Below are positions 1 through 64,000 of a stretch of DNA of 64,000 bases, in pieces (the first letter of the stretch is position 1; each line of letters starts with the position of its first letter). This DNA comes from Aliidiomarina sanyensis (GTDB lineage: Bacteria; Pseudomonadota; Gammaproteobacteria; Enterobacterales; Alteromonadaceae). Under the pieces are notes generated by a model, which was given only the letters and a program-made list of their open reading frames with translations, was not told the origin of the DNA and searched no databases. The DNA lies in NCBI RefSeq assembly GCF_003987175.1, contig NZ_PIPM01000004.1, positions 1 through 64,000 of the forward strand. Direction: 5' to 3'. A program made the position numbers and the translations under genes.

Positions 1-134
1 TATCCTGTATATCGCAGGTCATTGTGGTTCCTCTTTCAATTTACTTTGGTCGGTAAATCAAAAGGATAAACTTTGACCTGCACCTTTTCCAGCTCAGGCG
101 AAATTACAGAAAGAATGATGCACTAACCTCTGGA

Positions 135-1199
135 GTGCTGCCATTGCTTAACGGACTGAGCATGCCGGGCTGCATCAGAGACAGTTCTCCGGATGCTTGG
201 GGTCGGCGCGTTATTATTAATCGAAAGTTGGGTCGAAAAAGTGACGGCATTGATACAGCTCAGCTTGATGAGCTAACGTATCTGTTAGAGTCGGGATCAG
301 ATCGTATTGGTGCATTAGATTTTCAGCTTTCGCCAACGGAGTATGTTCCGCGCTCAGCAACAAATGCGACAATGACAGAACTGCTGGAATCCGCTGAGCG
401 GGTTGAGAAAGGAGTGCCGCTTACACCAGAGCTAGATCGCGCGCTTTTTCATGGGACCTCGATTGGTGGAGCCCGCCCTAAAGCCGTGATTGAGGATGGC
501 GGAGCGAAATATATTGCGAAGTTTTCCACGAACACTGATCTCTATAACGTGGTCAAGGCGGAGTTCATTGCGATGCGTTTGGCAAAACTGGTTGGACTAA
601 ATGTTGCTTCCGTAAAGTTAACCAAGGCGGCTAATAAAGATGTATTACTAGTCGAACGCTTCGACCGCGTTATGTCGAAACAAGGCTGGACCCGCAAAGC
701 TATGGTATCTGCACTGACGTTATTTGCACTGGATGATATGATGGCACGATATGCGAGCTATAAAACGCTAGCAGAGATTATTCGACACCGATTTACTGAA
801 CCCAAGAAAACGTTACGTGAACTGTTCTGCCGCCTCACATTCAATATACTTTGCGGCAATACAGATGACCACGCACGCAATCACGCAGCATTCTGGGATG
901 GAGAATCGTTGTCAATCACTCCCGCTTACGATATCTGCCCTCAAGGGCGCACCGGAAACGAGGCGTCTCAGGCGATGCTGATTGTTGACAACAATAGAAT
1001 GAGTCAGTTAGCGACGTGCTTAGAAGCCGCTCATAACTTTTTATTATCAAGGGAAGAAGCGAAGGAGATCTTTGACCACCAGATTCAGGTTATTACTGAT
1101 CATTGGGACGCGGTTTGTGCTGAAGCTAAGCTGGGGGAAATTGATAAACGCTTACTTTGGAACCGGCAGTTTTTAAACCCTTATTCGATAGAGTTGTAA
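135..1199 (+). pseudogene. HipA-family Ser/Thr kinase toxin, N-terminally truncated
   Basis: HipA proteins are kinases of HipBA toxin-antitoxin modules that phosphorylate translation factors and cause growth arrest. The 354-residue frame from GTG 135 keeps the kinase core: a Gly-rich GGARPK segment (111-116), the catalytic-loop motif GNTDDHARNH (241-250) and the DFG-like PAYDI (263-267). Full-length relatives are about 430-440 residues, with an N-terminal domain of roughly 90 residues before the segment that ends in IRDSSPDAWGRR. Here that domain is missing: the frame upstream of 135 closes at a TAA at 54-56, and the short stretch between (including YRKNDALTSG) looks like a remnant of the linker. 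No hipB is visible, although the window begins only 134 bases upstream. A frameshift or deletion is the likely cause. The family call is firm; whether the product works is doubtful. Confidence 0.72.
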
Positions 1200-1601
1200 G
1201 CTTAAATGTCACCTAAACACCCTGTTTGAGCATTTCATTTTACTCAATAACGCGATGCGGTTAGAGCGAGAGCGTATTTCCGCGTGTGCCGTGGCAGCGA
1301 TCTCAATATTCATTGAACATCGTTGTTCTCTCGTTTGAAACCACTCAACTCAGCCATTGCAAATAAGTATAAAATTTAACCAGCAGTTGGCCCGTTCCGC
1401 ACCCAACGGGCATAGCATCGGCTCCCCGTGCCCTTAACCGCGAATAACATTCAGTTAACACACGCTCATCAAGGGGTTTCGTGCGGGCAATGTCAAGTGT
1501 AAAAATTGCAATTTTATGCGATTTTGGTCACTTTCTCGCCTTTCCTTTAGCACTCAAATTCCCTAAAATTCTCCTCCCTTTCGCTGAACAGAAAATAACC
1601 G
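1200..1601 (+). other. 402-bp non-coding region upstream of dusB-fis
   Basis: No convincing gene lies here. It holds a 7-bp hairpin (GCCCGTT 1390-1396 with AACGGGC 1405-1411, 8-nt loop, no T-run), then an AT-rich block at about 1498-1530 and a -10-like TAAAAT at 1564-1569 followed by a C/T-rich stretch. In Enterobacteria the strong growth-phase-controlled fis promoter lies upstream of dusB, so an active promoter with upstream activator sites is expected here. I could not fit the Fis binding consensus to any one position, and the -35 (around 1541-1546) is poor. Confidence 0.4.
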
Positions 1602-2585
1602 ATGCGGATAGGCTCTTATCAACTGACGAATAATGTGCTGTTAGCGCCAATGGCTGGAGTCACTGACTTGCCATTTCGTCGTTTGTGCGTGCAACTTGGC
1701 GCGGGCATGGCCGTCTCTGAAATGCTTTCGAGTAACCCGGAAGTATGGAATACAGAGAAGTCACGCGCCCGAATGGTGCACCACCAAGAGCCGGGAATTC
1801 GTTCGGTCCAAATTGCCGGGTCTGACCCGGAGTTGATGGCACGGGCTGCGCAACACAATGTAAGTGAAGGCGCCCAAATCATTGATATCAATATGGGGTG
1901 TCCAGCAAAGAAAGTGAATAAAAAGCTGGCTGGGTCGGCTTTGTTGCAAGACCCTGATCTAGTTGAGCGCATTCTGTATGCGGTTGTCGAAGCGGTCGAT
2001 GTTCCAGTGACGTTAAAAATACGCACCGGATGGGACCCAGAACATCGCAATGGGGTACAGATTGCAAAAATTGCGGAACGTGCGGGCATTCAATCGCTCG
2101 CAGTTCACGGAAGAACCCGCAGTTGTATGTATAAAGGCCATGCCGAGTACGACACCATCAAGGCAATAAAGCAGGCAATATCCATTCCTGTGGTGGCTAA
2201 CGGTGATGTCACAACGCCCGAGAAAGCACGTGATGTGCTTACCTACACGGGCGCTGACGCGGTTATGGTCGGGCGTGGAGCTCAAGGAAATCCCTGGATC
2301 TTCCGCGAGATCGTGCACTTTCTTGAAACCGGCGAAGCGCATGCAGCACCAACCGGTCAGGAAATCACCCACGTCATGCGCGAACACCTGCAGGCACTTC
2401 ATGTTTTTTATGGTGCCCAACGCGGCTTGCGCATCGCCCGGAAACATATTGGTTGGTATCTGGAAGGCAACTTGGCATCGAAACCCGGTGCGATGGAATT
2501 CAAGCGGCAGTTTAATGCCCTTGAGTCAGCATCCGAACAACTTGAAGCCCTAGAAGAATATTTTGTTAACTTAGACGAGAGATAA
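1602..2585 (+). CDS. dusB: tRNA-dihydrouridine synthase B
   Basis: This is an FMN-dependent enzyme that reduces specific uridines in the D-loop of tRNA, using NADPH. At 327 residues it is the usual DusB length. It opens with the TIM-barrel FMN motif [14 protein letters not shown] (13-26), carries the catalytic cysteine in NMGCPAKKV (Cys100), then KIRTGW, VHGRTR and a phosphate-binding segment near [10 protein letters not shown]. The fis gene follows after 10 bases, the standard dusB-fis operon of gammaproteobacteria, in which dusB is translated from the fis message. The methyltransferase gene prmA, often upstream of dusB, is absent here. Confidence 0.96.
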
Positions 2586-2595
2586 GAGCGCTATT

Positions 2596-2892
2596 ATGTT
2601 TGACCAAAACGGAAATCGTGAAGCAGTATCCACACCTTTGACAACTATTGGCCAGAATTCAAATCCGAAGCCATTGCGCAATTCGGTAAAGCAGGCGCTA
2701 AACAACTTCCTCAAGCAGTTAGATGGTCAAGATCCAGATGACTTATACGAGTTGGTTCTCTCTGAAGTTGAAGCTCCGTTACTTGAAGAAGTCATGACTT
2801 ACACCCGTGGCAACCAAACACGTGCAGCGACTATGCTTGGCATTAACCGCGGGACCCTGCGGAAAAAGCTTAAAAAGTACGGTATGAATTAA
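2596..2892 (+). CDS. fis: DNA-binding nucleoid protein Fis
   Basis: Fis is a small homodimeric DNA-bending protein. It activates rRNA and tRNA promoters, shapes the nucleoid and assists site-specific recombination. The 98-residue product matches the usual length and has the conserved C-terminal helix-turn-helix (about 72-98, with [18 protein letters not shown]), preceded by the dimerisation helices ([18 protein letters not shown]). It lies 10 bases after dusB and depends on the promoter upstream of that gene. A strong intrinsic terminator follows, so the transcript ends here. Confidence 0.97.
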
Positions 2893-2968
2893 TTCGGTCT
2901 CGCCTGAGGCGAGGAGATTGCGATTAAGTGAATTCATTGAACCGCAAACATCCGAAAACTTTCCCTTT

Positions 2969-2999
2969 AAAACGCTGTCTATTAAGGCAGCGTTTTTTT
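2969..2999 (+). terminator. Intrinsic terminator of dusB-fis
   Basis: A perfect 9-bp stem (AAAACGCTG 2969-2977 with CAGCGTTTT 2988-2996), a 10-nt loop and a run of seven T from 2993 to 2999. It sits 76 bases after the fis stop codon and ahead of the next gene. Confidence 0.9.
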
Positions 3000-3129
3000 A
3001 TGTTTTTTCTCCTATGGAGCACCCACTTCACTCCTGACCCTGCAAGACGCCACATCGTTTTGCACGGTCCACGAACTTCGGGTAGAGTGAGCGCATCTGC
3101 ATTTGGTTATTGAAAGGCTGTAAACCCCT

Positions 3130-3930
3130 ATGAAGAAAGTGATTATCCCGCTAGTGGGCGCCGCTGTGCTCGCCACCTCGCTTTGGTTGACGCTTGGGCA
3201 ACACACAGGCGCGGAAGCAACCACAGATGCTGACTACGAGCTGGTAAGCAAGATCCGCGAGAACAATCCGCGATTTGCCAACGCGTCGATCGTCGTCCAC
3301 CGCAACCTTGCTGAGTTTGGCTTCGCTAATCTGTATGAAATCAACTTAGGCGGGCAAAATATGGTGGTGACCGAGGATGGCCGCTACGCATTTGTCGGTG
3401 ATTTCTTTGATCTGTCCGACATTACCAATTTAAGCGCGGAGCATCGCACCGAGCGTATGGCGCAAGTAGCAGAGCAAGAGCTGCCAAATGTTACCGACGA
3501 AATGCGCATTACCTTTTCTGTCAATGACGGGGTTCAAGAAATTGGCAGCATCTATGTATTTACCGATCCAACCTGCACGTATTGCCGTCGCCTCCACCAA
3601 GAGCTCGATGAATACGCTGCCGCCGGTGTAACTGTGCATTACCTTCCGTATCCCCGCAGTGGCCTGCAACGGGGCCGTGATTTTACGCAGCTCTCTGCGA
3701 TTTATTGTGCGGATGATCGCCATACCGCCATGGATGATTTCAAATTCGATCAGGCGGGCGATAAATATGCAGGCGTCGGCACGACGGCCGAATGCCATGA
3801 GATTATTGAGCGAGGCTATCGGCTCGGTCAGCGCGTTGGCGTGACCGGAACCCCATTCATTGTGCTATCGAGTGGTGGCGTGATCCCCGGATACAACCCG
3901 GCGCGTCAAATCATTCAGCGCATGCAATAA
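3130..3930 (+). CDS. DsbC/DsbG-type periplasmic thiol:disulfide isomerase
   Basis: This protein probably isomerises wrongly paired disulfides in periplasmic proteins. It has an N-terminal hydrophobic signal (residues 1-30). An N-terminal DsbC-like dimerisation domain covers about 35-110. The thioredoxin-fold domain carries the active site CTYC (149-152) and the cis-proline loop GVTGTP (Pro242). Two more cysteines (193 and 222) sit where DsbC has its structural disulfide. At 266 residues it is slightly longer than E. coli DsbC (236 with signal). It stands alone between two terminators, so it is monocistronic. DsbC is more likely than DsbG because of length and sequence, but I leave the symbol open. 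Its electron donor DsbD is not in the window. Confidence 0.85.
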   Translation: MKKVIIPLVGAAVLATSLWLTLGQHTGAEATTDADYELVSKIRENNPRFANASIVVHRNLAEFGFANLYEINLGGQNMVVTEDGRYAFVGDFFDLSDITNLSAEHRTERMAQVAEQELPNVTDEMRITFSVNDGVQEIGSIYVFTDPTCTYCRRLHQELDEYAAAGVTVHYLPYPRSGLQRGRDFTQLSAIYCADDRHTAMDDFKFDQAGDKYAGVGTTAECHEIIERGYRLGQRVGVTGTPFIVLSSGGVIPGYNPARQIIQRMQ

Positions 3931-3954
3931 GCTATTCGTACAGCTCGCACATTG

Positions 3955-4003
3955 AAAAGCGGTGGTGAGGCGACAGGTAATGGTCGCGTCGCCACCGCTT
4001 TTT
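3955..4003 (+). terminator. Terminator after the DsbC-like gene
   Basis: An 11-bp stem, AAAAGCGGTGG (3955-3965) with CCACCGCTTTT (3992-4002), encloses a loop with some internal pairing (CGAC 3971-3974 with GTCG 3988-3991) and ends in T5. The descending arm lies only a few bases before the purH -10 element. Confidence 0.8.
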
Positions 4004-4006
4004 ACG

Positions 4007-4012
4007 TATAAT
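4007..4012 (+). promoter_or_regulatory. Likely purH promoter -10 element
   Basis: A consensus TATAAT lies 85 bases upstream of the purH start, directly after the preceding terminator. The -35 region would fall inside the terminator hairpin (around 3984-3989) and matches the consensus poorly. No PurR-type operator was recognised. Confidence 0.5.
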
Positions 4013-4096
4013 ATGCAGCCGCATCCATCATGCGGCCCTCCTCGTCAGCGAGCCCGTGGTGTTTCCCTTCACGCTAGCAACTAACGAGTACGAATC

Positions 4097-5668
4097 ATGA
4101 GCCAGATCCGCCCTGTTCGACGCGCGCTTTTGAGCGTTTCTGATAAAACCGGCATTGTAGATTTCGCCCAAGCACTGCACGCCCGTGGCGTCGAAATCCT
4201 GTCGACCGGTGGCACCGCCAAGCTCCTTGAGCAAGAAGGTATTCCAGTGATCGAAGTGTCCGCGCATACCGGACAACCGGAGATCATGGACGGCCGCGTG
4301 AAGACTCTGCATCCGAAAATCCACGGCGGTATTTTAGCGCGGCGCGATCAAGATCAAGCCACCATGGATGAGCACGGCATTGTGCCGATCGATCTGGTTG
4401 CCGTGAATTTGTACCCGTTTGCAGAAACCGTTAAAAAGCCTGGCTGTAGCTTGCAAGATGCCATCGAAAACATCGATATCGGTGGGCCAACCATGGTTCG
4501 TGCTGCTGCCAAAAATCATGCAGATGTTACCATTATCGTCAATGCGCACGATTACGATCGCGTCCTCGGTGAGCTCGCGCAATTCGATGGCGTGACCGAT
4601 GCCACTCGCTTTGATCTGGCCATTCGCGCATTTGAGCATACGGCTGCGTATGATGGGATGATTGCGAACTACTTTGGTCAGCGCATTGAAAGCCACGAGC
4701 AACCCGAGCCGTTCCCACGAACTCTTAATTTCCAGCTGCATAAAAAACAAGATCTCCGGTACGGTGAGAATGCACACCAGCGTGCGGCATTTTATGTGGA
4801 CCCAAGCCATCACGAAGCCTCGGTTGCCAGCTCAACGCAGCTGCAAGGAAAAGAGCTTTCCTTTAATAATATCGCGGATACCGATGCTGCTTTGGAGTGT
4901 GTAAAGTCCTTCACGCAGCCCGCCTGTGTCATCGTGAAACACGCAAATCCTTGTGGGGTCGCTGTCGATAAGACCCTGCTCGCGGCCTATGACCGCGCAT
5001 TTAAAACCGACCCAACATCGGCATTTGGCGGCATCATTGCCTTTAACCGACCGCTCGATGAAGCGACCGCTCATGCCATCATTGATCGGCAGTTCGTGGA
5101 GGTGATCATTGCACCGGGGGTGACCAAAAAGGCCCAAACGATCATCGCAGCGAAAAAGAATGTTCGCTTGCTGGTTACCCACGATTTTTCAGCCCGCGTT
5201 GCTCAATTAGATTTCAAGCGAGTGCAAGGGGGGCTGCTGGTGCAGGATATTGACCATGGCTCCGTGCCGGATAACGACCTGAAGGTCGTTACAAAAGCAC
5301 AGCCGACCGAAGCTCAACTGGCCGACCTGCGCTTTGCATGGACCGTCGCAAAATACGTGAAATCAAACGCGATTGTTTACGCGAAAGATGGCATGACGAT
5401 TGGTGTTGGCGCCGGTCAGATGAGCCGAGTTTATAGTGCCAAAATCGCTGGCATCAAAGCCGCCGATGAAGGACTTGAAGTCATTGGTTCGGTGATGGCT
5501 TCCGATGCATTTTTCCCATTCCGGGATGGCATCGACGCCGCGGCAGCCGCAGGCATCAAAGCGATTATTCAGCCAGGTGGGTCGATTCGTGATGAAGAAA
5601 TCATTGCAGCGGCCGATGAGCATGGTATTGCCATGGTCTTTACCGGCATGCGCCATTTCCGTCACTAA
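4097..5668 (+). CDS. purH: Bifunctional AICAR formyltransferase / IMP cyclohydrolase
   Basis: PurH catalyses the last two steps of de novo purine synthesis: formylation of AICAR from 10-formyl-THF, then ring closure to IMP. The 523-residue protein has the usual length. The N-terminal IMP cyclohydrolase domain (about 1-195, with [10 protein letters not shown] and [10 protein letters not shown]) is followed by the formyltransferase domain containing [10 protein letters not shown], whose Lys and His are catalytic, and [13 protein letters not shown]. purH and purD usually sit side by side in gammaproteobacteria. Here an unrelated methyltransferase-like gene lies between them. An IMP-producing pathway through both genes is still expected. 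Confidence 0.97.
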
Positions 5669-5752
5669 TACGTCCGGACGAGCGAAACGTGCGTATTCAT
5701 CATCGGGATCGGGTTGTGCGGTGGTTCATCGCCGACCCGATGTTATGTTGTC

Positions 5753-5758
5753 TATAAT
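5753..5758 (+). promoter_or_regulatory. Possible promoter -10 for the methyltransferase-purD unit
   Basis: A TATAAT lies 59 bases before the methyltransferase start, in the 149-bp gap after purH. The -35 position (about 5731-5736) is not close to consensus, so an activator or read-through from purH may be needed. Confidence 0.4.
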
Positions 5759-5768
5759 AATCGAGTCA

Positions 5769-5790
5769 CGATGCTGCTTTGTCAGCATCG
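5769..5790 (+). promoter_or_regulatory. Perfect hairpin in the 5' leader of the methyltransferase gene
   Basis: CGATGCTG (5769-5776) and CAGCATCG (5783-5790) form a perfect 8-bp stem with a 6-nt loop. It begins about ten bases after a -10-like element and ends 27 bases before the ATG. No T-run follows, so it is not an intrinsic terminator. It could be an operator palindrome or a 5' stem-loop that stabilises the message. Confidence 0.5.
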
Positions 5791-5817
5791 ATTCACTTCA
5801 ACAAGAAGGGACCTGAT

Positions 5818-6651
5818 ATGAAACACATCGCACCGATGACCGTCGCAGGGCTGATTGCTCTTACTTTCGGCACAACTGCAGAAGCCCATAATCATGGGGG
5901 CAATCAAGCGCTCAAAGAAGCAATTGCCGCTGAACACCGCACCCCTGCATTCGTAGACCGCGATCATTATCGCAATCCATATGAAACCCTGAATTTCTTT
6001 GACGTCCAACCAGACATGACCGTAGTCGAAATCTGGCCCGGCGCTGGTTGGTATACAGAGATTCTAGCACCCTATTTACACGAGAGCGGGACCTTGTACG
6101 CCGCGCACTTCCCAGCAGACCATGAGCGGGAAATGTACCGCAACTCACGGGCGCGCTTTGAAGAGAAGATGGCGAGCCATGACGTGTATGAAAACGTCAT
6201 TGTGACGTCTTTCGCTCCGGGCGTTGCACACGATATTGCCCCAGAAGGAAGTGCAGACCGCGTGATTACGTTCCGCAACCTACATAACTGGTTTATGCAA
6301 GGGCAAGAGCAAGGGATTACTGACGCATTCGATGCGTTTTACGCTGCTCTAAAGCCGGGTGGTATTTTAGGCATTGTCGACCATCGGCTGCCTGAAGATC
6401 GCGATGACGATGCAATGCATGCCTCCGGCTACATGAAAGCGAGCTGGGCGCGAGCCTTTGCTGAAGCGGCAGGCTTTGAGTACGTCGGAAGCAGCGAAGT
6501 CAACGCGAATCCAAACGACACCGCAGACCACGAAGGTGGTGTATGGGCACTCCCCCCGACCCTCCGTCACGGAGATAACGACCGGGAACGCTATCAATCC
6601 ATTGGGGAAAGCGATCGCTTTACCCTGAAATTCCGAAAACCTGAAGCATAG
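5818..6651 (+). CDS. Exported SAM-methyltransferase-like protein (COG4798 type)
   Basis: The protein resembles class I SAM-dependent methyltransferases. VVEIWPGAGWYTEIL (about 63-77 of this start) is the SAM-binding motif I, and later strands (DRVITFRNLHNW, LKPGGILGIVDHR) fit the Rossmann-like core. The start was placed at ATG 5818 because AAGAAGGGA precedes it; a start at 5779 lacks this. From here the protein begins with a clear signal peptide (MKHIAPMTVAGLIALTFGTTAEA), so it should be exported, which is odd for an enzyme that needs SAM. Nine bases separate it from purD, so the two are likely co-transcribed. The COG4798-type assignment is from memory. The substrate is unknown and may not involve SAM at all. 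Confidence 0.75.
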   Translation: MKHIAPMTVAGLIALTFGTTAEAHNHGGNQALKEAIAAEHRTPAFVDRDHYRNPYETLNFFDVQPDMTVVEIWPGAGWYTEILAPYLHESGTLYAAHFPADHEREMYRNSRARFEEKMASHDVYENVIVTSFAPGVAHDIAPEGSADRVITFRNLHNWFMQGQEQGITDAFDAFYAALKPGGILGIVDHRLPEDRDDDAMHASGYMKASWARAFAEAAGFEYVGSSEVNANPNDTADHEGGVWALPPTLRHGDNDRERYQSIGESDRFTLKFRKPEA

Positions 6652-6660
6652 GAACAAGGC

Positions 6661-7944
6661 ATGAAGGTACTGGTAATCGGCGGAGGCGGTCGTGAACACG
6701 CCTTGGCTTGGAAGGCGGCCCAATCAAGCCGCGTAGAGCATGTTTTCGTTGCACCGGGAAATGCAGGCACCGCAAACGAACCGCGCATTTCAAACGTGAA
6801 TATTGCAGCAGATGATGTTCAGGGCCTCCTGGAATTTGCGCAACAAGAGCATATTGCGCTCACCATTGTAGGTCCAGAAGCCCCCCTAGTATTGGGCGTG
6901 GTGGATACGTTCCAAGCGCACGGTCTGGCTATCTTTGGACCCACCAAAGGTGCAGCGCAACTGGAAGGTTCAAAAGCCTTTTGTAAGGACTTTCTTGCGC
7001 GGCACAAGATCCCAACCGCTGCTTACCAGACATTTAGTGAAATTAAACCGGCCAAGGCTTATGTACGTGAGCAATCACTTCCGATTGTCATCAAGGCTGA
7101 TGGACTTGCAGCTGGCAAAGGTGTGATTATTGCGGAATCCCTCGAGCAAGCGGACGCGGCAATTGATGATATGCTCGCAGGCAATAAATTTGGTGAAGCG
7201 GGTAGCCGGGTGGTGGTCGAAGAATTCTTGGTCGGTGAGGAAGCCAGCTTTATTGCCATGGTCGATGGCGACACCATTTTGCCATTTGCCTCGAGCCAAG
7301 ACCACAAAGCGCGGGACGATGGTGATAAAGGTCCAAATACTGGTGGTATGGGTGCCTACTCTCCCGCCCCCGTCGTGACGCAAGCGGTCAACGACTGGGT
7401 GATGGAGCATGTGATGCGGCCGACAGTGGAAGGAATGAAAGCGGAAGGCAACACCTACGTCGGCTTTTTGTACGCTGGTTTGATGGTCGCGCCCGATGGA
7501 ACGGCAAAGGTTCTGGAATACAACTGCCGATTTGGCGATCCAGAAACGCAACCCATCATGATGCGCTTGCAGTCTGACCTTGTGGAGTTATGCTTTGATG
7601 CGCTTGCCGCACGCCTCGGCGTGAATCCGATTGAGTTTGATCCACGTGCTGCTGTCGGTGTCGTTATGGCAGCAGGCGGCTATCCCGATGCCTATCGCAA
7701 AGGCGATGTGATCACTGGCATTCCAGCAGAAACAGAAAACAGCAAAACGTTCCATGCAGGAACCGCGATTAAAAACGGTGAGGTGGTCACAGCGGGTGGA
7801 CGTGTGTTGTGTTGCACTGCGTTGGCAGATAGCGTGACGGCGGCCCAAACAGCAGCCTATGGGCTGGTTCATCAAATTAAATGGGACCAAGCCTACTTCC
7901 GAACGGACATTGCGCATCGCGCCATCAAGCGCGAGCAAAGCTAG
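6661..7944 (+). CDS. purD: Phosphoribosylamine-glycine ligase (GAR synthetase)
   Basis: PurD is an ATP-grasp ligase that joins phosphoribosylamine and glycine, the second step of purine synthesis. It has the N-terminal motif VLVIGGGGREHALAW, the ATP-grasp region with IKADGLAAGKGV, the Mg-binding segment LEYNCRFGDPETQ and the C-terminal domain. The length of 427 residues is standard. It starts nine bases after the methyltransferase-like gene, and a strong bidirectional terminator follows 26 bases after its stop. Confidence 0.97.
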   Translation: MKVLVIGGGGREHALAWKAAQSSRVEHVFVAPGNAGTANEPRISNVNIAADDVQGLLEFAQQEHIALTIVGPEAPLVLGVVDTFQAHGLAIFGPTKGAAQLEGSKAFCKDFLARHKIPTAAYQTFSEIKPAKAYVREQSLPIVIKADGLAAGKGVIIAESLEQADAAIDDMLAGNKFGEAGSRVVVEEFLVGEEASFIAMVDGDTILPFASSQDHKARDDGDKGPNTGGMGAYSPAPVVTQAVNDWVMEHVMRPTVEGMKAEGNTYVGFLYAGLMVAPDGTAKVLEYNCRFGDPETQPIMMRLQSDLVELCFDALAARLGVNPIEFDPRAAVGVVMAAGGYPDAYRKGDVITGIPAETENSKTFHAGTAIKNGEVVTAGGRVLCCTALADSVTAAQTAAYGLVHQIKWDQAYFRTDIAHRAIKREQS

Positions 7945-7970
7945 ACACCCGAGGAAGCAGTATCGGATAC

Positions 7971-8000
7971 AAAAATGGCTCCCGAAGGAGCCATTTTTTT
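7971..8000. terminator. Bidirectional terminator between purD and maoP
   Basis: The stem AAAAATGGCTCC (7971-7982) with GGAGCCATTTTT closes on a 4-nt loop CGAA, read as UUCG on the minus strand, which is the extra-stable cUUCGg tetraloop. T7 ends it on the plus strand and A5 (U5 on the minus transcript) on the other side. The last bases overlap the end of maoP. Confidence 0.9.
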
Positions 8001-8364
8001 AATCCTCTACGACCAAATCGTCATCTGCGGTGGTCGAATCAAAATCGGAATCATCGACGACTTTCGAACGACCATACATACTGCCGACTTTCGGCCGATT
8101 GATGCGCGCTTGATACTTGACCCACGCTTTCTCGACCGCTGTTTCAGCTGCTTTTTCACCTTTCGCCACTGCTAACAAGGCCTTGTCTTCCGCCGTTTCA
8201 GGCGCAAATTCACCATTGAGCATCGCAGTGATCAAGCAACCATAGTGCAACAGGGCATCGCTCTCGCGGATTGAGAAATCGCCAGAACGGGCAAAACCAT
8301 AAGGATAATTCCGGAAATCATTGTACGGTTTCCGAAGCAGGGTATCACGAGTTACAGTCGCCAT
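7999..8364 (-). CDS. maoP: DUF413 family, macrodomain Ori protein MaoP-like
   Basis: The 121-residue protein matches the DUF413/YifE family. Its E. coli member MaoP helps organise the Ori macrodomain together with the maoS site. Recognisable family features are the N-terminal FRNYPYGFARSGDFSIRES, the central AEDKALLAVAKGE and the VEKAWVKYQARINRPK segment, followed by an acidic C-terminal tail (about 103-121). It is convergent with purD and shares a terminator with it. The functional name is by family resemblance only; no maoS-like site was identified. Confidence 0.82.
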   Translation of the reverse strand: MATVTRDTLLRKPYNDFRNYPYGFARSGDFSIRESDALLHYGCLITAMLNGEFAPETAEDKALLAVAKGEKAAETAVEKAWVKYQARINRPKVGSMYGRSKVVDDSDFDSTTADDDLVVED

Positions 8365-8533
8365 ATCAAATCCACCATTCAGACAACTTTGCTAAACGAC
8401 AGTGGAACTGCCGCGTTCACGTGACGATATAGAGGCATTAAAAAACTTTGTCAATCTTTTTTGGAAAAAATCGACAGTCTGCGGGTAAGAAGCTCTGCGG
8501 GTGGACCTTCTGTGCTCATGAGGCGCAAAAAGC

Positions 8534-8560
8534 AAAAAAGCAGCCCGAAGGCTGCTTTTT
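8534..8560. terminator. Terminator downstream of tRNA-Gly
   Basis: The stem GCAGCC (8540-8545) with GGCTGC (8550-8555) closes on loop CGAA (UUCG on the minus strand). It is flanked by A6 on the left, giving U6 in the minus transcript, and T5 on the right. It lies 7 bases past the 3' end of the tRNA gene. Confidence 0.85.
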
Positions 8561-8567
8561 CTGAATT

Positions 8568-8643
<76 letters not shown>

Positions 8644-8718
8644 ATTTTAATGGCACCGCTAACTCGCGAGTGCGGAGCGCATTTTACTGAATTCAGGAGG
8701 CATTGCAACCCCCTTCTT

Positions 8719-9291
8719 TTAAGATTTTTTCTGTTCGTCGAAAAAATGTTCACGGTAATATTTCAATTCTTCGATCGACTCGATGATATCGGCGAGCGCC
8801 TCGTGTTTATTATGCTTATTAAAACCCGGCAGAATATCCGGTTTCCAGCGTTTTGCGAGCTCTTTTACCGTGCTGACATCCAGGTTTCGATAATGAAAGA
8901 AGGCTTCCAAATTTGGCATATAGCGCGCCAGAAAACGGCGATCTTGGCAGATACTATTTCCGCACATCGGTGATTTCCCCGGCTGCACATGCTGCTGAAG
9001 GAATTGTATGGTGAGTGCTTCGGCTTCAGCTTCACGCAATGTGCTGTCTTTCACCCGTTGTACGAGGCCCGATCCCGTATGCGTCCGAGTGTTCCACTCA
9101 TCCATGCTCTCAATCCGCGCATCGCTCTGATGCACGGCCACAACGGGGCCTTCTGCAATGATATTTAACTGGTCATCCGTCACAATGGTCGCGATTTCAA
9201 TAATCACATCGTCTTCGGGGCTGAGTCCCGTCATTTCTAAGTCAATCCAAATCAGACGGTCTGGGGCCGGCGCCGCAACTTCATCGGTCAT
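8719..9291 (-). CDS. orn: Oligoribonuclease
   Basis: Orn is a 3'-5' exoribonuclease that degrades very short oligoribonucleotides, including the pGpG left by c-di-GMP breakdown. It is a DEDDh-family enzyme: [10 protein letters not shown] (Exo I with D and E, about 14-23), the Exo II region near [10 protein letters not shown] and the Exo III region [11 protein letters not shown]. Length 190 is close to the E. coli protein (181). AAGGAG lies upstream of the ATG. It is divergent from rsgA, as in many gammaproteobacteria. The window also encodes two diguanylate cyclases, so turnover of their product would end at this enzyme. Confidence 0.95.
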
Positions 9292-9451
9292 ACTGTTCTC
9301 CTTCCATAATGGTCATCATGCTACCACGAAAATCCGCCAAGCGGAGTCAAAAAAGACGGAGAGATTTCCACCATGGGTACCGAGTTTCAGTAACTGCCTA
9401 GAGAATAATTTGCTACCATAGTGAAAGTATTTTTCAGTGACAGGATTTGCC

Positions 9452-10465
9452 TTGGCAAAACGTTCAAAACTCACCAAAGGTCAGCTTCGTCGCGTGCGAG
9501 CAAACCAAGAGAAGCGCCTCGCAAAGCGTCAAATGCATGAAGAAGCCGAATGGCAAGACGATGAGCTTGGTCAACTCGAGTACGGGCGCGTTGTCAGTCG
9601 CTTTGGACAACATGCGGATGTTCTAAGCGAAAGTGGTGACATCTTGCGGTGCAACATTCGTCGGACAATAGAGACCCTCGTCACCGGTGACCGTGTTGCA
9701 TGGCGTCGGGCTTCTGCAACGGAGCAAGGCCTCCAAGGGGTGATTGAGGCGGCGGAAGCGCGAGAATCGGTCCTGTGCCGTCCGGACCAATATGATGGCA
9801 TCAAACCGATCGCCGCCAACGTCGACCAAATCTTTATCGTTTCGTCCCCACAACCCGCGTTTTCTGATCAAATCATTGATCGCTATCTCGTGGCCTGTGA
9901 GGATGCCGGAATCGACGCGATCATTGTGATGAATAAAACCGACCTGATTCACCCTGATGAGGCTGAAGCGATTGACGCGCGACTCGCCGTTTATTCCGCT
10001 ATTGGCTATCGCGTCCTGCGTGTAAGTGCGCACACGGGAGAGGGCATTGCGGAACTTCGCGATGCTTTTCCGAATCATATCTCGGTGTTGGTAGGTCAAT
10101 CCGGCGTTGGTAAGTCCTCACTCATTAAGGCCACCCTGCCGGAAATTGACCTTGCCATCGGTGCCATCTCCGACGGCTCGGGCCTGGGTCAACATACAAC
10201 CACGGTGGCGCGCTGGTACGGCCTAGCGCAAGGCGGCGCGTTGATTGATTCACCAGGAATCCGCGAGTTTGGGTTGTGGCACATTGCTCCGGAACGTGTC
10301 GCTTATTGCTTTAAAGACTTTCGTTCTTATCTCGGAACCTGTAAATTCCGCGATTGTAAGCATGGAAGCGACCCTGGCTGCGCAATTCAAGCCGCCGTCA
10401 CCGCTGGAGCGCTCGATGCAAAACGAGTTGAGAACTATCACCGAATTGTCAAAGAACAGCATTAG
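9452..10465 (+). CDS. rsgA: Ribosome small subunit-dependent GTPase A
   Basis: RsgA is a circularly permuted GTPase that checks late 30S subunit maturation. G4 (MNKTDL) comes before G1 (GQSGVGKSSL) and G3 (DSPGIREFG). The N-terminal OB domain is followed by these, and the C-terminal zinc-binding segment has GTCKFRDCKHGSDPGC. I place the start at TTG 9452, giving the family's typical opening (M)AKRSKLTKGQ, because AGGA lies 6 bases upstream. A GTG at 9437 is possible but has no good ribosome-binding site. psd follows 74 bases downstream, the usual order. Confidence 0.93.
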   Translation: MAKRSKLTKGQLRRVRANQEKRLAKRQMHEEAEWQDDELGQLEYGRVVSRFGQHADVLSESGDILRCNIRRTIETLVTGDRVAWRRASATEQGLQGVIEAAEARESVLCRPDQYDGIKPIAANVDQIFIVSSPQPAFSDQIIDRYLVACEDAGIDAIIVMNKTDLIHPDEAEAIDARLAVYSAIGYRVLRVSAHTGEGIAELRDAFPNHISVLVGQSGVGKSSLIKATLPEIDLAIGAISDGSGLGQHTTTVARWYGLAQGGALIDSPGIREFGLWHIAPERVAYCFKDFRSYLGTCKFRDCKHGSDPGCAIQAAVTAGALDAKRVENYHRIVKEQH

Positions 10466-10539
10466 CATAGGCGCAGATTGCGACTGTGCACGAAGTATCA
10501 CCGCGCCGTAACCGGTGCGAACGAAGATGAGGAAATCAC

Positions 10540-11421
10540 GTGTCAGCTGTTGATCGTTTTAAAATTATCGCGCAGTACATCATGCCAAAACATCTCCTTT
10601 CCCGGGCGATGGGGAAATTTGCCAGCGCGCGCGCCGGATGGCTGACGCGGGCTTTTACCCGCTGGTTCGTTAATAAATACAACGTCGATATGAGTGAAGC
10701 GGTGCAAGAGGACTTGCAGGCGTACCCCACATTTAATGAATTCTTCACCCGTCCGCTCAAACCGGAAGCCCGCCCCTTACTGGCCGAGGCCGGCCAACTG
10801 GCCCATCCGGTTGACGGTACAGTCAGTCAGTTAGGTCCGATTCATGGAGACAGTATTGTTCAAGCCAAGAATCACAACTATTCCATGCGTGCGCTGCTTG
10901 GAGGCGATAGCGCACTTGCCGCAGAATTTGAGCACGGCGACTTTGCCACGATCTACTTGGCACCCCGGGACTATCATCGCATTCACATGCCGCTTGCCGG
11001 TACCTTGCGGCAAATGATTTATGTTCCCGGTGACTTGTTCTCAGTGAATCCCCTCACCGCCGAAAATGTCCCGAATCTTTTCGCGCGTAATGAGCGCGTG
11101 GTCGCTGTCTTTGATAGTGAGCACGGTCCGTTTGCCATGGTTCTGGTTGGAGCCACCATTGTCGCGAGCATCGAAACCGTCTGGGCCGGTACCGTCACAC
11201 CGCCTACCGGCCCGCGGATCCATACGTGGGATTATCCAGCGGAGGGCCTCAATGCGATCACCTTGGACAAGGGAGAGGAAATGGGCCGCTTCAAGTTAGG
11301 CTCGACCGTGGTGCTCGTTTTCCCAAAAGACTCAATGTCGTTTGATGAATCGCTTCAGCCAGGTACCGTGACGCGCATGGGCACCATTCTTGGCACCGTA
11401 AAGGACAGCAAAGACACCTAG
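10540..11421 (+). CDS. psd: Phosphatidylserine decarboxylase proenzyme
   Basis: Psd converts phosphatidylserine to phosphatidylethanolamine at the inner membrane. The proenzyme cleaves itself at the conserved LGST motif ([11 protein letters not shown], around residue 254) to create the pyruvoyl cofactor. At 293 residues it is the usual length. It also contains [10 protein letters not shown] and the [11 protein letters not shown] segment with the catalytic His. The start is GTG, with GAGGAAA about 6 bases upstream. It follows rsgA in the same direction, and a glycerophosphodiester phosphodiesterase follows after 29 bases, which would make a small phospholipid-related transcript. Confidence 0.95.
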
Positions 11422-11450
11422 CAACACCGAAACGTGACGAAGGAGGTTCT

Positions 11451-12170
11451 ATGCACGTCATTGCACATCGTGGCGCAAGCTTTGAAGCGCCTGAAAACAC
11501 CCTCGTCGCTTTCGAACGAGCTATTGATGCGCATGCAGACGGCATTGAACTGGATGTCATGGAAGTCGATGGCGAGATCTTTGTCTTTCATGACCGTTAC
11601 CTGCGCCGTCTTGCCGCCCATCCGGGGCGGTTTCAAGATCTTACGCAAGAGCAAATTCGCGCCTTACGGGTGTTCAGCCAACACCCCGTTCCCACTCTCG
11701 ACGAAACCCTCGCGTTTATTGCGGGTCGCTGTTGGGTCAATATCGAACTGAAGTCCGCGGTAGACCTAACACGCTTATTGAGCACCATCGAACATGCCAT
11801 ACAAGCGCATGGCTTCGAAAACGAGCAATTCCTCATCTCTGCGTTTAATCATCACTGGCTGCGCGATATCAAACGTGCACGTCCCGAAACGCGAATTGGC
11901 GCGCTCAGTGCAAGCTGTATGCTTGACTATGCAACCTTTGCGGAAATCCTCGGTGCTTACTCCGTGCATATTGACGTGGATTTTGTAACCCCCGAGCTGG
12001 TGGCCGATGCTCATCGACGGGGTTTATTGCTGTATGTTTACACGGTAGATGAACCGGAAGACATTCTGATGCTTCAGGAATGGGGCGTGGATGGAATTTT
12101 TACGAATCATCCGCGCCACTCGCGCAATGTGCTTGACGGGCTCACCCGTACATCGCCCTTTTTGGTGTAG
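11451..12170 (+). CDS. Glycerophosphodiester phosphodiesterase
   Basis: A GDPD-family TIM-barrel enzyme that hydrolyses glycerophosphodiesters, the deacylation products of phospholipids, to glycerol-3-phosphate and an alcohol. The catalytic motifs are visible: AHRGASFEAPENT (5-17) with HR and EN, GIELDV (31-36) with the metal-binding Glu and Asp, and FHD (about 47-49). No signal peptide is present, so it is cytoplasmic like E. coli UgpQ (about 247 residues); this one has 239. It lies 29 bases after psd with AAGGAGG just upstream of the ATG, and a terminator follows. Its neighbours suggest a role in phospholipid turnover. Confidence 0.9.
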   Translation: MHVIAHRGASFEAPENTLVAFERAIDAHADGIELDVMEVDGEIFVFHDRYLRRLAAHPGRFQDLTQEQIRALRVFSQHPVPTLDETLAFIAGRCWVNIELKSAVDLTRLLSTIEHAIQAHGFENEQFLISAFNHHWLRDIKRARPETRIGALSASCMLDYATFAEILGAYSVHIDVDFVTPELVADAHRRGLLLYVYTVDEPEDILMLQEWGVDGIFTNHPRHSRNVLDGLTRTSPFLV

Positions 12171-12196
12171 CAGGACCCGCACAACTCACCCAGCAT

Positions 12197-12228
12197 AAAA
12201 AAGCCCGGAAATAATAATCCGGGCTTTT
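12197..12228. terminator. Bidirectional terminator between the GDPD and RND genes
   Basis: AAAAAAGCCCGGA (12197-12209) pairs with TCCGGGCTTTT (12218-12228) around an 8-nt loop. It serves the convergent GDPD gene (plus) and the RND permease (minus), which ends at 12248. Confidence 0.85.
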
Positions 12229-12247
12229 CTCTCTACGCTTTGGCGAA

Positions 12248-15200
12248 CTAAACTTTCTCAGCTTCCTCGCGAAGTGCCACTTCACCCCGACGATCTGGAT
12301 AATCTGCTTCCATTTGCTGCAGTTCACGCTCCAACTGACGCGGTGAACGGGTATTCTTCGCAAGACCCATGTATAGCGCAGGTACCAGGAAAATCGTCAT
12401 AAATGCAGAGAATGCAACGCCTGCAAAGATGACCGTACCGATTACCATTCGGCTCTCCGCACCCGGTCCGCTCGCGAGAACCAATGGAAGCGCACTCATC
12501 AGCGTGGTAAACGCGGTCATGATAATAGGGCGTAAGCGCAAACGTGACGCACGCGCCAGCGCATCTTCAAATTTCATTCCTGCATCGCGCAGCTGGTTGG
12601 CAAACTCAACAATGAGGATACCGTTCTTCGCAGCCAAACCAATCAGCATCACAATTCCAATTTGTGAGTAAATATTGATTGTCATGCCCGTCGCCCAGAG
12701 CCCAAATAGGGCCCCGAACACCGCGAGCGGAACGGTCAATATAATCACGAATGGATGCACAAAACTTTCGAACTGTGCTGCAAGAACCAGGAACGTGATT
12801 GCCAATGCCAACGCAAAGATGAAGATAATCGTATTCCCCCCCTCTTGGTACAGCAGTGATTGACCCTTGTAATCAATCATCACGTCATCGGGTAAATGCT
12901 CCGCCACAATGTTCTCAAGATAGTTCAAGGCCTCACCCAACGAGTAACCGTCGGCCAAGTTGGCCGTGATGGTGATGGCACGCATCCGGTTATAACGATT
13001 CAACTGAGACGCCGTTGCGCCCTCTTGAACCGTGACCAAATTCGACATGGGGATAAGCTGACCGGTTCGCTGTGAACGCACATAGATATTGTCAACAGAT
13101 TGCGGAGAACGGAAATCTTCACGCTCACCCTCAAGGATCACGTTATATTCCTCACCGCGGTCTTGGTAGCGTGTCACACGGCGCTGCCCAAGCATACTCT
13201 CAAGGGTACGCCCAATATCACCGACTGAAACGCCCAAGTCAGCTGCACGCTCTTGGTCGATTTGGATCAAGAGCTGCGGCACCGTCTCGTTGTAGTCACT
13301 ATCGAGCTGGATCAGGCCCGGATTCTCCGAAGCTTTTTCAATCACGATGTCCCGATAGCGCGCCAAGTCCTCAAAGGTATTGCCTTGCAGAACGAATTCT
13401 ACTGGACGAGAGCCACCGCCGCCGCTGATACCGCTGCGCATGTTAGCAAACGCAATGACATCAGGAACTTCGTTGAGCTTCACGCGAATTTCGTTCATTA
13501 AATCGAATGAACTCCAATCCCGCTCGCTAAACGGAATGGTTCCAACAATCGCGATCCCTGCACTGTTCCCCCAGCCTGGAGTCCGAATAATCAAACGATC
13601 CACCTTGCCTTGATCGATATACGGCAACAAGATTTCTTCAATTTTCCGCATGTTACGCGAGTTCGACTCGGGGCTTGCACCCTCCGCTGCGCGCACCATC
13701 ACAAAGAAGTTACCGCGGTCTTCCGGCGGAACAAACTCCTGACCGACCCGATCAAACATCAGGTATGCAGAGGCTGCGGCGAGCACCACCACTGCAAAGG
13801 CCATGGCTGGGAAGCTAATGGTTCGGCGAACCACCTTTTCATAGCCTTCTTCAAGACGCTTAAAGCCATTGTCTAAGAATTTGCCTAACCCCCGGTTGCG
13901 CTCTTTTTTCTTCAGTATCTTCGAGCACAACATCGGGGAGAGCGTCAGCGCCGTAATACTCGAGAAGGCGACTGCCGCTGCAAGTGCAATGGCGAACTCG
14001 GTAAAGAGCATCCCAATGTTTCCATCGAGGAATATCAGCGGCACGAACACCGCAATCAACACCATGGTGGTCGCAACCACTGCAAAACCAACCTCTCGTG
14101 CTCCGCGGTACGCTGCCAACAAGGGCGGATCACCCTGCTCAACCCGACGATAGATGTTTTCCAACACAACAATCGAATCATCCACCACCAAACCAATCGC
14201 TAAAACCAAGGCTAAGAGGGTCAAGAGGTTGATCGAGAAGCCCATCGCGTACAACACGATGTAGGACGACATGAGCGCGACGGGAACCGTGATCGCTGGA
14301 ATCAGGGTGACGCGGATATTTCCCAGGAATAAATAAATCACAATGACGACCATCGCCATCGCGATAAACAGTGTGTTGTAGACCTCTTGGATTGAATCAC
14401 GGATGAAGATCGACGAGTCGTAGGATGGCACCAGAATCATACTGGCTGGGAGGGTGGCGCGCAGACGCTCAATCTCTCGCTCGACGTTATCAACAACTTC
14501 GAGGGTGTTGGCGTCTGATTGACGCACGATCCCCAAACCGATCATGTTGATCCCGTTACCACGGAACTCCGAACGATCGTCTTCTGCTTCCAGTGAGACC
14601 CGGGCCACTTCCCCTAAGCGAACTAAGAATCCATCAGAACCGGATGCGATCGTCAAATTCGCAAAATCTTGCGGTGTAAGGAAGCTGCGCGCGACACGTA
14701 CAGTAAACTCCCGATCGCGTGATTCGATGGTTCCCGCTGGAAGTTCGACGTTTTCAGCGCGCAGACGGTTCTCAATGTCTGTGACCGTGATACCACGTGC
14801 AGCCATCGCATTCCGATCCAACCAGAGCTTCATCGCATAGCGACGCTCACCCCCAATCTGAACCCGCGCAACCCCATCGACAACCGATAATCGGTCAACA
14901 ATGTAGCGACTCGCATAATCGGTGAGCTCGAGGGTGGTCATATTCTCACTGCGGAGGTTATACCAGACCACCGTATCTTCGTCGGCATTCGCCTTCGTCA
15001 CCTCGGGCGGCATTACCTGCTCAGGTAAATTTCGCAATACCCGTTGAACCCGTTCTCGGACATCGTTCGCTGCATCGTCGATGTTTCGGCTTTGTTCAAA
15101 CTCAATCGTAATCCGTGAGTTGCCATCGCGGCTGCGCGACGTGATGGTTTTAATACCATCAATTCCACTAATACGTTCTTCAATGACTTGTGTAATTTGA

Positions 15201-15382
15201 GTTTCAACAATCTCGGCGTTGGCACCCGGATAGTTGGTGTTAATCGAAACCACCGGCGGATCAATATTGGGATACTCACGCAGGGGCAGTGACGTAAAGG
15301 CCACAACCCCGAAGATAATCAAAAGAATATTAATAACCGTCGCAAAGACCGGACGCTTAACGGAGGTATCTGACAAAAACAT
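12248..15382 (-). CDS. RND-family multidrug efflux permease (HAE1 type)
   Basis: This is an inner-membrane proton-driven pump protomer of the resistance-nodulation-division superfamily. At 1044 residues it is a full-length HAE1-type permease. It opens with MFLSDTSVKRPVFATVINI and the first transmembrane helix, followed by a large periplasmic loop, a membrane block with VPVALMSS and VLAIGLVVDDSIVVLENIYR (proton-relay Asp pair), a second loop and a closing membrane block. The adaptor gene lies 11 bases upstream in the same direction. No outer-membrane channel gene is in the operon, so a TolC encoded elsewhere would complete the pump. Substrates cannot be read from the sequence. Confidence 0.95.
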   Translation of the reverse strand: MFLSDTSVKRPVFATVINILLIIFGVVAFTSLPLREYPNIDPPVVSINTNYPGANAEIVETQITQVIEERISGIDGIKTITSRSRDGNSRITIEFEQSRNIDDAANDVRERVQRVLRNLPEQVMPPEVTKANADEDTVVWYNLRSENMTTLELTDYASRYIVDRLSVVDGVARVQIGGERRYAMKLWLDRNAMAARGITVTDIENRLRAENVELPAGTIESRDREFTVRVARSFLTPQDFANLTIASGSDGFLVRLGEVARVSLEAEDDRSEFRGNGINMIGLGIVRQSDANTLEVVDNVEREIERLRATLPASMILVPSYDSSIFIRDSIQEVYNTLFIAMAMVVIVIYLFLGNIRVTLIPAITVPVALMSSYIVLYAMGFSINLLTLLALVLAIGLVVDDSIVVLENIYRRVEQGDPPLLAAYRGAREVGFAVVATTMVLIAVFVPLIFLDGNIGMLFTEFAIALAAAVAFSSITALTLSPMLCSKILKKKERNRGLGKFLDNGFKRLEEGYEKVVRRTISFPAMAFAVVVLAAASAYLMFDRVGQEFVPPEDRGNFFVMVRAAEGASPESNSRNMRKIEEILLPYIDQGKVDRLIIRTPGWGNSAGIAIVGTIPFSERDWSSFDLMNEIRVKLNEVPDVIAFANMRSGISGGGGSRPVEFVLQGNTFEDLARYRDIVIEKASENPGLIQLDSDYNETVPQLLIQIDQERAADLGVSVGDIGRTLESMLGQRRVTRYQDRGEEYNVILEGEREDFRSPQSVDNIYVRSQRTGQLIPMSNLVTVQEGATASQLNRYNRMRAITITANLADGYSLGEALNYLENIVAEHLPDDVMIDYKGQSLLYQEGGNTIIFIFALALAITFLVLAAQFESFVHPFVIILTVPLAVFGALFGLWATGMTINIYSQIGIVMLIGLAAKNGILIVEFANQLRDAGMKFEDALARASRLRLRPIIMTAFTTLMSALPLVLASGPGAESRMVIGTVIFAGVAFSAFMTIFLVPALYMGLAKNTRSPRQLERELQQMEADYPDRRGEVALREEAEKV

Positions 15383-15393
15383 GCGCGTTCCCC

Positions 15394-16449
15394 TTAGCGT
15401 TCAGTCACGGTCACGGGTAATCCGTCGCGGACTCGAATGGTCCCCTCAACGATCACCATGTCGCCTTCTTGAATCCCATCCCGAATTTCAACCCAACCTG
15501 GTTGACGACGCCCGACTTCAACTTGGGTGCGCACTGCGCGCCCCTCGTCATTGACAATAAAGACATACTGTTCAGTACGGATTGGAATCACCGCACTCTC
15601 AGGGACCATCAGAGTGTGATCAACGCGACGTTCCAATTGAATGCGCAAGAGCATACCTGCTCGCAGCTCACGGTTCTCATTATCAATCGCCGCTCGAATC
15701 GAAATCGAGCGGGTGACTGGGTCGACGCGCGAGCCTAGGCTAACAATCTCGCCGATGAACTCTCGGCCAGGATAGGCGGCTGAAAGTGCAATGACACGCT
15801 GGCCCGGGCGCAAGCTCGTCAAATGCAATTCAGGGACACTGAAATCAACAAAAATGGGCGTAATGGTATCCAGAGTTGTAATCACGTCACCGGGGCGGAC
15901 CAATTGGCCGGGGCTCACTTTGCGCAAACCGACTTTTCCGCTGAATGGCGCATGAATGGTCATCTCTTCAAGCCGTGAACGCGCAACTTCAAGCTCCGCG
16001 GAGGTTTGTTCGACCCGTACTTCTTGTTCTTCGATCATGCTCCGTGATGCGGCGTTTTCTTGCGCCAGCTCACGCAGACGATTCAACTGACGGCGATTCT
16101 CTGCCAAACGGAATTCAAGCTCTTGCACTCGCGCGCGCTCTTCGCGGTCCGACAATTGCACCATCAATTGACCTTCTTCCACATCGTCGCCATCAGAGAA
16201 ATAAATCTCGCGGACGGTTTGGGAGACTCGCGCCATGATATCGACCGATTCTCGGGCTTGCGCTGTACCAAGGCCTTCGATGGTGTCACGGAATTCCATA
16301 ACCCGTGCAGGTGCGCCAACCACAGTCACAGCCCCCGGGCCTCGCTGAGCAGAAATATCTTCCCCTTCAGCAAAGTAGAGGTACCCGACAACTACAGCAA
16401 GAATGACTGCAACAACACTTAAGGGTGTGAAATATGAACGTTTCGACAT
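15394..16449 (-). CDS. RND efflux periplasmic adaptor subunit
   Basis: A membrane-fusion protein that bridges the RND permease and an outer-membrane channel. The 351-residue protein has an N-terminal membrane anchor (SVVAVILAVVVGYLYF), a barrel-sandwich/lipoyl half-motif near ESVDIMARVSQTVREI, a coiled-coil hairpin (about 85-145, rich in Glu, Arg and Leu), the second lipoyl half (IHAPFSGKVGLRKVSPGQLV) and a C-terminal beta-barrel domain. It has no lipobox cysteine, so it is anchored by the helix. It is the first gene of the two-gene operon with the permease. Confidence 0.93.
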   Translation of the reverse strand: MSKRSYFTPLSVVAVILAVVVGYLYFAEGEDISAQRGPGAVTVVGAPARVMEFRDTIEGLGTAQARESVDIMARVSQTVREIYFSDGDDVEEGQLMVQLSDREERARVQELEFRLAENRRQLNRLRELAQENAASRSMIEEQEVRVEQTSAELEVARSRLEEMTIHAPFSGKVGLRKVSPGQLVRPGDVITTLDTITPIFVDFSVPELHLTSLRPGQRVIALSAAYPGREFIGEIVSLGSRVDPVTRSISIRAAIDNENRELRAGMLLRIQLERRVDHTLMVPESAVIPIRTEQYVFIVNDEGRAVRTQVEVGRRQPGWVEIRDGIQEGDMVIVEGTIRVRDGLPVTVTER

Positions 16450-16508
16450 AATGAATCCCGGCGTCCCTTTCTAACTTTTGGAATACTCAATACGGGCATT
16501 GTAACGCA

Positions 16509-16533
16509 AAGGTGCCACGAGTCTCGGCACCTT
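16509..16533 (-). terminator. Hairpin downstream of hemE
   Basis: AAGGTGC (16509-16515), CGAG (16518-16521), CTCG (16523-16526) and GCACCTT (16527-16533) form an 11-bp stem with a 2-nt bulge. The U-tract on the minus strand is only three bases, so termination may be weak and the efflux operon could receive some read-through from hemE. Confidence 0.4.
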
Positions 16534-16568
16534 CAACGCTTATATATCGGGATTGGTCGCAAAAACGA

Positions 16569-17636
16569 TCACTTGTGAAAGGCAGAACTCAGTTCGGTAA
16601 CCGCTTGAATAAAGGCTTCCGCGTGCGCTGGGTCGACTTCGGGATGGATCCCATGACCTAAGTTAAACACGTGTCCCGTGCCCGATCCAAAGCTTTCCAG
16701 AATAGTCTGAACTTCCTCGCGAATCCGCTCAGGGCTTGCATACAGAACACTTGGATCCATATTCCCTTGCAAGGCAACCTGATCACCGACACGCCGACGC
16801 GCATCGCCGATATTCGTGGTCCAATCAACGCCCAGTGCATCGCAACCCGTTGCCGCCATCAATTCGAGCCACTGGCCACCATTCTTCGTGAACAATGTGA
16901 CAGGAACTTTACGGCCTTCATTTTCGCGTGTTAGTCCATCCACGATTTGCGCCATGTAGCGTAAGCTAAACTCTTGGTAGTCCCGCGGCGACAAAACACC
17001 ACCCCAGGTGTCAAAAATCATCACCGATTGCGCTCCATTGGCGATTTGCGCATTCAAATAGCTGGTGACTGACTGCGCCAACTTATCCAGCAACTGATGC
17101 ATGACTTTCGGCTCCCGGTAGAGCATGGATTTCACCACCGAGAAGTTCTTGGTACTCCCGCCTTCTACCATGTAGGTTGCGAGTGTCCACGGGCTTCCCG
17201 AAAACCCAATCAGAGGTACTTCACCTTTGAGTTCCCGGCGAATGGTGCTGACCGCACGCATGACATATCCGAGTTCATCTTCTGGGTCTGGGATACCGAG
17301 CTTCTCGACAGCTTTCGCGTCTCGAATAGGCCGTTCGAAACGTGGTCCTTCGCCTTGCTCAAAGTAGAGGCCCAATCCCATTGCATCGGGAATAGTGAGG
17401 ATATCGGAGAACAAGATTGCGGCATCGAGCGGATAACGGCGTAATGGTTGTAGCGTCACCTCACAGGCCAGCTCTGCATTGCGGCACAGGCTCATGAAAT
17501 CGCCCGCTTGTCCACGAACCTGCCGATACTCTGGTAAATAACGGCCCGCCTGACGCATCATCCAGATCGGTGTACGATCCACCGGTTGTTTCGCCAACGC
17601 ACGTAAATACCGGTCGTTCTTCAATTCATAGCTCAT
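16569..17636 (-). CDS. hemE: Uroporphyrinogen decarboxylase
   Basis: HemE decarboxylates the four acetate side chains of uroporphyrinogen III to give coproporphyrinogen III in heme synthesis. The 355-residue protein has the typical motifs: [16 protein letters not shown] (23-38, binding the substrate carboxylates), the catalytic Asp in [26 protein letters not shown] and the C-terminal [13 protein letters not shown]. It follows nudC in the same direction after 36 bases, as in E. coli (rsd, nudC, hemE). Confidence 0.97.
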
Positions 17637-17672
17637 AAATTCTGTATCCTCACAAATGACGGCGGGATTCTA

Positions 17673-18479
17673 TCAAGAACTTCCCAGAACTTCAGCTTTT
17701 ACCGTCGCAATGAGCCGTGCAGCAATGGTGCCTGGGGGTGGCGTTTGGGGTAAAGCTTCAATATCAAACCATCCTCCTTCTAGCAGCTCATCTTCATCAA
17801 AATTCAGATCGCCGGCCTCCCAGCGGGCCGTAAACCCGGCCATCAGAGAATGAGGAAAGGGCCAAGGCTGGCTGAAGCGGTAACGTAAATCCGTCACCTG
17901 AATACCCGCTTCCTCAAAAACCTCACGGTGAAGTGCCTGTTCGAGCGACTCGCCACTTTCCACAAACCCGGCGAGGACCGAAAAAAGCCCCTCGGGATGA
18001 CGGCTACCCCGCGCCAATAGAATCTCTCGACCTCGGTAGATCGCAACGATAATGCAAGGAGAGATGCGCGGATAACTGACGAATTCGCAAGCTGGACAGC
18101 TAACTGCAAGCTCGTGCTGAACCTCTTCCGTGCGATGACCACAGCGGCCGCAAAATTGATGTGTCAGAAGAAAATGTTGTACTTGGCACGCGCGACCCGC
18201 CAAGGCAAAGGCTTCGCTGTCTTTGCTGAGTAATAATTGGCGCAATGGCGTCCACAGATAGCCGGCAGGCTCTCGCTCATCTTCCGGCCATAGCATGACG
18301 TACGCCGGCCCCTCAGCAAGCTCTCCAATCCGTGCTGTGTAGGCCGTCATGGCTTGTGGGAAATCATCAATGCGAGCGACCGGAAGATTTCCTTGAGGGT
18401 CTGTGAGCAGCTTGTTTTCCCGCACGATAAACCAGTGGACCTGGACATCAGCTGCAGGGGTTTCGGCGGGACGAATCAT
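17673..18479 (-). CDS. nudC: NAD(+) diphosphatase / RNA de-NADding Nudix hydrolase
   Basis: NudC hydrolyses NAD(H) and removes NAD caps from RNA 5' ends. It contains an N-terminal domain, a zinc ribbon (FCGRCGHR and VSCPACEF, four cysteines) and the Nudix box GX5EX7REUXEEXGU seen as GFVESGESLEQALHREVFEEAGI (its Glu residues bind Mg). The downstream motif SQPWPFPHSLM is diagnostic for this subfamily. I start at ATG 18479 because GAGG lies five bases upstream; a TTG at 18503 would add eight residues without a better site. Length is then 268. It heads nudC-hemE and is divergent from rsd. Confidence 0.93.
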   Translation of the reverse strand: MIRPAETPAADVQVHWFIVRENKLLTDPQGNLPVARIDDFPQAMTAYTARIGELAEGPAYVMLWPEDEREPAGYLWTPLRQLLLSKDSEAFALAGRACQVQHFLLTHQFCGRCGHRTEEVQHELAVSCPACEFVSYPRISPCIIVAIYRGREILLARGSRHPEGLFSVLAGFVESGESLEQALHREVFEEAGIQVTDLRYRFSQPWPFPHSLMAGFTARWEAGDLNFDEDELLEGGWFDIEALPQTPPPGTIAARLIATVKAEVLGSS

Positions 18480-18612
18480 AGAAGCCTCATCTTCGTAGTT
18501 CAATCGTTAAAGAAACGCAAGGGAGTTCGAAATAAAGTTGCTTTTACCCACACTCACAACGTAGAGTGAACAAAACAACCGGTCACGCAGGACGCTTGCA
18601 AGGAGTACTATT

Positions 18613-19092
18613 ATGTTACGCCGGAACAAAGAAGCCAAACAGCAATGGGCAGGATTGAATACGGCACTCGATCGCTGGCTTGATGAACGGCAAGACCTTC
18701 TCGTTCGTTACTTTAAACTCGCTGGACTTCCCCCGTACGATGAACACCCAGAACAACTCCCGTCAGCAGAAGATATTCGAGGTTTTTGCGAGGTACTGGT
18801 TGATTACATATCCGCCGGTCACTTTGAACTGTACGATCACATTTTGGCAGAAGCTCAAGCCCACAATCAACGTACCGATGCGCTGGCCAAGCAGCTGTAT
18901 CCGTTAATCGCCATCACTACGGAAGCGGCGCTGCGGTTCAATGATGAATACGCAGAAGCCTGTGATGAAGACTCGTTACCGCACTTTACCCGCGATCTTT
19001 CTACACTTGGGGAAGCACTGCAAAACCGTTTGGAATATGAAGATCAGTTGATCGCACTGCTCGCGGAGCACGAAGTACTCCCGCAAGCTTAA
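18613..19092 (+). CDS. rsd: Anti-sigma-70 factor Rsd/AlgQ
   Basis: Rsd binds region 4 of the housekeeping sigma factor in stationary phase and favours use of alternative sigma factors. The 159-residue, largely helical protein matches in length and in conserved segments such as WLDERQDLLVRYFKLAG and the GHFELYDHI region. AAGGAG sits seven bases before the ATG. It is divergent from nudC-hemE, the same arrangement as in Enterobacteria, and ends with a strong terminator. Confidence 0.9.
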   Translation: MLRRNKEAKQQWAGLNTALDRWLDERQDLLVRYFKLAGLPPYDEHPEQLPSAEDIRGFCEVLVDYISAGHFELYDHILAEAQAHNQRTDALAKQLYPLIAITTEAALRFNDEYAEACDEDSLPHFTRDLSTLGEALQNRLEYEDQLIALLAEHEVLPQA

Positions 19093-19124
19093 ACAGCTTG
19101 TAGGTTCTGACCGACAAGACGGTC

Positions 19125-19156
19125 AAAAAAAACGCTGCACTTGGTGCAGCGTTTTT
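19125..19156. terminator. Bidirectional terminator after rsd
   Basis: The stem AACGCTGCAC (19131-19140) with GTGCAGCGTT (19144-19153), loop TTG, has T5 on the plus strand and A-rich sequence (19125-19132) giving a U-tract on the minus strand. It serves rsd and the convergent acylase gene. Confidence 0.9.
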
Positions 19157-19172
19157 CGTTCTATCTTCTTGC

Positions 19173-21725
19173 TTAATCGTCCGTCGCACCGACCGTGCGT
19201 GTTGAAATGGCATTCGCTGCAATATCATCGGCTGTAAACCATAGCGGACGCAATTGTGGCATATCCGAATACAATTCCGTTTGATCGAGGAAATGTGGCG
19301 AGCGCACATCACTTGATTGTGAATAGGTCAGCAAGCCACGGGCTTCAGGACCTTCCTCCGTGAAGCGCATCACAAACATCCAACTGGAACCGCTGGTAAT
19401 GTGATACCCCTGTTCGGACAACTGTGTTTGCGACAGCGATGGATACCGATGACGCGGCAGCAAGGTGCCATCTTCTGCTCCTTGTGAACGGAACACATTG
19501 AAACCACCTTCAATATTATTTGCTCCGGACCACGGCAGCCGTTCACCGCTTGGCTGGCCGTTCGGCAGGCTGCGTTCAACAAATTGAACTTCGCCCAATG
19601 AAGCAGTCACGGGATGAATACTTTGCTCAATTTTATCTACAGCCTCAGCAAGCATCCGCAATACCTCCGCACTATTGCCAAGTCCACTTGGAGTTTCCAA
19701 CGGACGGCGGAAGTCATAAGGAATGGCCCATTGTGGATTACGGCTGAACCGTTCGGCAAATTCCCGCAAGACAAAAGCACCGATGCTGTTTTGGTCCATT
19801 CGACCATCCCACAGTGCCAGCGCGCCACAGGCTTGTGCAATGTTCACAGTGCGGCTGCCAATATCGACCGGTGTGTCGCCGCGAGCAGTACAAACCGCTA
19901 CCAGATCCGCATGCAGCTCTTCTCCAAGGAACGCCCGATTGCTCAAAAGTGCCTCTTCCATTTCCGTTAGCGTGACGTCGCTAAGTTCCATCAGCTTTTT
20001 TTGCCCCATTCGTGAACGCAAGGTTTGCTGATTGTTGTAGGGACCAAACAAGTAATAATCTGGATTGCTGGTGCTCACGATAGGTGCATCTGGGTTGGTC
20101 AGCCAAAACGAATCATTTGAGTTTTGTACAAAGTCGGTCCGCCGCAATTGCGGTGCACGTTCAAACGGAACACGCCCTTGTGGACGGAACATGGTGCGAT
20201 GACCAGGTACTAGAGTAAACGGGGCTTGTCCACGGACCGCCAGAAGCACCAGATTCGTCCGCAACTCCTGAAGAGCCTCAGGCAGCAAATCAGGCACCGA
20301 GGACCCGTCCGTAAAGAACACGTCACCATTTTTATCGGCAGCCATGATATTGTTGAAAATCAAGCCCGTGTAATGTTCAAACGAGCGCTCCACCGCGTCT
20401 ATGTCCGATGCGACATTCAGCGCCAACCAGTGGTCGAGGATATCGAAATTCGGCAAATTGGCATCAAACAACGCAAATGCCGATCGCGTCCCAGCCAAAT
20501 CGCCACCCCACTCAAAGTTACCGGGAATAGAGAGCATGGGGCCAAATGAGCTCGAGTAGAACGTTCGCTCCAAAGTGATGGTGCTGGTCGGCCCGGTAGC
20601 GACTTCAATTTGAATAGTTTGTTCTTGAATGGCTTGAGGTTCGCCATCCACTAAATAGGTCATGCCCGAATCATCGTTTGGATCCAGGTGCAATTGATAC
20701 ACCACAAACCGTTCCGCAGTTGAGAAGGTATGCGTCCACGCCACGTTTTCGTTAAAACCTATATTCACAACGCCCGGCATCCCTGTCAGCGAGCCGCCTA
20801 CAACTTTCATTTCACCCGGAATCTCGATTCCGAACTGCCAAAAACGTTGATTGCCTACATGCGGGAAGTGCGGGTTAGCAAGGACCATACCCATGCCATT
20901 CTCGGTCATATCCCGGCCAAGTGCCCAACCGTTAGAGCCCAGTTCCTCAGGATTTGGGTGCGGCACATCCATCGCTGTTAGGTCGAGGTCAATGGAGAAG
21001 GTCCCCTCGCCTTCCATGCCTCCCACCGGAGTCGGATTGAAACTGGTTCCCGGAGGTGTCGCGATGAACAGAGGCTGCAAGAAATTCGCGGCCCCGGGGA
21101 GCAGTGCTACGCCCAGGGCATAGGTGAGCATGTCGACCGGCTCTATCGGCTGCACCCATGGCATACCAGCACATGGCGGGGCAATATTTTCGACGCCGGT
21201 CGTCTCTAGGTAATAGTTATAGCCCGCAGCATATCCCTGCAGAAGTGCCTGACTCTCTTCGCTTAGATTGCTAATATTCTCTTCGGCGAGCGCTCGAATC
21301 CCGAGGGCTTTGTAGGTGAAGTCATTGATCACGTTTCCACTATCACCCGACCCCGGTACTGCATCAGGACCAAAAAAGCGCGCCCGACGCGAATTAAACC
21401 GGACAAATTGATCCGCTAAAATACAGATATTGTCTTCCGCAAAAGCAACCGCGGTGCCAAACGCAATCCCTTCCAAGCTATCGCTCGTAATATACGGAAC
21501 GCCAAAGTCAGTTCGCGTGATGGATGCACTAACTTCTCCGGGAGCAAAGGTCGTCACGCCAAACGGATCAGGACCTGGGGGCGGCGGTGGAGGGGTCACA
21601 ACCGGAGGTTCTTGGATATCAGGGCTGGATGAGGAGCCAAAACACCCAGTGAGCACAAGGGTACATGCGGTGGCTAGGACGCTTAATCGGAGTATACGAG
21701 ATAGACTCGGCTGCGGAGAACGCAT
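19173..21725 (-). CDS. Penicillin acylase-family Ntn hydrolase, lipoprotein
   Basis: Members of this family (penicillin G acylase, cephalosporin acylases, AHL acylases such as PvdQ/QuiP) cleave amides after autoproteolysis creates an N-terminal Ser. The expected junction is LGSNGWALG, with the nucleophile at Ser264 of this start. Downstream, ANPHFPH and the GMPGVVNIGFNENVAW segment fit the beta chain. I start at ATG 21725 because AAGGA precedes it by eight bases and it gives a clean lipoprotein signal ending LTGC (Cys28); the frame is open to 21806. A proline-rich linker follows the lipid site. The 850-residue precursor is family-typical in size. Substrate is unknown: AHL, beta-lactam side chains, or aculeacin-like amides are all possible. 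Confidence 0.85.
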   Translation of the reverse strand: MRSPQPSLSRILRLSVLATACTLVLTGCFGSSSSPDIQEPPVVTPPPPPPGPDPFGVTTFAPGEVSASITRTDFGVPYITSDSLEGIAFGTAVAFAEDNICILADQFVRFNSRRARFFGPDAVPGSGDSGNVINDFTYKALGIRALAEENISNLSEESQALLQGYAAGYNYYLETTGVENIAPPCAGMPWVQPIEPVDMLTYALGVALLPGAANFLQPLFIATPPGTSFNPTPVGGMEGEGTFSIDLDLTAMDVPHPNPEELGSNGWALGRDMTENGMGMVLANPHFPHVGNQRFWQFGIEIPGEMKVVGGSLTGMPGVVNIGFNENVAWTHTFSTAERFVVYQLHLDPNDDSGMTYLVDGEPQAIQEQTIQIEVATGPTSTITLERTFYSSSFGPMLSIPGNFEWGGDLAGTRSAFALFDANLPNFDILDHWLALNVASDIDAVERSFEHYTGLIFNNIMAADKNGDVFFTDGSSVPDLLPEALQELRTNLVLLAVRGQAPFTLVPGHRTMFRPQGRVPFERAPQLRRTDFVQNSNDSFWLTNPDAPIVSTSNPDYYLFGPYNNQQTLRSRMGQKKLMELSDVTLTEMEEALLSNRAFLGEELHADLVAVCTARGDTPVDIGSRTVNIAQACGALALWDGRMDQNSIGAFVLREFAERFSRNPQWAIPYDFRRPLETPSGLGNSAEVLRMLAEAVDKIEQSIHPVTASLGEVQFVERSLPNGQPSGERLPWSGANNIEGGFNVFRSQGAEDGTLLPRHRYPSLSQTQLSEQGYHITSGSSWMFVMRFTEEGPEARGLLTYSQSSDVRSPHFLDQTELYSDMPQLRPLWFTADDIAANAISTRTVGATDD

Positions 21726-21890
21726 CGTTATTATCCTTATTCTTAGGGGAAACATGCAGACCGTACCGCCTACCTCGGTCATTTTTTTCTGTGTTCGAAT
21801 GAACATCGTGAGATTCAGTATTTAACACCGCCCGAAAAAGGTCAAACCAGTTAAAAGGACGCTGGTCCAGTTTGGTGCACACTGAAGCGC

Positions 21891-21914
21891 AAAAAAAAGC
21901 CCTCCGAAGAGGGC
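21891..21914 (-). terminator. Terminator of the FKBP gene
   Basis: GCCCTC (21899-21904) pairs with GAGGGC (21909-21914) around CGAA, which reads UUCG on the minus strand. The eight A at 21891-21898 give a U8 tract in the minus transcript. It lies 29 bases past the FKBP stop. Confidence 0.88.
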
Positions 21915-21943
21915 TTTCCTTAAGCGAAGCTTCCCAAATTCCT

Positions 21944-22939
21944 TTAATCTACGCGTGCTGGAATCACATCAATCAGCTCGACCTCAAAAATCAGCACTGA
22001 GTAAGGCTCAATCAACGGGCCGCGCTGTGAGTCGCCGTAGGCCAGCTCTTGTGGGATGACAAAGCGATACTTCGCGCCAACTTGCATCAGTTGGAGCCCT
22101 TCAGTCCAGCCGGGAATCACGCGGTTCACCGGAAACCGAATCGTTTCGCCACGCTCGTACGAACTATCGAATTCCTCACCGGTTACCAAGGTTCCTGCGT
22201 AATGCACTTCTACGATATCTGTCGGACCTGGTGCAGGACCATCGCCTTCACGCAAGACTTCAAACTGCAGTCCTGAAGGCGTCACCATCACACCTTCACG
22301 CTCGATATTTTCTTCTAAATAGGCCAGACCACGAGCATGGTTTTCGGATAACACTTGCTCCGTCTCCGGTACCGACTCCGTCAGAATTCTCCGGATTTCT
22401 TCCCATTGTTCGGTAATACCGTCATCATCCATCCGGCTTTCGTCATTCAGCGCGTCCCAAAAGCCAATCGCCACAATGCGACCGTTCAGGCCTTTGTCAT
22501 AGTCTTGCAGCATGTTGTCGATCAACAGAATCTGCATACCTAAATACGCGCCCAACATGTACAGTTGAGAGGTCATTTCATCGTCATCAAATGTCATTTC
22601 TTTGATGGCTGGTAAGTCCGCCATCGCTGCAGCGTCATCCAAACCGCGAACCATCAACTCAAGCTCGAGCATCTGAGTTTGCAGGCGCGGCTCACGATTC
22701 ATCATGTCCACAAAACCAACATGCAGCAGCTCATTTTTCTCTTGGCCCGCAACATCAGGATATTCATCCGTGAGCATCTCGATCACTTGGGTCACTTCAC
22801 GCAACGCAGCAGCACCAACCGCATAAGAGCGGGCATCCTGCTCTTTGCGTAAATCCACACGATCTGGGCTTTGACCACCGCAAGCCGCAAGAATAACAGC
22901 GCTCAACAAAACGATGAGGGCTTTGGACATTAACTTCAT
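21944..22939 (-). CDS. FKBP-type peptidyl-prolyl isomerase lipoprotein (FkpA-like)
   Basis: A periplasmic-side prolyl isomerase and chaperone. I start at ATG 22939, preceded by GGAG with six bases spacing, which yields a lipoprotein signal MKLMSKALIVLLSAVILAACGG (Cys19); E. coli FkpA is soluble and has no lipobox. An N-terminal helical dimerisation domain (about 25-205) is followed by the FKBP domain (about 220-331) with VEVHYAGTLVTGEEFDSS, FPVNRVIPGWTEGLQLM and YGDSQRGPLI. It is divergent from slyX, the standard fkpA-slyX neighbourhood. Anchoring to a membrane, probably the outer one because Gly follows Cys, is the distinctive trait. Confidence 0.9.
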   Translation of the reverse strand: MKLMSKALIVLLSAVILAACGGQSPDRVDLRKEQDARSYAVGAAALREVTQVIEMLTDEYPDVAGQEKNELLHVGFVDMMNREPRLQTQMLELELMVRGLDDAAAMADLPAIKEMTFDDDEMTSQLYMLGAYLGMQILLIDNMLQDYDKGLNGRIVAIGFWDALNDESRMDDDGITEQWEEIRRILTESVPETEQVLSENHARGLAYLEENIEREGVMVTPSGLQFEVLREGDGPAPGPTDIVEVHYAGTLVTGEEFDSSYERGETIRFPVNRVIPGWTEGLQLMQVGAKYRFVIPQELAYGDSQRGPLIEPYSVLIFEVELIDVIPARVD

Positions 22940-23058
22940 GGAGTTCTCCGTTTTCATGTCATTATATGGGCGCGCTTCCATTGTTCGGGGCGACACCAGA
23001 TGAGAAGACGCCTATCATATACGGAAATCAGCACAAATGACCAACGGATTCAAAAAGC

Positions 23059-23301
23059 ATGAGTAAAAATTCACCAAATGTGGCCGCGCCGGATGCTGCT
23101 CTGATTGAACGAATCGATCGGCTCGAGACCCAATTGGCGTTTCAAGAAGATACGATCGCAGAGCTCAACGAGTTGCTGACACAACAAAATCAAGAGCTTG
23201 CCAAGTTACACAAGCATTTCTTTTTGGTGCTTGAGCGTGTACAACAATTAAACGATTCGCAAAAAGAAGCACCGGTCGATGAGAGACCGCCGCATTATTA
23301 A
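23059..23301 (+). CDS. slyX: SlyX-family coiled-coil protein
   Basis: SlyX proteins are small, cytoplasmic and of unknown function. The 80-residue product is mostly one long predicted coiled coil (LIERIDRLETQLAFQEDTI, then leucine heptads to about residue 66) with a short PPHY C-terminus typical of the family. It is divergent from the fkpA-like gene and is followed after 26 bases by the phosphoribulokinase-like gene in the same direction. Confidence 0.88.
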   Translation: MSKNSPNVAAPDAALIERIDRLETQLAFQEDTIAELNELLTQQNQELAKLHKHFFLVLERVQQLNDSQKEAPVDERPPHY

Positions 23302-23327
23302 TTCGCCCGACGACAAGGAGCTCTCGT

Positions 23328-24218
23328 ATGTCAGATCGCCACCCCATTATTGCTGTGACCGGTTCATCAGGGTCGGGAACGACAACAACCAGTCAGGCGG
23401 TTCGACATATTTTTCGCAGTCTGCGTGTGGATGCCGCCTTTGTTGAAGGCGATAGTTTTCATCGTTATACCCGCCCGGAGATGGATGTTGCGATTCGCAA
23501 GGCCCAAGAAAAAGGCAAGCACATCAGCTACTTCGGCCCCGAAGCTAATGATTTCAAGGCCCTTGAAGCACTATTTAAAACCTACGGCGAAACCGGCAAC
23601 GGACGGCATCGACGCTATCTGCACAGCTTTGATGATGCGGTGCCTTACAATCAAATGCCCGGGACCTTCACCCCATGGGAGCCACTGGCGTCAGATACCG
23701 ATCTGCTGTTTTACGAAGGGCTGCATGGTGCAGTTGCCGGCGATGACTATGATGTCGCGCGCCACGTGGATTTGATGATTGGCATGGTGCCTATCGTCAA
23801 CTTGGAGTGGATTCAAAAGATTATTCGTGACACATCAGAACGCGGCCATTCGCGCGAGAGCGTCGCACAAAGTATTGTACGGAGTATGGATGACTACATT
23901 CATCATATCGTGCCGCAGTTCTCTCGGACCCACATTAATTTCCAGCGCGTCCCAACCGTCGATACCTCGAACCCTTTTAGTGCCAAAGACATTCCATCCA
24001 TGGATGAGAGTTTTGTTGTGATTCGCTTTCGGGGGATCCCAAACCCTGATTTCCCCTACTATTTGCAGATGATTGATGGATCCTTCATGTCGCGGATCAA
24101 TACGCTCGTGGTGCCCGGCGGCAAAATGGGGCTGGCGATGGAGTTGATCTTAACCCCTCTCATTGAACGCCTGATGGATCGTAAGCAACGGGCGATTATT
24201 CAAGCACAAGACGCATAA
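23328..24218 (+). CDS. prkB: Phosphoribulokinase-like P-loop kinase (PrkB family)
   Basis: The 296-residue protein has a Walker A GSSGSGTTTTSQ (about 12-23) and aligns from end to end with the phosphoribulokinase/uridine kinase superfamily, in particular the E. coli PrkB type (FVEGDSFHRYTRPEMD, FYEGLHGAVAGDDYDVA). No RuBisCO or other Calvin-cycle gene is present, so carbon fixation is unlikely. The true substrate of PrkB is not settled. Its place next to an OsmC protein of the YhfA type reproduces the E. coli prkB-yhfA order (crp lies beyond in E. coli but not here). An SD GGAGCTC precedes the ATG. Confidence 0.85.
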   Translation: MSDRHPIIAVTGSSGSGTTTTSQAVRHIFRSLRVDAAFVEGDSFHRYTRPEMDVAIRKAQEKGKHISYFGPEANDFKALEALFKTYGETGNGRHRRYLHSFDDAVPYNQMPGTFTPWEPLASDTDLLFYEGLHGAVAGDDYDVARHVDLMIGMVPIVNLEWIQKIIRDTSERGHSRESVAQSIVRSMDDYIHHIVPQFSRTHINFQRVPTVDTSNPFSAKDIPSMDESFVVIRFRGIPNPDFPYYLQMIDGSFMSRINTLVVPGGKMGLAMELILTPLIERLMDRKQRAIIQAQDA

Positions 24219-24240
24219 AAAAGCCGGGGTTACCCGGCTT
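24217..24240 (-). terminator. Terminator overlapping the osmC stop codon
   Basis: AAGCCGGG (24221-24228) pairs with CCCGGCTT (24233-24240) around GTTA. A6 (24217-24222) gives a U-tract on the minus strand. The stem includes the last codons of the OsmC gene, so it terminates that gene directly at its end. On the plus strand only TT follows, so it is a weaker stop for prkB. Confidence 0.75.
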
Positions 24241-24652
24241 CGTTCACAATCTCAAAACTGTGCGTCACATTCACACTCTTGCTCAACATAATCGAGACCG
24301 AGCAATACTTATCCGCACTCAGTTTAACCGCCCGTTCAACGTGCGATGGAGCTATATCGCGCCCATACACCACGAACTTCAAGTGAATGTCCGTGAACAC
24401 GGCGGGGGTTGCATCCGCCCGTTGGCCGTCGACCAGTACCTCGACGGTCCGAACTGATTGCTTCGCCTTTTGCAAGATACTCACGACGTCCACAGATGAG
24501 CAACTCGCGGCCGCCATCAAGACCATTTCCATGGGGCTAGGGGCGTCTTTTGCACCATCCCCATCGAGGACCACGCTGTGTCCGCTTCCTGATGTAGCGA
24601 CAAACTTTAGCCCATCTATCCACTGGACCTTTGCTGACATTGGCTTAGCCAT
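24230..24652 (-). CDS. OsmC-family protein (YhfA-like)
   Basis: OsmC-family proteins are small dimers with two reactive cysteines; some reduce organic peroxides. The two cysteines are visible in AAASCSSVDVV and SADKYCSVSIM. The YhfA-type fold is indicated by SPMEMVLMAAASC. I start at ATG 24652, where AGGAG lies five bases upstream; a GTG at 24658 is in frame but too close to that site. The product has 140 residues. It lies 8 bases after astD's start on the same strand, oriented away from it, with its own terminator. No crp gene follows, unlike in E. coli. Confidence 0.85.
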   Translation of the reverse strand: MAKPMSAKVQWIDGLKFVATSGSGHSVVLDGDGAKDAPSPMEMVLMAAASCSSVDVVSILQKAKQSVRTVEVLVDGQRADATPAVFTDIHLKFVVYGRDIAPSHVERAVKLSADKYCSVSIMLSKSVNVTHSFEIVNEAG

Positions 24653-24660
24653 GAGCACTC

Positions 24661-26136
<1,476 letters not shown>

Positions 26137-26165
26137 TTATCTTCTCCTCAATTCATTGTCTGGTG

Positions 26166-27179
26166 CTACAGCACGGCTAAACGCACGAGATCACCATTTG
26201 TGACCTGCAAGCCCTGCGCGACCTTCTCGGTCAGAATAACGTCGTCACCCGCGTAACTCACGTCGGCCTGACAGGCGCGAAAATCCTGTAAACGGGTATT
26301 GCAAATCAAGACATTTTCAGCCACGGAAGGGCGTCCAATTTGCACGGTCATCAGCCGGCTGTTGCGAACCGTACGCAGTTGTTTGACTTCCGCTTCAACC
26401 GTCGGGCCTGCATCAAAAATGTCGATGTAACCACGAAAACGGAATCCCTCCGACTTTAACAGCTTCAACGCGGGTAACGTGTTTTGGTGGACTTGCCCAA
26501 TCACTTCTTGCGCACTTTTATCGAGCAAGTTTACATAGATGGGGAATTTTGGCATTAATTCGGCAATAAAGGTCTTCTCGCCAATGCCCGTGAGATAATC
26601 GGCACTCGGGAAATCCATCGTGAAAAAATGCTTTTCTAGCCACGCCCAGAAAGGTGAGCGCCCATCGGTATCAGAAACACCACGCATTTCCGCAATCACA
26701 GTATCAGCAAATCGTTGGCGGAATTGCGCCATGAATAACAGTCGAAACTTACTCAACACACGCCCATTGCGGCCTTTGCGAAACGGTTCGCGCAAGAATA
26801 AGGTGCACAACTCGCTCACGCCCGTGTAATCATTACACAGCGTGAGTGTTTGCAATGCATTGTACACATTATGCTGCGGTGAGTGATGGACCACCTTCCC
26901 TAAGTGATAGTGATAGAACGCAGACGTGAGACCAACCGCGGCTTCGATTGCACTGACACCGACCACTGTTCCGGTTTCGGTGTCTTCCATCACAAAAAGG
27001 TACCCTTCCTCACCGGGCTGCTTGACGTCTGTTTTCGCAAACGCGTGCTCCGCGCGCGCAATGCGTTTTTTCAACAGCGCCTCGTCGACGGGCAAGGACG
27101 TAAACCCGTGCCCTGACTCGACCGCACACGCGTACAATGATTCGTAATCACGTGCCTCAATAGGCCGTACAATCAGCAT
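26166..27179 (-). CDS. astA: Arginine N-succinyltransferase
   Basis: AstA transfers succinyl from succinyl-CoA to arginine, starting arginine catabolism by the AST pathway. The 337-residue protein has the typical N-terminus LIVRPIEARDYESLYACA (GNAT-like fold) and the AstA signature around EGYLFVMEDTETGTVVGVSAIEA. Only one AstA gene is present (some Pseudomonas have two). It starts nine bases after the stop of astC. The pathway also needs AstB and AstE, which are not in the window. Confidence 0.95.
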   Translation of the reverse strand: MLIVRPIEARDYESLYACAVESGHGFTSLPVDEALLKKRIARAEHAFAKTDVKQPGEEGYLFVMEDTETGTVVGVSAIEAAVGLTSAFYHYHLGKVVHHSPQHNVYNALQTLTLCNDYTGVSELCTLFLREPFRKGRNGRVLSKFRLLFMAQFRQRFADTVIAEMRGVSDTDGRSPFWAWLEKHFFTMDFPSADYLTGIGEKTFIAELMPKFPIYVNLLDKSAQEVIGQVHQNTLPALKLLKSEGFRFRGYIDIFDAGPTVEAEVKQLRTVRNSRLMTVQIGRPSVAENVLICNTRLQDFRACQADVSYAGDDVILTEKVAQGLQVTNGDLVRLAVL

Positions 27180-27188
27180 GGAATTTCC

Positions 27189-28415
<1,227 letters not shown>

Positions 28416-28488
28416 TCACGCTCTCCTGTTGTTTTGGTCGGTGCTTGCCGATGAATGCATTTGTACAGACAAGTCCCAAAGTATCCGT

Positions 28489-28517
28489 ATTATGACATGA
28501 AGGAAGACAAATGTCTT
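28489..28517 (-). promoter_or_regulatory. Predicted astC promoter with palindromic operator on the -35
   Basis: On the minus strand, AAGACA (28517-28512) and CATAAT (28494-28489) lie exactly 17 bases apart and match -35/-10 spacing. The -35 is one arm of the perfect palindrome AAGACA-N2-TGTCTT (28504-28517). No ArgR box or sigma-54 element was found. The palindrome is a plausible operator for the ast genes. Confidence 0.45.
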
Positions 28518-28584
28518 ACTCACTAAAATGCTGATAAATATGAATTTTTTGAAGGTATTTTAGAATTGCAAAATGCTCGCATAA

Positions 28585-29253
28585 CTATGCAGAAGGGAGC
28601 TGTTCTCGCTGCGAATTTATGCGCTTCGAATCGCTATTTTTGTGCCAAAATTGGTCAACAACACCACAAAAGTTTTCAAGGATTTCATGACCATAGCGGC
28701 TTAAAACCGACTCTGGATGAAACTGAACACCATAGATCGGCAAGGTTTTGTGCGAAAGCGCCATAATTTCTCCCCAAACGCGAGGCTCTTTGGGATCTCC
28801 GAGCGCTTCGCTCACCCAGGCATTCACCTCTAAACAGGCGGGCATCGTGCTCGGCTCGAGCACTAACGAATGATAGCGAACAACTTCAAAGCAAGAGGGC
28901 AAACGCTCAAACAATGCGCTGTCATCATGCGCAATCCACGAACGCTTGCCATGCATCACTTGAGCCGCCCGGACGACCTGCCCACCAAACACCTGGCCGA
29001 TGGCCTGGTGCCCCAAGCACACACCGAGAATAGGGATTTGTGTTGCAAAATGAGCGATCGCGGCAAGCGAAACACCTGCTTCATTTGGCGTGCAAGGACC
29101 AGGTGAGATAACGAGAGCTTCTGGCTGAAGGGATGCCATTTCATCAACCGTTAGTTCATCATTGCGCACCACACGCACATCTTGCCCGAGCTCTCGAAAG
29201 TACCGGGCAAGATTGTGGGTAAAGGAATCGTAGTTATCAATGAAGAGTATCAT
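28585..29253 (-). CDS. pabA: Aminodeoxychorismate synthase glutamine amidotransferase
   Basis: PabA releases ammonia from glutamine for PabB, which makes 4-amino-4-deoxychorismate for folate; such subunits can double as TrpG. It is a class I amidotransferase: FIDNYDSFTHNL at the N-terminus, oxyanion motif ISPGPCTPNEAG, nucleophile Cys in GVCLGHQAIG and the His-Glu pair in VQFHPESVLSRYG. The 222-residue length exceeds the usual 187-200 because of a C-terminal extension rich in Lys, Arg and Ser. The position next to astC matches the pabA-argD order of Enterobacteria. Confidence 0.9.
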   Translation of the reverse strand: MILFIDNYDSFTHNLARYFRELGQDVRVVRNDELTVDEMASLQPEALVISPGPCTPNEAGVSLAAIAHFATQIPILGVCLGHQAIGQVFGGQVVRAAQVMHGKRSWIAHDDSALFERLPSCFEVVRYHSLVLEPSTMPACLEVNAWVSEALGDPKEPRVWGEIMALSHKTLPIYGVQFHPESVLSRYGHEILENFCGVVDQFWHKNSDSKRINSQREQLPSA

Positions 29254-29276
29254 TGCGGCGTCAACGTCACGCGTTC

Positions 29277-30287
29277 CTACTTCGGTAGCACGAAACCGAC
29301 CGCGTCATAAACCTTCCGCAACGTCGCTTGTGCTTCACTTCGTGCTTTTTCTGCACCTTGCGCCATCACTGCATCTAACGTGGCTTGGTCTTGACGTAAT
29401 GCATGGTATTTGGCTTGGATCGGCTCGAGGAGCGCAACGACGGCGTCTGCGACATCTCCTTTCAGGTGCCCATACATCTTGCCTTCGTACTCATTGACTA
29501 AGCTGTCAACATCGCGCCCGGTGGCACCACTTAACAGCGTCAGTAAGTTGGCGACGCCCGGCTTCTGTTCTTGGTCAAAGGTAACGCGGGGTGGATCATC
29601 CGAGTCCGTCACGGCACTTTTAATTTTCTTGGCAATCTTCTTAGGCTCTTCCAATAACCCAATGTAGTTTTTCGGGTTGTCATCGGATTTCGACATTTTC
29701 TTGGTTGGGTCCTGCAAGCTCATAATCCGCGCACCATGTTGCGGAATAAACGGCTCAGGAATGACAAACACGTCCCCATAGATATTGTTAAAGCGCGTGG
29801 CGACATCTCGCGCCAACTCAAGGTGTTGTTTTTGATCGTTACCGACCGGTACTTCGTTGGCGTTATACAGCAGAATATCAGCCGCCATTAGAACGGGATA
29901 CGTGAATAGTCCCGCGTTCATGTTCGATTCTTGCTTCTGAGATTTATCTTTAAATTGCGTCATGCGATTCAGTTCGCCCATTTGCGTATAGCAATTGAGA
30001 ATCCACGCTAGTTCGGCGTGCTGAGGTACATGGGATTGCAAAAAGAGCGTGCTTTTATTTGGGTCCAAACCGCAGGCCATATAGAGCGCAAGGCCATCGA
30101 GTGTGGCACTGCGCAATGCCGCAGGATCTTGCCGCACGGTAATGGCGTGCAAATCGACCAGCATGAAATGACAGTCATGGGATTCTTGCATACCAACCCA
30201 CTGCCGCAATGCGCCCATGTAGTTTCCAATGGTCAATTGTCCCGAGGGCTGGCAGCCACTTAATACAACAGGTTTGGTCATGTGCAA
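29277..30287 (-). CDS. trpS: Tryptophanyl-tRNA synthetase
   Basis: TrpS charges tRNA-Trp. It is a class I synthetase with the HIGH-like motif in [14 protein letters not shown] (about 13-26) and the KMSKS motif in [12 protein letters not shown]. At 336 residues it has the usual length. rpe lies 48 bases upstream in the same direction; the phosphatase gene gph that separates rpe and trpS in E. coli is absent. Confidence 0.96.
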
Positions 30288-30335
30288 TTTCCTAGGTTTA
30301 TGATGATGCCATCTTCAATTCAAAACAGGGTAAGC

Positions 30336-31016
30336 TCAGATGGAGCGCTTCGCGGCCGCTAACTCGGCGCGCATCTCTGTAATCACTTTCTTATAATCGG
30401 GTTGGTTAAAAATTGCGGAGCCTGCCACAAACATGTCCGCACCGGCTTCAGCGATTGCACGGATGTTATCGGTTTTCACGCCACCGTCGACTTCCAAAAT
30501 AATATCTCGCCCACTGGCATCGATACGCTGACGAACTTCACGCAACTTATCCAACGTAGAAGGAATAAACGATTGTCCGCCAAAACCTGGATTCACTGAC
30601 ATCAACAAAATCATATCAATCTTGTCCATGACATAATCCAGATAATGCAAGGGCGTTGCAGGGTTAAACACCAAACCGGCTTTACAACCGTGGTCTCGAA
30701 TCAGTTGCAGCGTGCGATCAGTATGGATGGAGGCCTCAGGATGGAAAGTAATCATCGAAGCTCCCGCTTTCGCAAATTCGGGCACAATGGAATCCACCGG
30801 TTGGACCATCAAGTGTACATCAATTGGTGCGGTGACCCCGTAATCACGCAAGGCTTTGCAAACCATCGGGCCAATGGTCAGGTTGGGGACGAAGTGATTA
30901 TCCATAACATCAAAATGGACCACATCAGCGCCAGCGGTCAGAACTGCATCGACTTCTTCACCCAAACGCGCAAAGTCTGCAGACAGAATTGATGGAGCAA
31001 TTAGAAAGTCGCGCAT
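30336..31016 (-). CDS. rpe: Ribulose-phosphate 3-epimerase
   Basis: Rpe interconverts ribulose-5-phosphate and xylulose-5-phosphate in the pentose phosphate pathway. The TIM-barrel protein starts [21 protein letters not shown] and carries the metal and substrate motifs [35 protein letters not shown] and EVDGGV. I start at ATG 31016, with GGAGGGG upstream; the frame is open to 31073, but that extension is not conserved. Length 226, standard. It is followed by trpS. Confidence 0.95.
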
Positions 31017-31189
31017 GACCCCCTCCCTTAAATAAATTTGCGTTATTCTACCAATACCTTGCGCACCAAGCACCCTAAAAACAAAACTGGTCTGGGAATC
31101 GCCCTAATGCTAAAGTGACACCCTGTTGTAACACCCTATTTTCATGCCTGTTCTAGGCATTGGGTTTTGTCGGTTGGGGATCTTCTCGT

Positions 31190-31462
31190 ATGCTTAAAAT
31201 CGTTTCTGCCCTTGGATGTATGGTGATTCTTGGACTTGCATTGACGCATTTCGCGCAAGTACCGGACAGCGCAGAGGGCTGTGAGCACGATATGCATTCG
31301 ACGCCCGCATCGATGACAAATGGCTCATGCCAAAAAACCGTAAATTGGCGCGCGTGGGCGAGTGGGAAAAGCCGATCAACCCAGTTTCACTTTCTTGATT
31401 TACTCGAGTTGACACTCGGTCAGCGTGATCGCCAACCGCAACGCCCACCAACAACGCACTGA
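31190..31462 (+). CDS. Small secreted or membrane-anchored protein of unknown function
   Basis: I do not recognise this gene. From ATG 31190 the 90-residue frame has an N-terminal hydrophobic stretch (MLKIVSALGCMVILGLALTH), then a polar part with two cysteines (GCEHDM and NGSC) and an Arg/Gln/Pro-rich tail. It may be a signal anchor or a signal peptide. The ribosome-binding site is weak and the frame can also start at TTG 31160. It lies 20 bases before a DUF2970 gene in the same direction, so the two may form a small operon. A 6-bp inverted repeat, ATGCCT/AGGCAT (31144-31160), lies just upstream. Confidence 0.4.
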   Translation: MLKIVSALGCMVILGLALTHFAQVPDSAEGCEHDMHSTPASMTNGSCQKTVNWRAWASGKSRSTQFHFLDLLELTLGQRDRQPQRPPTTH

Positions 31463-31482
31463 AAACGCTTGAGGTTTACACG

Positions 31483-31692
31483 ATGACCGATTCAGAACAA
31501 AAACCAGGATTGTTCGCTGTTGTAATGAGCGTGCTCGCCGCGATGTTTGGCGTGCAAACGGAAGCAAATCGCAAACGTGACTTCTCGCAAGGACACCCCC
31601 TTGCTTACATTATCGTCTTTATCCTCATTCTCGTGCTTTTTGTGCTGTCGGTCGCCGCACTCGTCCGGCTCGTTATGCACCTCACAAGCTAA
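31483..31692 (+). CDS. DUF2970 small membrane protein
   Basis: The 69-residue protein matches DUF2970: an N-terminal segment, SVLAAMFGVQTEANRKRDFSQG (15-36), then a single strong transmembrane helix (about 39-66, LAYIIVFILILVLFVLSVAALV). The function of the family is unknown. GAGG lies eight bases before the ATG. It follows the small hydrophobic gene after 20 bases and is convergent with prlC, whose stop is 59 bases away. Confidence 0.8.
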   Translation: MTDSEQKPGLFAVVMSVLAAMFGVQTEANRKRDFSQGHPLAYIIVFILILVLFVLSVAALVRLVMHLTS

Positions 31693-31750
31693 GGGCCGAA
31701 TGCCTAAAGCACTCGGCCATGTCGTTCGGTATCCTTTGACCCATCAAACC

Positions 31751-33796
31751 CTAGGCAGCAATTCCTGAGTGTCGGAGCAGCGCACTGATGTCCGGTTGAC
31801 GGCCTCGGAAGTCGGTAAATAAAACCATCGCATCCTGACTGCCGCCTTTCTCAAGAATCTTCTGCAGAAAATCTTGTCCGGTTTGTGGATTAAAGATTCC
31901 CTCTTCCTCAAACCGTGCATAGGCGTCCGCCGAGAGGACTTCCGCCCATTTGTAGCTGTAGTAACCCGCCGCATATCCGCCAGCAAAAATATGTCCGAAA
32001 CTGTGTTGGAATCGGTTGTAGTGTGGGGGCTGGAAAACGGCAACTTGTTGGCGCACTTCATCAAGGATTGCCTGCACACGTGCCCCGGATTCTGCTGAGA
32101 ACTCCTGATGAATACGCATATCAAACAGCGAGAATTCAAGCTGACGGACCATTTGCATTGCTGCTTGAAAATTCCGTGCAGCGAGCATTTTATCGAGTAA
32201 CTCGTTTGGCAAGGGCTCTCCGGTTTCAAAATGTCCGGAGATAAACGCCAGCGCCTCGGGCTCCCAACACCAATTCTCGAGGAACTGACTCGGTAACTCG
32301 ACCGCGTCCCACTCGACCCCATTAATTCCAGAAACGCCTGCCACATCAATCTGGGTGAGCATATGGTGTAAGCCATGACCGAATTCGTGAAATAACGTAA
32401 TCACTTCATCATGGGTAAATAGCGCCGGCTTATCACCAACGGGCTTGTTAAAGTTACACGTTAAATAGGCTAACGGCTTCTGAAGCTGCCCATCCGGCAA
32501 GCGTCGACGCACAGCACAATCGGCCATCCATGCACCACCCCGCTTCTTCGCTCGCGCATACAAATCAAGGTAGAACCCAGCTCGCAACTCATTCTGGGCA
32601 TCGTAAATTTCGAAATAGCGCACATGGGGGTGCCAGGTGTCCGCTTCCGCTTCTTGAATTCGGATAGAAAAGAGCTTCTCCGCTACTTTGAATAACCCAG
32701 AAACCACCCGGTCCTCCGGGAAGTATGGGCGTAATTGCTCATCGGAGATCGCATACGAAGATTGCTTCAACTTCTCAGCATAATAGGCCACGTCCCAAGC
32801 TTCGAGGTTATCCACTCCATGTTCTTTTTGGGCGAAGTCCGCAATTTCGGCAAACTCGCGTTTTGCTTGGGGTAAGGAACGCGCGGCAAGGTCCTCCAAA
32901 AAGCCCATCACTTGCTGAGGACTGTCTGCCATTTTGGTGGCCAAGGACACCTCCGCATAATTCTGAAATCCGAGCAACTGGGCCAGTTCATGCCGCAATG
33001 CAAGGGTTTCATCGATGATGGCAGAGTTATCGAACTTTCCTGCATCGGGGCCTTGGTCCGAGGCGCGGGTGATATAGGCATACTGCATTTCGCGACGCAG
33101 TTCACGGTCGTCCGCATACATCATAACCGGCAAATAGCTTGGAATATCAAGGGTAAATACCCAGCCAGAAAGTTCACGTTCCTCAGCTGCCTCGCGGGCA
33201 CTTGCGACGGCACTCTCCGGCAGGCCACTCAAGCGCGCCTTATCAGTCACATGACAGAACCAACTTTGCGTCGCATCAAGCAGTTGGTTGCTGAATTGAG
33301 AGCCAAGTTGCGACAAACGGCTTTGAATCTCGCCATAGCGTTTCTTCTGCTCGGGGGGCAAGTTCACGCCAGACAGTTCAAAATCACGGAGAGTGTCCGT
33401 GATAACCCGTTGCTGCGGACCACTCAACGCTGCAAAATCAGGTGAGTCGGCAATTTTTCTGTAGGCGTTATACAATCCCTCGTGTTGTCCAACCCAGGTC
33501 CCATATTCGGACAATAGCTCAAGGCATGCATCATGGGCTTCACGCAAATCGTCCTGGCTAACGACGGAGTTCATGTGGGAAATGGGCGACCAGATCCGCG
33601 TCAGGCGATCGTCTGCTTGCTCAAGGGGGGCGACAACCGTTTCCCACGTTGGCTCACTCACCTGCACAACCGCCTCGATCGTCGTACGGCATTCTTGAAT
33701 GGCTTTTTCGACTGCAGGTTTAACGTGCTCAGCGCGAATCGAGCGAAACGGAGGATGATAAAAAGGCGTCAAGAGCGGATTGTTCTGAGTCTGCAT
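31751..33796 (-). CDS. prlC: Oligopeptidase A (M3 metallopeptidase)
   Basis: OpdA/PrlC is a cytoplasmic zinc endopeptidase that degrades signal peptides and other short peptides. The 681-residue protein matches the M3 family. The zinc motif HEFGHGLHH is present (HExxH type, with the third ligand in the downstream EWDAVELPSQFLENW segment). No signal peptide is seen. It lies downstream of a GGDEF gene on the same strand, separated by 101 bases. The pairing of prlC with gor known from E. coli is not direct here (gor is at 43.4-44.7 kb). Confidence 0.95.
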   Translation of the reverse strand: MQTQNNPLLTPFYHPPFRSIRAEHVKPAVEKAIQECRTTIEAVVQVSEPTWETVVAPLEQADDRLTRIWSPISHMNSVVSQDDLREAHDACLELLSEYGTWVGQHEGLYNAYRKIADSPDFAALSGPQQRVITDTLRDFELSGVNLPPEQKKRYGEIQSRLSQLGSQFSNQLLDATQSWFCHVTDKARLSGLPESAVASAREAAEERELSGWVFTLDIPSYLPVMMYADDRELRREMQYAYITRASDQGPDAGKFDNSAIIDETLALRHELAQLLGFQNYAEVSLATKMADSPQQVMGFLEDLAARSLPQAKREFAEIADFAQKEHGVDNLEAWDVAYYAEKLKQSSYAISDEQLRPYFPEDRVVSGLFKVAEKLFSIRIQEAEADTWHPHVRYFEIYDAQNELRAGFYLDLYARAKKRGGAWMADCAVRRRLPDGQLQKPLAYLTCNFNKPVGDKPALFTHDEVITLFHEFGHGLHHMLTQIDVAGVSGINGVEWDAVELPSQFLENWCWEPEALAFISGHFETGEPLPNELLDKMLAARNFQAAMQMVRQLEFSLFDMRIHQEFSAESGARVQAILDEVRQQVAVFQPPHYNRFQHSFGHIFAGGYAAGYYSYKWAEVLSADAYARFEEEGIFNPQTGQDFLQKILEKGGSQDAMVLFTDFRGRQPDISALLRHSGIAA

Positions 33797-33897
33797 AGCA
33801 ATTCAACCTACTTCTTTTTCATGGAGTGAGCGTCAGTACATGACCAACATTACGTATGAAAGTGAGGTGGGGGTTCAGTCCGCTAATATCAAGGGAT

Positions 33898-36006
33898 TTA
33901 GTTGACTTTAGGACCGTGTAAAACGGTGTACTCAACCATGTCTTCCTCAATAGCTTTAGCCAAGTCTGTCTCCAACAAAGGCTGGACTTGCTCAAAAGGA
34001 ACTTTGAGACCCATAATGCCATAGGCTTGGTTCCGCCCGTGTACTTTACCGATATACAAAGCCATATCCGCAATCTGCAACGCCCGCTCCCAATTCACCT
34101 CTTCCTCCGGGACACCGGCAAACGGGAGCGTCACAAATCCAGCCGTTGCCGTCACCGGAATTGCACGGCCCTCAAAGTGCACTGGCTGCTCAGCAATTGC
34201 GTCGAGAATGCGCGAGACAATACTCGGTAGCACCTTTGAATCGCTATTACGCAGAACAATAAGAAACTCTTCACCACCCCACCGAACAACGAGATCTGAA
34301 GATCGTGCAAGTCCCTGTAAGCGCTGACTCAGCTCTTTAAGCACTTCATCACCGGCTGCGTGCCCAAAATTATCATTGATGCGTTTAAAGAAATCGATAT
34401 CGAGCAAAATAAGCGCGTCTGGATGTTCTCCGAGCTTAACTCGACGGTCGGCCTTTTCAGCGGGGTTACGCTTTTGCATTTGTTCTTGCAGGGCACGGCG
34501 ATTGAGTAAATGCGTTAGCGGATCGCGCATGGAGTGGAACTCTAGCTGCTTGTTGACCACCTTCAAGCGCAAATTAGCACGACGAGCCATCCGGTAGAGC
34601 ATGATCATAATAATCAAACCGAAGACTACCACCACACCGAATAATATAAAGATCTGACGTTGCAATGCCGCATTCTCAATCACGCGTTCTTGGAGTGCAT
34701 TGCGCTGTTCCAGCAACTCGATTTGTTGCGCTTGCTCCCGGGCTTCGAAGCGCACCTGCATTTCAGAGATACTTTTCTCGCGTTCCGCTTGGAAAACTTC
34801 CTCGCGTAACCGACGTTGTTCCAACAACGCTTGAGCTTGCTCTTGGTACATTCCAGCATGTTCATACAGCGTTGCGGTATGCTCCAATAGCTCTGCATAC
34901 TCAGCCGCCGAATAACGCGCTTGAAGGCGTGTGGCGTAAAATTCAACTTCCGCTATACCCGCCTCAATATCCCCTTGCATCACTTGAATGTAACCTAGGT
35001 TGTAACGCAACAGATCCGCCGTCTCCTCATCCCCCACCTCTTTAGCTAGCGCTAAGGCCTCCGTTAATTCAGTGTGCGCTTCCTCATAACGCTCCAAATG
35101 GATGTAAGCGCTGCCGATATTATTGCGACTCACCAAAACGATCCCGATCTCGCCAGCTTGTTCGGCTAAATCAATCGCTTGGCGATGCACCTCAATGGCA
35201 TCCTCATGCTGGTCCATTTGCGAGAACAAATAACCGCGGGCCAACAGCAATGACGCTGCTAAGCCTAGATAATCATTCTCAAGGGCTTCGCGTAACGCCC
35301 GTTCAGATACCTCAAGCGCTGCGGGATAATTACGCAAATCCGAGTAAATAAACGTGATTTGCTGTTGCAAGCTAATTCGGCGGGTTGCGGTGCGCTCGTT
35401 GTTTGTGTGGGAGAGCGCTTCTTGCGCTGCCAACGCGTGACTCAGAGCCCGCTCATACTGACTATTCGAGCGAAAAAGACCGGTAACCACCACATTTCCA
35501 TAGTACCGCACACGATGGTCGACAGCGTCCTCAAGATATTCACTTAATTGTTCCGCCACCACCAGTGCTCTGGCCGTTTCGCCCTGCCACGTGAGCAAAG
35601 CGACTTTATTCGCTAGAACTTCGACCCAGACGTCCGGATACGCATGGCGTTCCGCATACTCCATGAGGTCCTGAATGACCTGGATCGCCCCTTCAACGTC
35701 TCCGTCCTGAGCAATCGAGACTGCTTGGGTCGTCCAAGCGCGCACATAAGTTGTCGGCGCATTGGCGGTTTCAACCGCGCTCAAAATCGCATCGAGTTCA
35801 GCGCGGGCCGCTTCGCGATCACGCATGTTTAGATACGCATCAATCCGTTGCTCGAGCGCTGCATCAGTCCATGGAGAAGGAAACGGTTGACTGGAAACTG
35901 TCCCACTCGAAAAACATGCCAGAACGATAGCTAGCATCCAGACTGGGTGGGGGATGGCATTAAAAAACCGGTGGTTCTTGGGGACCGATGTCGCATGGCG
36001 GCTCAT
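33898..36006 (-). CDS. TPR-GGDEF diguanylate cyclase with inhibitory site
   Basis: It makes the second messenger c-di-GMP. The 702-residue protein has an N-terminal signal-like segment (to about 38), a long periplasmic region of TPR-like helical repeats (about 60-420), a coiled-coil stretch, one transmembrane helix near residue 460 (IFILFGVVVVFGLIIMI) and a C-terminal GGDEF domain starting at MRDPLTHLLNRRALQE. The active-site loop is intact, RWGGEEFLIVL (about 575), and the inhibitory I-site RSSD lies five residues before it, so product inhibition is expected. The other cyclase in this window has the same architecture. The ligand sensed by the periplasmic repeats is unknown. Confidence 0.9.
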   Translation of the reverse strand: MSRHATSVPKNHRFFNAIPHPVWMLAIVLACFSSGTVSSQPFPSPWTDAALEQRIDAYLNMRDREAARAELDAILSAVETANAPTTYVRAWTTQAVSIAQDGDVEGAIQVIQDLMEYAERHAYPDVWVEVLANKVALLTWQGETARALVVAEQLSEYLEDAVDHRVRYYGNVVVTGLFRSNSQYERALSHALAAQEALSHTNNERTATRRISLQQQITFIYSDLRNYPAALEVSERALREALENDYLGLAASLLLARGYLFSQMDQHEDAIEVHRQAIDLAEQAGEIGIVLVSRNNIGSAYIHLERYEEAHTELTEALALAKEVGDEETADLLRYNLGYIQVMQGDIEAGIAEVEFYATRLQARYSAAEYAELLEHTATLYEHAGMYQEQAQALLEQRRLREEVFQAEREKSISEMQVRFEAREQAQQIELLEQRNALQERVIENAALQRQIFILFGVVVVFGLIIMIMLYRMARRANLRLKVVNKQLEFHSMRDPLTHLLNRRALQEQMQKRNPAEKADRRVKLGEHPDALILLDIDFFKRINDNFGHAAGDEVLKELSQRLQGLARSSDLVVRWGGEEFLIVLRNSDSKVLPSIVSRILDAIAEQPVHFEGRAIPVTATAGFVTLPFAGVPEEEVNWERALQIADMALYIGKVHGRNQAYGIMGLKVPFEQVQPLLETDLAKAIEEDMVEYTVLHGPKVN

Positions 36007-36136
36007 GGGCAGCTCTCGTTATCATTGTTTTGTAACATTTATCAAAAAACGGTCGAAAATACTACGCATTGCATCACAAAATATAAACAATCGGTGTAGA
36101 CTGATAGATGAAAAATTCAGAGGGAGCCCTGCATAA

Positions 36137-37477
36137 ATGGAATCACATGAAATTGAACAATCCATTTGGCAATTTCTTGAAAGCGCGATCTTGACCACCG
36201 AGAACATACCGCAGGCCATTGTCATTGTGCTTGCCTTAGCCAGTGCTCTAACCACTCGTCGTTTACTGACCAAGACGCTGGGGCAGCGGGGCGAAGCAAG
36301 TTCTGGTATCCGTCGGATTGCGATTCGGTCCGCAGATCGATTGCTCTGGCCTATCAGTATGCTCGTGATTGTTGGCTTGGGACTTTTAGTGCTCAACGCC
36401 TTCGATATGAATTCCGCAGCGTTGAATGTGCTCCTCCCTCTCCTGCTGTCCTTTGCCGCGGTCCGGCTGATTGTCTATTTCTTGCGTAAAGGGATCCGAG
36501 GCGGCCCGCTGTTAAAAGCATCGGAAAATATAATTGCGGGTGTTATCTGGCTTATTTTGGGACTGCACTTGGTTGGGTTACTGCCCGACACCCTGGCTGC
36601 CCTCGATTCGATTGGTGCCAATATCGGCAACTTCCGACTGTCTTTGCTCTCGGGCTTGCAAATCGCCGTGCTGATTGTCGTCGCACTGACGTTGAGCGGT
36701 TGGGTGACGCACTTTATAGAGAAGCGTTTATCCACCTCCAACGTCATTACGCCAACAACCCGTGTTGGGCTGGTGAAGTTCATTAAGTTCGGCTTAATCA
36801 CCATTGCGATTCTTATCGTGCTTGGCAGCGTGGGCTTTGATTTATCGACTCTTGCTGTCTTTGGTGGTGCACTCGGGGTTGGTTTAGGTTTTGGTTTGCA
36901 GCGGATTGCGGCGAACTTTATCAGTGGTTTTATTCTGATTTTGGACCGTTCAGTGAAACCCGGAGACGTCATTTCGGTCGGTGAAACCGTCGGTCGCGTG
37001 CAGGAGCTGAAGTCTCGCTACATCGTCCTTCATGACCGAGATGGCGTGGATACGCTCATTCCGAATGAAAATTTGATCACTTCAGAAGTCATTAATTGGA
37101 GTTACGCGGATCGGATTGTCCGTTTACGGATCCCTGTCGATGTCAGCTATAGCACTAATCTCGATGAAGCCGTGAAGATCGTCAAAGGATGCGCGGATGC
37201 ATCTCCACGGGTTCTTTCAAGTCCCGAACCACAAGCTTGGGTTACCGATTTTGGCGACAATGGCATTACCATTCAACTGCGTGTATGGATTGCAGACCCC
37301 GAGAACGGCTTCGAAAATGTACGCTCGCCCATTCGTCTTGCCATCTGGCGTGCATTCAAAGAGCACAACATTACCATTCCGTTCCCGCAGCGCGATCTTC
37401 ATCTTCAATCGATGTCTGATGAGATGCTTACAACGCTGAGTAAACTGAATGCTGGTTCCGCCAAGAAAGACGACTAG
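36137..37477 (+). CDS. MscS-family mechanosensitive ion channel
   Basis: A channel that opens under membrane tension to release solutes during osmotic downshock. The 446-residue protein has about five predicted transmembrane segments, ending in the pore helix GALGVGLGFGLQRIAANFISG (about 248-268, split here only by small residues), then the beta domain (VKPGDVISVGETVGRVQEL) and a C-terminal alpha-beta domain (VDVSYSTNLDEAVKIVKG). It is larger than E. coli MscS (286), with extra N-terminal helices as in YbdG/YnaI-type channels. It is convergent with the amidohydrolase gene: their ends overlap by four bases. Confidence 0.92.
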   Translation: MESHEIEQSIWQFLESAILTTENIPQAIVIVLALASALTTRRLLTKTLGQRGEASSGIRRIAIRSADRLLWPISMLVIVGLGLLVLNAFDMNSAALNVLLPLLLSFAAVRLIVYFLRKGIRGGPLLKASENIIAGVIWLILGLHLVGLLPDTLAALDSIGANIGNFRLSLLSGLQIAVLIVVALTLSGWVTHFIEKRLSTSNVITPTTRVGLVKFIKFGLITIAILIVLGSVGFDLSTLAVFGGALGVGLGFGLQRIAANFISGFILILDRSVKPGDVISVGETVGRVQELKSRYIVLHDRDGVDTLIPNENLITSEVINWSYADRIVRLRIPVDVSYSTNLDEAVKIVKGCADASPRVLSSPEPQAWVTDFGDNGITIQLRVWIADPENGFENVRSPIRLAIWRAFKEHNITIPFPQRDLHLQSMSDEMLTTLSKLNAGSAKKDD

Positions 37478-38898
37478 TTGGCACGACGACGCGCCTCATC
37501 GGCAAAAAATGGTTGGGCTGAATCCGGAAATGCGGCTGGATTCGCCTGACCATTTTCTTTGTAAATGACCCCCTCTTTCATGACAAAATCAACACGCTGA
37601 AGCAAGTTGATGTAACGCAAGACATCGCCACGCACCGCAATGATGTCGGCAACTTTTCCCTCACTCACGGTTCCAAAGCGGTCACTTACGCCCATCATGA
37701 CGGCGGGCCAATAGGTCGCAGCACGAATGGTTTCGTATGGGTCCCAGTCCATTTCATCAACCCAAAACGCCATCTCATTCCACGTAGCGCTGCAATGAAA
37801 TTTCATCGGGATACCTGAGTCCGTGCCCACCAACAAAGTCACACCGGATTCCTTGAGCTGTGCAAGCTTATTTTTTAACGTGACGCGCCGCAGCGGCATC
37901 AGCTGGGTGTAGCTGAGCTGTCCCGGGTGCGCGAGAGACGCGCGAATATCAGCCACCGTGTCGTCCGCTAAGCCAAAGTGCCAACAAGGATCATCCAGTA
38001 CCGTTGGATTCCGTACCACATTTTCGTAATTCCACAGCACTTCTACCGTGGGGGTCCAAAACAGAAGCCCCGAAAATATCCCGGTGGCCGTGCGCTCTTT
38101 CAATGCCTCTAAAACGTCGGCAGGATATCCTGGAGCAGTCGTAAGACCCGTATGCTCAAAGTTATCGACACCGAGTTCAAGCCCGACGCGTATCTCATTG
38201 GGCCGGTGGGCATGAGCCACGACGACCATGCCATGGGCGTGAGCCCGTTCCACAATGGCCTTCGCGACCGCGAATTCCATCTCGTCATGTTCAATCAATT
38301 TGATAATGTCCATTCCGGCCGCGTGAAGACGGTCAACTTTCTCATGCGCTTCCTCAACGGAGCGCACTGCCCAACGATAGGCGGCCTGCCAATCATCAAC
38401 GTCATGTTGTAAAAAGGGACCCGAGGTGTACAAATGAGGGCCCGCAACCTCACCTGCTTGAATGGCGCGTTTGATGTGAATGGATGCTTCAAGCGGTGCG
38501 CCCAAATCCCGTGCACTCGTCACACCAGCAAGGAGAAGCTGCATTGCGGCCGCCGGCATGATTTCAGACTCGAAGCGATCGGCATAGGCCGACTGCCAGT
38601 GCACATAATCAGAATGCCCAACCAACTGGAGATGCGCATGACTTTCCCACAGACCGGGCAGCACATCATGCCCCCACATGGGGACCGTGCGGTATCCCTC
38701 AGGGACGCTCAACGAGTCGACCGTGCCAATTTGTTGAATGATGCCATCCTCTATCAGGATTACGCTGCGTAGGAGCGGTTCACCAACATAACCGTCTAAC
38801 AAACGACCACCGACCAGAGCGAGTCGCTCCGCGGATGCCGGAAAGATAGGGCTAAGCCCGAAGATCATGATGAGTGCGAAAACTGAGAACTTAGGCAT
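37474..38898 (-). CDS. Exported metal-dependent amidohydrolase
   Basis: It belongs to the amidohydrolase superfamily, imidazolonepropionase/prolidase-like branch. The metal-site residues appear in order: HxH in LWESHAH (His87, His89), Lys200 (DIIKLIEH, probably carboxylated), His229 (VVVAHAH), His249 (NFEHTG) and Asp360 (LVGTDSGIP). It has a signal peptide (MPKFSVFALIMIFGLSPIFPASA), so it acts in the periplasm or outside. The composite beta domain at both ends (RLALVGGRLLDG and VADIIAVRGD) fits. The substrate, possibly a dipeptide or an organophosphate-like ester, cannot be told. It runs convergent with the MscS gene and downstream of the second cyclase. Confidence 0.88.
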   Translation of the reverse strand: MPKFSVFALIMIFGLSPIFPASAERLALVGGRLLDGYVGEPLLRSVILIEDGIIQQIGTVDSLSVPEGYRTVPMWGHDVLPGLWESHAHLQLVGHSDYVHWQSAYADRFESEIMPAAAMQLLLAGVTSARDLGAPLEASIHIKRAIQAGEVAGPHLYTSGPFLQHDVDDWQAAYRWAVRSVEEAHEKVDRLHAAGMDIIKLIEHDEMEFAVAKAIVERAHAHGMVVVAHAHRPNEIRVGLELGVDNFEHTGLTTAPGYPADVLEALKERTATGIFSGLLFWTPTVEVLWNYENVVRNPTVLDDPCWHFGLADDTVADIRASLAHPGQLSYTQLMPLRRVTLKNKLAQLKESGVTLLVGTDSGIPMKFHCSATWNEMAFWVDEMDWDPYETIRAATYWPAVMMGVSDRFGTVSEGKVADIIAVRGDVLRYINLLQRVDFVMKEGVIYKENGQANPAAFPDSAQPFFADEARRRAN

Positions 38899-38990
38899 GT
38901 GGCGGTCTCCAAGTTAAATCAATTTCAGCATGGAGTGAAACCACGGATGACGCAAGCACAGGCCGGCAAAAGTCGCTCGAACGTGTATTT

Positions 38991-41138
38991 TTAGCGCTTA
39001 ACGGGCGGGCCGTACAATATGTCGAGACTGATCTGATCAGCATTTAGGGCGTGCTCGAGATCGGCCAAGATTGCTTCACGGACTTCTGGATACGGACGTG
39101 AGAATTGTTGGAGGACACGGGCCTGATTCCGGCCGTGCAACTTCCCGAGGTAAAGCATGGCATCCGTCATACGCAACGCATCTTCGAGCTGTTGCGTCTC
39201 GGTGAGTGTGCCTTCAGCGCCGGGAAGCGGAAGTCGAACTGCGCCAATCGTAGTTGAAACGACAATATCCTGATCGTGATACACCACGGGGCGGGTAGCA
39301 AGTAAGCTCAAGAGCTTTTGCACGTACCAGGCAAGGTCGAGGTGCCGAGCGTCTGGGATATAGATAAGAAACTCTTCTCCGCCCCAGCGGATAATCTGTT
39401 CATCATGCTGACTTGCACCGCGCAGGCGATTCGCAATGGCAATTAGTACTTGATCACCCGCTTCATGTCCGAGGGTATCATTGATCTGCTTAAAGTAATC
39501 GATATCAAGCAGCACCATCGCTGAGTCCCGAGTAGGCTTGCCATTGGACCCCGTTCGCTGATCCAAAATTACGCGCATCGCGCGCCGGTTTAGAAGACCG
39601 GTCAACGGGTCTCGCAATGTTTGTTCATGCAAATCTTGATTGGTCCGATTCAACCGCTTATTCGCTCGCCGGGCAGCACGATAGGCAAAAAACAGCATCA
39701 TGCAGGCAAGAATAACACTCAATGCAAACAAAAAGGTGATTCGACGCTGCAAGCTGGCGTTGGCAATTTCTTGATCTTGGAGTTGATTCTGCTGCTGCAA
39801 AAAAGCAATTTGTTGGGCGCTTTCCTGCGCTTCAAAGCGCGCTTGGAGTTCCGACAACATCTGATCCCGCTCACTGCGAAAAATTCGTTGCCGAAGATGA
39901 AGTAGTTCCTCAAGCACATCGGCACGCTCTTTTTGACGGTCCGCCAGACTGTACGCATCGGCAAGATACGAGAGCATTTCAGCATAATCCCGCTGCATAT
40001 TAGCGCTTCGCATGTAATCGACAATCGCCAACATTCGCTCGATTCCTGCCTCATAATCCCCGTTGCGGACGTCGATATTGGCCAGATTAAAATCAACAAA
40101 CTGCAGTTCTCGGATCATCCCTTCGGATACAGCAATTGTGCGTGCTTCGAGCAAAACTGTCGCTGCAGACCGGTAATCACCGAGAGAGATTAAAACGGAA
40201 CCAATGTTGTTTCGTGCCACAACCTGGCGGTGCACATCATTGTTCTCAATCGCCCAATACAGCGATTTTTCGTATGTTGCGATACTCTGACGCGGATCAT
40301 CGGGATTGAGACTTCCTTGCACATATCCTTTAAGCAAGTAAAGCTCCGGCAGGCGGTGATGAACCCCTTCACGCATTGCCTCCGCTATCGTACTTTCGAC
40401 CAATTCGAACGCAGGCTCATAGTGCTCCAGTTCTGCTTGCAGTCGTGCAATATGCAGATTTAAGAATTGCCGACGCCGCACCGTCTGTAACCCTGCACCC
40501 AGTGAAATGGCTTGTTGTGCACTTAAATAGTGTTCCAGGGCCTCTTCAAATTGTTGGCTCTCTTGCAGTACACGACCCGCTGTGTTGTGCACGAAAAATT
40601 GCACGCGTTGCTCTGAGGTTGCCTCTAAATAGGGTTGCAAAAGAACAATCGCCGCCACGGCGCGGTCGCGTTTTCCAGCGGCTTGGAGCGCCTCGATTTT
40701 TCCGCCATAGGCCTCTGCGATGGCGTCGGCAAACCCCACTGCCTTCGCTTTCGAGATTAATTCCTGACTGAGCGCGAGCGCTTCAGAATAATCTCGCTCC
40801 GCATGAACGAGTTCAAGAACCCGGTAGGTCCATGCACGTACAAATGTTCCGATCGGCATGTATACGTCTGTGTCTGCTAGAAATTGAGCAAAACGCTCTC
40901 GATCGACCGGGTACATTCCAGTACCAAGCATCGCATCTAACACGGTTTCAAGCTCAGGGTCGTAGTGGATGCGTAAAGCAGAACCCTCGGAATCCGTTCT
41001 CGCCGCATGCGCATGGGTGATAGCAAAATCGACTACGAGTAGGACAAGCGCTAGCCATATGCTCCGCCATAGCAAACCGCAAGGACGTTTCTGTGTTCCT
41101 TGTGAAGCTCTCGGGTGAGGGTTATGAAGGTGACGCAT
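38991..41138 (-). CDS. TPR-GGDEF diguanylate cyclase lacking the I-site
   Basis: A paralogue of the cyclase at 33.9-36.0 kb with the same order: signal segment (about 20-46), long TPR-like periplasmic region, coiled coil (ESAQQIAFLQQQNQLQDQ), one transmembrane helix near 470 (ITFLFALSVILACMMLFFA), then GGDEF. The active loop RWGGEEFLIYI (about 586) is intact, but the position of the I-site reads QHDE instead of RxxD, so product inhibition may be lost. I start at ATG 41138, where AAGGAG lies four bases upstream, although the frame is open to 41186. It precedes the amidohydrolase by 92 bases. Confidence 0.88.
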   Translation of the reverse strand: MRHLHNPHPRASQGTQKRPCGLLWRSIWLALVLLVVDFAITHAHAARTDSEGSALRIHYDPELETVLDAMLGTGMYPVDRERFAQFLADTDVYMPIGTFVRAWTYRVLELVHAERDYSEALALSQELISKAKAVGFADAIAEAYGGKIEALQAAGKRDRAVAAIVLLQPYLEATSEQRVQFFVHNTAGRVLQESQQFEEALEHYLSAQQAISLGAGLQTVRRRQFLNLHIARLQAELEHYEPAFELVESTIAEAMREGVHHRLPELYLLKGYVQGSLNPDDPRQSIATYEKSLYWAIENNDVHRQVVARNNIGSVLISLGDYRSAATVLLEARTIAVSEGMIRELQFVDFNLANIDVRNGDYEAGIERMLAIVDYMRSANMQRDYAEMLSYLADAYSLADRQKERADVLEELLHLRQRIFRSERDQMLSELQARFEAQESAQQIAFLQQQNQLQDQEIANASLQRRITFLFALSVILACMMLFFAYRAARRANKRLNRTNQDLHEQTLRDPLTGLLNRRAMRVILDQRTGSNGKPTRDSAMVLLDIDYFKQINDTLGHEAGDQVLIAIANRLRGASQHDEQIIRWGGEEFLIYIPDARHLDLAWYVQKLLSLLATRPVVYHDQDIVVSTTIGAVRLPLPGAEGTLTETQQLEDALRMTDAMLYLGKLHGRNQARVLQQFSRPYPEVREAILADLEHALNADQISLDILYGPPVKR

Positions 41139-41332
41139 TCGGCTCCTTGGATGCATCGTCCTGGGCAGCGGCAAATTAGGGAGCATGGAAGCTAACGTGG
41201 ATCTGGTCTGACAACAAGGGGGAAACCCTCAGTATGCGACCAAGTGTATAGAAATGAGGATAAATAAAAATCAACTCGGCACGCACTTAAAGTCACTGTA
41301 AGCGGCGTGCCCGGTTGTTTCTTGCGTTCTGC

Positions 41333-41680
41333 TTAAGCGACCTCTTGGACTGGAATCAGCGGTCCCAATCCCCAGCGTGCCCGTGCTTGATCACATCGTG
41401 GATTACTGCCATCGACATTGGCATCAAACTCACGACAGGGTGTCGGCCGGTTCGCGTAAATCGAACAACCGACCGCCGCCCCAATTTCACCTTGTAACGC
41501 AGTACAGCGCGGCGCCGAATTATTTGTTCCTTGCATACACCGGTAGAAGGAGTTGACCTGCTCGGTCAATTGATGCGGTACGAATCCTTGGGGTGCATCG
41601 TCGCCCTCTGCCCAATAGAAAGATACACGAAAACTTGCACAGCATGCACCACAGGTGACACACGGATTAAATGAACTCAT
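41333..41680 (-). CDS. YkgJ-family cysteine-cluster protein
   Basis: A small cytoplasmic protein with a metal-binding cysteine cluster, probably for zinc or an Fe-S cluster. [14 protein letters not shown] gives CxxCxxCC near the start, and further cysteines occur in [31 protein letters not shown] and NPRCDQA. The family (UPF0153) has no settled function. I start at ATG 41680; a TTG at 41701 is in frame. It stands alone between a cyclase gene and the YebC-type gene, with no partner. Confidence 0.82.
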
Positions 41681-41890
41681 GGATAATAACTCAACACTCA
41701 ACTATGACCCGGGCGGGCCAATACGGAACTCCCAAAGAACCACATTGAACATCAAGCAGTCACCAGAAGGTGACGTTGAAGTGCGCAGATTATATCCGAA
41801 AATTTCAAAGAAAAAATAGGAATCTGTGTGCGGCAAAGGTAGAATTTATCCTCGTTTTTTGGTCTACCGAATACACATGGAAATGTCGCT

Positions 41891-42625
41891 ATGGGTCGCG
41901 CTTATCAAAACCGCAAAGAATCAATTGCAAAAACAGCTGCTGTAAAAAGTAAAATTTACAGCAAATATGGTCGCCAGATTTATGTGGTCGCCAAGCAGGG
42001 TGGCACCGATCCCGCAGCGAACTTATCGTTGCGCTCACTCATTGATAACGCACGCAAAGATCAAGTTCCGGCACACGTCATTCAGAACGCCATCGACAAA
42101 GCCAGCGGCGTCGGTGGCGAAGACTACGCAATTGCTCGGTACGAGGGGTTTGGCCCAGGAAACTGCATGGTGTTGGTTGAGTGCTTGACCGACAATCCAA
42201 ATCGCACCATCGGAGAAGTACGAAACTGCTTTACGAAGAGCAAATGCAAACTTGGTGCGCCCGGTTCGGTTGCGCACATGTTCGATCACTGTGCGATCTT
42301 CAGCTTCGCAGGAGACGATGAAGATGCTGTACTCGAAGCACTGATGGAAGCCGATGTGGACGTCACCGACGTGGAGTCAGAAGACGGTATCATCACCGTG
42401 TTTGCACCGCACACCGAATACGCAAAAACACAAAGCGCACTGACCGCTGCGTTTGGTGACGACCTTGAGTTTGACGTGCAAGAGATCCAATTCCTGCCCC
42501 AGACCACGCAAGAAATCGCAGAAGACGACATGCCGATGATGAACCGTTTGCTGGACATGTTAGAGGATTGTGATGATGTCCAACGCGTGTTCCACAATGC
42601 TATTTTCCCAGAGTCCGACGCGTAA
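41891..42625 (+). CDS. YebC/PmpR-family protein of the YeeN type
   Basis: YebC-family proteins bind DNA as regulators or bind ribosomes and relieve stalling at proline stretches. The 244-residue protein starts [23 protein letters not shown], which is the YeeN-type N-terminus rather than the MAGHSKW opening of YebC. The central [22 protein letters not shown] and FDHCAIFSF segments are conserved in the family. It is monocistronic, with a strong terminator after it. Which of the two family roles applies here cannot be read from the sequence. Confidence 0.9.
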
Positions 42626-42642
42626 TTACGCCCATGACTCAG

Positions 42643-42669
42643 AAAAAAGCGCCGCAGGGCGCTTTTTTT
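42643..42669. terminator. Bidirectional terminator between the YeeN-type and CAT-like genes
   Basis: GCGCC (42649-42653) pairs with GGCGC (42658-42662) around GCAG, with A6 to the left and T7 to the right. It ends the plus-strand YeeN gene, and its last bases overlap the stop of the minus-strand acetyltransferase at 42668. Confidence 0.88.
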
Positions 42670-43324
42670 ATTCTGTATCTCCATACACGGAGCGATTCAG
42701 CGCTGCTTCCACCCGTTGGTAGAAAAGCCCCGCGTGGTACCCATCGGCCAATGCATGATGAGCGTGGAATGAAATCGGAAGAAACCACTTTTCACCCTGC
42801 TTATACAGCTTACCCACCGAGATTTTTGGACAGGAGTCCTGGCCTTTGAATGGACGCGCATGAGAAAGACTCGTGAACTTCACCCAGGGAATCGCAGAAA
42901 AGTGCACCACATTATCTTGCCCATTTGAGGGCAGGAGCGAGCGGCTCTGTTGAACACGTTGAATTTCAGTCTGTGCCTGCTGGACAAATGTATCAAACGA
43001 CGCAGAGAAAGGGATATAGGAGAATCCAAATGTGTGATCTGACCGCAATACGGTCGCGCTCACATCAATTCGGTGATAACGCACAACCTGTTCGCCCTCA
43101 ATCCGCAGGCGGAGTGCATCGATGGAGTTCACCACCTCCATAATCGCATGCAAGTACCGCAGGTAGAATGATTGCTGGCGTTGCTTTGCGTCGCGATACA
43201 GACCCGTGCACTCCACATTCACCGACAAGCCAAAAAAGGGCTCTGCAAACTCCCTGAAGAACGCAAAGTGTTCTTTGCGCTCCCAACGGTTAATATCAAT
43301 GATGTCCTTGCTCGGTTTACCCAT
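42668..43324 (-). CDS. Chloramphenicol acetyltransferase-like protein
   Basis: It resembles type A chloramphenicol acetyltransferases, trimeric enzymes that move acetyl from CoA to the drug's 3-hydroxyl. The catalytic motif HHALADGYH (about 188-196) matches HHxxxDG. The opening WERKEHFAFF is typical of CAT, as is the central segment DHTFGFSYIPFS. From ATG 43324 the protein has 218 residues, the normal CAT size; a TTG at 43339 would extend it by five. The gene sits in a core-genome setting next to gor, without any mobile element, so an intrinsic enzyme is more likely than an acquired cassette. The true substrate is unproven. Confidence 0.85.
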   Translation of the reverse strand: MGKPSKDIIDINRWERKEHFAFFREFAEPFFGLSVNVECTGLYRDAKQRQQSFYLRYLHAIMEVVNSIDALRLRIEGEQVVRYHRIDVSATVLRSDHTFGFSYIPFSASFDTFVQQAQTEIQRVQQSRSLLPSNGQDNVVHFSAIPWVKFTSLSHARPFKGQDSCPKISVGKLYKQGEKWFLPISFHAHHALADGYHAGLFYQRVEAALNRSVYGDTE

Positions 43325-43353
43325 GATCGCGAACCTCAATGCTCTTGAGCGTA

Positions 43354-44709
43354 TTAACGCATCGTCACGAACTCTTCCGCACTGGTAGGATGCAGTGCAA
43401 CCGTTGCGTCAAAGTCCGCTTTGGTGGCTCCCATTTTGATCGCGACAGCAAATCCTTGCAAGATTTCATCCATCCCTTCACCAATGCCATGCAAGCCGAC
43501 GACTTTTTCATCCTCACCCACGCACACAAGTTTGAAGTTACTGAGTTCGCGATAGGGTGTAATCGCGTTATACATGGCCGCGAAACCTGATTTGTACACC
43601 TTCACCTGCTCCTCGCCATACGTTTCAACCGCCTCAACCTCGGTGAGACCGAGCGTGCCAATCGGTGGATGACTAAAGACAATGGTGGGGATTAAGCGGT
43701 AATCCATATGTGCGTCGGGCATATCTGAATTAAACAAACGTTCTGCCAGGAGTCGACCCGCTTTGATGGCCACAGGCGTCAGCTGTGCTTCACCTGTGAT
43801 ATCACCGACCGCATAAATCCCCTCGACATTGGTATTTTGATATTTATCGGTCCGAATGTACCCCTGTTCATCCGTGTGGACACCTGCATGTTCCAATCCA
43901 ATCTTATCGGTAGCCGGTTCGCGGCCAATGGCCCAAATCAAAGCATCCACGTCGGAAATCGTCTCATCGTTCATGGTGGTAATGGTCAACTGCCCGTTCG
44001 ATTCCTTCTCAACTTTCTTTACTTCAGAGAATGGGTGTAGCTGAGGGCCATGCCGCTCCATTAAGCCAGTTAACGTATCGATAATGTCTCGGTCAAAGTT
44101 TCTAAGTGGCCGATCTTGACGGACCAGCAGGTGGGTGTCGGTACCCAGCGCATGCAGCACCCCTGCAATCTCCACCGCAATATAGCCCGCACCGACCACT
44201 ACCGCTTTCTTGGGCTGTGACTCGAGCGCGAAAAAGCCATCCGAATCGATACCATGTTCAGCACCCGGAATGTTCGGGATCTGGGGGCGTCCACCGACCG
44301 CAATGGTGATGTGATCTGCGGTGATACGCTCACCATTCACTTCTACTGCGTTTGGACCCACAAAGCGGGCAAAGCCCTCAATAAAATCAACGCCATTACC
44401 TTGAAATCCGCGATGATATGCACCGTGAATTCGTTCAATGTAGGCTTCTCGATTACGCACTAAGGTGCCCCAATCAAATCCCTTTTTATCCAGTGAAAAC
44501 CCATAGGCTTCGCTGTATTTAATAGCTTCGGCAATATGCGCGCCATACCACATCACTTTTTTCGGTACACAGCCGACATTTACGCAGGTCCCGCCGACCG
44601 CTTTTGCCTCAATCACGGCGGCCTTTGCGCCCCGGATGGCGGCTCGGTTAGCCGATGCAATTCCACCACTTCCGGCGCCAATGCTCAGGTAATCGTAATG
44701 TCTGCTCAT
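43354..44709 (-). CDS. gor: Glutathione-disulfide reductase
   Basis: Gor keeps glutathione reduced using NADPH and FAD. The 451-residue protein has the N-terminal FAD motif [16 protein letters not shown], the redox disulfide [13 protein letters not shown] (about 39-51), a second Rossmann motif [16 protein letters not shown] with the Arg-type NADPH binding region ([13 protein letters not shown]), and the C-terminal active-site base HPTSAEEFV. Length is standard. It lies 29 bases upstream of the CAT-like gene on the same strand, so the two may be co-transcribed. Confidence 0.96.
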
Positions 44710-44889
44710 AGATACTGCTTCTCCATCTTTCGTTCGTGCATCGCGGGTAACGCGCGCCTTAATACTCCGAGGCGGAAGTATATCACGCTCGTCCCTACCA
44801 TGCGTTTACACAAAATTAGATTGGGTTTATCTAGACCTTTTATGACCTTTGTTGCAAGCTGATGTAACGGACCTATCGAACGATGACTT

Positions 44890-45945
44890 ATGCACCGGAT
44901 TGCCTTGCCAACACGGATTTACTCGCCTTTCGAACGCTACGCACGTGTGGTGGCGCTCGTTCTTGCAAGCTTTCTTATGTTCGGAAGTTGCCTCGTCATG
45001 GCGCAGGACGAGGAGCCTAAGGAGCAAACAGAGGTCGTCGAGCCGAAAACGGAATCCCGCGCAACGGAAGTCAATTTAGAGTGGCTCGACTCCTTTCAAG
45101 ATGGGGTGGAGGATACGGTCGATGCAACCGCACGCTGGTTTGATCAATTTTTTGGCGACGAGCGTTCGTTTGATGACACGGAGGGATCCCGTGGTCGCAT
45201 ATCACTTCGTCCCGAGTGGAGTCAGTATGATGGTTTCCGAGTCCGGTCTAGTTTACGTGCTCAATTCACCTTGCCCAACACGGAAGAACGCCTTTCAGCA
45301 ATCATCGGGCGAGTTGATTTTGATGATTTTGTGACCGGTGAAGATTCACAGCAGCGAAGCTCGGTTATCCGGAGTGAAACCGGTGATGAAGAATGGATCA
45401 TTGGCTTAGGCTTCGATCCGCGACGCGGGGAGACCAGTCGATTCTCTGTATCTGCAGGAATTCGTGGCGGGCTCCGCGCCGACCTGTATGTTCAAGGTCG
45501 TTACCTGTACCAATACCGCATCAGTGACTCGAAACAGATCCGCAGCCGGAGCAGCCTGTTTTGGCGCGATAGTGATGGCTTCGGTCTCAATCAGCGCTTA
45601 GACATTGAGCATAGTCCCAATCCTGAGTGGCTTAATCGGTTAAGTATGGATGCAACGCGAGCTGAGCGCGTTCAAGGCTACCGTTGGCGCTCCAGTATTG
45701 CTAGCTACCATGTGTATGAGCCAGAGAAAGCGATGGCCGTCGAGTTTTTTTGGCGCGGAGAAACAAAGCAGCTCGTCCCGCTGCGCGACTATGGCTTTCG
45801 CTTAATTCATCGGCGCGGTTGGTTGCGGGAATGGCTGTTCTTAGAAACCTACGCAGGGCTGCATTGGCCACGACGAGAACTGGACGAACCGCGTCGAGGG
45901 CGTTACATGATAGGGCTTGAGATTGAAATGTGGTTCGGCGACTAA
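44890..45945 (+). CDS. Predicted outer-membrane beta-barrel protein of unknown function
   Basis: I do not recognise this family. The 351-residue protein has a long n-region followed by a hydrophobic signal (about 22-38, with cleavage likely after MAQ). A short acidic linker (DEEPKEQTEVVEPK) and a segment of alternating polar and aromatic strands follow, from about 95 to the end (for example DLYVQGRYLYQYRISDS and SRSSLFWRDSDG). This resembles an 8-12 strand outer-membrane barrel, but the C-terminus ends MWFGD, not in a classic Phe. There is no operon partner. The start at 44890 is supported only by the signal. Confidence 0.6.
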   Translation: MHRIALPTRIYSPFERYARVVALVLASFLMFGSCLVMAQDEEPKEQTEVVEPKTESRATEVNLEWLDSFQDGVEDTVDATARWFDQFFGDERSFDDTEGSRGRISLRPEWSQYDGFRVRSSLRAQFTLPNTEERLSAIIGRVDFDDFVTGEDSQQRSSVIRSETGDEEWIIGLGFDPRRGETSRFSVSAGIRGGLRADLYVQGRYLYQYRISDSKQIRSRSSLFWRDSDGFGLNQRLDIEHSPNPEWLNRLSMDATRAERVQGYRWRSSIASYHVYEPEKAMAVEFFWRGETKQLVPLRDYGFRLIHRRGWLREWLFLETYAGLHWPRRELDEPRRGRYMIGLEIEMWFGD

Positions 45946-45971
45946 CCTGCTATTTCTAAGCAAGCCACAAT

Positions 45972-46020
45972 AAAAAAGCCCAGTGCAACGAGTCTTTTAA
46001 ACACGTTACCAACTGGGCTT
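45972..46020 (-). terminator. Terminator downstream of mlaC-like gene
   Basis: AAGCCCAGT (45976-45984) pairs with ACTGGGCTT (46012-46020) around a 27-nt loop with internal AACG/CGTT pairing. A6 at 45972-45977 gives a U-tract on the minus strand. It ends 21 bases before the mlaC-like stop codon. Confidence 0.7.
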
Positions 46021-46041
46021 ATGCAGATATTGTCTCGCGTC

Positions 46042-46713
46042 TTAACCGGTGAAGTCTGAAACGTCCAAGTCTTCATCTAAACGAATTTCGACATTCGCTC
46101 GGTCACGCAGCAATTGAATCGTGCCTTCAATCCCATTCTGGCGCAGTGAAGATTGCATCTCCGCTTGTTGGGTATTCAACATCGAAACACCTTCCGCGAC
46201 AAGATCAAAAGCCATCCAAGGAGCATTTGGGTTACGCCGTTGAAGATGAAAGTCCAAGCGAATCGGTGGGCGTCCACCCTCTTCAATCAGCTGAGCACGC
46301 ACCACGACGCGACGCTGACCTTCATAATCACCACCCCGCCCAAAACGAAGTTGATGTTTCGTTTCATCGTATTGAGTAAACACGCGCGCATAAGTTGTGA
46401 TCAAATACTCACGAAACACCTCAACAAACTCTTGCTGTTGATCTTCATTCAGCCGTTGCCAGTTCCGCGCGAGTACCGAGCGGGCAGCAAACTGATAATC
46501 GGAATAGGGAAGAAGTTCTTCCTCCATGATGGTTCGAAGGTAACGTGGATTACTCTCAATCTGCGAACGCTCCTGAGCGATGCGCGTCGTCATCCGTTCC
46601 GCGATTTGCTCGAGCATACGAAATGGATTTTCGCTGTCAATTTCATCCGCATTCACGGTGAGCGAGCTCAACATCAATGCAAGTGCACTTATCCACAAGG
46701 TAACTACTTTCAT
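46042..46713 (-). CDS. MlaC-like periplasmic phospholipid-binding protein
   Basis: MlaC carries phospholipids between the outer-membrane MlaA complex and the inner-membrane MlaFEDB transporter. The 223-residue protein has a signal peptide (MKVVTLWISALALMLSSLTVNA) and the family's helical and beta pattern (SNPRYLRTIMEEELLPYSDYQFAARSVL, then WQRLNEDQQQEFVEVFREYLI). No mlaD, mlaE, mlaF or mlaB gene is nearby, so this is an orphan or an extra copy. The nearest gene upstream on the same strand is nupC, 83 bases away, and it is a separate function. Confidence 0.85.
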   Translation of the reverse strand: MKVVTLWISALALMLSSLTVNADEIDSENPFRMLEQIAERMTTRIAQERSQIESNPRYLRTIMEEELLPYSDYQFAARSVLARNWQRLNEDQQQEFVEVFREYLITTYARVFTQYDETKHQLRFGRGGDYEGQRRVVVRAQLIEEGGRPPIRLDFHLQRRNPNAPWMAFDLVAEGVSMLNTQQAEMQSSLRQNGIEGTIQLLRDRANVEIRLDEDLDVSDFTG

Positions 46714-46796
46714 CTACCTGTCCTCATTTCCATTGCTGAGATTACAAGCCTTTACGTCAGACCTACAAAAACAGAATTAGTTACGGCGATTTTGAG

Positions 46797-48008
46797 CTAC
46801 GACGCAAGCGCGAAGAAGAAACCAGCAATACATGCGCTCATCAGGTTCGCTAGCGTTGCTGCCAACAAAGCCCGCATACCCATGGTTGCAATGTCTTTGC
46901 GCCGACTTGGTGCCATTCCACCCAGGCCTCCAAGCAGGATCGCAATTGACGAAAAATTTGCAAATCCGCAGAGCATAAAGGTGATGATGACCTGACTTTG
47001 CATACTCATTTCATCTTTCACTTGAGCAAAGTCTAAATATGCGACGAACTCATTAATGACAAGTTTCTGCCCAATAAAGCTTCCGGCTTGCTGCGCTTCA
47101 GCCCAGGGAATCCCCATGATGAATGCGAGCGGTTGGAAGATAAAACCAAAAATCAGCTGCATGGTTAGATCTTCACGGCCAAAGAACCCACCAACGTATC
47201 CAAGAACCCCATTCACCAAGGCAATCAATGCAACGAATGCGAGGAGCATGGCGCCCACATTAAGGGCAAGCTGCATACCGCTTGATGCGCCTGAAGCAGC
47301 GGCATCAATCACATTCGCACGACGCTCTTCTTTCGGGACTTCTTTAATATTGTTGTTCGGCTCTTCTGTTTCTGGAACCAAAATTTTGGCCATCAACAGG
47401 GCGCCTGGTGCCGCCATAAAACATGCAGCAATCAGATAGCGCAGCTCAATACCGAGTCCGGCGTAGCCCGCCAGAACTGAACCCGCGATCGAGCTCAACC
47501 CGCCCACCATTACGGCAAAGAGCTCCGAACGGGTCATATTGGGGATAAATGGCCGAACTACCAGTGGGGCTTCTGTCTGTCCTACAAAGATATTGGCTGC
47601 TGCCGACATCGATTCTGGACGACTGGTGCCTAACAGCTTTTGCAGTGCACCACCAATCAGGTTGATGACCCGAGTCATAATGCCGATATGATACAAAACG
47701 GAAATCAGGGACGAGAAGAAAACAATGACACTTAGCACGTGAATGGCAAAAATAAATCCTTGGGAGTAGTCCCCAAGATCACCAAATAAGAAGGTGATAC
47801 CAGCGCCCGCGTAGCCAATAACGGCAGCCACACCAAAGGCAATTCCACCGAGCAAGTCTTGTCCGAGCGGGACGTACAGAACAAAAGCACCTAAACCTGC
47901 TTGAATGGCGAACGCGGTTCCAACCGTGCGCCAGCGAATGGAGGTTCGATTTGTAGAAAATGCAAAAGCGACGGCCAAGAGGACGGCCATGCCGATCAGG
48001 CTTATCAT
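46797..48008 (-). CDS. nupC: Concentrative nucleoside transporter (NupC/CNT family)
   Basis: An inner-membrane cation-coupled nucleoside importer. The 403-residue protein has about 9-10 hydrophobic helices. CNT motifs are visible: [38 protein letters not shown] (helix with the GxxS region) and [25 protein letters not shown] near the C-terminus. It lies 23 bases downstream of udk on the same strand, which fits uptake of uridine and cytidine followed by phosphorylation. Confidence 0.92.
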
Positions 48009-48031
48009 TGTGGTTCCCTTAACTCGTACCG

Positions 48032-48664
48032 TTACTCCGCCAGGAGCTGACGAATCTTTGTTTTAATTATATCGATCGCAATTTCGTTTTGACCACCACG
48101 GGTCACAACCAGATCAGCGTACTGCTTCGACGGAAAAATAAACTCGAAGAAAGCCGGACGGACATAGTTTTCATATTGCTCAGTAATCGAACTCAATGAA
48201 CGACCACGCCGCTCGATATCTCGATTAATCCGCCGCAGGAGACATATATCCAGTGGCGTATCCATAAAGACCGAAATATCAAACTGCTTTCTCAGCTGAG
48301 GATCACACAACAGCAAGATTCCCTCAACCAATATTACCCGCGCCGGTGTGACCGTAATGGTCTCCTTCACCCGCGTATGTTCTTTATAACTGTACTGTGG
48401 CATCTCGACCGAATGGCCGTCACGCAATTGCTGTAAATGAGCCGCAAGTAACTCATGTTCAAACGCACTGGGATGGTCGTAGTTGGTCAACACGCGCTGA
48501 TCGAGCGACAAGTGACTTTGATCCCGGTAGTAAGCATCTTCGGACAAAACGGAGATCCGCTCGCCACCTAGCTCGGCCACCAGCTCTTGGTAAACGGTTG
48601 ATGCAAATAAACTTTTACCTGAGGCAGATGGCCCCGCGATAGCAATGATGGTCGTTTTGCTCAC
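48032..48664 (-). CDS. udk: Uridine kinase
   Basis: Udk phosphorylates uridine and cytidine to their 5'-monophosphates, pyrimidine salvage. The 210-residue protein has Walker A in [13 protein letters not shown] (about 8-20) and the family's [12 protein letters not shown] and [12 protein letters not shown] segments. It is immediately upstream of nupC, so import and trapping are co-encoded. Tandem terminator hairpins lie upstream. Confidence 0.95.
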
Positions 48665-48774
48665 TGAAAAAACCCGCGTTGCGTTGAAATAACAGAGATT
48701 ATTAGGTCCGCATTATCCCGAATTAGGCGCCATTTATAAATATTAAATTCGTAAAACACGCTGCTTACTTCGTC

Positions 48775-48828
48775 AAAACCACACTATCTGGTGGTTTTTC
48801 TCGAAAAAAGGCAGCCACTGGCTGCCTT
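48775..48828 (-). terminator. Tandem terminator hairpins after the lipoprotein gene
   Basis: Two hairpins in a row: AAGGCAGCC/GGCTGCCTT (48808-48816 with 48820-48828, A6 at 48804-48809) and, further along the minus transcript, AAAACCAC/GTGGTTTT (48775-48782 with 48791-48798). Reading on the minus strand, the first lies five bases past the stop of the gene at 48834. Confidence 0.75.
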
Positions 48829-48833
48829 ATCCA

Positions 48834-49454
48834 TCAATCGTCTTCGTAACCCCAGGGTGCGGGTGGCGCAGCGATCGGTTGGCTTAAATCAAAATCCAAC
48901 CGCCACGTCCAATCACCATCCGCCATGGTACCGTAGGTGTAACGCTCTCCCGGTACGATTTCAATTCGCCAGCCAAGCACCTCACCTTGCTCTCCTTGAC
49001 GCGCCGTGTAGATAAACATTTGCCGGTCTGGGCTGCCGGCATCAACCGTAAACCCACCGTATCCACTATCTTCCTCAGGCTCACCGCTTGGTTCACGATG
49101 ATCATGGTAAAGCTCTAGACGATCCGGATGCAGGGTATAGATCCACGTCCGTGACCGATCCCAATCGCCTTCTTGTGGCTTCTCAATATGAAATGGCGCC
49201 CAAATTCGGTTCTCAGAGCACGCACGGAAGTGCACAATCAACGCCTCATCGCCTTCCAGCAGATCCCGCCCTGGACGCTCAACAATACGTTCGCCCGCAT
49301 AAGCTTGGCCACACAAAGTAGCTAATTGATTAAAGAATTGAACATGCGGGGGGTACTGTTCGACCACAACCTCCGAAGCCGGATCCGATGGGTTTCCGCA
49401 GGCGGTTAACACCCCGACGGTTGCGCCAACCAACGCAATTGTTTTCCATTTCAT
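48834..49454 (-). CDS. Lipoprotein of unknown function
   Basis: I do not recognise the family. The 206-residue product has a lipoprotein signal with lipobox LTAC (Cys19). Position +2 is Gly, so outer-membrane sorting is expected. The rest is polar and rich in Trp, Tyr and acidic residues (SRTWIYTLHPDRLELYHDH, GDWTWRLDFDL), and contains two more cysteines (TLCGQAY, FRACSEN), which might form a disulfide. No enzyme motif is visible. It stands alone between the divergent pheA and the nucleoside genes. Confidence 0.65.
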   Translation of the reverse strand: MKWKTIALVGATVGVLTACGNPSDPASEVVVEQYPPHVQFFNQLATLCGQAYAGERIVERPGRDLLEGDEALIVHFRACSENRIWAPFHIEKPQEGDWDRSRTWIYTLHPDRLELYHDHREPSGEPEEDSGYGGFTVDAGSPDRQMFIYTARQGEQGEVLGWRIEIVPGERYTYGTMADGDWTWRLDFDLSQPIAAPPAPWGYEDD

Positions 49455-49632
49455 AGCATGCCTCTTTTTTTTAATTATTGATTCTTATCGTGCTCACACC
49501 CTAGGTTCACTATAACGGATCATATAGGAATAGAAAATTGTCAAAAAATAAGCGATAGTGTGCGGTCTGCTCAGTTTGCCATCAGCACCTAGCATTTTTT
49601 TGTTCCCAGATTTGATGTACAAGGTTTGATCC

Positions 49633-50796
49633 ATGGAATTACTCGAACTCAGAAAACGCATTGAAGCGATTGATGCGCGTATTTTGCAATGTCTCGCGGA
49701 ACGCCGTGATATTGCCCTTGCGGTCGCGCAAGCAAAAGCCAACCAAACCAGTGGCGTGCGCGATACCGAACGTGAGGCCGCGTTACTTTTGCAGCTCATG
49801 GATCAAGGCGCAGAAATGGGGCTCGATGCAGGTTATTTGACTCGCTTATATCATATCATCATTGAAGATTCGGTATTGATGCAACAAGCCTGGATGCAGG
49901 ACAGTGACAACACGGGTACGTTGACCATCGCGCATTTGGGCACCGCGGGAAGCTATTCACATCTTGCCGCGCAAGGCTACGCAAGTCGTCGTAAATGCCA
50001 GTTACAAGGGCTCTCATGCGAGACCTTCCAGGATGTATTAAAGGCAGTTGAAGATGGTCGTTCTGTGCTTGGGATTTTACCTATTGAGAACTCAACTTCA
50101 GGTTCGATCAATGAAGTCTATGACCTATTACGACACACCCATCTACATATTGTGGCGGAGACTTATCTCTCTGTAGAACATCAGATACTGGTGCGGGAAG
50201 GCCAAGAGACCGTACCGGTCAAAACTATTTATGGCCACCCTCAAGCCATCGCCCAATGTGCCCGCTATCTAAGTCACCTGGACGGCGTCAATGTGGTGGC
50301 GTGCCCCTCATCTGCACATGCGATGGAAAAGGTCGCAAACAGCGATGAGCCGGGCGTCGCAGCATTAGGGTCACAAAGCGGCGGAGCCCTTTTCCGGTTG
50401 ATTGCCATAGCCAATAACCTTGCGGATCAACCGGAAAATCAAACCCGCTTTATTTTAGTGCAGCGTCACAGTGCACATGTTCCGCAACAACTGCCTGCAC
50501 GCACGAGTTTGATTATGGCCACACATAATCAACCCGGTGCGTTGGCTGATGCGTTGATTATTTTACGACAGCACGATCTCAACCTCATCAAGCTTGAGTC
50601 GCGCCCCATGCCAGGGAATCCTTGGGAAGAACTGTTCTATATCGACATTCTGGTCCACGAGCAAAGCCCGCAATGGCAAGCGGCACTGAAAGAACTAAAA
50701 ACCATGACACGCTTTATCAAAGTCCTTGGCTGTTATGCAGACGAACGTGTCAAAGCAACCCATGTGATTCATCCGGAGCGTGCTCCCGGAAATTAA
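49633..50796 (+). CDS. pheA: Chorismate mutase / prephenate dehydratase (P-protein)
   Basis: PheA converts chorismate to prephenate and then phenylpyruvate, the committed step to phenylalanine. It has the N-terminal AroQ mutase domain (about 1-85, LLELRKRIEAIDARIL), the dehydratase domain with GTAGSYSHLAA and the conserved ENSTSGSINEVYDLL, then NQTRFILVQ, and a C-terminal ACT domain with ESRPMPGNPWEELFYID, where phenylalanine binds to inhibit it. At 387 residues it is the E. coli-type fusion. No pheL leader peptide or attenuator was recognised in the 178 bases upstream. Confidence 0.96.
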   Translation: MELLELRKRIEAIDARILQCLAERRDIALAVAQAKANQTSGVRDTEREAALLLQLMDQGAEMGLDAGYLTRLYHIIIEDSVLMQQAWMQDSDNTGTLTIAHLGTAGSYSHLAAQGYASRRKCQLQGLSCETFQDVLKAVEDGRSVLGILPIENSTSGSINEVYDLLRHTHLHIVAETYLSVEHQILVREGQETVPVKTIYGHPQAIAQCARYLSHLDGVNVVACPSSAHAMEKVANSDEPGVAALGSQSGGALFRLIAIANNLADQPENQTRFILVQRHSAHVPQQLPARTSLIMATHNQPGALADALIILRQHDLNLIKLESRPMPGNPWEELFYIDILVHEQSPQWQAALKELKTMTRFIKVLGCYADERVKATHVIHPERAPGN

Positions 50797-50816
50797 TATA
50801 AGAGGCGAACAAGTCC

Positions 50817-52607
50817 ATGCATTGGAATAGTCGAATTCTGGCCGGCTGGCCTATTTTGCTTGTCAGTCTTTTGCTGAGCGGCTGCTCCGCGGAGCAGCCT
50901 AACCGTTCCGCAGAGTTAGCGGCCGCGTGTGGCAATGCGGCCACCTCGCTTGCTGAAGTCGGCAGTTATGTAGGTCAAGAAGTCGACCTTGAAGCCGTCA
51001 TTTCAGGTAATTTTATGGGTGCTGAGCGTCTCTCCGGCGCATTTGCGCAGGATTCGAGTGGTGCTGTTTTTTTGCGCCAGAATCGAGTTTTCCAGGACGC
51101 TGAAGTAGGACAAAGGGTGCGCGTACGGGGGGAAGTTGCAGAGTACAGAGGACACTATAAAGTCACTGATATTCGCGCCGTGGCGATTTGTGGTTTCCAG
51201 CCAGAAATTCAAACCCGCTCGATCGCATTTCCGCTCACGGCCGATACATCGTTCCAAGATATCCTCTTTCAACGCGTCCAAATTGAGGAACCACTGACCG
51301 TAATCGGCAATTATCAACTGGCCCGTTTCGGTACCTTAGATGTGGCCTCAGAGCGATTATGGATTCCCACACAAGTGGTCGCGCCCGGTGCTGAGGCGGC
51401 GGCTTTAGCCGCACAAAACGAGGCACGTCGCTTTGTACTCGACGATGGCTCCGATGTTGAATACCCTCGTCATGTGCGTTATCCGTACCCAGGACTTCAT
51501 ATCGATAACCCAGTTCGGGCAGGCGACACGGTGCAAAACCTTGAAGGATTCTTCATGGTTCAGGGGCAAAACTATCACTTTCATCCGGTTCGTGAACCCG
51601 AGTTTCAGGTCACAAATCGGCGTCCGGCTCCCCCACGTATGAGTGGTGGGGATGTAAGTATCGTGGCATTTAACGTCCTGAACTACTTTAATGGAGACGG
51701 CCAAGGAGGCGGTTTCCCCACGCCACGGGGTGCAGCCACGCCAGAAGAATTTGAACGTCAGCGAATCCGTACAATCAACACGATCATAGCGCTCGATGCC
51801 GACATTTATGCTCTGATGGAAATGGAGAACGATGGATTCGATGAGCGCAGTGCCCTTGCGGACTTAACCCGCGGGCTCAATAGCCTCACCACGGAAGGCA
51901 GCTATGACTTTATCCGCGCCGATGCGACACAAATTGGGACCGATGCGATCACCCAAGCAATTATTTATCGAAGCGATCGGGTGACGCCTCTCGGTGACCC
52001 CGCTTGGACAACACGGGGAGCTTTTTCATGGGGAAGTCGTCCGCCCCTCGCGCAAAACTTCCGCATCAACTCCTCGGGTAAATCGATCGCCGTGGTTGCC
52101 AATCACTTCAAATCAAAAGGCGGTTGTCCCCGCGAACGAGACGATCCCAACGCCAATCAAGGGGATGGACAAGCCTGTTGGAACCTCTTACGCACCGGCG
52201 CCGCGATTGAACTGATGAATTGGTTGGCAAGCAACCCACTGAATATTCGTCATCAGAACTACGTGCTGCTGGGAGACTTTAATGCGTACGCACAAGAAGA
52301 TCCGCTGCGTGTTTTGGCCGAAGGGGGCTTCCCCAATTTGGCGACCACCTTGGCCCCAGACGGCTATTCATACGTATTCCGCGGAGAGAAAGGGAGTCTT
52401 GATCACGCGCTCGTCCACCACAGTGTATTGAACGCAGTGACTGGCTTTACGCATTGGCATGTAAACGCAGACGAGCCCATTGCGTTTGAGTATCCGATCG
52501 GCCAGAAAACTCCACAACAGCAACGGGATTGGTATTCTCCCGCACCTTATCGGGCCTCCGATCACGATCCAATTATCTTGATGATCGATTCGCGGGGTTT
52601 GAACTAA
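50817..52607 (+). CDS. ExeM/NucH-family extracellular endonuclease, lipoprotein
   Basis: Secreted DNases of this family degrade extracellular DNA for phosphate and nucleotides. The 596-residue protein has a lipoprotein signal with lipobox LSGC (Cys23), an OB-fold-like N-terminal region (about 45-130, VGQEVDLEAVISGNF), an ExeM-type linker domain and a C-terminal endonuclease/exonuclease/phosphatase domain (about 275-596). Catalytic motifs of that domain are ALMEMEND (Glu), VANHFKSKGG, LLGDFNAY and SDHDPI. It follows pheA by 20 bases. With the nucleoside importer and uridine kinase nearby, it could supply nucleosides from external DNA, but that link is inferred. Confidence 0.9.
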   Translation: MHWNSRILAGWPILLVSLLLSGCSAEQPNRSAELAAACGNAATSLAEVGSYVGQEVDLEAVISGNFMGAERLSGAFAQDSSGAVFLRQNRVFQDAEVGQRVRVRGEVAEYRGHYKVTDIRAVAICGFQPEIQTRSIAFPLTADTSFQDILFQRVQIEEPLTVIGNYQLARFGTLDVASERLWIPTQVVAPGAEAAALAAQNEARRFVLDDGSDVEYPRHVRYPYPGLHIDNPVRAGDTVQNLEGFFMVQGQNYHFHPVREPEFQVTNRRPAPPRMSGGDVSIVAFNVLNYFNGDGQGGGFPTPRGAATPEEFERQRIRTINTIIALDADIYALMEMENDGFDERSALADLTRGLNSLTTEGSYDFIRADATQIGTDAITQAIIYRSDRVTPLGDPAWTTRGAFSWGSRPPLAQNFRINSSGKSIAVVANHFKSKGGCPRERDDPNANQGDGQACWNLLRTGAAIELMNWLASNPLNIRHQNYVLLGDFNAYAQEDPLRVLAEGGFPNLATTLAPDGYSYVFRGEKGSLDHALVHHSVLNAVTGFTHWHVNADEPIAFEYPIGQKTPQQQRDWYSPAPYRASDHDPIILMIDSRGLN

Positions 52608-52619
52608 ACACCGGCGCAC

Positions 52620-52646
52620 AAAAAAAGCCCGGCATTATCGCCGGGC
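52620..52646 (-). terminator. Terminator after trhO
   Basis: GCCCGGC (52627-52633) pairs with GCCGGGC (52640-52646) around a 6-nt loop, and A7 (52620-52626) gives a U7 tract on the minus strand. It lies 26 bases past the trhO stop and may also slow plus-strand transcripts from the nuclease gene. Confidence 0.85.
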
Positions 52647-52672
52647 TTGCTGTCTTTCTGTCAGTCCGACCG

Positions 52673-53593
52673 TTAACCTTCAATCCGACCGTCGCGGATA
52701 TGCTTTTCGCCCCGCTGTTTTGCAAGTTGAATTTGCTTTTCTCGCTCAGCAAAACGCTGTTTTTGGTCAGGGGTCGTTTTGTCATAACAATGAGGGCAAC
52801 TCACCCCCTTTTCATAATGCACTGACGCTTTTTCTTCGTCCGTAATGGGCATCCGGCACGCGTAGCACTGATCATAAGAACCTTGCTCAAGGCCGTGCTT
52901 CACAGTGACCCGTTGATCAAACACAAAACACTCACCTTCCCAGGTACTCTCTTCCGCTGGGACCTCTTCCAGATACTTCAGAATACCACCTTGCAGGTGA
53001 TATACCTCATCAAAGCCGAGCTCCTTGAGATACGCGGTGGATTTTTCGCAGCGGATTCCACCGGTACAGAACATCGCGACTTTCTTGTGTTTAGTTTTAT
53101 CTAAATGCTGTTGTACATATTCGGGGAAATCGCGAAAGCTTTCCGTCTTCGGATTCACGGCACCCGCAAAGGTACCGACCGCGTATTCGTAGTCGTTGCG
53201 CGTATCAATCACTAACACATCGGGATTGGTAATGAGTGCATTCCAATCTTTTGGCTTTACGTAGGTCCCCACCACATTTTTGGGGTCGACCCAATCGATG
53301 CCCATGGTGACGATCTCTTTTTTCAACTTCACTTTGGTGCGATAAAACGCTTGAGATTCACTCAGTGATTCTTTGTGTTCGAGATCAGACAAACGCGGAT
53401 CGTTACGCAGCCAACCGAGGACGGCGTCAATGCCATCCCGAGTTCCGCAAATAGTTCCATTGATCCCTTCTCGCGCGAGTAGGAGTGTTCCTTTCACTTG
53501 GTGGGCCGCCATCACGTCATAGAGTGGCTGGCGAATTGCTTCAAAGTCGTTAAGCTCCACGAACTTGTAGAGCGCGGCACAAATATACTGCAT
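52673..53593 (-). CDS. trhO: tRNA uridine(34) 5-hydroxylase, oxygen-dependent
   Basis: TrhO (formerly YceA) adds the 5-hydroxyl to wobble uridine of certain tRNAs, with O2. It has a central rhodanese domain with the cysteine in [14 protein letters not shown] and zinc-like cysteines at the C-terminus ([21 protein letters not shown]). I start at ATG 53593, where AGAAGGG lies eight bases upstream and the protein opens with the family's [11 protein letters not shown]; an upstream ATG at 53716 in frame would add 41 non-conserved residues. Length 306 is normal. It is separated from the MFS gene by 82 bases, so it may still be on the thiamine transcript. Confidence 0.93.
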
Positions 53594-53675
53594 GGTTAAA
53601 ACCCTTCTCTTAGCTGGCTGAATCGTAAGTCCAGTGCCAGAACGGGCGCGATTATACCCAATGAAGGGCGGTTCG

Positions 53676-55010
53676 TCACTCCACCGCACGCAACCGCAGA
53701 GCGAGAGTCCCTGCAACCACTCCCACGACGGTGAGGAGTGTCAGCACAGCATGGGTGCCAAGCCATTGATCGAGAATTCCGAGTAACATACCGAGAAGGA
53801 GCAATGCACCAATCACTGTATTGCTGACCGCTGTGAGTTGTGCGCGATTTTCTTGAGTTGCCATATCAACCAAGTAGGTTTTTCGTCCAATCCGCGCCCC
53901 TTGATGCGCCACTGCGGCCAAGAAAATCAGCGCCCCCCCGACCCCAATCAATCCAAGCAATGCATCCTCGATCATCGCGATGATTAGCGTAATGGCCATG
54001 ACTCCAGACGCCATAAACGCGGCTGCGGCCATCACGTGATGGCTCGCCGTATCAGACCAACGCCCCCAAAACCGCCCGGCCAACATGCCCGCGGCGCCAC
54101 TCGCCAGCATCAAGCTCCCCAGTCCGGTGAAGGCCCCATCGCTCTGCTGTTGAATCAAGACCACGATATAGGGAATCGAGAACGCCGAGGAAACCAACAA
54201 GGCCCGCACACCGACAAAAAAGCCAAAATCCCGATCCGTCCACAACAATCGCATCGACTTCACAGCTTCCGTAATAGCATTACCTCCTCCGGAAGTGGCG
54301 CCCGGAACTTCTGGAACAGCAGCAAAGGTCCAAGCCGCCGCAAGCCAAAGTAAGGCTGCGCCGCCGAGAAGGAATACGAACATTCCCGTTGTTCCATCGA
54401 CTTGCGGTGCGAAAATAATCAGAAGCGCCGTTGCTAGCGTCATAAATCCTGCAGAAGTGGCTGCCAGGCCGGTCAGCCGCCCGCGGCGAGACTTGGAGAT
54501 GGTTTTTCCTGTGACGTCTTTCAACGCCACGGAACAAATACCCCGCGAAAGACTAAATACAATCAGCCACACGATGACCCACCACCCAAATGTGAGTGGC
54601 GTGAACCATCCCTCGTCGTGGATAAAGAACAATCCACTCACCATCGCCAATAAGGCGAGAGCTTGGCCTATTGAGCCCCAAACCCAAAACCACTTCCGAA
54701 CAGGTCGCTCGCGCATGCGTTGTGCGATAAAAAGCTGCGGCAAGAGTGAGAGCGACTCGCGCAAAGGAACCAGAAGACTAATAAAAAAGGCTGGTGCCCC
54801 GGTTGCTGAGAGCATCCACGGCAATACCAGTCGAGCGCTGACGAGGGAGTCACCTAACTTGGTGAGCGTCAGTGCCCATAAATGCAGTAAAAAAGCTTTC
54901 GGTTGTTCGTTGCAGGCTTCATCGGGAATATCCTTACAAACCCGCGCGTCTTCATCTTCAGCGAGATACTGATAGAGTTTCTCGGGAAGTTCTTGCGTGT
55001 GCTTGGGCAT
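53676..55010 (-). CDS. MFS transporter at the end of the thiamine operon
   Basis: A major facilitator superfamily permease, 444 residues, with about 12 predicted transmembrane helices after a 40-residue polar N-terminal extension (cysteines at [11 protein letters not shown]). Family-typical segments include the helix 1 region [15 protein letters not shown] and a loop [14 protein letters not shown] like the MFS inter-helix motif. The start overlaps the end of the phosphotransferase gene by 53 bases, with the strong site GGAGGGAGAGG directly upstream, so translation is probably coupled. The position suggests a link with thiamine or its precursors (import or export). The substrate is not known. 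Confidence 0.8.
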
Positions 55011-55821
55011 CCTCTCCCTCCTCCGCTTGTTTCAACGCTTCATGTTCAGCGATTGCCTCTTGCAGATGAAACCAAATACGGTTCACGAGGGCAACCAGTC
55101 GCAACCAATCCCGCACGCTTTCACGGTCAATAGAGCGACCGCTATGCTCTTGATAACTAGCCAGCAATTCACTGATTTCGTCATCATACAAATCATTGAC
55201 GACAATGGTCGACGCCAAGTCAAAACCAGGATGTCCATAGCCTGCATATTCCCAATCAATCACTCGGGGCTCGTTTCCCAGAAAAACATGCTCGGCATTT
55301 AGATCATGATGGCAAAACACGTGCGGTTCTTCGTCCCAGCGACGAAAGAGATCTGCGTAGCTATCGCAATCACTTTGCGCCTCGCGACCGCGACGTGGAT
55401 GGAGCTTGGTTAGCGCATCACAATAGTGTTGTACACGGGCACGCAAAGACCAGCGCGGCCCTGAAGGCTCAGCTTGATGTATGGTAGCCAGTGTTTGGCC
55501 CAGAAGTTGGGCACGTCGATGGGGATCAAATTCATCGGCAATGGTCGCTGCATTCATCCACTCAAAGACACAGATACCATCCGCTACACTTGACCAAACA
55601 ACCTGAGGCGCGAGACTGAGCGTTGCCAACTCACGATCCAAGCGGACAGTTTCTCCCGGCGCACGACCGAACATTTCATCGTGGCCGTACCGCTTTACAA
55701 AGTAGGTCTGGGCACCGTTATCAATGCACCATGTTGCGTTCGCAAGATCACGCCCCACAGACGTTGTTTTCCACGTGCCATGCTCGGGTAAATGAGCTAA
55801 GCATCCAGTGGGGAATTGCAT
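54958..55821 (-). CDS. Thiamine kinase-like phosphotransferase
   Basis: It has the aminoglycoside phosphotransferase / choline-thiamine kinase fold. Lys43 (YFVKRYG) fits the ATP lysine, HHDLNAEH (171-178) is the catalytic loop with Asp173 and VIDWEYAGYGHPGFDLA (about 187-203) carries the metal Asp189. The loop differs from the family's HxDxxxxN: His178 replaces the metal-binding Asn. I start at ATG 55821, eight bases after AAGAGG; a GTG at 55827 is too close to the site. It lies 12 bases after pnuC. In the thiamine operon it is the natural candidate to phosphorylate imported thiamine and trap it. Activity with the changed residue needs testing. Confidence 0.8.
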   Translation of the reverse strand: MQFPTGCLAHLPEHGTWKTTSVGRDLANATWCIDNGAQTYFVKRYGHDEMFGRAPGETVRLDRELATLSLAPQVVWSSVADGICVFEWMNAATIADEFDPHRRAQLLGQTLATIHQAEPSGPRWSLRARVQHYCDALTKLHPRRGREAQSDCDSYADLFRRWDEEPHVFCHHDLNAEHVFLGNEPRVIDWEYAGYGHPGFDLASTIVVNDLYDDEISELLASYQEHSGRSIDRESVRDWLRLVALVNRIWFHLQEAIAEHEALKQAEEGEDAQAHARTSRETLSVSR

Positions 55822-55833
55822 ACACACAACCTC

Positions 55834-56469
55834 TTAACGTGCGGGCGAAACCCTCATCCCTGCAGAATCGACGCGCTTGCGTTGGTTCTGACGGTAATCC
55901 TGCCGCCAACGAATATATCCGACTGTGGACATGATGACATAAATTGCGAAAAGAATCGCGGTTGCTTGGAAACCTTGCAGAGTAAACAACCAGACATACA
56001 AGCTGTTAATGACGATCCAATACAACCAGTTCTCCAATACTTTACGCGCAACGAGGTACGTTGTGAACAAGCTAAATAAAGTAGTGACCGTATCTAATTC
56101 TGGGAAAACGGCATCGGTTCGCAACCGCAAATAAATTGAAATAAAAATGCTGGTCACGAGGAGCAGAAAAACCCACACCACATGGAAGCCTAATGGACGT
56201 GTCGTGATAGGAATGGGTTGATGTTTATTCCCAAATCGCCAGACCCAGAATCCGTAAAAAGCAATCGCAACATAATAGGCTTGCAGCCATGCTTCCATGT
56301 ATAGATTGCCTTGAAAGAACAGCCACGAGAACAGACTGGCGCTGCAAACCGCCGCCGGCCAACACCATAAACTTTGTCGAATGGCCAAAACGATGTAGGC
56401 GATCGCAAATGCGACCGCCGTTAGCTCGAGCCCTGAAGACAACTCAAGGAGGTTGATCAGCCTATCCAT
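55834..56469 (-). CDS. pnuT: PnuC-family thiamine transporter (PnuT type)
   Basis: PnuC-family permeases import vitamins by facilitated diffusion, with trapping by a kinase; PnuT members carry thiamine. The protein has seven to eight hydrophobic segments (first at about 12-32, TAVAFAIAYIVLAIRQSLW). The conserved aromatic motifs are AFYGFWVWRF and LENWLYWIVINSLYVWLF. I start at ATG 56469, with GGAG upstream, giving 211 residues; the codon overlaps the end of the YkoF-like gene by eight bases. Thiamine as the substrate is inferred from the TPP riboswitch and neighbours. Confidence 0.85.
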   Translation of the reverse strand: MDRLINLLELSSGLELTAVAFAIAYIVLAIRQSLWCWPAAVCSASLFSWLFFQGNLYMEAWLQAYYVAIAFYGFWVWRFGNKHQPIPITTRPLGFHVVWVFLLLVTSIFISIYLRLRTDAVFPELDTVTTLFSLFTTYLVARKVLENWLYWIVINSLYVWLFTLQGFQATAILFAIYVIMSTVGYIRWRQDYRQNQRKRVDSAGMRVSPAR

Positions 56470-56746
56470 GCTGCTCCACACCTTTGGCCCGCAGATCCTC
56501 AGGGGTCAGGTCTCGATTAATAAACTTACAGACCAAAACCTGAGGTGGAACCTGTTGATATACGCGCTCTAACTCAATGGTTAATGCCTCCATGACCGAC
56601 CGATAAGCACCAAACACTTGCGTGCTCATGGTATTGGTCTGTACCTGCAATCCCTCGTAAGTGGCCAGACGATCCACAAAGTCTTGGATCACGGTCCGAT
56701 ACTCATCGGCTAGCGGATACAAACTAATTTCTGCAGAAAATTTCAT
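56462..56746 (-). CDS. Single-domain YkoF-like thiamine-binding protein
   Basis: The 94-residue protein looks like one half of the YkoF/MTH1187-type ferredoxin-like domain (thiamine-binding protein superfamily): MKFSAEISLYPLADEY at the N-terminus, then YEGLQVQTNTMSTQVFG with the conserved small-residue turn, and the QVLVCKFINRD strand. B. subtilis YkoF has two such domains and binds thiamine or HMP. No signal is present, so it is cytoplasmic. It lies between the TonB receptor (9 bases away) and pnuT (overlapping by eight). The function is unproven; it could buffer imported thiamine or deliver it. Confidence 0.72.
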   Translation of the reverse strand: MKFSAEISLYPLADEYRTVIQDFVDRLATYEGLQVQTNTMSTQVFGAYRSVMEALTIELERVYQQVPPQVLVCKFINRDLTPEDLRAKGVEQHG

Positions 56747-56755
56747 GACAACTCC

Positions 56756-58885
56756 CTAGAAGCGATAGCGTGCCGTGAAACCAACGCGACGAGGCTCGCC
56801 CCACTGAACATAAGTCCGCGGTGCATACTCAATGCGCGGGTCGTTGCCAAAGAAGAATCCGCGCGTGGTGTAATCACGGTCAAACAGATTGCGGGCCCAA
56901 AGACTGAACTCCCAGTCTTGCCACGTGTAGTTCAAATGACCATGCACCAGCGCGTAGCTCGACGACTGCTGATTATGCGTGTTTGAGTAATAGAAACCGG
57001 TCCGTCCATCCATTTCCAAGCGAAGGGTCAGGCCTTCTGCGATCCGATATTCACCACCCAAATGCGCTTGATGACGTGGTGCATGGGCTTGACGACGTCC
57101 GCGCAAATTCGTGCCATCACGTAAGAGTAGATCATTAAACTCGGTTTCAAGGTAGCCGTATGATGCAAACAACCGAAGGTCGTCACGTGGCACATAATCA
57201 ATGCTCGCTTCAATACCTTGGTTCGTCCCATCCGACGCATTATCCATGTAAGTTACGAAGACACCGTTGCGCTCAACGTATGCGTTGACCTGCATGTCGT
57301 CACGCCAACTGTAAAATGCATTCACTTGCAGACTTAAGCTGTGCTCCGGCAAAAACGCTTTATAACCGACCTCGACACTCGTCAGATATTCAGGCGCAAA
57401 AGTAGCTTGAGCTTCCAAAAATTCGCGGTGGTCTTCAAGGTTCCGATCTTCCACTCGACCGAGCGCCTCACCGTTCACGCCACCCGCCTTAAACCCGCGT
57501 GTCGCAGTAGCGTAGAGCTGTTGCATTGGGGCAAGCGCATACTCCAAGCTGACGCGTCCGCCCCAGGCAGAGTCTGATGGTTCAGCGACAATTCCGCGGC
57601 TATCCGCATAGTCGTTATCATACCGCTCCCAGCGCACACCGTAAGTGAGGCGAAGACGTTCGCTCAACATTTGCTGTAGCTCAGCGTACACGGCAGTGCG
57701 GTCGGTATCGTATCGGCTGCTGAATGGCGTATTCAAAAATGTGTATTCACGGTCCAAATCCTGCCGACGCTGCTGATAATAGATGCCGTAGAGCCACTCA
57801 GTCTCAAGGCCAAGGAACTGTACCGGCTCGTCCGAAAGAACGCGAGTTTCGAGCTCCATCTGTTCACGATCCCGAAAATAGGCATCGAAGCTATTGTATT
57901 CCCAGCCTGGCGCAATCCCTTCGAATGCCCAATCCTCGTCGTAGCTATATTCTGACTCTGCCCACAGGCCGCTTGCCATCACTTCCACAACGTAGCCCGG
58001 GTTACCGGTGTAGATTGCACCAATACGGCCTGCATGGCTATCAAGGGTGTCTCGTCCCGGCGTATCCGACAAGGTTTGACGATTGCCATCCAATGACCAC
58101 GCGTCATACCCATTATCAATATCAAATCGGTGATAGGTAAAATTCAGGGTCAGATCATCCGTGGCCAACCAAGTGGCATTCAGACGCAGGGTCAGCTCAT
58201 CTTGATTCTGGGTATCTTTTCGATTTAAAAAGATATTCTCTTGAAAGCCATCACTGACATAAGAGTAGAGTGAACCGCGCACCGCAAACCGGTCATTGAG
58301 TGCGTTACCAAATGCAACACCGGCAGCATATGTATTGTAGTTCGCCCATAAGGCTTCCACGTGGCCACTTGGCGCAAACTCGAGGGGTTCCGAGCCAAGA
58401 TAAATCACCCCGGCCATCGCATCTGCACCGTAGCGAGTGCTTTGCGGACCGCGAAATACTTCGACTTGGCCGATATCAAACAGGGTCCCGGCACTGCCGA
58501 TTCCGCTGTAGTTGATTCCATCAATAATTAAACCAACCGAGGGGTTAATTGGATCGACAAACTGGCTACGCTCGCCGATGCCGCGAATCTGGAAAAAGCT
58601 CGCCCGACTCGCACCCGAAGCTAAGTTCACGTTGGGAGCCATAATCAGGGCCGACTCGAGATGCTCTGCTTGACGAGCGCGGATATCATCGCCCTGAATG
58701 ACGGAGACACTGCCCGCTACATCTTCAACACCGCGTGCACGAAAATCACCTACCACGACAATCCGCTCAATCGGGGATTGTGTCGTTGTTTCGGCAGAGG
58801 ACGCGTCGTCGCCCAGAGCGACAAATGAGAAAGAGGATAGTGCGAGTGCGCTGAGAACTGCGCGAGATACTTTTGATTTGTTCAT
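56756..58885 (-). CDS. TonB-dependent outer-membrane receptor, TPP-regulated
   Basis: A 709-residue receptor for active uptake across the outer membrane. It has a signal peptide ending near residue 25, a TonB-box-like IERIVVVGDF, a plug domain (about 45-160, with the conserved DALSG-like segment ALIMAPNVNLASG and VEVFRGPQSTRYGADAMAGVI) and a 22-strand barrel to the terminal RYRF. The preceding TPP riboswitch says the ligand is thiamine or a thiamine precursor; such receptors are predicted from riboswitch data in several gammaproteobacteria. It is the first gene of the operon, followed by the YkoF-like gene after nine bases. Confidence 0.92.
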   Translation of the reverse strand: MNKSKVSRAVLSALALSSFSFVALGDDASSAETTTQSPIERIVVVGDFRARGVEDVAGSVSVIQGDDIRARQAEHLESALIMAPNVNLASGASRASFFQIRGIGERSQFVDPINPSVGLIIDGINYSGIGSAGTLFDIGQVEVFRGPQSTRYGADAMAGVIYLGSEPLEFAPSGHVEALWANYNTYAAGVAFGNALNDRFAVRGSLYSYVSDGFQENIFLNRKDTQNQDELTLRLNATWLATDDLTLNFTYHRFDIDNGYDAWSLDGNRQTLSDTPGRDTLDSHAGRIGAIYTGNPGYVVEVMASGLWAESEYSYDEDWAFEGIAPGWEYNSFDAYFRDREQMELETRVLSDEPVQFLGLETEWLYGIYYQQRRQDLDREYTFLNTPFSSRYDTDRTAVYAELQQMLSERLRLTYGVRWERYDNDYADSRGIVAEPSDSAWGGRVSLEYALAPMQQLYATATRGFKAGGVNGEALGRVEDRNLEDHREFLEAQATFAPEYLTSVEVGYKAFLPEHSLSLQVNAFYSWRDDMQVNAYVERNGVFVTYMDNASDGTNQGIEASIDYVPRDDLRLFASYGYLETEFNDLLLRDGTNLRGRRQAHAPRHQAHLGGEYRIAEGLTLRLEMDGRTGFYYSNTHNQQSSSYALVHGHLNYTWQDWEFSLWARNLFDRDYTTRGFFFGNDPRIEYAPRTYVQWGEPRRVGFTARYRF

Positions 58886-58888
58886 GGT

Positions 58889-58927
58889 GGATCTCTTCTT
58901 TTAAAAACGGATAAAAAGTCGAGATCC
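58889..58927 (-). promoter_or_regulatory. Riboswitch expression platform: sequestering hairpin
   Basis: In the minus transcript GGATCTC (58927-58921) pairs perfectly with GAGATCC (58895-58889) just before the ATG at 58885. The purine-rich stretch AAGAAGAGA (58900-58892) that would serve as ribosome-binding site is partly inside the hairpin. The left arm shares bases with the segment TAACCGGATC (58932-58923), which can instead pair with the aptamer. This makes it a translational switch. There is no terminator in the platform. Confidence 0.75.
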
Positions 58928-58956
58928 GGTTAGCCGCTGAATTGGTCCGTTCTGTA

Positions 58957-59057
58957 TTACCAATCCCTACGCCAGTATTAACCGGATCAGGTGCAAAGAG
59001 TTTGAAGTTGGTAAAGACCAACTTACATCTCAGCCCTTGCGGGCACCCCTTTGGTAA
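58957..59057 (-). promoter_or_regulatory. TPP (THI-element) riboswitch aptamer
   Basis: On the minus strand the 101-nt element has the conserved TPP aptamer sequence blocks: GGGGTGCCCGCAAGGGCTGAGAT at the 5' side and ACCTGATCCGGTTAATACTGGCG then TAGGGA at the 3' side. The closing stem P1 is TTACCAA (59057-59051) with TTGGTAA (58963-58957). The variable arm AAGTTGGTCTTTACCAACTT (59033-59014 approximately) forms a perfect extra hairpin. When TPP is bound the downstream genes should be switched off. Confidence 0.95.
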
Positions 59058-59107
59058 TGATGCGACGCGCCTTTGGCTCGCCGACGGTGCGAAGTATACG
59101 CGTTTCG

Positions 59108-59833
59108 CTAGATAAAACTCAAGGCATCGCCAAATAATTGGTCTTTCGGTAAGCCCAGTGCGGTGAATTGATCGCGGGCTACGCGCACCATGTCAAAGCG
59201 CCCAGCAATGTAGACATCATAAGCCTTCATTCCCTCGGCAGCGGCACTGGTAGTTGCACTCAGATCGTCAATGACGACATCCAGTACTTTCCCACGCGGA
59301 TCCGCCCAATTCTCGTCCTGCGGACGTTCCACAACCGGTACATAGGTCAAGTTGGCAAAGCGTTTCGCCATCTCAACCAAGGCTTCATGGTAATAGAGAT
59401 CCGCCTCTTCCCGAACCCCCCAATAAAGCAACACGGGTTGAGTTTCGGTGCGCGCAAGATGCGCTTGAAGAATTGACCACGCATAGGAAAAACCGGTCCC
59501 CCCAGCGATCAGCAACAAAGGGCGTGAACGTGTGGGCTCATAGCCTGCATTCCCATGCGGAAGACTAACCGAAATAGCGCGCTCGCGTTGGATCCGCTCC
59601 AACACTTCCCATGCATACGGATTATCTGGACTTGCTCCAATATGCAGCGTCACCTCTTTGCCGTGCGCTGGAATGGAGGCGATGGAAAAGGGTCGTTGAT
59701 CACCCTCGCCCATATTGACCATCAGATATTGTCCCGGGATGTAGTCGACGGCTTCCTCGAGCACTAACTCAACAATATGGACAAACGAATTAACCGCTTC
59801 GCAGCGGCGTACTGTTGCAACACCTTGATACAT
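59108..59833 (-). CDS. fre: NAD(P)H-flavin reductase
   Basis: Fre reduces free flavins with NAD(P)H and belongs to the ferredoxin-NADP reductase superfamily. The flavin motif RPFSIAS, the NAD-binding LLLIAGGTGFSYAWSIL (about 102-118) and a C-terminal DVYIAGRFDMV are present. I start at ATG 59833, two bases after ubiD's stop and with GGA six bases before it; the frame is open to 59863. Length 241. UbiD needs prenylated FMN, and E. coli has the same ubiD-fre order, so it may supply reduced flavin for that pathway. Confidence 0.92.
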   Translation of the reverse strand: MYQGVATVRRCEAVNSFVHIVELVLEEAVDYIPGQYLMVNMGEGDQRPFSIASIPAHGKEVTLHIGASPDNPYAWEVLERIQRERAISVSLPHGNAGYEPTRSRPLLLIAGGTGFSYAWSILQAHLARTETQPVLLYWGVREEADLYYHEALVEMAKRFANLTYVPVVERPQDENWADPRGKVLDVVIDDLSATTSAAAEGMKAYDVYIAGRFDMVRVARDQFTALGLPKDQLFGDALSFI

Positions 59834-59835
59834 GC

Positions 59836-61305
59836 TTAATCCAGAATCCCAAGTTCGTCCCACAACGCATCAATGCGCTGCTTCACGGCATCATCCATTA
59901 CGATCGGCGTGCCCCATTCACGATCGGTTTCTCCAGGCCATTTGTTCGTCGCATCGAGGCCCATTTTGGAACCAAGACCCGCCACCGGCGAAGCGAAATC
60001 GAGATAATCAATTGGGGTGTTTTCAATCATCACGGTATCCCGTGCGGGATCCATGCGGGTCGTCACCGCCCAAATAACATCTTTCCAATCTCGAGCATTC
60101 ACGTCGTCGTCGCAGACAATGACAAACTTGGTGTACATAAACTGCCGTAAGAATGACCAGACCCCGAGCATGACTCGTTTTGCATGGCCCGGATACGACT
60201 TTTTCATCGTGACCACGGCCATACGATATGAACACCCTTCAGGCGGCAGATAGAAATCGACAATTTCCGGAAATTGCTTTTGCAAAATCGGCACAAAGAC
60301 TTCGTTTAGTGCGACACCCAACACCGCAGGCTCATCAGGTGGCCGCCCGGTGTAGGTACTGTGATAAATCGGATCCTTGCGATGGGTTATATGCGTTACC
60401 GTAAACACTGGGAATGATTCGACTTCGTTGTAGTAACCAGTGTGATCCCCATACGGACCTTCGGGCGCCGTTTCCCCCGGCTCAATATAGCCCTCAAGAA
60501 CGAATTCCGCGTGCGCTGGAACTTGTAAGTCATTACTGACACACTGCACGACTTCCGTTTTGCTATCACGCAACAAACCTGCAAACGCATATTCCGAAAG
60601 GGTATCCGGAACCGGTGTCACAGCGCCCAGAATCGTCGCCGGATCCGCGCCTAATGCAACGGATACGGGGAAGCGTTGCCCCGGGTTTTGCAAACAAAAT
60701 TCACGGAAATCCAGTGCTCCGCCCCGATGACTGAGCCACCGCATAATGAGCTTATTTTTCCCGAGCAGTTGTTGTCGATAGATCCCGAGATTCTGACGCT
60801 TCTTGTGGGGTCCGCGTGTGACTGTCAGCCCCCAAGTTACTAAGGGAGCAACATCTCCCGGCCAACAGTGTTGAATTGGGATGTTCGTCAAATCGACGTC
60901 ATCTCCTTCAAGGATCACTTCCTGGCACGGCGCTTTCTTCAATTCTTTGGGCGCCATACTCAGGACTTTCTTCAACAAAGGCAGCTTCGACATGGCATCT
61001 TTAAAGCCAGCCGGCGGCTCGGGTTCTTTTAGATAAGCCAATAGCTTGCCGACTTCACGTAAAGCAGCCACATCAGATTGGCCCATTCCCATTGCAACCC
61101 GCTCCGGTGTGCCAAATAAATTGGCAAGCACCGGAATGGAGTGACCTTTGGGGTTTTCAAACAGGAGTGCCGGACCGCCCGCTTTGAGCGTTCGGTCGGC
61201 AATTTCGGTCATTTCTAACTTGGGGTCAATTTCCTTCGTGATGCGCTTCAACTGTCCTTGTTGCTCAAGCTTCGCAAGGAAATCTCTCAGATCACGATAC
61301 TTCAT
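59836..61305 (-). CDS. ubiD: 4-hydroxy-3-polyprenylbenzoate decarboxylase
   Basis: UbiD decarboxylates the prenylated hydroxybenzoate intermediate of ubiquinone synthesis using prenylated FMN. The 489-residue protein has the typical opening [21 protein letters not shown], the [16 protein letters not shown] region and the conserved glutamate/arginine segment around [18 protein letters not shown] and [12 protein letters not shown]. It lies between rho (three bases upstream, tightly packed) and fre (downstream, two bases). Confidence 0.96.
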
Positions 61306-61308
61306 GGA

Positions 61309-62571
61309 TTATTTGGACCGTTTCATGGAGTCAAAGAATTCGTCGTTGGTTTTCGTCATTTGTAGTTTATCGATGACAAATTCCATCGCTTCAATCTCAC
61401 CCATCGGGTGTACGATTTTCCGCAAAATCCACATTTTCTGAAGCTCATCCGGAGTTGTCAGCAGCTCTTCACGGCGGGTCCCGGAGCGGTTGTAATCGAT
61501 CGCAGGGAATACACGCTTCTCCGCGATCTTGCGGTTCAAGTGCAGTTCCATGTTCCCGGTTCCTTTGAACTCCTCGTAGATGACTTCATCCATCTTCGAT
61601 CCGGTATCGATCAGAGCAGTCGCGATAATGGTCAGTGAGCCGCCTTCCTCGACATTTCGAGCGGCACCAAAGAAGCGCTTTGGCTTGTGTAAGGCGTTGG
61701 CATCCACACCCCCGGTCAGTACTTTCCCTGAACTCGGAATCACGGTGTTGTAGGCGCGCGCAAGACGTGTGATGGAATCGAGCAAGATCACGACATCTTT
61801 TTTGTGCTCAACCAACCGCTTGGCCTTTTCGATCACCATTTCGGCCACCTGTACGTGACGGCTCGCAGGCTCATCAAAGGTCGAAGCAATTACTTCGCCC
61901 TTCACTAAGCGCTGCATTTCGGTGACTTCTTCCGGACGCTCGTCAATCAGTAGCACCATCAGATTACATTCTGGGTGATTGGCTGCGATGGATTGAGCAA
62001 TGTTCTGTAATAACAGTGTTTTACCGGCTTTAGGTGGCGCCACAATCAAACCACGCTGACCTTTTCCGATCGGTGATGCTAAGTCCAAAATCCGGGCCGT
62101 AATGTCTTCGGTCGAACCATTACCACGCTCCATGCGAAGTCGCTCGTTCGCATGCAGTGGTGTGAGGTTTTCGAATAGGATTTTGTTGCGGGAGTTTTCT
62201 GGTTTATCGAAGTTAACTTCGCGGATCTTGAGAAGGGCAAAATAACGCTCACCTTCTTTCGGTGGCCGAATTTTTCCGGCTACGGTATCACCAGTCCGCA
62301 AGTTAAAACGTCGGATCTGGCTGGGTGAGACATAGATGTCATCCGGGCCGGCGAGATACGACGAGTCCCCTGAGCGCAAAAATCCGAATCCATCCTGCAA
62401 AATCTCAAGCACGCCATCGCCGAAGATGTCTTCACCGCTTTTTGAGTGCGCTTTGAGGATTGCAAAGATAATGTCTTGCTTGCGCAAGCGGGCCATGTTC
62501 TCGAGACCCATCTCGGCGGCGAGGTTTACCAGTTCGTTGACGGGCTTGTTCTTCAGTTCTGTAAGATTCAT
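61309..62571 (-). CDS. rho: Transcription termination factor Rho
   Basis: Rho is the hexameric RNA helicase that ends many transcripts. The 420-residue protein has the N-terminal RNA-binding domain ([17 protein letters not shown] and the cold-shock-like [21 protein letters not shown]), Walker [12 protein letters not shown] (about 178-188), Walker B and the Q- and R-loop regions near [15 protein letters not shown]. The upstream gap to trxA is 311 bases, in keeping with a leader for self-regulation. ubiD follows after only three bases. Confidence 0.97.
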
Positions 62572-62882
62572 AGTAGGTAGGTTTTTTCAATTGGTTAGAT
62601 TTTGGATATGTCTCGTGTTCACGAATATACCGTGAGACGCCACGGAAAGTTCATCGAATTTGAAAGTGTTTTGTGTTTGGATAAATTTTGCTCGCAGATG
62701 GGCGGGCAAATAAAAAGTTCTTGAGCAGCAATCTGGAAAGCAATGGAATACTGAGGCGAGTTCGATGTGAGGCTCAGCATCGTAAGAGCTGCCGAGTTAA
62801 AAGTAACACCAAATTGGGAAACCGTCCAGTTTTTAAGCGCCCTTGCGCAAAACTTGCACAGGGCGCTTCCAAACCATTGAAC
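62572..62882 (-). other. 311-bp rho leader / trxA-rho spacer
   Basis: No gene was found. Directly after the trxA stop (62883) lies a long hairpin: AAGCGCCCT (62835-62843) with AGGGCGCTT (62860-62868), with an inner stem TGCGCAA/TTGCACA. It has no U-tract on the minus strand. The rest, to the rho ATG at 62571, is moderately AT-rich. In other bacteria rho is autoregulated in such a leader, but I cannot point to a Rho-utilisation site. Confidence 0.4.
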
Positions 62883-63209
62883 TTAGACGTGCTCGTTCAG
62901 GAACTCAGCCAGCTGAGTTTTCGACATGGCGCCCACTTTAGTTCCCACAACTTCACCATTTTTAAACAGCAAAAGCGTCGGGATACCGCGGATTCCATAC
63001 TTAGGAGGCGTTTGGTTATTGTGGTCAACGTTCAACTTGCCCACTTTCAATTTACCTGCAAACTCGTCAGCGACTTCGTCGAGGATCGGCGCGATCATTT
63101 TGCACGGACCACACCACTCGGCCCAAAAGTCCACCAGTACGGGTTGATCAGCGTTTAAAACGTCGGCTTCAAAGCTATCGTCACTCAGCTGAACAATATT
63201 GTCACTCAT
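62883..63209 (-). CDS. trxA: Thioredoxin 1
   Basis: A general disulfide reductant of 108 residues. The active site is WCGPCKMI (Cys33 and Cys36 region), followed by the cis-proline [11 protein letters not shown] and the family's N-terminal [13 protein letters not shown]. It lies upstream of rho on the same strand and divergent from rhlB, the classic trxA-rho / rhlB arrangement. Confidence 0.97.
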
Positions 63210-63307
63210 GTTGCATCTCCAATCGGTTGCATGCGTCGCATTTTTTTGTAGCAGCGCATTATATTCTGTTTTCTAATGCAAGTCTAAACCTGTTAAACTG
63301 TGCACCT

Positions 63308-64000
63308 ATGAGCAAAAAACACCTTACAGAAACCCAATTTGCCGCCTTGGGTTTGCATCCTAAAGTTCTGGATGCTTTAAATCAAATCGGCTACGAGCAC
63401 TGTACGCCCATTCAGGCAATGAGCTTGCCTATCGCGTTGCAGGGTAAAGATGTTGCAGGTCAAGCACAGACCGGCACCGGAAAAACTATCGCTTTTCTTG
63501 TGGCATTATTCAACCACTTGATGACGAATCCGAAACGAAACCCAGACGAAACGCAACCCCGCGCGCTTGTTATGGCACCTACGCGAGAACTCGCCGTTCA
63601 GATCGCTAATGACGGAGAAGCCATCGCAAAAAGTTGTGGATTGAAGATGGCGGTAGTTTACGGTGGCGAAGGATATGACGCCCAGCGTGCAGAGCTTCAA
63701 GAAGGAGTCGATGTGCTCATCGGCACCTGCGGCCGCCTGATCGACTACTTTAAGCAAGGCGCTTACAAACTTTCGAATATTGATGTCGTCGTGCTCGATG
63801 AAGCAGACCGGATGTATGATCTGGGCTTTATCGACGATGTGCGCTATATGTTGCGGAAGATGCCTCCTGCGGGTGAGCGCTTAAACATGCTGTTCTCCGC
63901 GACACTGTCCCACCGGGTTAAAGAGCTCGCCTACGAACACATGAACGATCCGACGAGTGTGGAGATCGAACCGGAACGGATGACTGGTGCGCGCATCGAA
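63308..64000 (+). CDS. rhlB: ATP-dependent RNA helicase RhlB, 3' end beyond the window
   Basis: RhlB is the DEAD-box helicase of the RNA degradosome. The first 231 codons are visible and open at the window edge, so the gene is only cut by the window. Motifs in order: Q motif with [14 protein letters not shown], motif I AQTGTGKT, motif Ia [10 protein letters not shown] and TCGR (TPGR variant), DEAD with [12 protein letters not shown] and SAT in LFSATLSH. The ATG at 63308 gives [11 protein letters not shown], the family opening. It is divergent from trxA-rho. Confidence 0.95.

Follow-up and report, generated by a model that had tools for sequence, protein, structure and literature searches.

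Introduction

Riboswitches that turn translation off are by standard description built on two mutually exclusive pairings, a sequestor and an antisequestor (PMC2258182). In the E. coli thiC leader, an alternative pairing derived from aligning 77 proteobacterial leaders blocks both P1 and the stem that sequesters the ribosome-binding site (RBS) (PMC5234074). In E. coli tbpA, the SD is sequestered with TPP, and an anti-P1 stem exposes it without TPP (PMC11487190). An ON pairing that excludes both the aptamer and the sequestor is already known from these two systems (PMC5234074, PMC11487190). Translation control of E. coli thiM is published as well (PMC11487190, PMC3280964). TPP riboswitches have also been reported ahead of omr-type receptors (PMC2211319), and OMthi, pnuT and tnr3 are riboswitch-linked in Bacteroides (PMC5613172).

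Here we analyze a leader in a 64,000-nucleotide stretch of Aliidiomarina sanyensis DNA (contig NZ_PIPM01000004.1, positions 1–64,000), referred to as the window. A literature search, judged by listings and titles, found no study of this receptor leader. On the basis of folds, related leaders and the published E. coli systems, we propose a TPP riboswitch that, at high TPP, would switch OFF the translation of an operon for thiamine uptake, and we give this reading a probability of about 0.88.

Results

The aptamer and the switching segments

The leader of the 709-aa TonB-dependent receptor gene occupies the minus strand of 58885–59060. An Rfam covariance-model search finds in it an RF00059 aptamer that covers model positions 1–105 of 105 and scores 71.3 bits against a gathering score of 54.3. 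Across the 2.59 Mb of the host genome, the aptamer at 59060–58947 is the only TPP match. It lies 61 nt upstream of the receptor gene, the ATG of which is at 58885–58883 on the minus strand. The elements of the leader are as follows.

59093–59122, minus strand: weak candidate for the leader promoter, TTGAGT-18-TATACT, located where the upstream gene ends (consensus scan, 9/12 matches)
58947–59060, minus strand: TPP riboswitch aptamer (THI element), Rfam RF00059, 71.3 bits, E 4.9e-12
59051–59058, minus strand: P1 5′ strand ATTACCAA, paired with 58963–58956 in the aptamer fold
58956–58963, minus strand: P1 3′ strand TTGGTAAT (Rfam match and fold)
58979–58988, minus strand: aptamer arm GATCCGGTTA (P4/P5/L5), the switching segment (sequence and fold)
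58939–58946, minus strand: anti-P1 segment ACCAATTC, paired with 58966–58959 in the ON hairpin (minimum-energy fold)
58923–58932, minus strand: arm complement TAACCGGATC, the anti-aptamer strand of the ON hairpin (sequence, folds, shuffles, relatives)
58921–58927, minus strand: sequestor 5′ strand GGATCTC, overlapping the arm complement by 5 nt (sequence, fold, consensus fold, covariation)
58914–58918, minus strand: 5′ strand of the inner sequestor helix, CTTTT (fold)
58898–58902, minus strand: 3′ strand of the inner sequestor helix, AAAAG, where the purine-rich ribosome-binding region starts (fold)
58889–58895, minus strand: sequestor 3′ strand GAGATCC, adjoining the start codon (sequence, fold, covariation)

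A previous reading of the window from sequence alone (the sequence-only reading) had called a TPP riboswitch here, and the full-length aptamer match confirms the call. Read on the minus strand, its four segments are placed exactly: GATCCGGTTA at 58988–58979, TAACCGGATC at 58932–58923, GGATCTC at 58927–58921 and GAGATCC at 58895–58889. In the aptamer fold the arm contributes to P4 and P5; in the ON fold it lies in a 10-bp helix. The 10-nt pair and the sequestor share 58927–58923 and therefore exclude each other, as had been claimed. The claim that the leader lacks a terminator agrees with a simple consensus scan of the minus strand from 58600 to 59300, which returned no terminator-like site; an intrinsic terminator is the mark of a transcription-attenuating TPP riboswitch. 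We also notice that P3 carries an 8-bp extension beyond the consensus, AAGTTGGT with ACCAACTT (59005–59024, minus strand), which appears as an insertion in the Rfam alignment.

The operon and the thiamine genes of the host

Upstream of the leader lies a gene for an NAD(P)H-flavin reductase; its frame closes at 59108, and UbiD precedes it. Downstream, the following genes lie on the same strand.

56756–58885, minus strand: TonB-dependent receptor of 709 aa, heading the controlled operon (Pfam PF00593, PF07715)
56462–56746, minus strand: YkoF-related protein, 94 aa (PF07615, 22.8 bits, cut-off 21)
55834–56481, minus strand: PnuC-family transporter, 215 aa (PF04973, TIGR01528)
54958–55827, minus strand: thiamine-kinase-like member of the APH kinase family, 289 aa (PF01636; among NCBIfam models ycfN_thiK scores best, at 83.7 bits, below its cut-off of 299)
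53676–55010, minus strand: MFS-family protein, 444 aa, overlapping the kinase gene by ORF coordinates (PF07690)

The aptamer thus precedes thiamine-related genes, namely the TonB receptor and the YkoF-like, PnuC-like and thiamine-kinase-like genes, the kinase scoring below its NCBIfam cut-off. Judging from the riboswitch and the operon, the receptor is predicted to be an outer-membrane thiamine receptor. The PnuC-family protein is probably PnuT-like, a predicted inner-membrane transporter with thiamine as its likely substrate. The MFS-family gene may belong to the operon.

At E ≤ 0.001 the host genome yields no match to ThiC (TIGR00190) or ThiE (TIGR00693), but it does have ThiL (TIGR01379), at 330.9 bits. 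The assembly consists of 47 contigs with a completeness of 99.5%, so a gap is possible. Among the 17 genus genomes examined, ThiC occurs in 5, and the 12 without it include the host. From this gene content we predict thiamine auxotrophy of the host and a patchy loss across the genus. In the simplest reading, the host would import thiamine, phosphorylate it with the operon kinase and complete TPP via ThiL. Since ThiL is present without detectable ThiC or ThiE, the switch probably governs the thiamine supply of the host, setting the amount of vitamin B1 taken up.

Two competing states of the leader

We calculated the unconstrained fold and the base-pair probabilities of the transcript 59065–58856. 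In the minimum-energy fold no helix is longer than the 10-nt pair, which encloses a short helix (58971–58969 with 58937–58935) and the anti-P1 helix (58966–58959 with 58946–58939). The resulting ON fold is one long hairpin (58988–58923), which undoes P1, P4 and P5. The sequence-only reading had explained the ON state by the arm pair. That pair holds, but it makes up only half of the hairpin; the anti-P1 helix had been missed, and the short helix and the inner sequestor helix (58918–58914 with 58902–58898) were likewise absent from that account.

In this transcript the base pairs of the 10-nt helix reach probabilities of 0.55–0.62 and those of the sequestor 0.41–0.45. When the states are forced, the fold with the 10-nt pair and the invaded aptamer has −57.9 kcal/mol versus −54.2 kcal/mol for that with aptamer P1, P5 and the sequestor, a gap of 3.7 kcal/mol in the model before ligand energy. 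With only the aptamer forced (P1 and P5), GGATCTC with GAGATCC plus CTTTT with AAAAG forms unprompted.

A truncation series displays the order of events. P1 has a probability of 0.99 with the 3′ end at 58950 and 0.04 at 58935, once anti-P1 is transcribed. With ends from 58923 to 58905, the 10-nt pair stands at 1.00 and P5 at 0.00, and the drop of P5 from 0.99 occurs only on transcription of the arm complement. The sequestor reaches 0.93, 0.98 and 0.97 at ends 58889, 58885 and 58870, and in the transcript to 58856 the 10-nt pair has 0.57 and the sequestor 0.44. The 10-nt pair is thus not weaker than its competitors in every state, a point on which the sequence-only reading had asked to be judged. 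At ends 58885 and 58870, on the other hand, the sequestor beats the 10-nt pair even without ligand (0.97–0.98), which counts against a simple equilibrium switch; an open start at equilibrium therefore needs pairing with the first codons or kinetic trapping. The difficulty would disappear if the RNA committed itself while being transcribed, ahead of the synthesis of 58889; such commitment is published for E. coli thiC (PMC5234074).

Recurrence of the arm complement in related leaders

For the chance control, the 12-nt arm was compared with the 78 nt after the aptamer core in 500 dinucleotide shuffles. An arm duplex as good by energy appears in 0/500 shuffles, and 1.0% of them reach its helix length when G-U pairs are counted. 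The energy of the window's sequestor is reached by 0.2% of 500 shuffles.

Among 79 receptor loci, 45 carry a TPP aptamer just upstream, 35 found by a simple regular expression and 10 more by Infernal or a wider expression. The simple expression, with its 35/79, missed those 10; its non-matches are therefore not read as absence. A family-wide search gave a TPP match in 193/196 genomes, and the leader set was enlarged by its loci and by 80 further stretches from its list. The final set comprises 77 distinct receptor leaders (89 before duplicates were removed on the first 70 nt) and 54 other TPP leaders (thiC, thiD and similar; mostly thiC, by eye); classes were assigned on the N-terminal translation, with an expression or by eye. 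Without an expression match, 13/80 fetched stretches and 34/79 receptor loci were dropped. L009 was excluded for an expression match that lay off the aptamer, L057 was omitted from the 35-leader sets for its unclear start, and L096 has only 16 nt before the match, too little for a judgement.

With 200 dinucleotide shuffles per leader, the arm complement is significant at p ≤ 0.05 in 56/77 receptor leaders and 0/54 other TPP leaders, and at p ≤ 0.01 in 40/77 versus 0/54; 21/77 receptor leaders miss p ≤ 0.05. A complement of the whole aptamer 3′ half reaches p ≤ 0.05 in 40/77 receptor leaders versus 3/54 others. The segments on which the sequence-only reading was built are thus present in homologous leaders, and a sequestor of at least 7 pairs is found in 62/69 anchored ones. 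Among the 79 receptor loci, the relatives closest to the window's receptor are from Aliidiomarina, at 80 and 79% identity.

We observed several variations among these leaders. L034, L035, L036, L046 and L073 contain extra stretches between the aptamer and the ACCAAT segment, partly self-complementary by eye, and keep the arm complement and the sequestor despite them. In eight leaders, mostly of Rheinheimera (L059, L061, L070, L078, L080, L088, L101, L103), the arm reads GGATCAT and the downstream segment GTGATCC or ATGATCC. A register change of the anti-aptamer pairing in these leaders is suggestive, but it was set aside at p 0.18 to 0.33 by shuffling in six distinct ones. In Pseudoalteromonas (L063, L090, L099), the receptor at 5001 (plus strand) has no aptamer in its own leader; a TPP riboswitch lies about 1.2 kb off on the opposite strand (about 3500–3900, minus), before a gene read by eye as thiC, a reading that drew on the ORF list of L063 alone. 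From their hit coordinates, five more genomes seem to share this arrangement.

What we least expected is how receptor leaders differ from other TPP leaders within the same family. One family may have TPP aptamers of one class with two expression platforms sorted by gene: the receptor leaders would hold an imperfect inverted copy of the aptamer 3′ third (anti-P1 together with anti-P4/P5), able to invade the ligand pocket itself, and the thiC and thiD leaders would lack it. Such a platform may stem from an inverted duplication of the aptamer, or from selection for destroying the pocket, and not only P1, with tighter or faster commitment. We offer this generalization tentatively, at somewhat below even odds. 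The contrast poses a small question on how expression platforms evolve upon a fixed aptamer.

Covariation of the sequestor

The sequestor helix has at least 7 pairs in 62/69 anchored leaders, a count for which the anchor was picked to favour a leader's own pairing. Its variants include GGATCTC with GAGATCC, GGATTGTTTCT with GGAAATAATCC and GGGTCTCC with GGAGGCTC. The permutation was repeated with the first anchor only, which leaves 57/77 leaders (20 dropped): own partners give −789.0 kcal/mol versus −622.5 (sd 17.5) for permuted ones, reached in 0/5000. When each distinct 8-mer is represented by a single leader (n = 11), 4/5000 permutations reach the value by energy and 39/5000 by helix length, and such partner permutations do not remove relatedness among leaders. 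That the sequestor covaries with its partner is well supported. The permutation replaced a single-leader shuffle test, set aside as weak, in which the sequestor has p ≤ 0.01 in just 14/35 leaders and all three criteria hold jointly in 5/35.

RNAalifold on 35 leaders (33 distinct) returned P4, P5 and the sequestor 58927–58921 with 58895–58889. It did not return the 10-nt pair on this set, as expected of a single-structure method. At the four variable positions of the arm pair, own pairing occurs in 38, 46, 17 and 8 of 57 leaders versus permuted means of 35.6, 46.0, 17.1 and 8.2, showing no significant covariation; position 2 is uninformative, and positions 3 and 4 are at chance. The aptamer needs the 7-nt core GATCCGG, which is therefore near-invariant. 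The comparison that the sequence-only reading had suggested, for covariation of the 10-nt pair in homologues, thus gave an answer between uninformative and negative. A looser permutation test of the arm pair was significant (630 vs 591.8; 0/2000), but it used automatic start calls, several of them wrong, and was rejected in favour of the anchored test.

Discussion

The proposed switch and its alternatives

We propose that the aptamer forms first as the RNA emerges. With TPP bound, P1, P4 and P5 would be held, leaving TAACCGGATC/GGATCTC free to pair with GAGATCC, and this pairing would hide the ribosome-binding region and the bases beside the AUG. When TPP is absent, ACCAATTC (anti-P1) and TAACCGGATC (anti-P4/P5) would strip the aptamer 3′ half into the hairpin 58988–58923, which would consume the sequestor 5′ strand and leave the start site open. 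A hairpin over the ribosome-binding region and the start is found in the fold, in the consensus fold and by covariation. An antisequestor that excludes it by using aptamer bases is found in the shared 58927–58923, in the competing folds and in 56/77 leaders. Folds, comparative data and the published E. coli TPP riboswitches together favour the TPP-dependent OFF switch on translation that the sequence-only reading had put forward. We infer TPP binding, the order of events while the RNA is transcribed, control at the step of translation and thiamine as substrate of the receptor.

Part of this picture could be simpler than we draw it. The ON state might be an ordinary anti-P1 hairpin and the 10-nt arm complement a mere by-product of a sequestor that contains CCGGATC. 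Switching in E. coli thiC and tbpA is indeed published to run through anti-P1 (PMC5234074, PMC11487190), anti-P1 alone removes P1 in the fold once the transcript reaches 58935, and the 10-nt pair is without significant covariation. However, the sequestor needs GGATCTC only, and the preceding arm-matching bases (TAACC in this lineage) are not required for it; the 10-nt pair is the longest in the minimum-energy fold, and P5 is lost only upon its transcription. Significant complements in 56/77 receptor leaders against 0/54 other TPP leaders also speak against a by-product, which we regard as doubtful. If the long inverted match were chance or a remnant, the switch would use another pairing. The 21/77 receptor leaders without significance fit that idea, but 0/500 shuffles reach the window's arm duplex, and with the recurrence in relatives and the sequestor covariation it is largely refuted already and hardly credible.

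A different alternative concerns the controlled step. The aptamer might act mainly on transcription, with TPP favouring Rho-dependent termination in or just past the leader and the sequestor contributing indirectly by keeping ribosomes off. The TPP riboswitches of E. coli thiC and tbpA reduce mRNA as well as translation, thiC via Rho (PMC5234074, PMC11487190). Against this, the simple scan (58600–59300) gives no intrinsic-terminator-like site on the minus strand, and the conserved, covarying element sits on the start site, which fits direct control of initiation. We consider control mainly of transcription unlikely; Rho-dependent termination may nevertheless add to the translational control that we prefer.

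Comparison with known TPP riboswitches

In E. coli thiM, as here, a downstream CCAGGTCA matches the aptamer segment TGATCTGG over 8 pairs by sequence, 31 nt before the start, and the next segment can pair with the ribosome-binding site (read by eye). Unlike the present leader, it controls thiM-thiD and no uptake operon, its complement is shorter, and its anti-P1 and sequestor sequences differ. The E. coli thiC leader resembles ours in that the ON-state pairing excludes P1 and the RBS-sequestering stem (PMC5234074), but its arm complement has at most 6 pairs. For thiC, moreover, both a regulatory pause and a Rho site have been demonstrated. E. coli tbpA (thiB) shares the control of thiamine uptake and the opposition of SD sequestration and anti-P1 (PMC11487190); it differs in heading an ABC transporter operon and in an arm complement of at most 4 pairs. 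The omr-type TonB receptor/PnuT operons with a TPP riboswitch belong to another lineage, and the kinase here is of the APH family, not Tnr3 (PMC5613172).

The comparison with related bacteria suggests that the switch shuts off translation by an already known route. For translational TPP riboswitches, the locus provides a clean comparative example beyond the model enterobacteria, in which both states are readable and the sequestor is backed by covariation.
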